From a virus: 25,619 bases of DNA. Of this stretch, positions 1 to 25,619 are shown one piece after another. The translations under genes were made by a program, and so were the position numbers. The notes below the pieces were generated by a model. The model was not told where the DNA came from. It saw only the letters and a program-made list of their open reading frames with translations, and did no database searches. Positions within the stretch are counted from its first letter, which is position 1. Every line of letters starts with the position of its first letter. The stretch is taken from positions 1 to 25,619 of IMG/VR virus record IMGVR_UViG_3300022538_000287. One strand, given 5' to 3'.

Positions 1-25
1 CCCTGACAGAGCCCGCCACAATTTA

Positions 26-514
26 CTATGGGGCAGTGAGTTCTTGACTTACCGTTCCATCAGCCGTCATAGTATACCAATACGCAGTTTGTGGTACGCC
101 GACATAGTTGACAAGCTTAAAACCCTCGCCATCGGTAGAAAGGTAAATGCCATCACCGTTAACATCAACGATTACCTGGTTGCCATAGAGCAGATACCCT
201 GGTAAAAGCCCAGTTGCCCCTTGTGCTGCCCAAGCCACTCTAAGGGGGTCTGGTGTTGTCGTATCGGGGAACTCATCCATCTTGTTGGTGGCTACTGTTA
301 CCGCACTCAGTTCGCTCACCTGATTGTCAACCATCATAGCTACCACTGCTGTTTGAATAGTGCTGAGGTCAGTTTCCTGTGCTTCTGTTTCACCAGCACC
401 GATGAACCTCTGCACATTGGGGATGACCACTGCTGCCAGCACACCAAGGATGGCAACCACAATCAGCAGCTCAATCAGCGTGAACCCCCTCTGCCCCCTT
501 TTCGGTAGTCTCAT
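26..514 (-). CDS. Type IV prepilin-like protein (class III signal peptide)
   Basis: A 162-residue prepilin or pseudopilin. The N-terminus has a short basic leader ending in Gly10, then Phe11 and a Glu at mature position +5 (GFTLIELLIVVAILGVLAAV), the canonical site for prepilin peptidase cleavage and N-methylation. The hydrophobic helix runs to about residue 32 and is followed by a soluble alpha/beta domain. Such proteins are inserted in the inner membrane and assembled into pili or type II secretion pseudopili; no pilus ATPase, peptidase or platform gene is visible here, so host machinery would be needed. The start is supported by a strong Shine-Dalgarno sequence (GGAGGT near 524-529). The gene is last in the run of minus-strand genes and has its own promoter, so it may be a moron acquired from a host. 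Family assignment is very secure; a role in the phage is unknown. Confidence 0.93.
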   Translation of the reverse strand: MRLPKRGQRGFTLIELLIVVAILGVLAAVVIPNVQRFIGAGETEAQETDLSTIQTAVVAMMVDNQVSELSAVTVATNKMDEFPDTTTPDPLRVAWAAQGATGLLPGYLLYGNQVIVDVNGDGIYLSTDGEGFKLVNYVGVPQTAYWYTMTADGTVSQELTAP

Positions 515-540
515 CTGTTTACCTCCTTTCCTCTATATTT

Positions 541-559
541 TGCCCATTTATTCTGGGCA
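541..559 (-). other. Hairpin at the predicted 5' end of the prepilin mRNA
   Basis: A perfect 6-bp inverted repeat, TGCCCA (541-546) and TGGGCA (554-559), encloses a 7-nt loop. It lies immediately downstream of the predicted transcription start and upstream of the ribosome site, the place where 5' stem-loops protect bacterial mRNAs from decay. There is no U-tract, so it is unlikely to terminate transcription. Confidence 0.4.
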
Positions 560-566
560 GTATGTT

Positions 567-595
567 AATATAGAGTATGAGGCTAGTGTTGACAA
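567..595 (-). promoter_or_regulatory. Sigma-70-type promoter for the prepilin gene
   Basis: On the minus strand TTGTCA (590-595) and TATATT (567-572) are separated by exactly 17 bp; each hexamer matches the consensus at 5 of 6 positions. Transcription would begin near 560, about 45 nt before the prepilin start codon. This allows prepilin expression apart from the structural genes upstream. Confidence 0.6.
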
Positions 596-628
596 TCACT
601 CAAACGGATGACTTTAAGCAATAGGGGC

Positions 629-644
629 TCACCCGAATGGGTGA
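629..644 (-). other. Hairpin after the small membrane protein gene
   Basis: A perfect 6-bp stem TCACCC/GGGTGA with a 4-nt loop lies 14 nt past the stop of the 61-residue membrane protein gene. No run of U follows on the minus strand, so at best it is a weak terminator or a 3'-end protector. The rest of 515-657 holds only the prepilin promoter and leader; I see no further gene in it. Confidence 0.3.
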
Positions 645-657
645 TTGTGGAATTATC

Positions 658-843
658 CTAGCTGGCTTTCTTACTTTTCTGGTTTCTCCCTAGCTTAATG
701 AATGGAGTAAGGTCAATGCCATAATAAGCACCAACCATAGCCAGTAGAGTCCACTTGATTGTGCCGTCTATGCCCAGACATATCATAGCTATACAGCCAG
801 CCACTATGATACAGGCGATTACATCTTTAGGTTGCCATTTCAT
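658..843 (-). CDS. Small two-helix membrane protein (holin-like size and layout)
   Basis: A 61-residue protein with two predicted membrane helices, roughly residues 7-24 and 28-46, joined by a very short turn (GIDGT), and a basic C-terminal tail (KLGRNQKSKKAS). Small two-helix proteins with a charged tail near tail genes are common in phages and often act as holins or holin-like accessories, but there is no neighbouring endolysin in this window to support that. The start follows a G-rich ribosome site (GGGGGG, about 6 nt upstream). It lies downstream of the small virion genes, within 15 nt of the 154-residue protein. The membrane topology is inferred from the residues; the function is unassigned. 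Confidence 0.7.
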   Translation of the reverse strand: MKWQPKDVIACIIVAGCIAMICLGIDGTIKWTLLAMVGAYYGIDLTPFIKLGRNQKSKKAS

Positions 844-855
844 TTTATTCCCCCC

Positions 856-1320
856 TTAACTCTTCCTTATAATCCCTATTCCTATTAAGTCTCCATCTGT
901 TACTGGTGTTGGAACAGGCTCTTCCCAAAAATCAGCTTCATAGAGTATAATATTTAGACCTACACCTGCACCCACAGTTTGTCTAAACCTAAGTGCTGTT
1001 ATAGATTGCTCCCCTGCTAGAACATCTTTTTCTACGAATTCACCACTAGCAACAACGCCTTCGTAAACATCAACCCAAGTGTCACCATAATAAACATCTA
1101 CATCAACATTCTTTCTGTTTGTTCCATCGTAGAGACACCAGAATCTAACCTTGTCACAATCTAGCGCAGCGTGAGTAAGTTCAATAAAGGAACTCCACCT
1201 CTCGCTATCAGGAACCATCGCCTGATGGGTAAATGTTCCAGTATTCTCATCATAGGCATTACCCTCGTTGTTCCACACTGTGTCTTCGTCTACAAATCCA
1301 GTAGGTGATACCCATCCCAT
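856..1320 (-). CDS. Hypothetical virion protein, 154 residues
   Basis: I do not recognise a named family. The protein is acidic, rich in Trp, Tyr, Val and Asp, and alternates short hydrophobic strands, as expected for an all-beta (jelly-roll or carbohydrate-binding-like) domain. It ends in a short basic tail (GIGIIRKS). The ATG shares its first base with the stop of the preceding gene (TAATG), indicating translational coupling, and GGAGG lies about 10 nt upstream. Its place in a chain of small genes behind the tail fibre genes suggests a tail appendage or receptor-contact protein; this is inference from context only. Confidence 0.7.
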   Translation of the reverse strand: MGWVSPTGFVDEDTVWNNEGNAYDENTGTFTHQAMVPDSERWSSFIELTHAALDCDKVRFWCLYDGTNRKNVDVDVYYGDTWVDVYEGVVASGEFVEKDVLAGEQSITALRFRQTVGAGVGLNIILYEADFWEEPVPTPVTDGDLIGIGIIRKS

Positions 1321-1736
1321 TATTCTAAAGCCTCCTTCACAACAGCATAGTAGATAGTTGCGTCTCCTGCCAAAGCAGTTTCCATCTGCATAGCAATCTG
1401 GATATATTCAGATGTGGCAGGAATGTCTATAACAATTCCAGGCTCTGCTGTGGCTGCAATTTGAGCCTTTGTTACCGTCTTCCTGTCAATGGCTCTATAA
1501 TTAGTACCATCTACCTTAGTCTTAACTGCAAGGTAGAGTTCAGAAAAGCTACCATCTGCTGCTACGTTTGTCAGGTCAAGGTAGACTGTATATTTCCTAC
1601 GAGTAGCTATGGCTAGATTGGTAGAGAATAGGGCTGAAATATCCTGCTCAACTGTTGTATAGGCAGATGTATCCCAGTTGAAGTTACCCTTCCAGTCGGT
1701 AGCCTTGGGGATACAAGCCTTTGTATGGAACCCCAT
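1320..1736 (-). CDS. Hypothetical virion protein, 138 residues
   Basis: Unrecognised family. The sequence is mostly beta-type with many Thr, Ala and aromatic residues (for example TRRKYTVYLDLTNVAADGSF) and no membrane segment or signal peptide, consistent with a structural subunit of the virion. It begins at an ATG coupled to the upstream stop by a one-base overlap, with GAAGG just before it, and ends overlapping the 154-residue gene in the same way. The tight coupling of this gene with both neighbours implies they are made in fixed ratio. Function by position: tail or appendage accessory. Confidence 0.7.
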   Translation of the reverse strand: MGFHTKACIPKATDWKGNFNWDTSAYTTVEQDISALFSTNLAIATRRKYTVYLDLTNVAADGSFSELYLAVKTKVDGTNYRAIDRKTVTKAQIAATAEPGIVIDIPATSEYIQIAMQMETALAGDATIYYAVVKEALE

Positions 1737-2029
1737 TATTCCTTCACCCCCAGTACCGAAATTTTACCATTGCTACCTGCTACAGCATTTTTGAAGTAAA
1801 GGGTACTTATATCAATATGTGTAAAGCCAAGAGTATCATCAACATCAACGGGATAGACAACTTCGTCCGAACTGCCCAACAGCATATTCTGTGTTTCAAC
1901 AATAATGACAACGTCACGAAGCCTCACATTGGTTGTTTCAAATCTAGTAGCGTTGTTATCAGCCATAGTCTTTGTGTTACTATAAATCTTCCCGCTAAAG
2001 GGGGGTAGTTCTACCTTAAACTCAGACAC
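1736..2029 (-). CDS. Hypothetical small virion protein, 97 residues
   Basis: A small protein of about 97 residues with beta-strand character and no recognisable domain. I place the start at the GTG at 2027-2029 (reading MSEFKVELPPF) because a GAGG sits about 8 nt upstream, across the stop of the preceding gene. A longer form from a TTG at 2047 would add six residues and overlap the upstream gene by 17 nt, with no ribosome site. Its stop overlaps the next start by one base. It belongs to the same coupled run of small tail-region genes. Confidence 0.65.
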   Translation of the reverse strand: MSEFKVELPPFSGKIYSNTKTMADNNATRFETTNVRLRDVVIIVETQNMLLGSSDEVVYPVDVDDTLGFTHIDISTLYFKNAVAGSNGKISVLGVKE

Positions 2030-2030
2030 T

Positions 2031-2216
2031 TTAATCCTCAACCTCAACCATCATATCTTTAAGACCCTTTTCTACCTCATCATCATCAACCTCTAATGTG
2101 GATGCACCACCAAGATGCCTCATAACCTTATCTATTGTAACCAGTGCCTTAGCTTCTCGTTCTAGAAATGTCTCAAGTTTGTCTTCTATGCGCTCTAGTA
2201 TATCTTCCATCTTCAC
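2031..2216 (-). CDS. Possible nested gene: helical C-terminal domain of the fibre-like protein made from an internal start
   Basis: Inside the 200-residue gene, and in the same frame, a consensus ribosome site (GGAGGT, 2223-2228) precedes a GTG (2214-2216) by 6 nt. Initiation there would give a 61-residue, mostly helical, acidic protein beginning MKMEDILERIEDKL. The site lies exactly at the boundary between the beta domain and the helical tail. It could be a relic of two genes that fused after loss of a stop codon, or a live dual-start gene. The signal is seen directly; its use is inference. Confidence 0.35.
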   Translation of the reverse strand: MKMEDILERIEDKLETFLEREAKALVTIDKVMRHLGGASTLEVDDDEVEKGLKDMMVEVED

Positions 2217-2633
2217 GTATTCACCTCCGATTATCCACCATTCTGTGCCATCACAGATTATTGTAACATAAGAATATTGTAGGTTTAATACTATCGTTTC
2301 CTCGCCATCTATTGTTTCGGTAGAGTTGGCATCTATTGTTACCTTATGCTGGCTTGAGTCTATCTTCTTAATTGTGTATATTCTATTGGTATGGGATGCT
2401 GAAGCAGGGAGGGTAATCGTGATATTCCCGCTACTAGCATCCACTATTACCAAGTAATTATCTGCTGTTAAAGTCTGGGCTGATGTATATTCATTTAAGG
2501 TAAAGTCTATATCTTCACTGGCTACTGTCAGCCCAGCAAGGCTTATCTCATCAGCACCACCATCTTGATGCCGAGCCTTGTGGGCATTAAGCCTTCTAAC
2601 TATTCCTTCAATTACTGCATTAAGACTTGGCAT
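2031..2633 (-). CDS. Tail-fibre-like protein
   Basis: A 200-residue protein in three parts. Residues about 15-40 carry the segment HKARHQDGGADEISLAGL, a pattern often seen at the start of phage fibre and tail-associated proteins. Residues about 55-135 form a beta-rich domain (strands around VIVDASSGNITITLP and YVTIICDGTEWWIIGG) typical of fibre modules. The last 60 residues are helical and charged (MEDILERIEDKLETFLE), suggesting an oligomerising coiled coil. The ATG follows the hub protein's TAA directly, so translation is probably coupled. A strong internal start signal may also release the helical part separately (see 2031-2216). Likely a receptor-contact or fibre component. Confidence 0.7.
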   Translation of the reverse strand: MPSLNAVIEGIVRRLNAHKARHQDGGADEISLAGLTVASEDIDFTLNEYTSAQTLTADNYLVIVDASSGNITITLPASASHTNRIYTIKKIDSSQHKVTIDANSTETIDGEETIVLNLQYSYVTIICDGTEWWIIGGEYVKMEDILERIEDKLETFLEREAKALVTIDKVMRHLGGASTLEVDDDEVEKGLKDMMVEVED

Positions 2634-5090
2634 TTAATCTACTCCATGCTTGATGACCACCCCTGTATAATCCCCAAGCTTGGGGTAATATAAGTTCCAA
2701 GTCCCAGTTCCCAGCCAGGCGAAGGCAGAGTGGTCATAGCTCTGTGACTCCCAGTTCCCATCCGTATTAACGCATAGAACTGCAAAATTATCATTGGGCT
2801 TTTCTATTTTAACAGTTGTGAAGATATTGGTGTGAAGGGTGCAAAGGAGATAATTCTCGCCCGATATTACTGACATCAATCTTGGGGTTGTGCTTTTTGC
2901 CCAAGCGACTATGGTACTCCCCGCATCATTAACCCCAAAGATGGCACCGTAACTCGCAGTCCTATCCGTGTTTTCGGCAAATTTATCTGCATTCACGCTG
3001 TCATCGGCAGTATCAATATAGCCCTGCCTGAAATCGGCAGTATCAACAAACCATAATTTATCTTTATCGTAAGTATAGGAATAGTTAAGACCAGAGGGTG
3101 CGGGCACACTTACCTTTGTGTAGGTGTCTGTGGCTATTGTGTATGTGTGGTAATCATCGCTATCACTCCCGATGGTTCCGCCATAAACTATTGTAGTACC
3201 CTTTATAGCAGCATCCCTGCCTTGCCAAGTTGTTTCCGTTCCAGTATCATTTGTATAGACTGTAAAGGTATTGGTAGAGGGAACATACTTTATACACTTA
3301 CCCTTTAAGTTCGTGCCATCCTTTGCCCAAGCCCAGATGGTATCATTATCTTCCCAGACAAGAGATTTAAGCCCTCCACTTCGGCTTACTATTATTGCTA
3401 CTTGAGAAGAAGCAGTCCAACTATCCGTAGAGATTGTGTAAATCTCTATCCTTCTACCAAAGGGTTCACTGGCTCCGCCCTCACTAACACAGGCGAGTTT
3501 TGTTCCTAGTGGATTTATTGCTAGGGTTCTATAGCAATTCTCGGCAGTATAGGTGGGCGAAGTTAGTTGATACCACCCCTTTTCGGTTATGTTATATTTC
3601 CAGAATTCAGAGTTACCTCTATCTATTACATAAATAATATCAATTCCAGATACTTCTTCTATAACAGGCGAGAAGTACATAGCGATTGTTGGGGTAAATG
3701 GTAATCCAGACTCAAATCCCCAAGCTACTAATGTCGGTGAATCAGTAGAGCCATCAAACGCAGTAACCCAAGTTTCGCCACCCTCTCCGCCACCAGAGGG
3801 AATACCAGCATCGGGTTCAAGGTCTATAACCTCTTGCTTTGTTTCAATTATGGCATCCACTAAAGCCATCTGGTTATCCCACAATGTCATAATTTGTTCC
3901 GCAAGTGCTGCTATGGATATTACCTCCGTGGGTTTGGCAGTTACCATCTGTGGTGGCGTAGTCCCTAGATATTGTCCTGGGGCTATACTGCCAAACCTGA
4001 ACTCCATCGTGAACTTACCTTGTGAGTATTCCCTGTTGACATATCCTATATTCCCAGACCTTTCATCGCCCACTCTCGAGTCGGTTATATTTACATAGTC
4101 AAAGACTTCCTGCCCGCAGTTCATTGGGGCAAAGCCGTGTCCCTTCTCAGCATCCATTTGATGATGTAATAAAAGGTTAGTGGCAATAGAAACGCATTGG
4201 GCATCACTGGTTACTCGGAAGTATTTATACTCTTTTTTCTCTATATCACCGTCATCGGTGGTGTCTGCCTTATAACCAGTCCATCCAGCATAAGGACTCT
4301 CGTGGTCTGGGTGGGAAGAGACTACAACATAGTTGGGTATAACCACTCGCTTCCTAACACTCTTCTCATAGAAGTTATGCCCTGTAACCACATCATCATA
4401 TTCATAATCATAGGTAGAACTTGAAACTGTTGGTATAAAGAAGTGAATCTGTGCATCAGCCTCAACCCTGCACTTATAGCCCACATACTGCATTAACCTT
4501 TTAATAACAGCTAATCGTGTGTCATTGAGATAAACCCTAAAGGAGTCTTTGGGCATAAAGGTATCAATTATGCCAGTTGAGACATCAAAGGTAGCCGTGT
4601 AAGATGTGCAGTGTGTAAACGGAGCTAAAGTCTTTTCGCATACTGCGGTCAAAATTGTTTTAATTGTATCCGTATTAGAAGTATCTGGTGTATAAGCAGC
4701 CGATGCCCTATCCTCATTCATCAAGTTAAATGTGCCAGCTAAACCCAATGAGGTTACTATCCCACCGCCAAACGAGTCTGTCTTTTGTGCGATACACCAA
4801 AGAGGGGCACAATCGCTGTAATTTGCACCATAGCCATATCCAATAACTCCTTTATAACCCCTTAAATCTGGTGATAAGTCAGCAATAGTGTGGCTGGAGT
4901 CTTGAATAGCTACTTGGGCGACTTGACTCCATTCTTGTTCCGTATGCCTTGAAAATAATATCCTATCGTCACCAGAATCTATGTAATAGGTATAGGGAGT
5001 TTGGTCGGTTTTAGTAAGGGCGAGCCGTAACTTGGCATCCCCCATTGCCTTCTGGTCTTCGCCAAGGTCTGTTCCTGTTAAATCTCTCAT
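2634..5090 (-). CDS. Tail hub-like protein with C-terminal beta-propeller
   Basis: An 818-residue tail protein. The first ~430 residues resemble the baseplate-hub or tail-associated (gp27/Tal-like) architecture: a segment near 205-235 (LAVIKRLMQYVGYKCRVEAD) that reads like the 'wound-up' hub domain, followed by a long beta-rich region with NYVVVSSHP and a late GNIGYVNREYSQGKFTMEF strand pair. A flexible glycine linker (SGGGEGG, about 430-437) then leads to ~380 residues with repeated four-strand blades rich in W, Y and G, which I read as a Kelch- or WD-like beta-propeller, probably for carbohydrate or receptor binding. No good ribosome site precedes the ATG; it lies 2 nt past the previous stop, so re-initiation is likely. 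Fold assignment is by eye. Confidence 0.68.
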   Translation of the reverse strand: MRDLTGTDLGEDQKAMGDAKLRLALTKTDQTPYTYYIDSGDDRILFSRHTEQEWSQVAQVAIQDSSHTIADLSPDLRGYKGVIGYGYGANYSDCAPLWCIAQKTDSFGGGIVTSLGLAGTFNLMNEDRASAAYTPDTSNTDTIKTILTAVCEKTLAPFTHCTSYTATFDVSTGIIDTFMPKDSFRVYLNDTRLAVIKRLMQYVGYKCRVEADAQIHFFIPTVSSSTYDYEYDDVVTGHNFYEKSVRKRVVIPNYVVVSSHPDHESPYAGWTGYKADTTDDGDIEKKEYKYFRVTSDAQCVSIATNLLLHHQMDAEKGHGFAPMNCGQEVFDYVNITDSRVGDERSGNIGYVNREYSQGKFTMEFRFGSIAPGQYLGTTPPQMVTAKPTEVISIAALAEQIMTLWDNQMALVDAIIETKQEVIDLEPDAGIPSGGGEGGETWVTAFDGSTDSPTLVAWGFESGLPFTPTIAMYFSPVIEEVSGIDIIYVIDRGNSEFWKYNITEKGWYQLTSPTYTAENCYRTLAINPLGTKLACVSEGGASEPFGRRIEIYTISTDSWTASSQVAIIVSRSGGLKSLVWEDNDTIWAWAKDGTNLKGKCIKYVPSTNTFTVYTNDTGTETTWQGRDAAIKGTTIVYGGTIGSDSDDYHTYTIATDTYTKVSVPAPSGLNYSYTYDKDKLWFVDTADFRQGYIDTADDSVNADKFAENTDRTASYGAIFGVNDAGSTIVAWAKSTTPRLMSVISGENYLLCTLHTNIFTTVKIEKPNDNFAVLCVNTDGNWESQSYDHSAFAWLGTGTWNLYYPKLGDYTGVVIKHGVD

Positions 5091-5092
5091 AT

Positions 5093-6184
5093 CTAATCAG
5101 TCGGATAGCTCCTTTTAGTTTTTGGGGGGCTTAACCTTTCTAATTTACCTAATACTTCGCCCAGTTTTCTTTCACCCCACGTTTGGTATCTCTGCCAGAC
5201 ATCTGGACCGCCCTTGTTTATGGCATCAATTTTGGTTATGTTATCACTCAATACAGCCCTAGCCGCTACCAGGTGACAGAACAATTCTTCGTGGTGTGGT
5301 TTAAGGGTAGAACTCACAAAGGTTACAGCATCACCAGCCACGGTATCAGCTTCAAGTGCAGGCCAGTGGTAAAGCATACTACCTGTACTGTCTTGTCCAT
5401 TAAATGTGGCCGCTTCATAAATTGTGTAAAGAGTTCTGTGATTTGCTATGTAAAATTCATCCCCTACCTCTGGCACTTCTCCTTCGGTAAAACCTTTGAC
5501 TCGAACCCTTCTGTCCCCAGCCTCTCCCTCGTCTGTCCCTGTCATTGTCACTCCGCCTAAATCAGTAAGCTGGCAAAGTCTATGAGGCTTGGCAAACCGG
5601 ACAAGGACATCTATATCACTAGGTGGGTCTTTGGTAGAATCACTATCTTGAACAGAGTCAACATCTATCTCAAGAATATCGCCATAAACCTTGAAGTTCC
5701 TTCGTGTACCAATAGGATATTCTACCGAATCAATCCACAAATGGTCAGTTACATCTTCAACCCCTATATCACCCATAAAGATTTGCTTATTATTTCTGCA
5801 CCGCTTATTGTATATCTCGTAACTCTCACCACTAGCCATTATGCTGGCAGTAAGAGTTTGAATTTCCGTGCTGCTATCGGTCATTATCACAGCCCAAGTA
5901 TTATCAGTAGTATTGTGCACAACCTTTTCAAGGGTTGCATCAGTAGAAAGGAATTGTCCTTTGGTAGTATCGGTTAGTGCAGTAGTTGTACTCCCTGTAT
6001 CAGTCCCCGTTCTACTCTCTATCTTGAATATTACATCAACAATATGAGGGTCATAGGTGGCCAGTTCCTTCAGGGATTCCTCAATCCAATAGGCTACTTC
6101 TGTGGTATCATCATAGGTTGTCCCAGTCGGGTCTTGTAGCATCTGGTTTATTTTTATCAGCATATCAGCATAGCTTGTTGCCAT
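5093..6184 (-). CDS. Head-tail adaptor-like virion protein
   Basis: A 363-residue protein. The N-terminal ~45 residues form paired helices (DMLIKINQMLQDP and EVAYWIEESLKELATYDP) of the type seen in phage head-completion or adaptor proteins (gp6/gp4-like); the middle is beta-rich with many Thr and Asp; and residues about 290-363 return to helices ending in a basic tail (KRSYPTD). Position between the portal-capsid block and the tail hub fits an adaptor or nozzle role. Its ATG directly follows the zinc-ribbon gene's stop (TAAATG), with a G-run ribosome site (GGGGGG) inside that gene. The adaptor label rests on the helical start and context, not on a firm homology. Confidence 0.6.
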   Translation of the reverse strand: MATSYADMLIKINQMLQDPTGTTYDDTTEVAYWIEESLKELATYDPHIVDVIFKIESRTGTDTGSTTTALTDTTKGQFLSTDATLEKVVHNTTDNTWAVIMTDSSTEIQTLTASIMASGESYEIYNKRCRNNKQIFMGDIGVEDVTDHLWIDSVEYPIGTRRNFKVYGDILEIDVDSVQDSDSTKDPPSDIDVLVRFAKPHRLCQLTDLGGVTMTGTDEGEAGDRRVRVKGFTEGEVPEVGDEFYIANHRTLYTIYEAATFNGQDSTGSMLYHWPALEADTVAGDAVTFVSSTLKPHHEELFCHLVAARAVLSDNITKIDAINKGGPDVWQRYQTWGERKLGEVLGKLERLSPPKTKRSYPTD

Positions 6185-6340
6185 TTAGACACCCCCCTTA
6201 AAATTAAAACTAAAAGCAGAAGGCATTAGCCTTGCCTTTGTATTACATCTAGGACATCTAACCCTATGTCTATTCACCACAGGTTTAGACATCTCAAACT
6301 TCTTATGGCATTGAGAACAATAATACTCATATAAAGGCAT
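6185..6340 (-). CDS. Small FmdB-type zinc-ribbon protein
   Basis: A 51-residue protein with two Cys pairs, Cys8/Cys11 (YYCSQCHKKFE) and Cys29/Cys32 (RCPRCNTKA), in the layout of FmdB-family zinc ribbons; the MPLYEYYC opening is also typical of that family. It would bind one zinc ion; FmdB-type ribbons are frequent in phages near capsid and tail genes and their role is not established. The ATG shares a base with a stop codon (TAATG) that ends the orphaned coding fragment just upstream, so it was presumably once coupled to that gene. The stop is adjacent to the adaptor start. A second, longer ribbon of the same type lies after the capsid gene. Confidence 0.85.
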   Translation of the reverse strand: MPLYEYYCSQCHKKFEMSKPVVNRHRVRCPRCNTKARLMPSAFSFNFKGGV

Positions 6341-6381
6341 TACTTCCTCGCTTTCTTACCTGTTGGCTTCTTATACTTGAC
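6340..6381 (-). pseudogene. Displaced 3' end of the small basic protein gene
   Basis: Read on the minus strand this stretch ends ...KKPTGKKARK-stop, almost the same as the C-terminus of the intact small basic gene beyond the HNH gene (...WRPTGRKARK-stop). The similarity covers the last nine codons plus stop (6340-6369 against 6830-6859): 19 of 30 bases agree, and most differences are silent or Lys/Arg swaps. The stop overlaps the zinc-ribbon ATG (TAATG). A 28-codon ORF can be drawn through it from an ATG at 6424-6426, but that start lies inside the HNH gene. Best read as the original gene end cut off by the HNH insertion. Confidence 0.55.
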
Positions 6382-6405
6382 AACCAACTGATAGTTTGTT
6401 ATACT
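6377..6405 (+). promoter_or_regulatory. Consensus extended -10 promoter for the HNH gene, probably leaderless
   Basis: TTGACA (6377-6382, 6/6) and TATACT (6400-6405, 5/6) are separated by exactly 17 bp, with a TGT extended -10 just before. Transcription would start at about 6411-6412, at or next to the ATG at 6412. No ribosome site is visible, so the mRNA is predicted to be leaderless. The -35 box overlaps the displaced gene fragment on the other strand. Confidence 0.75.
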
Positions 6406-6411
6406 TGGGAT

Positions 6412-6840
6412 ATGATTATAAAACATTGTTTAATTTGCCAAACCCCTATTAAGGTCTCCCCTTCTCAACTCGCCTCTAAAAAAACTTGTAGCAGAAAATG
6501 TGATGCCAAGTGGCGTAAGCAATCTGGTCTTTATGCTAGTGAGAACAATCCTGCCTACAAGGGTGGTAAAGTGATTTACGGCGATTATCGCTATGTAAGG
6601 GGCAATCGCCATAAGACCCCCGAACATCGTCTTATAATGGAGCAATATCTTGGTCGCCCACTTTTTTCGTATGAGCAAGTTCATCATATAAACGGTGACA
6701 AGCTTGATAACCGCCTTACGAATCTTTTTGTCTTTAATATCAAAACTCATTCTCGCAATCACTTCCAACTTTTTAAGCGTGTCCAACAATTAGAGCAAGA
6801 AAACCAATTATTAAAAGCAAGATTAGCCTCTATTTCCTAG
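6412..6840 (+). CDS. HNH homing endonuclease-like protein
   Basis: A 142-residue free-standing HNH nuclease and the only clear plus-strand gene. The N-terminus has a zinc-finger pattern (Cys6, Cys9, Cys26, Cys30); NNPAYKGG follows at 45-52; the HNH_3-type catalytic core is VHHINGDKLDNRLTNL (His91, His92, Asn94, Asn100); and residues 118-138 look like a coiled coil. Enzymes of this group nick or cut DNA and spread their own gene by repair-driven homing. It is driven by its own promoter against the direction of the structural operon. Its last 11 bases overlap the 3' end of the small basic gene tail-to-tail, and both ends of the gene border matching coding fragments, the arrangement expected of a homing insertion. 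Confidence 0.92.
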   Translation: MIIKHCLICQTPIKVSPSQLASKKTCSRKCDAKWRKQSGLYASENNPAYKGGKVIYGDYRYVRGNRHKTPEHRLIMEQYLGRPLFSYEQVHHINGDKLDNRLTNLFVFNIKTHSRNHFQLFKRVQQLEQENQLLKARLASIS

Positions 6841-6997
6841 CCTTGCGACCTGTCGGGCGCCATCCGTGCTCAACACCACGCAGTAGATTCATCTGCCTTT
6901 GAGCAGCTATCCTAGATGCGTGAGTTCCCTTAACCTTTTTGGTTGCTGTGTTGATTACCTTAAATTTAGTTCCAACTTTTCTTATTGCGTATGGCAT
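6830..6997 (-). CDS. Small basic phage protein, 55 residues
   Basis: Begins MPYAIRKVGTKFKVIN and ends GVEHGWRPTGRKARK; about a third of residues are Lys or Arg. Short proteins opening MPYxIRKxGxKYKV are common in phage genomes near head or tail genes, where they are unassigned; the charge suggests nucleic-acid or acidic-surface binding. The start has a GGGGGTG ribosome site about 6 nt upstream, and the B12-type radical SAM gene ends 10 nt before it. The stop lies 9 nt inside the end of the opposite-strand HNH gene. Its last nine codons appear to be a substitute supplied with the HNH insertion, because a second, displaced version lies at 6340-6369. Confidence 0.82.
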   Translation of the reverse strand: MPYAIRKVGTKFKVINTATKKVKGTHASRIAAQRQMNLLRGVEHGWRPTGRKARK

Positions 6998-7007
6998 TAT
7001 TCACCCC

Positions 7008-8264
7008 CTATATTTGCCTAAACCCTCTGAAACTTGTATCCTTTTTATTGTATAAATTGTGTGATTGCTCAAGGCAAGCATCTAGCTTCCCCTTATAATA
7101 TTCTGTTACCAATACATCGTTGGCCTTCCGCAATTCCTCGTGGAAAACATCATCGGGTATCTCGGTGAAATTTACACACAGTAAGTCCGAGTTGACATGC
7201 TTATTTTCATAGAAATCCTCTACCCCACCTAGTAATCCCTGTTTGATAGCATAGTAATATAAATCACAACCAGGATACGGGGTGACAGGGCGAATTGTCC
7301 TTAACTGGGCATCATCGCTATACTTCACCACAAAATCAACAGTCTTGTGTAGTGTCTCAATGGTATCCCCGACATTTCCCCACATCACATTAAGCCCTGG
7401 GGATATACCCGATTCCAGTGTGCTTTCTACCCCCCTCGTTATCTGCTCAACTGTTAGGTTTTTATTCATATTCCTGAGAACCTTATCGTCTAAACACTCA
7501 ACGCCATAGTTGATAAATACACAGCCCGCATCTTTCATTGCCCTTAATATCTTTGGTTTAGCATAGTTTAACCTACCGCAACACCCCCATCTTATATTCA
7601 AGGGCTTTAATGCTTCCGAGAGCTTCCTTATCCTATCAGGGCTTACCATCAAAAGTTCATCGTTAAAGAGAATATAGGTTGCACGATACCTTTCCTTTAG
7701 TATCTTAATCTCATCCACAATGCTTTCGGGGCTTCGTGGTCTATACCCTGGCACCATACGATAGCAGAAGGTGCACCTGAATGGACATCCTCTCCCCGAT
7801 AATACAGTGAGACACCTGTCTGTATTATCGCTCCTAGGGAAACGGAAGAGCGAGTAGTAATCCATTGGGAATAAGTCCCAAGCAGGAAGAGCTATATCGT
7901 CTACATTTTCCTTATAATCGTACTCCCCCTCACAGATATAATCTGCAAATTGGGAGAAGTATTCTTTCTCTGGGGCGAACATCTGCCCGCCTAACCATAT
8001 CTTCACATCAGGCGGAATTACACTGATAATCTTCTTAAACTTAGCATACTGGTAATAACCAGCACACATACTCAATCCAACTGCATCAAAGTGCTTCTTG
8101 TTAAGATACTGTTTCAAGTGTTCTTCGGGATAATGGTGGACATCTTGGTTGTAAATCTCTACATTATGTCCCTCATTCCTCATGGCAGAAGCAACATAAG
8201 CCAACCCCATAGGAAACCAGTGTATATGGGAACCATTATCATAAGCTATTAGTAAAATTTTCAT
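7008..8264 (-). CDS. B12-binding-type radical SAM protein
   Basis: A 418-residue enzyme with a Rossmann-like cobalamin-binding-type N-domain (residues 1-115: MKILLIAYDNGS, GLSMCAGYY, WLGGQMF) and a radical SAM domain with the cluster motif CPFRCTFC (Cys160, Cys164, Cys167). The classic DxHxxG cobalamin ligand is not evident, as in many family members. Such proteins bind a [4Fe-4S] cluster and S-adenosylmethionine and catalyse methylations, ring rearrangements or deoxygenations, often in glycan or antibiotic pathways. It is the last gene of the sugar block, overlapping the CMP-sugar synthetase gene by four bases (ATGA). A sugar-modifying reaction is the natural guess; the substrate is unknown. 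Confidence 0.85.
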   Translation of the reverse strand: MKILLIAYDNGSHIHWFPMGLAYVASAMRNEGHNVEIYNQDVHHYPEEHLKQYLNKKHFDAVGLSMCAGYYQYAKFKKIISVIPPDVKIWLGGQMFAPEKEYFSQFADYICEGEYDYKENVDDIALPAWDLFPMDYYSLFRFPRSDNTDRCLTVLSGRGCPFRCTFCYRMVPGYRPRSPESIVDEIKILKERYRATYILFNDELLMVSPDRIRKLSEALKPLNIRWGCCGRLNYAKPKILRAMKDAGCVFINYGVECLDDKVLRNMNKNLTVEQITRGVESTLESGISPGLNVMWGNVGDTIETLHKTVDFVVKYSDDAQLRTIRPVTPYPGCDLYYYAIKQGLLGGVEDFYENKHVNSDLLCVNFTEIPDDVFHEELRKANDVLVTEYYKGKLDACLEQSHNLYNKKDTSFRGFRQI

Positions 8265-9577
8265 TTCTTATACGCATAGAAGGTCATAACATTCCCTGCA
8301 AAGGGAGGGGATACCTTGTCGGTATCAAATAACCTCATTAAGTTCTCCTCTGTAAAATATTCCGTTTCAAAGAATGGGTATGTAACTCTCTCAATATTAA
8401 ACAGGTTATCTTTTAGAAGTTGATACAAACCTAATAAAGAAAACAAACTTATATGCCCTTTATCGTTCAATAATCTAAACCTTTCCTGAAATCTTTGGGC
8501 AACTGCCGAATTGAAATCAGGCGTTGTAATTACTAGTTTCCCCTCGGGTCTGAGCATACGCCGTATATCCTTGATTGCCCCTACAGGGTCAGGGAGGTGT
8601 TCTATGACATGGTTTAGAATAATGGCTTCAAACATATCGTCAGGGAAATCCATCTCCTTGACAATAGACCCATATCGCTCCGCCTCTTCCCTAGCATAAT
8701 CCGATGGTTCAAATCCGAACTTTTCCCATTTATTATCTAGCCCTGAAAGGAAGAAACCAAACCCACACCCATAGTCCAGAACCCTGCCAGAGTATTGATT
8801 CAGATAGTCCAACTGCTCCTTACAAATAGCTACCTGCTTATCCCTCTCAAGTATCATTTCACGATAATTGCCATCAGGGTCAGCCTTTGCCCAGTATCCT
8901 TCTCTATAATCTTCATGTCCATTGCGAGAGACATAATAATCCTTTCCCATTAAGGTCTCGGCTATTAACCAGTCATCCTCATTGTCCAGATGTATGCTAT
9001 CTCGTTTAGGAATAATGACATACCCCCTTTTCCCGCCCAGTCGGTTATGAGTTTCCCTCAATACATCTGCCTTAACAACCCAGCAATTACCCGTTTCTCT
9101 TAAACGGGGTTGTATATCTTGTTTCATAGGTCGTTCCATTATCCTGTTGTCGTCTGTCAAAAAGCCAAAATCCTCAGTCACACAGCAACAACTATCGTAT
9201 CCATTGAGAACCAACTGTATGCAACTATCTATATATTCTGGGCGATTCAAGGGATTTGTTGGCTCCAAAAGAACTACCACCTGACTGAGAACGGTTTTTA
9301 GAACATCTAGCATAGTTTCTTCAGCCTTAGAGGTATCGGTGGCTAGTTCCTGTGTTCTTAGATGCACTCGTATCCTATTACCAAACAAATCATTGGCTAT
9401 TCCCAGAATCTTAGCACTATTGGATGATACCACTACAGTATCAACAAGTTTGGAATCTAGCGCATTTTTAATCTGGTAATAGAGTAGGGGCTTACCTCCG
9501 ACATCTCGGATATTCTTATGCTTGATTCCCTTACTCCCATACCTGGCGGGAATAATAGCTAAAACTTTACTTATCAA
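8261..9577 (-). CDS. CMP-sialate synthetase-like cytidylyltransferase fused to a SAM methyltransferase
   Basis: A 438-residue two-domain protein. Residues 1-210 match acylneuraminate cytidylyltransferases (NeuA type): IPARYGSKGIKHKNI at 9-23 for CTP binding, VVVLLEPTNPLNRPEYID at 100-117, and LDNEDDWLIAE at 197-207 with metal-binding acidic residues. These activate sialic-type sugars as CMP-sugars. Residues about 255-438 are a class I methyltransferase with SAM motif VLDYGCGFG (266-274), acidic FEPSD (289-293) and HVIEHL (323-328). The start must be a TTG (9575-9577), with GGTGGG upstream; the ORF overlaps the SPASM gene's end by 11 bases. The fusion suggests methylation of the sugar before, during or after CMP activation. 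Domain calls are firm; the sugar is not known. Confidence 0.88.
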   Translation of the reverse strand: MISKVLAIIPARYGSKGIKHKNIRDVGGKPLLYYQIKNALDSKLVDTVVVSSNSAKILGIANDLFGNRIRVHLRTQELATDTSKAEETMLDVLKTVLSQVVVLLEPTNPLNRPEYIDSCIQLVLNGYDSCCCVTEDFGFLTDDNRIMERPMKQDIQPRLRETGNCWVVKADVLRETHNRLGGKRGYVIIPKRDSIHLDNEDDWLIAETLMGKDYYVSRNGHEDYREGYWAKADPDGNYREMILERDKQVAICKEQLDYLNQYSGRVLDYGCGFGFFLSGLDNKWEKFGFEPSDYAREEAERYGSIVKEMDFPDDMFEAIILNHVIEHLPDPVGAIKDIRRMLRPEGKLVITTPDFNSAVAQRFQERFRLLNDKGHISLFSLLGLYQLLKDNLFNIERVTYPFFETEYFTEENLMRLFDTDKVSPPFAGNVMTFYAYKK

Positions 9578-10670
9578 TAAAACCCACCTTCGCCCCTCGT
9601 TTTCTCAAAATGTAAAACCCATCCTCTTCTCGAATGTTAATCATAGTGTCTAACTTGGGCGGCTTGGGATTTCCTCTACGCAAGTTATCACACCCCTTAA
9701 TAGAATCTGTATAATATAAGGCTACCATTCTACATCCAGCCTGACAGGTTTCAAGTCTAGGGCAATTCTGGCATTCTTCTGGTATATATTCCCCAGAACG
9801 CCACACCCTCATATTCCCCCAAACGCCCTTAATACCTATTTCGTGTATATTGCCATAGGTTTCACCCTCATGGGGACAAGCCCTAGCATTACCCTGAACA
9901 TCTGTTAATATTTGGGTCATAGCGTGACATCCTCTATGAGTAAATTCCAAATCATCACCATCTGGGTCATCAAAGAAACACTCAGGTGTCGTCCTACAAG
10001 ATTGAACCTCTATGCCCAATGCCCTGACTCGTTTCAAATCACTAAACATCTTTTGGGTCTGCTCCTTACCTGCTAAGAACTCCTGCTGCAAGCTCCCCTT
10101 ATTGTTTTGGCTGGGGATACATCTGTTGGCCATAAATTTCTTTACCCCCATCTTGTAGAGCAGTTTACCCGCTTCAAACACATCACCCTTATTATGCTCC
10201 GAGACAATGGCGTTTACCGACACTCTAATCCCTGCTTCTTGGGTAACTTTAATACCCCTTATTACCTTGTGCCATGTTTTAGCACTTGCCATAAAGTTAT
10301 GAACTTCAGGTTTATGTGAGAATAGTGTAGTCAAGCAATGGTCTACACCCGCATCTTTAAGTTTCCCCATTTTGTCGGGGGTGGCTGAAACCAGGTTGGA
10401 GTTCAGGCTAATGGTCATACCTGCATTGGTACACTTCTTCGCAAGATAAATTGTCTTTTCCACGGCAAGTAATGGCTCGCCACCAGTGATAATGACATGC
10501 ATTACCTTGTTTTTAATTAACTCACTTATCGTGTTATCTAAGTTTTCCCACGATATGCTCTGGGGCTTAAACGATTCCCCCCTACAGAAGTTATAGCAAT
10601 GACGGCATCGCTCGTCACAGGCTTCTGTAATTTCAATGTGAGCTGTTATAGGTGCTGATAAATTCCTCAA
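9567..10670 (-). CDS. Radical SAM protein with SPASM domain
   Basis: A 367-residue radical SAM enzyme: CDERCRHC (Cys18, Cys22, Cys25) binds the SAM cluster, GGEP is at 63-66, and the C-terminus has the complete SPASM spacing: Cys248, Cys265, then Cys300-x2-Cys303-x5-Cys309-x3-Cys313 and Cys327, which hold two auxiliary [4Fe-4S] clusters. SPASM enzymes usually modify peptides or proteins (sactipeptide, PQQ, sulfatase maturation), and some act on sugars. The start is a TTG: an in-frame TGA lies two codons upstream, no ATG or GTG precedes the Cys motif, and GGGG lies about 7 nt before the TTG. It overlaps the HAD gene by 38 bases and the synthetase gene by 11. Confidence 0.88.
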   Translation of the reverse strand: MRNLSAPITAHIEITEACDERCRHCYNFCRGESFKPQSISWENLDNTISELIKNKVMHVIITGGEPLLAVEKTIYLAKKCTNAGMTISLNSNLVSATPDKMGKLKDAGVDHCLTTLFSHKPEVHNFMASAKTWHKVIRGIKVTQEAGIRVSVNAIVSEHNKGDVFEAGKLLYKMGVKKFMANRCIPSQNNKGSLQQEFLAGKEQTQKMFSDLKRVRALGIEVQSCRTTPECFFDDPDGDDLEFTHRGCHAMTQILTDVQGNARACPHEGETYGNIHEIGIKGVWGNMRVWRSGEYIPEECQNCPRLETCQAGCRMVALYYTDSIKGCDNLRRGNPKPPKLDTMINIREEDGFYILRKRGAKVGFIDK

Positions 10671-10953
10671 TTGTCATCCCCTTATCATCTATAAAAAAGT
10701 CCGCCTCTGGCTTACCAAAGATTAGTTCGTGATACTTTACCCCCCAATTCATAAGTTGTTTCTCAGTAAAACTCTTCCAATCTATTCCTGTTACAGTTCC
10801 CCTAGCAGAAAAAAGTGTAATCTGATTCCCCTGCTCGTATAGCTCATTTATCCTTGCTATTCTCTCCTTGTAAGGCGCTGCCTTGTTATAAGGAATCGTA
10901 TTATCTGGTTCCTGGGTACAAATAGTGCCATCAATATCAAAGCAATACCTCAC
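10633..10953 (-). CDS. Small HAD-family phosphatase
   Basis: A 106-residue HAD hydrolase with all four motifs: DIDGT (nucleophile Asp6, acid Asp8), FSARG (Ser49), Lys81 in FGKPEADFF, and the metal-binding DD at 89-90. It lacks a cap domain. Compact HAD proteins of this kind occur in capsule and nucleotide-sugar loci. Next to a NeuB-like synthase it could dephosphorylate a 9-phosphate nonulosonic acid, as in the known NANS/NANP and Kdn pathways; that substrate is inferred. The start is a GTG overlapping the NeuB stop (GTGA), with AGGGAG 6 nt upstream. The 38-base overlap with the SPASM gene means both are read through the same stretch in different frames. Confidence 0.82.
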   Translation of the reverse strand: MRYCFDIDGTICTQEPDNTIPYNKAAPYKERIARINELYEQGNQITLFSARGTVTGIDWKSFTEKQLMNWGVKYHELIFGKPEADFFIDDKGMTIEEFISTYNSSH

Positions 10954-11711
10954 ATCATACTCCCTATATTTCGTGCATCTCTAACCATTATGTGTAAGCC
11001 CCTTTCTTCCAGTGAAGATGATTGGTCACTCCCGTAACTGGAGCGGTCTAGCGTAATGTGTTTCTCTACGGCAACCGCACCAAGGGCTACAGCTATTGAT
11101 GTATCTATAACGCCTGGGAAATGCGCACTATAGCCTACTGGCACACCATACTCTTTAAGTTCCCGAATCTGGCTCAGGTTACACTTATTAAGAGGGCAGG
11201 GATAATCCATAACACAGTGCATTAAGGTCATCGGACAACCTTTCTGTGCGAAAATATCCACCGCATTATATATGGCATCCTCATCATTTAACCCCGTTGA
11301 TATGAAGGTATGTTTCCCCTCCTCAGCGATAGTTCTTAAAAGTTCCTCATTAGTAATCATCTTGGATGCCACCTTGTTATAGTTCAGGTTATATTTCCCC
11401 AAGAATAACTGACTCCCTACATCCCAAGATGAGGCATACCAATAAATCCCATTTTGCTTACAATAATCATCAATCTCATCATATTCAGAGTCAAACTCTA
11501 GTCCCAGTTTTTGTTCTCGCTGAGTAGTCCCCCACGGACTCTGTCGAGTACCATTAAGGAACTCCTCAGTATAGACCTTATCTACTGTGCGTTTCTGAAA
11601 TTTAACCGCATCACAATCACACCTGATTGCCATATTGATTAACTTCTTGGCAATCTCAATGTCGCCATTATGGTTTATCCCAATTTCAGCAGTAATAAAT
11701 ACCTTATCCAT
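10950..11711 (-). CDS. NeuB-like nonulosonic acid synthase, barrel domain only
   Basis: A 253-residue TIM-barrel enzyme of the N-acetylneuraminate synthase family, which condenses phosphoenolpyruvate with a six-carbon amino sugar or its phosphate to give a nine-carbon sugar acid. Visible family motifs: AEIGINHNGD (8-17), AVKFQKR (35-41), KVASKMITN (113-121), FISTGL (136-141), GYSAHF (193-198) and AVAVEKHITLD (212-222). Cellular NeuB proteins are near 340 residues and end in a SAF (antifreeze-like) domain that closes the partner subunit's active site; here the protein stops right after the barrel. The gene overlaps the cupin gene by 8 bases and the HAD gene by 4. Family call firm; exact sugar unknown. 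Confidence 0.88.
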   Translation of the reverse strand: MDKVFITAEIGINHNGDIEIAKKLINMAIRCDCDAVKFQKRTVDKVYTEEFLNGTRQSPWGTTQREQKLGLEFDSEYDEIDDYCKQNGIYWYASSWDVGSQLFLGKYNLNYNKVASKMITNEELLRTIAEEGKHTFISTGLNDEDAIYNAVDIFAQKGCPMTLMHCVMDYPCPLNKCNLSQIRELKEYGVPVGYSAHFPGVIDTSIAVALGAVAVEKHITLDRSSYGSDQSSSLEERGLHIMVRDARNIGSMM

Positions 11712-12021
11712 ATGACTCCGTTAAACGATAAACATCCCCCTCATCGTGATGGGTAGAAACCTCAAGAATTACAGCTTGGTTAATTCCCAAAAAGCTGTGC
11801 GGGGTGTTTGGCTCTATAGTGATAGGTTCCTTCAAGTCAAATTCTTGCCCATCTACTGTAAAGATTACATTGCCCATTAGACAGTAAAAGGTTTCCTTCT
11901 TATTCTTATGGTAATGCACCGAACTCTGCCCACCTAGATTTATATAGAGCAACTTACCGCAGTATTCCTTGCAGTTTGCTATCCATTCCTCTCTACCCCA
12001 CTTCTTAACTCGAGTTTCCAC
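11704..12021 (-). CDS. Cupin protein (sugar isomerase/epimerase-like)
   Basis: A 105-residue single-domain cupin. Motif 1 is complete (GGQSSVHYHKNKKETFYCLMG), giving metal ligands His36, His38 and Glu43; motif 2 (PNTPHSFLG) supplies His75. The WGREEWI opening resembles the cupin half of mannose-6-phosphate isomerase/guanylyltransferase proteins and of small cupins found beside NeuB genes. It may interconvert the six-carbon precursor for NeuB or bind an activated sugar. I prefer the GTG start at 12019-12021; a TTG at 12037-12039 would add six residues but has no spaced ribosome site. It overlaps the upstream 80-residue gene by 17 bases, so it is translated with phage structural-region genes. 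Confidence 0.8.
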   Translation of the reverse strand: METRVKKWGREEWIANCKEYCGKLLYINLGGQSSVHYHKNKKETFYCLMGNVIFTVDGQEFDLKEPITIEPNTPHSFLGINQAVILEVSTHHDEGDVYRLTESYG

Positions 12022-12247
12022 TCTCGTTGAGTTCCTCAATACCTATATCGTTTTCATCCACTCGGAACTCTTGCCCCCACAACTCTGCCTCATGCCCAAG
12101 ATGAGTAAGTTGCGATTGTAAAAGTTGTCTACCCTGACCTCCAACTACAGACTCAAGGCCCACAATTAAATCATCAAGTGTTTTTCCCTCCTTGCTTATG
12201 AGGGATACCTCATTACCGCCACCACCAAATCTACTTAATTTATCCAT
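12005..12247 (-). CDS. Hypothetical protein, 80 residues
   Basis: Unrecognised. The protein has a glycine patch (FGGGGNE) near the start, a helical middle (LDDLIVGLESVVGG, QLLQSQLTHLGHEAE) and an acidic, Ser/Asn-rich end. No Cys, signal peptide or membrane segment. The ATG shares one base with the stop of the 107-residue gene (TAATG) with GGATGAG upstream, and the end runs into the cupin gene in another frame. Its coupling to both a virion-type gene and a sugar gene shows that the sugar block is not transcribed as an isolated cassette. Confidence 0.65.
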   Translation of the reverse strand: MDKLSRFGGGGNEVSLISKEGKTLDDLIVGLESVVGGQGRQLLQSQLTHLGHEAELWGQEFRVDENDIGIEELNESGNSS

Positions 12248-12561
12248 TAGTATCTCATCCCCTTAACTCTTATTAATCTTTCTGCCATCTGTGGTTCAGT
12301 GGAGCATACCTTAATGTATCGAAAACCACCCAGTATCCACGCAGCACCTCGGTCAAAGGTTTCTAAATCAGTTGTAGTCTCCCTACCTAAATCTTGGTAA
12401 GGGCCAGCCAGCACCTCTGCTACCTGTAAGTACATTTTACATTTATCCATTCGTGGTATCCGTACGCTTAGGTTATCATACTCTATACCAAGGTCTATGG
12501 CAGATGACTCACTAGCACCAACTGCTATAGTAGCAGTCACCCATTGTCCGTATCTACTCAT
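12247..12561 (-). CDS. Small virion-associated protein, about 104 residues
   Basis: Begins MSRYGQWVTATIAVGASESSAIDLG. Short beta-rich proteins with this opening (a strand, then 'ASxSxAIDLG') recur in phage head-tail regions and are probably decoration or tail-surface subunits; I know no named function. A GTG nine bases further upstream is open, but it would sit only about 2 nt from the ribosome site, so I choose the ATG at 12559-12561. GGAGGG lies about 10 nt upstream, separated from it by an alternating TG run. One base overlaps the next start. Confidence 0.72.
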   Translation of the reverse strand: MSRYGQWVTATIAVGASESSAIDLGIEYDNLSVRIPRMDKCKMYLQVAEVLAGPYQDLGRETTTDLETFDRGAAWILGGFRYIKVCSTEPQMAERLIRVKGMRY

Positions 12562-12577
12562 TACACACACACCCTCC

Positions 12578-12700
12578 TTATTTTTTCTTCTTCCTTTTTG
12601 TTGATTTAACTAATATATCCCTGATGTCTAAGAGAACCTCTACAAGCAGAAACTCAGGGCGGGTTCCATCTTTCTCTATATCTTTTCTTTTACGCATCAT
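12578..12700 (-). CDS. Small charged phage protein, 40 residues
   Basis: Reads MMRKRKDIEKDGTRPEFLLV and continues EVLLDIRDILVKSTKRKKKK, then TAA. A basic N-terminus, a central amphipathic helix and an all-Lys/Arg tail. Short proteins of this pattern (RKRKDIEKDG ... LLDIRDLL) are often found in phage structural regions; their role is unknown. The two tandem ATGs (12695-12700) give 40 or 39 residues; the ribosome site (GAAGAAG) is weak. The gene fills the space between the Rossmann-like protein and the 107-residue region with 10 and 16 nt gaps, which supports it as real. Confidence 0.65.
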   Translation of the reverse strand: MMRKRKDIEKDGTRPEFLLVEVLLDIRDILVKSTKRKKKK

Positions 12701-12710
12701 ATACACTTCT

Positions 12711-13397
12711 TCATATAAGATTATCTTTATGGTGTGGGTCTATTGGAGGTAGATAGTTGGGTTCCCCTTCCTTGTAATACCATTTAGCCACCTCTTTCCC
12801 ATCGTTGTATGTCTTGACCGTGATGGCACTTGGGTCTACTCCATTTACAAAGCAGTACGGGTCACGGTCAGACCGTCCAATTGTAACGAAGTCCTTTCTC
12901 TCCCCTAATAGAAGATATTTCTTCCTGATATGTTCCCCCATTGCTCGGAACAATATAGAGGTCTTGGTGACTTCCCACTCAACGCCCCTACCACTTGCCA
13001 CACCCAACCAGAAGGTAACATAGGGTTTATTGGTTAGGTACATCCATTCAGGGCCTTGGTCTATACCATAGAGCCTTATCTTCTCATAACCCAAATAGAG
13101 AGCATAAGCAAGCATATAGGAGACAGTATTTTTGAAATAGACAGTTTTGAACTCTTTGACAATCTCATTGTAAGGGAAATCCTCAGTTGCATAATCCCTC
13201 AACGAAACAATGGGTATGCCTTTGCTTTTGGCAATATCTAGCCCCTCTCGTAAAATCCCTTCATACTTGTCAAAAGCGAAGACTTTGGAGCATTCCCCCT
13301 TTATGTCTGGAAGTGCCCTAGAAGTTGTCCACACCTCGGCATCAAAAGGGCATGAAGCAGCAGAAGGCCCCATGCCCAGAATAATTACTTCTTTCAT
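12711..13397 (-). CDS. Rossmann-like protein resembling GT-42 sialyltransferase / DUF115 folds
   Basis: A 228-residue protein. The opening MKEVIILGMGPSAA (GMGPS at 8-12) and the later NTVSYMLAYALYLGYEKIR followed by LYGID (90-113) match, in order and spacing, the nucleotide-binding start and the 'SGVYM ... ALGYKEIYLSGID' helix-strand of GT-42 sialyltransferases (CstII type) and the related DUF115/Maf and MptE proteins. The catalytic His of CstII and its Arg beside the TSG motif are not obvious here, and I recall similar proteins in phages without sialic genes, so a transferase role is only a lead. The ATG has a weak AAGG site before a TG run. It is the first gene of the accessory block, after a GC-rich hairpin. 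Confidence 0.55.
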   Translation of the reverse strand: MKEVIILGMGPSAASCPFDAEVWTTSRALPDIKGECSKVFAFDKYEGILREGLDIAKSKGIPIVSLRDYATEDFPYNEIVKEFKTVYFKNTVSYMLAYALYLGYEKIRLYGIDQGPEWMYLTNKPYVTFWLGVASGRGVEWEVTKTSILFRAMGEHIRKKYLLLGERKDFVTIGRSDRDPYCFVNGVDPSAITVKTYNDGKEVAKWYYKEGEPNYLPPIDPHHKDNLI

Positions 13398-13421
13398 TTA
13401 ACACACACACCTTGCTAATTC

Positions 13422-13446
13422 GGGGGGTTTTTAGAAGGAACCCCCC
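13422..13446 (-). terminator. GC-rich hairpin at the end of the structural block (terminator-like)
   Basis: An 8-bp stem GGGGGGTT/AACCCCCC with a 9-nt loop lies 14 nt past the stop of the second virion paralogue and 24 nt before the Rossmann-like gene. The six G:C pairs make it very stable, but no U-tract follows on the minus strand, so termination may be partial or Rho-assisted. It marks the border between virion genes and the accessory block. Confidence 0.4.
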
Positions 13447-13459
13447 TAAACCTAATTAA

Positions 13460-14155
13460 CTACACCATATCTTCGGGTAGTTCAAGCCATTGAACAACTG
13501 CGATTGCCTTGGTTATCGCAGTACCACCAAAGTATCCCAATAACATGGCTGGGCCATTGATGACAACCAATGTCTCTGGTTCGTAATGTAACTTTAACTC
13601 AGTCCACTGTGACCCCAGGAGCTCAGCGTCTGTGTTGTGTATCGCAAAGACCTTGTTCATGTGAGCCAACTCAAGGTCATTAACTGGGGTAGTCATAGCT
13701 GCCTCACATTCCATGTCAACCGTACAGTTGGAACCCCTTGATTTTAATGAGTTCATATTGTAGATTGTTGGTTGAGTTCCAAATGTCCCATCCGTTTGCA
13801 TTGAATCTTGGTCTACAGCCAACAGGATGTCCACCTCATCGGCATTTGTAGCACCTACGGGGAGTGTGGTAGATATTTCTATCATCAAGGGCATTATACT
13901 TGTTCCGTTGGGTACTCGAACAATGAACTCGGGAGCATCTATATCAATAACTGTACCTGCTGAGCCCCCGCCAGTAGCAGCAGCGTTCCCTGTGCCGACA
14001 TTGAACATAAAACCTCGCCCTTCCATTATCATCGCCAACTTCCAGTCTGCCGTAAACAGAGCACCATCCCTGGTAGCACGGAGGTTTACATCGGCTCCTT
14101 CACTTACCCTTCCGACATCGGTATCTTGTCTTGCTATTCCCTTTAGGATTGCCAT
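13460..14155 (-). CDS. Virion structural protein, second tandem paralogue
   Basis: A 231-residue beta-rich protein, clearly homologous to the gene just upstream: 43 of the first 54 residues are identical (shared runs VGRVSEG, RDGALFTADWK and AMIMEGRGFM), and the match continues to the C-terminus (VQWLELP). No known domain recognised; length, composition and place after the capsid and lectin-like proteins point to a decoration, spike or tail subunit made in quantity. The ATG follows GGAGG by about 9 nt, behind a structured leader shared with the paralogue. Copies like these often have split roles, for instance two layers or a hetero-oligomer. Confidence 0.78.
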   Translation of the reverse strand: MAILKGIARQDTDVGRVSEGADVNLRATRDGALFTADWKLAMIMEGRGFMFNVGTGNAAATGGGSAGTVIDIDAPEFIVRVPNGTSIMPLMIEISTTLPVGATNADEVDILLAVDQDSMQTDGTFGTQPTIYNMNSLKSRGSNCTVDMECEAAMTTPVNDLELAHMNKVFAIHNTDAELLGSQWTELKLHYEPETLVVINGPAMLLGYFGGTAITKAIAVVQWLELPEDMV

Positions 14156-14177
14156 TTATAGCATCCTCCTTATCTTA

Positions 14178-14214
14178 TTACCGTACCTCTTTTAAGCCTA
14201 GTACCGTAAAGGCT
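14178..14214 (-). promoter_or_regulatory. Structured RNA leader, copy B (pseudoknot-like)
   Basis: On the minus strand: AGCCT (14210-14214), TTACGGTACT (14200-14209), AGGCT (14195-14199), an 7-nt spacer, then GGTACGGTAA (14178-14187). AGCCT pairs with AGGCT; the segment between them pairs with the last one in 9 of 10 positions with one G-G mismatch and one G-U. The two stems interleave as in an H-type pseudoknot, or are alternatives. The ribosome site GGAGG follows 10 nt later. Copy A precedes the paralogous gene. Confidence 0.5.
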
Positions 14215-14219
14215 GGCAG

Positions 14220-14918
14220 TTAAACTGCCGATGATGGTAACTCGAGCCACTGTATAGATGCAAAGGCTGTCGCTACTGTTGTAGCACCCCAGAATCCAAC
14301 AAGGGCGGCAGGGCCATTAAGAACAATAGGTGTTTTTGGTTCGTATAACAACCGTAGTTCTGTCCACTGAGAACCACCAGTCTTATCAGGTGACGTAGCG
14401 AACATCTCAAAGACCTTGTTCATGTGGGCTAACTCTAAATCCCATGTATGGCCTGTTACAACAGCCGTGAATTCACTTCTAGCTGTGCAGTTAGAACTTC
14501 TGGAATTCAGGGTATTCATATTGTAAATTACTTCTGTAGTTCCCGCCGTTCCAGTTGTAACTGCCGAATCTTGGTCTGCTACCAACAAAATGTCAATCTC
14601 ATTGTCATCCGCAGCACCTACGGGGAGTGCAGAACATATCTCTACCCGCAATGGTAAAATAGATGTTCCAGTTGGAACTGAAATTACAAACTCTGGCCCA
14701 TTGGGGTCAATAGCAGTACCTGGTGTACCGCCACCCGTAACAGCAGTACTAAGTGCTCCTACGTTAATCATAAAACCCCGCCCCTCCATTATCATCGCCT
14801 GTTTCCAGTCCGCAGTAAATAGGGCACCATCTCGCATTGCCCTTAAGTAAACATCCCCACCCTCACTTACACGACCAACTGCCGTGCTTTGCTGTGCTTT
14901 TGCTTTGATTATAGCCAC
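14220..14918 (-). CDS. Virion structural protein, first tandem paralogue
   Basis: A 232-residue homologue of the following gene, with the same start (MAI.KA), the same central block (PVGA...DEIDILL.ADQDS, YNMN.L.SR.SNCT) and the same end (IQWLELP). Unknown fold, probably all beta. The start is a GTG at 14916-14918 behind GGAGGT (14929-14934), 10 nt away. Differences between the paralogues concentrate after residue 54, in glycine- and threonine-rich loops, as in surface-exposed coat or spike subunits. It follows the 137-residue protein with 58 nt between, most of it the structured leader. Confidence 0.78.
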   Translation of the reverse strand: MAIIKAKAQQSTAVGRVSEGGDVYLRAMRDGALFTADWKQAMIMEGRGFMINVGALSTAVTGGGTPGTAIDPNGPEFVISVPTGTSILPLRVEICSALPVGAADDNEIDILLVADQDSAVTTGTAGTTEVIYNMNTLNSRSSNCTARSEFTAVVTGHTWDLELAHMNKVFEMFATSPDKTGGSQWTELRLLYEPKTPIVLNGPAALVGFWGATTVATAFASIQWLELPSSAV

Positions 14919-14941
14919 TTTTTATGTGACCTCCTTATTTA

Positions 14942-14979
14942 TTACCGAAATTCTTTATAGCCTATTTCCGTAAAGGCTA
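14942..14979 (-). promoter_or_regulatory. Structured RNA leader, copy A (pseudoknot-like)
   Basis: On the minus strand: TAGCCT (14974-14979), TTACGGAAAT (14964-14973), AGGCTA (14958-14963), a short spacer, then ATTTCGGTAA (14942-14951). The outer stem is 6 bp and contains the stop codon of the upstream gene; the second stem pairs 9 of 10 positions with the same G-G mismatch as copy B. Relative to copy B, stem positions 7 (A-T versus T-A) and 9 (A-T versus C-G) differ on both strands so that pairing is kept. Confidence 0.5.
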
Positions 14980-15390
14980 TTCTTCAATTTCACTGTCCTC
15001 AGAGACTCCCTCTAATTCCAGATGAACTGAGAAGTTTTTGCCACCGCCAGCCCCAACTAGATTGCAGTATACCCATGAACCCTGCTCTATAATATTTTTG
15101 TTGAAGTCTGCGGCGTACACGTCACTGTTTTGTCCAGCACCCAAGATAATCCTTGTTACTGGTGTGCCTGGAGCCATACCTGTTGCATTGTCCCAGGTTC
15201 CAGAAGCAGTGTCTGCAAAGATAGAAACACCATCATCATAAATGTCTATTCCAGTATCAACTGATGGAGCCTCCTCTGCATAGACTCTAACAGCGACTTT
15301 TGAGTAGTCTGCCTCAATGTAATAGGTTGGGCCAATCCTAGTTTCGTGTCCTAGTGCTCCCTTATAATGAAAGGTCAGTATTCTATTCAT
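14977..15390 (-). CDS. Hypothetical small virion protein, 137 residues
   Basis: Begins MNRILTFHYKG. I take the ATG at 15388-15390 because AGGAGGGG stands just before it and it follows the previous stop by 8 nt; a TTG start 27 nt further up would overlap the upstream gene without a ribosome site. The protein is beta-rich, with a glycine-rich turn (GAGGGKNFSVHLELEG) and an acidic end (SEDSEIEE). No domain recognised. Found between the lectin-like protein and the tandem paralogues, it is probably a minor virion subunit. Its stop codon is part of the first stem of leader A, so ribosomes finishing this gene would unfold that stem. Confidence 0.7.
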   Translation of the reverse strand: MNRILTFHYKGALGHETRIGPTYYIEADYSKVAVRVYAEEAPSVDTGIDIYDDGVSIFADTASGTWDNATGMAPGTPVTRIILGAGQNSDVYAADFNKNIIEQGSWVYCNLVGAGGGKNFSVHLELEGVSEDSEIEE

Positions 15391-15398
15391 AACCCCTC

Positions 15399-16163
15399 CT
15401 ATTGCGGGTCGCTCCAAGTTTTCACATAGTCAACATCAATGTTGTCGGTACCAGCCCCGAAGTTCATCACAGCTAGCGTGAGACATAATGGGTCTGTCCT
15501 AGTGACAGCATCTGCCTCCATACCTATCAGGTCTGTTATAGGGTTAATCTCAGCACCAGTTTTATTGAAGTAGAAGAAAGCATTAGTAGTTGTGCCGTTG
15601 TCCACCAGTTCAACCCTACAGGTGAACCATATATCATTTACTAAGGTATGTGCCGTACTGAATATGTCTTCACCATCGGCAGTATTTTTGACACTGACAC
15701 CATAGACATAATCAACATTAGCATCAGGGTCGAACACGAACCCAACGCCATCAGCACATTCCGAGTCAAGCGTAGTGCCAGAATATGCAAAGGCAATCTT
15801 GTTACTGTAGTAGGTTGCATCAGCAAAACCTATGAAAAACTGCAACCCTGTAACATCACTGTTGCGTGCTCTAACCTCAAATATAGAGTTGTACTGACCA
15901 CGATAGTTCAACCCAGTGGATACAGCCCACTCATCATCATCTTGAGTCCCTGTGGAGATTTTCATAATGTGAGGTGCTTCATGTGTCGGGGCACCAGCCG
16001 ACTGACCATTACTGTTCCAGTCGAAAGTAGTGTCTATCGCCTTCTTCTGAAAGTGGTCAACATAGACCACCTTCTCCACACTGATGTTTCCTTTGATGTT
16101 GCCTGTGTGAGAGGCATTGCCTAGAAACTCTAGGTCTCTGTAAATCTTTACTTGTTGTCCCAT
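15399..16163 (-). CDS. Lectin-like (concanavalin/LamG-type) virion protein
   Basis: A 254-residue protein. After a short N-terminal segment the sequence reads as a beta-sandwich of the concanavalin/laminin-G type, with strands around NSIFEVRARNSD, LQFFIGFADAT, GVGFVFDPDANVDY, WFTCRVELVDNG and AFFYFNKTG. Phages use such domains as capsid decorations or sugar-binding appendages. AAGGAG precedes the ATG. The domain call is by pattern, with no ligand residues identified. It is the second gene after the capsid gene, with a 52-nt gap that can form a small hairpin. Confidence 0.6.
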   Translation of the reverse strand: MGQQVKIYRDLEFLGNASHTGNIKGNISVEKVVYVDHFQKKAIDTTFDWNSNGQSAGAPTHEAPHIMKISTGTQDDDEWAVSTGLNYRGQYNSIFEVRARNSDVTGLQFFIGFADATYYSNKIAFAYSGTTLDSECADGVGFVFDPDANVDYVYGVSVKNTADGEDIFSTAHTLVNDIWFTCRVELVDNGTTTNAFFYFNKTGAEINPITDLIGMEADAVTRTDPLCLTLAVMNFGAGTDNIDVDYVKTWSDPQ

Positions 16164-16185
16164 GTTTTCTCCTTATTTATTTATT

Positions 16186-16215
16186 GACGCATTGGAGCGG
16201 AATATCTCCTACGTC
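16186..16215 (-). other. Small interrupted hairpin between zinc-ribbon and lectin-like genes
   Basis: GACG (16186-16189) pairs with CGTC (16212-16215), and GGAG (16194-16197) with CTCC (16206-16209), leaving a 4/2-nt internal loop and an 8-nt apical loop. It starts right after the zinc-ribbon stop codon. No U-tract follows. It may mark an mRNA 3' end or be chance; it occupies most of the 52-nt gap. Confidence 0.2.
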
Positions 16216-16443
16216 TTAGTATTTCTCGCCATGTAGCGAGCCAGTGGAGTAATTGGGTTTCCCTGGATACCAATTCTCACACCACTTCCGCGTTGGAGAT
16301 TTACCACCTGCCCTATAACTTGCGAGAGGCGAGATTAGTTTAGTCATAGCCTTGCCACAGCACAATTGGATAACCCCACCCATCTTCTGTAGCACCTCTA
16401 TCTTATTACCACACTTCTCGCACTTGTATTGATATATAGGCAC
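16216..16443 (-). CDS. FmdB-type zinc-ribbon protein
   Basis: A 75-residue protein beginning MPIYQYKCEKCGNKIEV, the usual opening of FmdB-family zinc ribbons. Cys8/Cys11 form the first knuckle; the second is unusual, with adjacent Cys28-Cys29 (QLCCGKAM). The C-terminal 30 residues are basic and aromatic (KSPTRKWCENWYPG). Start is a GTG at 16441-16443 with AAGGAG 6 nt upstream. It sits between the capsid gene (13 nt before) and the lectin-like gene, a common place for such ribbons in phages, where they may help capsid assembly or regulate late genes; neither is demonstrated. Confidence 0.85.
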   Translation of the reverse strand: MPIYQYKCEKCGNKIEVLQKMGGVIQLCCGKAMTKLISPLASYRAGGKSPTRKWCENWYPGKPNYSTGSLHGEKY

Positions 16444-16456
16444 AGATTACTCCTTA

Positions 16457-17335
16457 TTAGTATTTCCTGGTATAGAACGGTCTACCAAAGGTTGCCCTTA
16501 ATACGTCTGAACCAAACAGTGCGCTGACATTTACAACATCTGCGTGCGCTGCGTGGTGTCGCCACTTCTCAACTGTCGGCCCATCCTGAATTACCAGACC
16601 GATTGCGTCTTTGTGTAGCAGACAACCATACGAACCAATGCCGTAAGTCAGTAGGTTATTAGTAACATAAACTGGCACACCATATATCTGTCCGATATTA
16701 CCAGTTGTAACCACTGATACCTTTTGATAGTCCAACCTCACAAACTTATCTATCTTGTAGATGTCGGCTATGCTTGAGGGGTCAAATACCAATGACCTGT
16801 CTGCCCTTGGCACATCGTTTTCATCAAGGTACTCCATAAGGGCAATCATAATGTCATCTGTAAAGGTCTGTCCATCAGAACCATATACTGTGGTACCACT
16901 GTAGCCACCCAGATAAGAAAAGAGTGTATTAACATCAGTATCAATTTTCTTCGCTAGTCCGAAGGCAGCATTAGAAGCAGCCGTTTCCAACAGATTCCCA
17001 ACCTGTGTCTGCGCTTTCACGCTGTCATCAATTATGACAGGGATTTCCCACCATGTATCAATCGTGATGGTAGCCTCATCGCCTGTGTAGTCAGTAACTG
17101 TAGTAGTGGCGTTTGTCACAGTGTTTATGGTTACATCAACATCCCCACCTGTTATTACTATCATAGTTGGAATGTATAACTTATCACCCATGGCAAGTTC
17201 AGTCTTCCAACTGGTATTGACTACATTGACGCTGACAAGGTTCTCCCTGACATGGTCTATTACTTTAGATGACCAAACTTCTGGTATAAACTGGTCGTCT
17301 GTCGCTGCACTTGGTCGTCTATTTGCCAATGCCAT
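16457..17335 (-). CDS. Major capsid protein
   Basis: A 292-residue coat protein of the HK97 fold, in the P22-coat/phage capsid group. Support: a short N-arm (ANRRPSAATDDQFIPEVWS), a spine-helix-like segment near 118-140 (NLLETAASNAAFGLAKKIDTD), the A-domain pattern PRADRSLVFDPSSIADIYKID (about 170-190), the GQIYGVPVYVTNNL strand pair, and a late DVLRATFGRPFYTRKY end. Length matches short-tailed phage coat proteins. AGGAGG precedes the ATG. Directly downstream of the scaffold gene (16-nt gap), the usual pairing for proteins that assemble the procapsid together. It must be the most highly expressed gene here. Confidence 0.9.
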   Translation of the reverse strand: MALANRRPSAATDDQFIPEVWSSKVIDHVRENLVSVNVVNTSWKTELAMGDKLYIPTMIVITGGDVDVTINTVTNATTTVTDYTGDEATITIDTWWEIPVIIDDSVKAQTQVGNLLETAASNAAFGLAKKIDTDVNTLFSYLGGYSGTTVYGSDGQTFTDDIMIALMEYLDENDVPRADRSLVFDPSSIADIYKIDKFVRLDYQKVSVVTTGNIGQIYGVPVYVTNNLLTYGIGSYGCLLHKDAIGLVIQDGPTVEKWRHHAAHADVVNVSALFGSDVLRATFGRPFYTRKY

Positions 17336-17351
17336 ATTGTCCTCCTAGTAT

Positions 17352-18035
17352 TTACTTTAGACCTAACGGTAACTTAGCAATTTCCTTAGACCTCTCAGCC
17401 CTTTCCTCTGGAGACATATTCCTTACCTGTTCTACCGTTAAAGGCCCGCTACCCGTAGTCGTCTTACTGGAATCAACTTTCAAGGTTTTAATTTCCTTCC
17501 CTGTTAATTGCTTAGCCAAGGCTTCCATTGCTTCAACAGAGCCATCCGTAAGTTTGAGGGTTTCAAGATTAACTTCATACTTGGAGGCTATCTCACGGGC
17601 GTTTCGCTCCTTCGTGGATTCAGCCACAACCTTTCTAGCATCAGTTAATTCCTCATCCCTCTTACCCAGTTCAGTCTTTGTGTCGCCAAGTTCCCCCTTT
17701 AGCTTTCTGATGGTTTGCGATAACTCAACTTTGCTCCGAGCTAATGGGTCATCGCCAGCCCTTTCAAGGTCTGCCCGATATTCCCTTTCAGCCCTTTCGC
17801 CCTCTGCCTTCTTAATGTCCGCCTGTAGCTTTTCAGCTTTAGCGAGAGCATCTTTTACCTTGCCCTCCCTGGCCTCCATAGCCTTGGCATCCCTTCCAGC
17901 AGCGGATAGAGCATCGCTTACCGCCTTCTGTTTTTCCTGTTCCCTTGTAAGAGTTTCAGGGTCTTTTTCCGAAGTTTCCTCTGGGTTTTCAGAAGCCTTC
18001 GGGTCCTGATTTCCTTTCGGTCCGTCCAGTGTCAT
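17352..18035 (-). CDS. Scaffold protein
   Basis: A 227-residue, highly charged protein: a Pro/Glu/Lys-rich unstructured start (residues 1-40), a long heptad-bearing coiled coil (about 45-150, rich in A, E, K, R), and a folded C-terminus with LTVEQVRNMSPEERAERSKE and a basic end, the region that usually contacts coat protein. This layout and its place directly before the capsid gene identify a procapsid scaffold. I choose the ATG at 18033-18035 because AAGGAGG lies 7 nt upstream; a longer start at 18086 would begin inside the terminator stem. A strong terminator lies 23 nt upstream of the start. Confidence 0.88.
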   Translation of the reverse strand: MTLDGPKGNQDPKASENPEETSEKDPETLTREQEKQKAVSDALSAAGRDAKAMEAREGKVKDALAKAEKLQADIKKAEGERAEREYRADLERAGDDPLARSKVELSQTIRKLKGELGDTKTELGKRDEELTDARKVVAESTKERNAREIASKYEVNLETLKLTDGSVEAMEALAKQLTGKEIKTLKVDSSKTTTGSGPLTVEQVRNMSPEERAERSKEIAKLPLGLK

Positions 18036-18057
18036 TTTGTTTCCTCCTTTTAATAAT

Positions 18058-18091
18058 AAAAAAGCAGTCCAAACCTTTCGGTTCAAACTGC
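18058..18091 (-). terminator. Strong intrinsic terminator upstream of the scaffold gene
   Basis: On the minus strand a 12-bp stem (arms 18080-18091 and 18064-18075, with two G-U and one U-G pairs near the middle) is closed by a GAAA tetraloop and followed by six T (18058-18063). This is a textbook Rho-independent terminator. It stands after the YezD-like gene and only 23 nt before the scaffold start, so scaffold-capsid transcription must read through it. Confidence 0.88.
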
Positions 18092-18136
18092 CATTGGTTG
18101 TTCCATTAACAGTAAATTATTCTATTGTTAAAGTGC

Positions 18137-18298
18137 TTATAGCTTTATGCTTTTTACAGCCTCTTCAATCCTTATGGGTTGCCCTGCTTCCAAGTATAGT
18201 ACAACCCTCCCATATCCAATTTCGTGGAGTAACTTTAGTAGTTTTTGCTCGTTCTTACTTATTATAACAGGTGTTTCTTTAGTTGTCAAGTCATTCAC
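18137..18298 (-). CDS. YezD-like (DUF2292) small protein
   Basis: A 53-residue protein: a short variable start, then NEQKLLKLLHEIGYGRVVL (16-34) and GQPIRIEEAVKSIKL (39-53). This is the signature of the YezD/DUF2292 family ('LLxLIREIGYGEVxIxVQDGxPVRVExxKKSIKL'), a small compact domain present in bacteria and phages whose function is not established. The GTG start overlaps the stop of the giant gene (GTGA), with AAAGGG upstream. The gene body contains a perfect sigma-70 promoter, so its reading frame and a promoter for downstream genes share the same bases. Confidence 0.82.
   Translation of the reverse strand: MNDLTTKETPVIISKNEQKLLKLLHEIGYGRVVLYLEAGQPIRIEEAVKSIKL
18261..18289 (-). promoter_or_regulatory. 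Perfect sigma-70 promoter inside the YezD-like gene
   Basis: On the minus strand TTGACA (18284-18289) and TATAAT (18261-18266) match the consensus at 6 of 6 positions each, with a 17-bp spacer ending in TGT (extended -10). Transcription should begin near 18254 and run towards scaffold and capsid; it meets the intrinsic terminator about 165-195 nt later. It is the best promoter match I found on the minus strand. Confidence 0.75.
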
Positions 18299-21200
18299 CT
18301 CAACCCTTTCAATAACTCTTCTAACTCACGCATAGCTTCATCAAATTCTGCCTCTGCCTTAGTAACATCCTCTAGGAACTCCTCAGTTGGCGTTAATTCA
18401 GCCCTCCGCTTCTGCTCTGCGGCTGGAACTAAACCAAATTTCAAGACCATCCAAGCATCAAGACTGGGGTTTTCGTAACGATAATCCAATCGCCTTTTAC
18501 CCGTTGGTAATTTGACATACTCTAGATACTTAGCAAATATATCTCTTGTAGGAACCTTACTGAAGTCCCTTGGTTTATTGCCTTGAAAGCCAAGATAAAC
18601 CTCCTCGTAAATATCTGGGTGCTCTATGAGATACCAGTCATCCTCATACCAAAGGTCAGTCTTATTTACATCTTCCCAATCATCTGGCTTTACTTTCTTT
18701 TCCTTGAGGTATCCAAGGTACTTGGCATAAACCTCTCTGGTGGGGACTTTGCTAAAATCTTTTTCTTGAATAATCTCCTTGTCAACCATAGCTTGGTAGA
18801 ATTCAGGGTTCTCCATTAAGAACCAATCATCCTCATAATCCTTGCGTTCTGTCATATACCAATCAATGTAGTTGTCTATCTGCCCTTCAGGGAAATCTAT
18901 TTGAAGGGCGTTCTTTTTGTAATTGAGTTTCCTGTATTCCTCGGAGGCTTCAGCCAATCTATCTAGTTCAACATTGATACGCAGTACATCTTCATTCCAA
19001 TCACTACCGTCATCGGTTAGTAGCTTATTGTCCAATGCCCACTTGTGAGCCTCTGGATTATCCAATAACCAAACCTTAGCCTGAGAACTACCAGCACCGA
19101 ACTCGTCTATGGTTTTACCCCTGTCAACCCATTTCTCCATAATCTCATCTGATGCGTCATTATCAATAGCTTCTATACGCCTCATATCAGCAACCCAATT
19201 AGGATTGTCTTCCTTGAATTTTGCCCTTGCCTCCTTGCGTAACTCCGCATCCTCTATGTAATTGGGTGCTTCTGTGTTTCCAAAGTTCTCATATTCTGTA
19301 GTCTGGTCAAACCATTTCTGCTCCAGTTCAAACTTCTGGGTGAATAACTCATCATACCTACTAGGGTCGTCCAGAAAAGCCCTGATTGCTTCTGGGGGTA
19401 TGTCGTATTTCTTCATTAAGCCCAGTAGTATCTCAGCACTCTTGGGGTTCTTAAAGGAGGATACTTTGCCAAACAGATAAAGCAGGGCTTCCACATCAGG
19501 GAATTGCTGTCGCCACAATAATCTAGCATCATCTTCTTCTAGGTTGTAATACGGTTCCCACAAATCCTGTGCGTGTAGTGCCTCAATAGCAAGGGCGTGT
19601 CCGTCTCGTTCTACCTTAGACCTGCCCTGTATTCTTACATAATTATTTACTTCGGTAAGGAAGTTGCTGATGGTAAAGTATTCCGCAGGCTCGGCAACAA
19701 CCAGTTTCTCAAGTTCACCGAGCCTATTTTGAAACTTCTGGAGTTCAGGCTTTGTGTCAATGCCAAATACCTTCTCATAGCCATCAATCAACTCAGTATC
19801 TATCTTGTGTTCTTCAATAAGCCTTAGAACTTCTGCTCTAGCCTCATCAGATGACAATACCGTAAATTGACCCACAATAAACATTTTAGCTTCAATTTTG
19901 GGATTATCTATTCTCCATTGATTTCTGATTTTAGCATCAGACCAACCAATTTGCTGTGGATGTGCTTTAAGATATTCAAATTTAAGGTCTGGGTCATATA
20001 TACCCTCATCATCTTTGAAAAGTGGATAGGCTTCAAATTCCTTCTCCCACTTATTCCTTAACCGCTTTATCTCTATATCCTTGCCTTCAAGATAAAGAAG
20101 TAATGTTAGCCAATCCCTTTCCCCGGTCGCCACATAATTCATCTGCTTGATTATGCTGGGAATAAAAGTTGACTTCAGGCTGTTCCAGCCAGTTTTAAGT
20201 CGCCTATCATCATCAGTAACAAAGCCCACAACAAGGTCAGCAACAGCACCAGGGGCTTGTAGGGCAGGGAAATCGCCACCAACTATATCAGCTAAATAAC
20301 TTAATGAGGTTAGCCCCGTATATTCCCAAGCCTTTAGTCTAGTTTTCTCTTTAAGTGCATATCCCAGTCCAACAATGAGCATATACATTAAGATGGCTTT
20401 GCTGGTCTGTGACCAATTCTTTACAGGCATTGCTTGACCTGTCTCTTTTGTATAAGCCAGAAACACTTGTGAAGGTCTTACTTTAATCCACTTAGTCATT
20501 AACTCCATCCAATTTTCAGTCCAAGTGGTTAGCATTGAGAATACCCTGCCAATAGAGTTTTGAGACATAGAAAAACTATTAAATTTTGTGTAGAGATACT
20601 GCGTATCAGCAGCTACCTCATCACCCCTATTTATCCACAATTCCCTGGGAGCATTGGGGAATAACTCTTTAGCCTCAGCATAACCAGCAAGAAAGGCATC
20701 GGATACATTCTGCTTATCAGCAAAGCGGAACATCCACAAAGCTTTTTCACGAAAACTATCAGTCCACTTACTGGCAAAGGAAGAATCAATCGCAGGTATA
20801 AACGCTCCCCTACGAGAACGCAATACCAAACTTTCTTTTAGGGCAGCCCTGCCTTCTGGGGTAACTCGCAGGCCTAGTCCCTTAGCAAAGTTTATCGGCC
20901 CTGCTTCTGCAATAATTAAACTATGCTGTCCCAGATTTCTGATAGCAGATGTAGGCTTAAAGCCAAGCCACAAAGTGTATAGAACACTGGTAAGATTATA
21001 AGATATCATTCCGCCTGGATTGCCCCTTGTCAGCGAATTGGCAAATGCTTCTCCGCCTGGTAGCCCCCTAACCCTATCGGCAAACTCATTGACTGTTCGG
21101 TTTAATTCTCTATCTATGGTAAGGGGTCTGTCTGTGATTCTTGTAATGAAGTTGCTCAAATACCTCGCTGAATGCGGAGGTAAGTATTTCTGATAAACCC

Positions 21201-24030
21201 TAATTCTTTGGATAAGTGGCTCATAGTAGAACACCTTTAATGCCCTAGCTTCATAAGCCTTGGCAGCAGCAAATGGGTCTTCCCTTAATCCAATCGTCTG
21301 TCCCAACCGCCTTTGGAGATATGGATTAAACACTGTTTTGGGAGTTATAAAATCAAGTGCCTTGATAAGTTCGGGGTCTATTGGATGCTTACCTTTGAGT
21401 TGCTGGCTTATCTCTTCCTCAAAGATATGGGTTACATAATTCGTTCTGCGTTTATTCTCTGGTAAATTGAGCCTATCAGCCCAGCTGTCAAAGTATTTCC
21501 TGAACCAAGTAACTGCCCGTTTCTCATCAAAGGTTAATCCAACTTGAGAACCTGGATTTTCTAATTCCCTAAACACTAACCTACGCCTTGCGGGGTCTTT
21601 GCCAACCAGCTTTCCAATTCTATTTAATTCCTTATCAAAAGCCTGATGCTCTTCATAAACTAAAACCTCAGCCTCAAATGCTGGCTTCCAAACTTCCTGC
21701 CTTAATCCCATCTTCTCAAAGACGTGGCGAGTAGGTCTAACCTTCTCTAATATCCCAATCTCTTTAAGGAGTGGTATCTTATCAGCAAACTCTGCGGTGA
21801 TTAAACCTACGCCAGTCGGTATCACTGGGGGTCTACCATATTTGACTTCTAATCTACCAACAGCCTCTATTACTAAATCAGCTTCACCCTGAGTTAGTTG
21901 GTTAATTCTATTCTTGCCAGTCAGGGCTTTCATTAACCTGCGGAGTTGGGGTTTAGTCTTACCCTCCTCAGTCATAATCAGTTTTTCTTTAGCAAGGGTA
22001 TTTATGCTTTCTGTTTGCTCACTGGTAATAGCCCTTTCAGCTATAACTTCAGGTTCTACTGGAGGTTTAGCAACTTCAACTGCTGGGGGTTCTACAATAG
22101 CCCTTACCGCATCCTCTAATCCTTCCATACCAGCCAAGGCTTCTCCCCTCGCCTCTGGTGTAACTGCTTCTTGTGCCTGTTTTAGATACTCCTTGAATTG
22201 AACTAGGGAAGTATTGGTGGGTTCTATCTTCTCGGCAACCACAACTAATTCTGCCCCCTCTTTCATCAAGGCAGCCATCAATGGTGGTGCTTCAGGCACT
22301 TCTGGTATTACAACTGCTTCGGGTTCAGCTATATGTTCCCAAGCCAATGCCTCAGTCTTATCCACAGGCTTAACGGATTCAATGCTTTCCTCTTTTATAA
22401 CCTCTTCAACAACCCTATCAGTAATATCCTGAACTTCCCTGTTATCACCTATCGCATCAAGTGCTTCAATTTTAGCCTGTATATCAGAAGCACCATCAGC
22501 TTTTAATCTATCTACCGTGGCATCAAACTCTGGCTTGACATCAGTAGGTAATTGCCCTGAAACCCTATTAGTGATTGTAGTGAGGACATCAGCGGCACCT
22601 CCCATACCAAAACCCATAATCGCACCAACCATAAATGCCATCTTCATTTCATTGTCCCACTCCACCTCAAGTCCCAGTGCCTGTCTTTCAATAACATTCT
22701 GTATTGCCTCTTCACCACCTTCAGTTAAGGACACGGTAACTATTTTGCCACCAACCCTAACAACCGTAGCTAACCCCCTACCAACTAGATTATTAAGTGT
22801 TCCCGTAGGGTCAGGGAGAAAGGCGGCAAAGAGCTGTATTGCGTTCGTGCCAGTAAGAGCACCAACTCCTTTTGTAAAAGTGCTTTGGGCAGCTTCATCG
22901 GCATCTTCATCAGACCATCCCATAAGTTTCGCTTCATTCCAAACACTGCCAGCCTCAAAAGATGATTCCAATATTGCTCCACTAGCACCAGCAAATATAG
23001 ATGCTATAAGATGAGCCTTCCAAGTTCCTACTCCTACTGCTGCCAATGTTGCTGAGCCAGTGCCAAAGGTCATTAAACTAATCGGTATCATCGCTACTGA
23101 AAAGGGTAATGCCCTTGCTACTACCGTTGACCAAAAGCGTGGGTCTAACAGGGTTTTTAGTGATACATCCCATTCCTCTACTGGAGGAGCAACCCTATGA
23201 AAAGACCTTGCTATCTCTAGTAGATTTCCCCTTAGTGTTTCATTACCAAGCCAACCAGCTACACCTGCTGCCCCAGAAACCAAATCACCATAGCCAGCCG
23301 ATATAGACCTCATCGGCAAAGTATCTAAAAATCCCCAGAGGTAAGGTTCGCTTACCTCCTCCCATTTTGCCCGCCACCCCTCAGCATCTAAGTCAAGTTT
23401 AGATAACTCAATAATCTTTTTAATTTCATCTTCGGGGACACCACCTATTTGGAGTATTTCACGCTTACGCTTATCCGACATTCCATAGATGGTTTCTAAA
23501 TCTCGCCGAGTAAAGCCTATATATTGTAATAGCCTATCACTGGCGATGGTTCTAGGCATTGCCTTTATATCCCCCAGAAAACTCTCCCAATCAGTTTCAA
23601 CATATTCAATGAATTCTTCGGTAGTCAAGTCGGGGAATACACTTTGCACCATTGCTTCCCGTTCTTCAACCTCAACAAAATATTCCTCGGGTACACCCAG
23701 AGTTCGCAATACAAAATCACGCTCTTCGGGGGTTGCTCTAACATCAAGGTCGTAAAGAAATGCCTCTGGGTCTTCTTGTGCCAAAGAACTTAATTCAACC
23801 ATTTTGGTTGGCAGGTCTTCAGGTTTCAAGGTCGGAAAACTAGGATAAAGCCGAGCAATAAGTGGATATAACTCAGCAGGTTCAAGGGTTGCAGGTTCTA
23901 CCGGAGGTAACTCCTCTACTGGCTCAATAGGGGGGAGTTCCTCTTCGGGAACCGCCAATGGCTCAATCGGAGGCTTCTTACGCCTTCTCTCAATCTCTAG
24001 TATTTCCTTATGTGTTATACCAGTAGTCAT
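18295..24030 (-). CDS. Giant internal virion / ejection-type protein, 1911 residues
   Basis: A single 5.7-kb ORF. Residues 18-52 are a Pro/Glu-rich linker (PPIEP, PPVEP repeats). Residues 300-360 and 463-483 are hydrophobic, Gly/Ala-rich and could insert in membrane; between them EGGEEAIQNVIERQ resembles a motif I have seen in phage internal proteins. A second Pro/Glu region lies near 600-680. The centre (about 750-1400) is helical with further apolar segments (YNLTSVLYTLWLGF, ILMYMLIVGLGYAL). The C-terminal ~500 residues repeat an 'xNPxxxxxM/A' helical unit, ending in two close copies. No catalytic motif recognised. Size and position after the portal match ejection proteins that form a DNA-delivery channel. 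AGGAG precedes the ATG. Confidence 0.7.
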   Translation of the reverse strand: MTTGITHKEILEIERRRKKPPIEPLAVPEEELPPIEPVEELPPVEPATLEPAELYPLIARLYPSFPTLKPEDLPTKMVELSSLAQEDPEAFLYDLDVRATPEERDFVLRTLGVPEEYFVEVEEREAMVQSVFPDLTTEEFIEYVETDWESFLGDIKAMPRTIASDRLLQYIGFTRRDLETIYGMSDKRKREILQIGGVPEDEIKKIIELSKLDLDAEGWRAKWEEVSEPYLWGFLDTLPMRSISAGYGDLVSGAAGVAGWLGNETLRGNLLEIARSFHRVAPPVEEWDVSLKTLLDPRFWSTVVARALPFSVAMIPISLMTFGTGSATLAAVGVGTWKAHLIASIFAGASGAILESSFEAGSVWNEAKLMGWSDEDADEAAQSTFTKGVGALTGTNAIQLFAAFLPDPTGTLNNLVGRGLATVVRVGGKIVTVSLTEGGEEAIQNVIERQALGLEVEWDNEMKMAFMVGAIMGFGMGGAADVLTTITNRVSGQLPTDVKPEFDATVDRLKADGASDIQAKIEALDAIGDNREVQDITDRVVEEVIKEESIESVKPVDKTEALAWEHIAEPEAVVIPEVPEAPPLMAALMKEGAELVVVAEKIEPTNTSLVQFKEYLKQAQEAVTPEARGEALAGMEGLEDAVRAIVEPPAVEVAKPPVEPEVIAERAITSEQTESINTLAKEKLIMTEEGKTKPQLRRLMKALTGKNRINQLTQGEADLVIEAVGRLEVKYGRPPVIPTGVGLITAEFADKIPLLKEIGILEKVRPTRHVFEKMGLRQEVWKPAFEAEVLVYEEHQAFDKELNRIGKLVGKDPARRRLVFRELENPGSQVGLTFDEKRAVTWFRKYFDSWADRLNLPENKRRTNYVTHIFEEEISQQLKGKHPIDPELIKALDFITPKTVFNPYLQRRLGQTIGLREDPFAAAKAYEARALKVFYYEPLIQRIRVYQKYLPPHSARYLSNFITRITDRPLTIDRELNRTVNEFADRVRGLPGGEAFANSLTRGNPGGMISYNLTSVLYTLWLGFKPTSAIRNLGQHSLIIAEAGPINFAKGLGLRVTPEGRAALKESLVLRSRRGAFIPAIDSSFASKWTDSFREKALWMFRFADKQNVSDAFLAGYAEAKELFPNAPRELWINRGDEVAADTQYLYTKFNSFSMSQNSIGRVFSMLTTWTENWMELMTKWIKVRPSQVFLAYTKETGQAMPVKNWSQTSKAILMYMLIVGLGYALKEKTRLKAWEYTGLTSLSYLADIVGGDFPALQAPGAVADLVVGFVTDDDRRLKTGWNSLKSTFIPSIIKQMNYVATGERDWLTLLLYLEGKDIEIKRLRNKWEKEFEAYPLFKDDEGIYDPDLKFEYLKAHPQQIGWSDAKIRNQWRIDNPKIEAKMFIVGQFTVLSSDEARAEVLRLIEEHKIDTELIDGYEKVFGIDTKPELQKFQNRLGELEKLVVAEPAEYFTISNFLTEVNNYVRIQGRSKVERDGHALAIEALHAQDLWEPYYNLEEDDARLLWRQQFPDVEALLYLFGKVSSFKNPKSAEILLGLMKKYDIPPEAIRAFLDDPSRYDELFTQKFELEQKWFDQTTEYENFGNTEAPNYIEDAELRKEARAKFKEDNPNWVADMRRIEAIDNDASDEIMEKWVDRGKTIDEFGAGSSQAKVWLLDNPEAHKWALDNKLLTDDGSDWNEDVLRINVELDRLAEASEEYRKLNYKKNALQIDFPEGQIDNYIDWYMTERKDYEDDWFLMENPEFYQAMVDKEIIQEKDFSKVPTREVYAKYLGYLKEKKVKPDDWEDVNKTDLWYEDDWYLIEHPDIYEEVYLGFQGNKPRDFSKVPTRDIFAKYLEYVKLPTGKRRLDYRYENPSLDAWMVLKFGLVPAAEQKRRAELTPTEEFLEDVTKAEAEFDEAMRELEELLKGLR
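18511..18834 (-). repeat. Tandem C-terminal repeats in the giant protein
   Basis: Two ~45-residue units, residues 1733-1776 (18703-18834) and 1796-1840 (18511-18645), share EDDWxLxExPxxY, DFSKVPTRxxxAKYLxYxK. More distant copies of the ENP/DNP-containing part occur earlier (DNPEAHKWALDNKLL, DNPNWVADMRRIEA) and later (ENPSLDAWMVLKFGL). The codons of the two best copies differ, so this is an old duplication kept at the protein level. Confidence 0.65.
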
Positions 24031-24038
24031 TTAATCTC

Positions 24039-24194
24039 CTACTTTTTTCGTAGTAACCTTCTACCTAACGGTAGTAACTTGGGAAATCGCAACCTTAATC
24101 CCTCCAACCTTTGTCTTATTGGGGTAATGGGCGTTGGAGGTGTTAGTAGTTTTCTCATCCTTTCCTGATGTTCTTCGTATGTGAATTTAGGCAT
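24039..24194 (-). CDS. Small basic protein, 51 residues
   Basis: Reads MPKFTYEEHQERMRKLLTPP, then a Pro-rich turn and a basic, Leu-rich end (LRLRFPKLLPLGRRLLRKK). GGAGG lies 6 nt before the ATG and the stop is 8 nt before the giant gene's start codon, inside its ribosome-site region, so the two are likely coupled. It overlaps the end of the 86-residue gene by 8 nt. No family recognised; the basic amphipathic tail could bind nucleic acid or membrane. It is one of several very small genes in the block between portal and ejection protein. Confidence 0.72.
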   Translation of the reverse strand: MPKFTYEEHQERMRKLLTPPTPITPIRQRLEGLRLRFPKLLPLGRRLLRKK

Positions 24195-24447
24195 TGCTTT
24201 CCTCCAAATATGTAATCCGCCTAATCATTTTCTTAGGGATTGTTGAAATGTGTCGTTGGTCTTCAGACTGCCCTGCATATTGGAATCTATCAGTGGCTAC
24301 AATAATCACAGACTTGTTCTTTTCAATTAAGTGCCCAACTGTCTTTACAATTATCGGATTGTGAATGTCTTTGTTGTCTTTATCATAGTAACCAGAATTA
24401 AAACCAGCATCATCCCATTCCACGCAAACAATCTTTTTGCTTTTCAT
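24187..24447 (-). CDS. Hypothetical phage protein, 86 residues
   Basis: Begins MKSKKIVCVEWDDAGFNSGY and ends RHISTIPKKMIRRITYLEE. Compact alpha/beta protein with no Cys pair or membrane segment; the IVCVEWDDA...GYYDK and RHISTIPKKMI segments are a pattern I associate with small phage proteins next to portal genes, without known function. The ATG shares one base with the portal stop (TAATG), so it is translated together with the portal. Lysine-rich ends and conserved-looking aromatic residues suggest a protein or nucleic-acid contact; that is inference. Confidence 0.7.
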   Translation of the reverse strand: MKSKKIVCVEWDDAGFNSGYYDKDNKDIHNPIIVKTVGHLIEKNKSVIIVATDRFQYAGQSEDQRHISTIPKKMIRRITYLEESNA

Positions 24448-25619
24448 TATGCACCCTCCCTTGGTGTGGCTTCTAATTCAGCCGCTTTTTGTGCCGATGT
24501 CTTTTCGTCACCAATGCCCAGTGTTGGTATTGCTGCCTGAACCTGTGTCGGTTCTCTGGCGGGTTCTGCTTCTGGCACTTCACCCCTCAATACTGCCTGT
24601 AACTCCATTCCCATTTGAGCTGATGCTAACTCTGCCTCGTAATCCCTGCCTTCTTCTACTAAACTTCTAATAACCCTATCGGCCTTGATTGCAGGGAATA
24701 ACCTTTCAGCATCTTCTACATCAAGCTGTCTCTGCTCACCGTCTGGGTCTTCTAGTTGTAAAATGGTCTCACGCTTTGTCTTATTGGAAATCAAATTCCC
24801 AGCGGCAGAGGCTATTGAGTATCGGGCTATATCTTCTTTAGGTGATTTAATGAAGTATTTATATTCAGTAGAGTATTCACCATCCAGCTTTGAGGTCTGG
24901 AAAGTTCTCTTGTGTCCGTGAGGTCCCAGCTCAACGCTACCACCAATCTGTATAACCTGCTTAGTGAACATCTCGGCTAGAGACTCGTTCATTAAAGACT
25001 TATTTACCAACCTGGGAAGCAATACCTGCCCTCTGGTTTCGCCCATCTCAATTAAAGCTACAGCCGAGAACGGCTGCTTTGGGTCGCCTATATCTATATT
25101 GGTTAAAGAACCTTCCTGTATAGCTTTCTCTAATATATTATAGGCCCTATCAAAGGATGCCCTTATATCGCCATATTGTATCGGCTCTATCTTCTCTTCT
25201 GGCTCTATCACAGTAGCTGCCTCAGAATCCATTATATCTTTATATTCAGCCCCTTGCCTAGTAGCAGCACCCTTTAATTTTTGTACTATCGGAGGCTTAA
25301 CAGATTTCAGGTTTAATGTTTGGGATATACTTATAACCCTATTTAGTTCAGGAATCAAATCTCTAATAAGAAAGAATATGGACTCTCCTTCATATTGGGC
25401 ACTCATATCATCTAATAGTATCGCCCCATATCCTAATGGAACAACCTGAACAGACACAGGACAAAACTCAAAGGCGTGTTCCTGCTCGTAAACTATCTTC
25501 TTGTCAACATAAACAATATTCCCTTCTGTATCCCAAACATCCCAAACCTCCGCATCTTTACCTGAAATAGTAAACCCGCTTTCCATTGCCCAGGGTTGGC
25601 TTTCAATATCATCTTTGAG
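24447..25619 (-). CDS. Portal protein, 5' end beyond the window
   Basis: 390 residues are visible and the frame stays open to the right edge, so the true start lies outside; an internal Met at 25584-25586 is not the start. The sequence has the portal pattern: a beta-rich wing (GFTISGKDAEVWDVWDTEG, FEFCPVSVQVVPLGYGA), then the long helical stem-crown region (GESIFFLIRDLIPELNRVI, ALIEMGETRGQVLLPRLVN) and an acidic, Ala/Pro-rich C-terminal tail (GEVPEAEPAREPTQVQAA). A dodecameric portal forms the DNA entry vertex and terminase docking site. Identification rests on pattern plus its place at the head of the scaffold-capsid block; the terminase gene is presumably further right. Confidence 0.8.
   Translation of the reverse strand, partial: LKDDIESQPWAMESGFTISGKDAEVWDVWDTEGNIVYVDKKIVYEQEHAFEFCPVSVQVVPLGYGAILLDDMSAQYEGESIFFLIRDLIPELNRVISISQTLNLKSVKPPIVQKLKGAATRQGAEYKDIMDSEAATVIEPEEKIEPIQYGDIRASFDRAYNILEKAIQEGSLTNIDIGDPKQPFSAVALIEMGETRGQVLLPRLVNKSLMNESLAEMFTKQVIQIGGSVELGPHGHKRTFQTSKLDGEYSTEYKYFIKSPKEDIARYSIASAAGNLISNKTKRETILQLEDPDGEQRQLDVEDAERLFPAIKADRVIRSLVEEGRDYEAELASAQMGMELQAVLRGEVPEAEPAREPTQVQAAIPTLGIGDEKTSAQKAAELEATPREGA

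Follow-up and report, generated by a model that had tools for sequence, protein, structure and literature searches.

Homing endonucleases of the free-standing type are usually said to lie between genes. The locus studied here raises the question of why the end of a small phage gene is present on both sides of such an endonuclease gene, once in use and once stranded. The locus lies within the window, i.e., the whole stretch of 25,619 nucleotides that was analysed (IMG/VR record IMGVR_UViG_3300022538_000287), and its features are collected in Table 1. The end of the 55-codon gene, the HNH reading frame, the orphan end and the TAATG overlap, in which the final base of the orphan stop also opens the zinc-ribbon ATG, were all re-found where a sequence-only reading had placed them. 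That reading described the 55-codon gene and the HNH gene as lying tail to tail; the orientation was correct, but the two genes do not abut, since their tails overlap by 11 nt. The stop codon of the 55-codon gene (TAG, 6830-6832) directly follows WRPTGRKARK. In the orphan, the first lysine codon (6370-6372) is not homologous to the relatives, and the homologous part comprises the last nine codons (6343-6369) and the stop. The orphan end also contains a Shine-Dalgarno-like ribosome-binding site for the zinc-ribbon gene (GAGG, 6346-6349). Deletion of 6370-6859 fused W46 to the orphan end and gave 55 codons, exactly as claimed earlier. The alignment of the orphan with the end in use reached a BLOSUM62 score of 38 over 10 amino acids, compared with a maximum of 34 in 60 shuffles of the whole window read in six frames, and the likeness of the two ends thus exceeds chance. 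The product of the 55-codon gene gave no Pfam match above the cut-off, and the consensus end of its family is HGWKPTGKxARK.

Table 1. Features of the occupied locus in the window and candidate swapped ends at other HNH loci (HNH-free relatives: L017, L112).
Feature or locus	Position	Strand	Kind	Basis or remark
Zinc-ribbon gene, 51 codons	6185..6340	-	Zn_ribbon_8	Pfam E 2e-9
Orphan 3' end, KKPTGKKARK-TAA	6340..6372	-	old end	28/33 nt identical to L017
Minimal inserted element (predicted)	6370..6859	.	new end, HNH gene and promoter	difference from empty sites L017 and L112
Promoter-like site, TTGACA-17-TATACT	6377..6405	+	sigma70 type	11/12, consensus match only
HNH_3 endonuclease gene, 142 aa	6412..6840	+		Pfam HNH_3 and PHROG HNH; overlaps target tail by 11 nt
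55-codon target gene	6830..6997	-	conserved small phage protein family	about 98 relatives in IMG/VR
Putative replacement 3' end, codons 46-55, WRPTGRKARK	6833..6862	-		comparison with L017 end and codon usage
L138 (same in L318)			3' swap	FTANFHQIR-stop / FTAHFHQIR-stop
L169			3' swap	C5 methylase
L226			3' swap	sugar epimerase
L289			3' swap	antisense HNH, tail to tail like the window
L208			3' swap	Arc-like protein; HNH protein fused to old end
L336 (Laceyella sacchari DSM 43356)			3' swap	C5 methylase; HNH protein fused to old end
L134 (same in L293)			5' swap	CHAP lysin
L331			5' swap	
L373			5' swap	radical SAM, below Pfam cut-off
L284			5' swap	
L332			5' swap	
L326			5' swap	DUF5131; HNH gene starts with target's old start
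L233			5' swap	ParB; HNH gene starts with target's old start
L196, L163, L205, L275			internal	methylase genes; HNH gene out of frame in read-through insert

The endonuclease assignment was based on an HNH_3 domain (Pfam E 3e-10; 40 bits versus a curated cut-off of 24.8) and a PHROGs match (E 1e-15), and the HHIN...DNR motif of the protein was intact. The promoter-like site, in which TG precedes the second hexamer, is separated from the HNH ATG by 6 nt, with the orphan on its other side. No RNA family was matched by Rfam within 5900-7300; hence, there is no recognised intron at the locus. Having its own ORF on the opposite strand, the HNH gene lies inside neither an intron nor an intein and is of the free-standing type. 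Instead of being split by a surrounding intron ribozyme, as in group I introns, the gene end is duplicated. The IMG/VR search with the HNH protein returned no close relative, and a second occupied copy of the exact site was therefore not found. Among GenBank phages, there was neither a DNA match to the locus nor a relative of the 55-aa protein.

The sequence-only reading had predicted HNH-free relatives in which the small gene adjoins the zinc-ribbon gene through TAATG. Two such relatives were identified: L017 (IMGVR_UViG_3300033153_007508), reading GVERGWKPTGKKARK-TAATG-zinc ribbon, and L112 (3300005782_000009), reading GVKRGWKPTGKKARK-TAATG-zinc ribbon. In both, the small gene ends in GWKPTGKKARK. 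The zinc-ribbon proteins of L017, of a further relative, L018, and of L112 were 78%, 76% and 71% identical to that of the window. Over the last 33 nt, L017 shared 30 positions with L112 and 31 with L018. The orphan matched L017 at 28, L018 at 26 and the new end at 20 of these 33 positions. The new end agreed with L017 at only 21/33 nt, yet at 9 of 11 residues (stop included), which bears out the silent-site divergence noted earlier. By this comparison, the orphan is the resident, ancestral end and the end in use is the newcomer. Since L017 and L112 differ as much from each other (61% DNA identity in the gene body, 82% in the zinc ribbon) as the window does from L017 (71% and 84%), the 71% body identity is uninformative on the extent of the exchange. 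The body is highly variable among relatives, and more of the 55-codon gene than its 10-codon end may have been replaced. The borders of the minimal element are those given by comparison with diverged empty sites, with one occupied allele known. In L047 and L048, another HNH gene (28% identity to that of the window) was located 5 nt behind a member of the same small-gene family, with no orphan, so that the end of this gene family is a repeated HNH site. A LAGLIDADG-like ORF was also observed in L115 (1589-2008; Pfam E 5e-4, short of the cut-off); it is flanked by two small genes and lies just upstream of a zinc-ribbon homologue to which the 55-codon gene is not adjacent there.

Codon usage was compared post hoc. 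Among the arginine codons of the window genes, CGC accounted for 3.8%, CGT for 8.2% and AGA/AGG for 70%. The body of the small gene carries AGA, AGG and AGG, the new end CGT, CGC, CGC and AGG, and the HNH gene CGY at 8 of 11 arginines. The unusual codons of the tail (CGT40, CGC47, CCG48 and CGC51) begin near codon 40 (6880). Codons 1-39 fitted native usage (P 0.91), codons 40-55 did not (P 0.02), and neither did the HNH gene (P 0.004), although the last value is confounded by the opposite strand, as that for the gene end is not. By this modest evidence, the new end may have arrived horizontally together with the HNH element. No source of the new end was found in the comparisons made.

HNH_3 loci of three sources (IMG/VR, GTDB genomes and named phages) were searched for same-strand peptide repeats across the HNH borders. 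With both copies confined to the borders and a score of at least 45, repeats were present at 18 of 246 HNH loci; among 367 control genes taken from these loci, there were 5 with repeats (Fisher P 1.8e-4), a control rate at which approximately 3 of the 18 would be expected anyway. The excess persisted at cut-offs from 38 to 50, and there was no significant difference from controls at 34 or 36. A version with wider flanks gave 27 of 152 loci versus 3.9 expected from GC-matched random pairing; after a complexity filter, it gave 17/221 versus 7/231 control genes (P 0.02). Hand classification, which was not blind, yielded about 13 further swaps in phage and bacterial genes (six 3' ends, seven 5' starts); L336, L233, L332 and the internal case L275 scored below 45 and were accepted on reading. 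The sequence-only reading had known of no phage case, a view overtaken by these roughly one dozen candidates, which involve large and small genes and both 5' and 3' ends. Among the nineteen HNH loci of named phages, there was no terminal swap. In the terminal swaps, the peptide was kept between the copies at a DNA identity of 0.53-0.83, and in most cases the same codon was used at half or fewer of the identical residues. The HNH was fused to the stranded target end in four swaps (L208, L336, L326 and L233); the ParB of L233 and the methylase of L336 were named from sequence. For L336, an HNH-free relative (L391) was found in a genome belonging to the same family; its end, QAGNSVTVNVIYEIAKRM, resembles the stranded end of L336 (QAGNSVTVNVIYEIAKQM) and not the one in use (QAGNSVSVPVIFEIAKRM), and its DNA is equally distant from both. 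Empty sites for L138 were sought, and none were found.

At the four internal loci, an ALKPAxEPI...KPL motif flanks the insert on both sides. An HNH gene nested out of frame was also found in the methylase ORF of Mycobacterium phage Starcevich. This DNA methyltransferase ORF (gp66; L213:157-3201) seems, by its sequence, to contain an intein-like insert as well, besides the read-through insert that holds the HNH gene in another frame. Several candidates were dropped: L298 and L310, in which the repeat reflected two flanking glycosyltransferases; L139, L280 and L370, with copies outside coherent gene ends; L351, from which no intact gene was recovered; and L148, L176 and L200, which were low-complexity matches.

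The anatomy, the two empty sites, the polarity of the ends and the recurrence in other genes point to an HNH homing element that has no intron and brings its own diverged version of the gene end into which it is inserted, a reading to which we assign a probability of roughly three in four. Among the alternatives, mosaic recombination, in which the conserved 3' end marks a recombination boundary and a diverged copy of the whole 55-codon gene, joined at the old end, brought the HNH gene along passively, is unlikely, although part of the data speaks for it. At the same place, L018 carries a diverged member of the small-gene family (555-728; 45% protein identity to the body of the window gene), yet its end matches that of L017 at 31/33 nt, so that the 3' end of the small gene looks like a recombination boundary. 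Moreover, the gene block at 7008-12039 separates the small gene of the window from the homologue of its usual neighbour. Against a passive arrival, codons 1-39 are native in usage and codons 40-55 are not, and swapped ends recur exactly at HNH borders in other loci, which points to the HNH gene. The replacement of small family genes seen in L018 would also suit an HNH gene that entered between two tandem paralogues, the second of which was then mostly lost. This history is highly improbable: the empty relatives have one gene, and two family ends in tandem were found at 0 of 99 family loci (the sole double match, in L078, was a chance motif), so relatives with two PTGxKARK ends, which the sequence-only reading had named as damaging to its proposal, did not appear. 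Still less probable is a local target-site duplication of the last 30 nt at insertion, followed by drift. The repeat is as long as some known duplications; however, the stranded copy would be expected to drift and the used copy to stay, the opposite was observed, and other terminal cases are only 53-83% identical in DNA despite a conserved peptide. An assembly artefact or a chance resemblance can practically be dismissed, even for a metagenomic contig, as the overlapping frames are intact, the empty sites are as predicted, the score exceeded every shuffle, and there are independent cases, one of them in a cultured bacterium.

For the end-bringing homing element, we infer how cleavage and homing would proceed, where the new end came from and what its divergence does, as follows. 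The element would consist of the HNH endonuclease gene, its own promoter-like sequence and a divergent version of the final codons of its target. Judging from the border, the 55-codon gene of HNH-free alleles would be cleaved by the nuclease around codons 45-48. Repair from the element-bearing genome would then copy in the new end, the HNH gene and the promoter, with homology provided by the gene body on the left and by the old end and the zinc-ribbon gene on the right. The gene body would thereby be joined to the end supplied by the element and the protein would remain at 55 residues; no splicing would be needed, because the new end would restore the protein at once. The silent divergence of the new end would block both re-cutting and loss through recombination between the copies. 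The orphan end may have been kept undecayed because it houses the ribosome-binding site of the zinc-ribbon gene.

Some further observations were made in the window. A block of genes on the minus strand (7008-12039) lies between the 55-codon gene and a gene for a 107-aa protein (12247-12570); in L112, a homologue of this 107-aa gene precedes the small gene by about 1.2 kb. By sequence, the block appears to encode radical SAM enzymes, a sugar-nucleotide transferase-methyltransferase fusion, a phosphatase, a NeuB-like synthase and a cupin, and it looks like a glycan or nonulosonic-acid cassette. Near the major head protein gene, the minus strand (18295-24030) encodes a 1911-aa protein that weakly matched the virion RNA polymerase family (PHROG E 2e-5). 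Close to the contig end, a type IV pilin-like signal (GFTLIELLIVVAILGVLA) is present in a phage gene (26-514, minus strand).

The closest precedent is given by the mobile ORFs (mORFs) of fungal mitochondria. The Allomyces-type case invoked by the sequence-only reading is real: in the accessible part of PMC3630166, mORFs are described for atp6 of Allomyces macrogynus, cited as the first case, and for atp6, atp9, cox2 and nad3 of Glomus sp. The arrangement by which such end-replacing elements are recognised, an intact gene with a new end on one side of the endonuclease gene and a stranded old end on the other, was found in the window. As there, an endonuclease ORF is inserted with a foreign carboxy-terminus and the native end is left downstream (PMC3630166); the native mORF end is 91.2% identical in nucleotides to that of a relative, and the two ends are 63.5% identical to each other. 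The fungal elements differ in organism and in type of genome, the enzyme encoded by the Glomus atp6 insert is LAGLIDADG rather than HNH_3, and the cases described in that accessible text are C-terminal only, whereas 5' swaps also occur among the phage and bacterial loci (PMC3630166). Unlike the mORFs in that text, some HNH genes found here are fused to the stranded end, and that of the window is antisense with a promoter-like site. In phage T4, the free-standing mob and seg genes (HNH/GIY-YIG) are likewise intron-less and close to conserved genes, and several of the enzymes cut in a neighbouring gene and are preferentially inherited; however, in the available portion of PMC2988022, they are described as intergenic, with no mention of end replacement or stranded ends. 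Many HNH-type genes at recurrent positions are also known from Skunavirus, where they are not in introns (PMC12724721), and from ICP1-type phages (PMC10448857), but the accessible passages of both name the insertion places by neighbouring genes and mention no terminal duplications. Group I introns and inteins with homing endonucleases spare the target gene as well, through RNA or protein splicing, whereas the interrupted coding segment is re-supplied in the window. Publications describing the replacement of gene ends by HNH genes in phages were sought in one open-access library and none was found, an absence that is no proof. Because no mention of it was found in the accessible accounts of phage homing genes, an end-replacing homing element with HNH_3 in phages, at both gene ends, appears to be new.

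We consider it somewhat probable that phage and prokaryotic HNH_3 genes commonly reside inside coding genes without splicing by supplying a recoded terminal copy, 3' or 5', and that this has been overlooked. If true, carrying a substitute for the severed piece would be a third harmless way to occupy a gene, beside introns and inteins, and a natural counterpart of engineered gene drives with a recoded rescue copy. It would leave a searchable signature, an orphan gene end beyond the HNH gene, would explain stray gene ends adjoining HNH genes and would predict the cut site of each enzyme. Many HNH annotations now termed 'intergenic' would then mark genes with replaced ends, and selfish genes would produce chimeric protein ends in phages.

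Follow-up and report, generated by a model that had tools for sequence, protein, structure and literature searches.

The window analyzed here, a 25,619-base IMG/VR viral contig, carries a minus-strand run of six overlapping genes (7008-12039) within a phage virion operon (Table 1). In the order cupin to cobalamin-binding (B12) radical SAM enzyme, successive genes overlapped by 8, 4, 38, 11, and 4 bases, and catalytic motifs were retained across the set. The six-gene sugar cassette, which the initial annotation had described with overlaps of 4 to 38 bases, was confirmed in that all six ORFs were present and the overlaps were measured. It lies between a major head protein and a possible tail protein, with a further weak tail/baseplate match downstream at 2031-2633. 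Neither tRNAs nor Rfam families were found in the window. The cupin ORF begins with TTG and overlaps the 80-aa ORF by 35 bases, or by 17 if the later GTG start at 12021, the coordinate used previously, is taken. The earlier statement that the first gene overlaps a virion-region gene therefore held for the overlap, whereas "virion-region" applies by position only, since the 80-aa ORF has no family.

Table 1. Cassette genes and neighboring features in the window
Feature	Coordinates	Strand	Support (matches with cut-offs in parentheses)
Major head protein (context, upstream of cassette)	16457..17335	-	PHROG 267, 1.2e-34
Predicted CMP-NulO transferase, GT42/Maf-like fold, 228 aa	12711..13397	-	Predicted structure; confident residues 1-150
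107-aa ORF, virion region	12247..12570	-	No family
80-aa ORF upstream of cupin, overlapping cupin	12005..12247	-	No family
Cupin, 111 aa, first cassette gene	11704..12039	-	Cupin_2 PF07883, 35.3 bits (27.2)
NeuB-type PEP-condensing synthase, 253 aa, TIM barrel only	10950..11711	-	PF03102, 195 bits (22.1)
Small HAD phosphatase, 106 aa, EcbF/BcbF-like	10633..10953	-	PHROG 1238, 2e-28; HAD motifs
SPASM-type radical SAM enzyme, 367 aa	9567..10670	-	PF04055, 79.5 bits (29.5)
CMP-sugar-acid synthetase + class I SAM methyltransferase fusion	8261..9577	-	PF02348, PF13489
Cobalamin-binding radical SAM enzyme, 418 aa	7008..8264	-	PF02310, 46.6 bits (32.1); PF04055, 80.5 bits (29.5)
Possible tail protein (context, downstream)	5093..6184	-	Weak: PHROG 1302 distal tail protein, 6e-6 over 72 residues

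The synthase was closest to the solved structure 6ncs. Equivalents of the NmNeuB residues E25, K53, Q55, K129, S132, S154, Y186, S213, H215, H236, and D247 were kept, with E9, K37, Q39, K113, Y170, S195, H197, H218, and D229 as active-site residues of the window protein; the position of NmNeuB N184, variable across the compared set, was occupied by Met168. The NeuB-domain match stopped at residue 252 of 253, and the protein has no C-terminal SAF domain, by which known NeuB enzymes recognize the N-acetyl group of the substrate. Against the N-acetylneuraminate synthase model TIGR03569 it scored 203.6 bits, below the cut-off of 399.65, and it fell below both the NeuB_NnaB and the PseI cut-offs, which counts against our main reading of a nonulosonate-type pathway.

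Short, SAF-less NeuB proteins were found in all 32 collected phage NeuB loci. No NeuC-type UDP-sugar hydrolase/epimerase was recognized among the window genes, and NeuC was present in 0/32 phage loci versus 42/47 canonical NeuB loci. Conversely, a small HAD protein was located near NeuB in 13 of the 32 phage loci and in none of the 47 canonical ones (7/25 phage loci once near-copies were collapsed; p = 3e-4). The SAF-less phage NeuB, the consistent lack of NeuC in these loci, and the frequent small HAD point to a phosphorylated, Kdn-like route. Kdn-9-phosphatase/KdsC-type phosphatases also adjoined SAF-less NeuB in two bacteria; the best NCBIfam match of the phosphatase near NeuB in locus L074 was Kdn-9-phosphatase, and L026 carried a CMP-KdsC fusion.

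The window phosphatase retained all four HAD motifs (DxDGT, SARG, K, and DD). It scored below Pfam cut-offs, matched TIGR01689 weakly (1e-5), and matched PDB entry 9iqw, "capsule biosynthesis protein," at 5e-14. The proposal that the HAD gene implies a 9-phosphate intermediate gained indirect support from the occurrence of such proteins with phage NeuB and never with canonical NeuB; the window protein itself, however, matched EcbF/BcbF and HAD-IIIA rather than the KdsC/Kdn-9-phosphatase family, which weighs against a Kdn-type route. For the cupin, weaker matches to Lyx_isomer and GMP_PMI cupin domains accompanied a match to PHROG 7851 (labeled cysteine dioxygenase; 1e-21), and cupins likewise occurred near CMP/NeuB genes in two other phages (L017 and L107). 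It is a putative sugar isomerase/epimerase-like protein; a mannose-6-phosphate isomerase function would be a guess from weak matches.

The fusion protein comprises a synthetase (residues 1 to about 215; CTP_transf_3, 80.6 bits, cut-off 22.6) and a methyltransferase (about 255-395; Methyltransf_23, 83 bits, cut-off 27). Alignment of the cytidylyltransferase to its closest solved structure, the CMP-Neu5Ac synthetase 1qwj, showed that the ARxGSKGxxxKN motif and the DxxxDW tail were present. PseF was the best NCBIfam match, yet at 90.7 bits it remained under the 205.7 PseF equivalog cut-off. When viral sequences were scanned with this protein alone, only L129 was found, and an identical type of fusion was present in two Omnitrophota loci (L074 and L169). 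Synthase, phosphatase, and CMP transferase all lie within one run of overlapping ORFs. With both NeuB and the cytidylyltransferase in sugar-acid families and their active-site residues kept, the CMP-sugar-acid pathway suggested by the initial annotation was upheld.

The SPASM-type enzyme shares the CxxxCxxC motif and seven further invariant Cys residues with three Omnitrophota homologs. The resulting auxiliary-cluster pattern comprises 10 invariant Cys, including CX2CX5CX3C; the Pfam SPASM model was not among this protein's matches. These homologs came from 3 of 285 genomes of Omnitrophota, the sole phylum searched. All three were inside clusters of NeuB, cytidylyltransferase, and B12 radical SAM genes, and two adjoined the CMP-methyltransferase fusion. 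A viral scan with the SPASM protein alone gave no match.

The B12 radical SAM enzyme, whose CxxxCxxC Cys residues are invariant, reached no NCBIfam cut-off. Relatives were found in 29 viral and 80 cellular loci. NeuB was located within 10 kb in 37 of the 41 cellular loci with full flanks, against a chance expectation of about 1.5% (calculated with NeuB in all 41 genomes, at about 2 per 3.1 Mb), and in 17 of 22 viral loci. Three flagellar loci (L025, L031, and L045) placed the gene beside legionaminic-type genes and Maf. The family is thus a NulO-cluster enzyme in cells, and this linkage, independent of the phage, suggests modified sialic-acid-like sugars in anaerobes, possibly overlooked by glycan analysis. 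No publication connecting radical SAM enzymes to nonulosonic acids was found; one candidate, PMC6292376, contained no more than a citation of Neubauer and a KDNase.

A candidate transferase is encoded upstream of the cassette. It had no Pfam match, hence fell below the Maf PF01973 MptE-like cut-off, and its sequence profile (A4) matched only GT42 entries in the PDB (best E, 8e-4), with the alignment stopping short of the CstII catalytic His region. An initial model from 4 sequences was of low quality (pLDDT 50), and we disregarded what it matched. The AF2 model had a pLDDT of 77, with residues 1-150 mostly >85 and the C-terminal third outside the modeled part. It matched CstII in Foldseek (6e-6), while by VIA the best match was Maf 5mu5 (Z 11.6), followed by CstI/II (Z about 10 over 142-151 residues). 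The central domain of Maf has been reported to resemble Cst-II, and Maf to accept Neu5Ac and KDO (PMC11339370). The protein is accordingly predicted, from the model, to be a GT42/Maf-like CMP-NulO transferase. The Asn of a WxxN motif found in most relatives is Ser26 in the window protein. Relatives stood alongside NeuB in phages L130, L132, L129, and L127; many other phages have the family with no NeuB found in their mostly fragmentary records, which counts against our main reading. Joining the family to Maf central domains or to L007-type "GNDPQ" proteins as one sequence family was not supported (profile-profile probabilities of 3.5% and 0.6%, respectively). The gene lies outside the span first annotated and had been overlooked, as had the missing SAF domain of NeuB.

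On balance, we favor the reading that the phage encodes enzymes for making a nonulosonate-type sugar that undergoes radical modification and CMP activation, probably along with its own transferase. From the enzyme families, intact motifs, gene linkage, and fold prediction, we infer the substrates, step order, chemistry, and acceptor as follows. SAF-less NeuB would join PEP to a phosphorylated manno-type aldose, for which Man-6-P, from the host or via the cupin, is the best guess; the small HAD protein would take off the phosphate. Both radical SAM enzymes, together with the methyltransferase part of the fusion protein, would then alter the sugar. Most characterized enzymes of the B12 radical SAM class are methylases, and C-methylation by this enzyme is therefore the likeliest single reaction. 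The cytidylyltransferase would make the CMP sugar, and the GT42/Maf-like protein would attach it to an acceptor, the likeliest being a virion protein from its own operon. Synthesis during particle assembly, as initially proposed, is a suggestion from operon position. A more ambitious version is tentative, and we would not bet on it: that the virion is self-decorated with a C-methylated or radical-modified Kdn-like acid made, activated, and transferred by the phage, and that the B12 radical SAM enzymes form a previously undescribed nonulosonate-modifying class across anaerobic bacteria, archaea, and phages.

The same pathway could instead serve the host surface (LPS, capsule, or flagellin), masking the infected cell or lysogen or altering receptors. 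Cellular B12 radical SAM relatives in flagellin-glycosylation and surface polysaccharide clusters, and long polysaccharide gene sets in several NeuB-bearing phages, are consistent with this. However, the window has no recognizable flippase, polymerase, or second glycosyltransferase, the sole transferase candidate sits among virion genes, and the corresponding genes in L129 and L130 adjoin capsid-region genes, so that a host acceptor appears possible but is not the expected outcome. Somewhat less likely again is a synthase product that is an eight- or ten-carbon ulosonic acid, formed, for example, via heptose-7-phosphate. Loss of the SAF domain removes N-acetyl recognition, and GmhA-type sedoheptulose-7-phosphate isomerases lie beside SAF-less NeuB in L026, L059, L097, and phage L111; yet GmhA is also near 6/47 canonical NeuB loci and was not recognized in the window, and the cytidylyltransferase fits the PseF/CMAS type best, not KdsB.

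The "sugar or peptide" chemistry previously left open for the radical SAM enzymes is now weighted toward sugar. SPASM enzymes are often peptide modifiers, and RiPP maturases were among the NCBIfam matches, but both families track NeuB/CMP genes in cellular genomes and in those of other phages, and no precursor-peptide candidate was identified, albeit without a systematic search; modification of a ribosomal peptide or virion protein independently of the sugar genes is thus very unlikely. Misassembly of cellular DNA into the viral contig is hardly credible despite homologous clusters in bacteria, given the head and probable tail genes flanking the cassette on the same strand, the unbroken GC content and skew across it, and a relative by MCP and a 1911-aa protein (L002; 32% each) that has the B12 radical SAM (61%) and NeuB (52%) genes downstream of its MCP.

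Compared with the Kdn/NANS-NANP-CMAS route of Bacteroides thetaiotaomicron BT1713-1715 and Prymnesium parvum (PMC6200933), the cassette has in common a PEP-condensing synthase, an HAD phosphatase, and a CMP-sugar-acid synthetase. It differs in its EcbF/BcbF-group HAD, SAF-less NeuB, and phage location, and in having a methyltransferase and a pair of radical SAM enzymes in addition; use of Man-6-P here is a guess. Legionaminic/pseudaminic flagellin loci share NeuB, a CMP transferase, and a Maf/GT42-fold transferase, and those of anaerobes also have the same B12 radical SAM family, whereas in the phage window NeuC and LegB/C/H were not recognized, NeuB is SAF-less, and the transferase is a stand-alone single-domain protein. 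The two Omnitrophota loci unite SAF-less NeuB, the CMP-methyltransferase fusion, and the SPASM and B12 radical SAM enzymes but are chromosomal, with two NeuBs and extra CMP transferases; small HAD and cupin genes were not seen in these stretches, and L074 has the Kdn-9-phosphatase-like HAD.

Counts of neuB in viromes have been published, with a warning of cellular contamination (PMC3877843). Virome neuB and the phage sialyltransferase PHROG 4603 are single genes, in contrast to the set described here, which lies in a virion operon, is predicted to cover synthesis, activation, and transfer, and includes radical SAM enzymes. If the favored reading is correct, phages bring an entire sialic-acid-like pathway instead of isolated genes, its transferase being encoded within the virion operon, and phage sialylation of self versus host becomes a testable question. 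Parts of the cassette are shared with unrelated phages and with numerous anaerobic microbes.

The window is a viral record from IMG/VR, 25,619 bases long. The six ORFs of the sugar cassette follow one another with successive overlaps of 8, 4, 38, 11, and 4 bases, and ORFs downstream of them matched tail and baseplate families weakly (see table). The initial annotation had proposed a sialic-acid-like sugar pathway from the sequence, and its six-gene description was borne out by the ORFs and their family matches, the sole coordinate difference being the start chosen for the cupin. At the sequence level, there is good support for reading the cassette as a nonulosonate-type pathway that is carried by a phage and includes two radical SAM enzymes. 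The prepilin-like protein at the edge of the window is unusual company for phage virion genes.

Features of the window (positions in bases)
Feature	Position	Strand	Content or matches
Sugar cassette	12039 to 7008	−	In order: cupin, NeuB-type synthase, small HAD phosphatase, radical SAM enzyme with SPASM-type cysteines, cytidylyltransferase-methyltransferase fusion, B12-binding radical SAM enzyme
Transferase candidate	12711-13397		Outside the span initially annotated; third gene upstream of the cupin; predicted GT42/Maf-like fold
Major head protein	16457-17335		Upstream of the cassette
Prepilin-like protein	26-514	−	162 aa; N-terminal methylation motif of type IV prepilins (PF07963, 4e-10; PHROG pilin, 3e-9)
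HNH endonuclease	6412-6840	+	Opposite strand, between cassette and tail gene
1911-aa protein	18295-24030	−	Weak match to virion RNA polymerase PHROG (2e-5); conserved in phage L002

The synthase is a 253-aa barrel without a SAF domain. Its E9, K37, Q39, K113, Y170, H197, H218, and D229 correspond to catalytic and metal-binding residues of the N. meningitidis enzyme, so that these are kept; the position of N184 in that enzyme is Met in the window and variable throughout the compared NeuB set. In a quick tree, SAF-less NeuBs of phages and bacteria were united (SH-aLRT 98) and canonical NeuB/LegI stood separate (96); the window grouped with phages L130 and L002 and with the bacterial NeuB of L074, an Omnitrophota nonulosonic acid (NulO) cluster; a divergent fragment (L127) fell outside the SAF-less clade. 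Neither loss of active-site residues nor placement in a non-sugar-acid clade, which would have spoken against the initial annotation, was seen for NeuB. Among the collected loci, the short form was found in 32/32 phage NeuB loci and long forms were bacterial; one apparent phage with a long NeuB (L014) was ruled out, its contig being Moritella. In canonical NeuB enzymes the N-acetyl group is read by the SAF domain of the adjacent subunit, and because this reader is absent, a substrate lacking the acetyl group is plausible. Two unannotated NeuB homologues were also noted, in a 484-kb phage genome (LR756508.1, 322772-323518) and a marine virus (MH319754.1, 87479-88225).

NeuC supplies free ManNAc-type sugars. 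In the sample of loci retrieved by NeuB, B12 radical SAM, or 12711-family searches, which does not represent all phages, NeuC was nearby in 42/47 canonical NeuB loci versus 0/32 phage loci, and a small HAD in 13/32 phage loci versus 0/47 canonical ones (7/25 phage loci with near-copies collapsed; Fisher P = 3e-4). All four HAD motifs were present in the window phosphatase. Two bacteria with SAF-less NeuBs also have phosphatases: the top NCBIfam match of the L074 phosphatase was Kdn-9-phosphatase, below cut-off, and L026 encodes a CMP transferase-KdsC phosphatase fusion with KdsC above its subfamily cut-off. Mannose-6-phosphate is the substrate of characterized Kdn-9-phosphate synthases (PMC6200933). 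Together, this distribution, these phosphatases, and this substrate use support a putative Kdn-like phosphorylated route. From weak matches, the cupin could be guessed to be a mannose-6-phosphate isomerase; the PHROG label of its family differs. In the viral contig L107, consecutive genes (6655-8548) encode NeuB, a small HAD, and a protein that passes the Pfam threshold for MptE-like/Maf, with a second NeuB 10 kb from the first.

For the cytidylyltransferase, sugar-acid family scores and an alignment to CMP-Neu5Ac synthetase 1qwj, RQD and DxxxDW regions included, agreed with the initial annotation. The SPASM enzyme shares 10 invariant cysteines with three bacterial homologues. Only 3/285 Omnitrophota genomes contained homologues, all three in clusters with NeuB, a cytidylyltransferase, and a B12 radical SAM enzyme, and two adjoining a cytidylyltransferase-methyltransferase fusion like that of the window. 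Full-length relatives of the B12 enzyme (∼50% identity) occur in many bacteria, mainly anaerobic groups, and some archaea. NeuB lay within 10 kb in 37 of the 41 cellular loci with 10 kb on each side; the chance expectation is ∼1.5%, those genomes averaging ∼2 NeuB genes per 3.1 Mb. In Desulfoscipio geothermicus, Geomonas silvestris, and Frackibacter, for example, flagellar loci contain the gene together with Maf and genes of the legionaminic type. Viral copies were interspersed among cellular ones, so transfer happened repeatedly. As judged from gene linkage, both radical SAM enzymes are part of the sugar pathway. A literature search, mostly without subscription journals, returned no paper that mentions radical SAM together with either nonulosonic or legionaminic acid. 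In L022, the B12 enzyme gene (7557-10771) is apparently split by an intein-like insertion within the CxxxCxxC motif, with other ORFs between, and is followed by a SAM synthetase-like ORF at 10873.

Domain and PHROG family searches gave no family match for the transferase candidate (228 aa). A model built with 22 relatives was confident across most of residues 1 to 150; its top Foldseek match in the PDB was CstII (6e-6), and VIA-align gave Maf (Z 11.6), MptE (11.3), and CstI/CstII (∼10). Independently of the model, the family profile matched GT42 sialyltransferases in 9/9 PDB hits (best, 8e-4), in an alignment stopping short of the catalytic His region. Relatives co-occur with NeuB in phages L127, L129, L130, and L132. 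That in L130 is 51% identical and accompanied by NeuB (61%) and a HAD (47%), and in L129 a capsid gene is followed by a 12711-like gene, a cytidylyltransferase, two methyltransferases, and NeuB. Many phage records also contain the family but no NeuB; for this reason, and because the alignment ends before the catalytic His, its role as a CMP-NulO transferase stays a prediction. In L130, an ORF whose start resembles that of the window HNH endonuclease separates NeuB from the 12711-like genes.

L002 is related to the window by its head protein and 1911-aa protein (32% identity each). Downstream of its head gene are a B12 radical SAM enzyme (61%), NeuB (52%), and a cytidylyltransferase, with an aminotransferase, a VOC protein, and a different radical SAM enzyme replacing the SPASM enzyme, HAD, and cupin. 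Higher identity in enzymes than in structural proteins is as expected for a putative exchangeable sugar cassette at a fixed position; stronger constraint on the enzymes alone would give the same pattern. A second recurring set, varying in membership by locus, comprises a SAF-less NeuB, cytidylyltransferase, class III aminotransferase, VOC protein, ∼260-aa SPASM radical SAM enzyme, and B12 radical SAM enzyme (L059, L087, L090, and L097; phages L002, L019, L107, L111, and L117) and may oxidize and transaminate the sugar. The NeuB of L002 (10001-10711), the closest phage relative, looks damaged mid-gene, having lost the second-Lys motif and HC..YP region, perhaps through frame error or decay.
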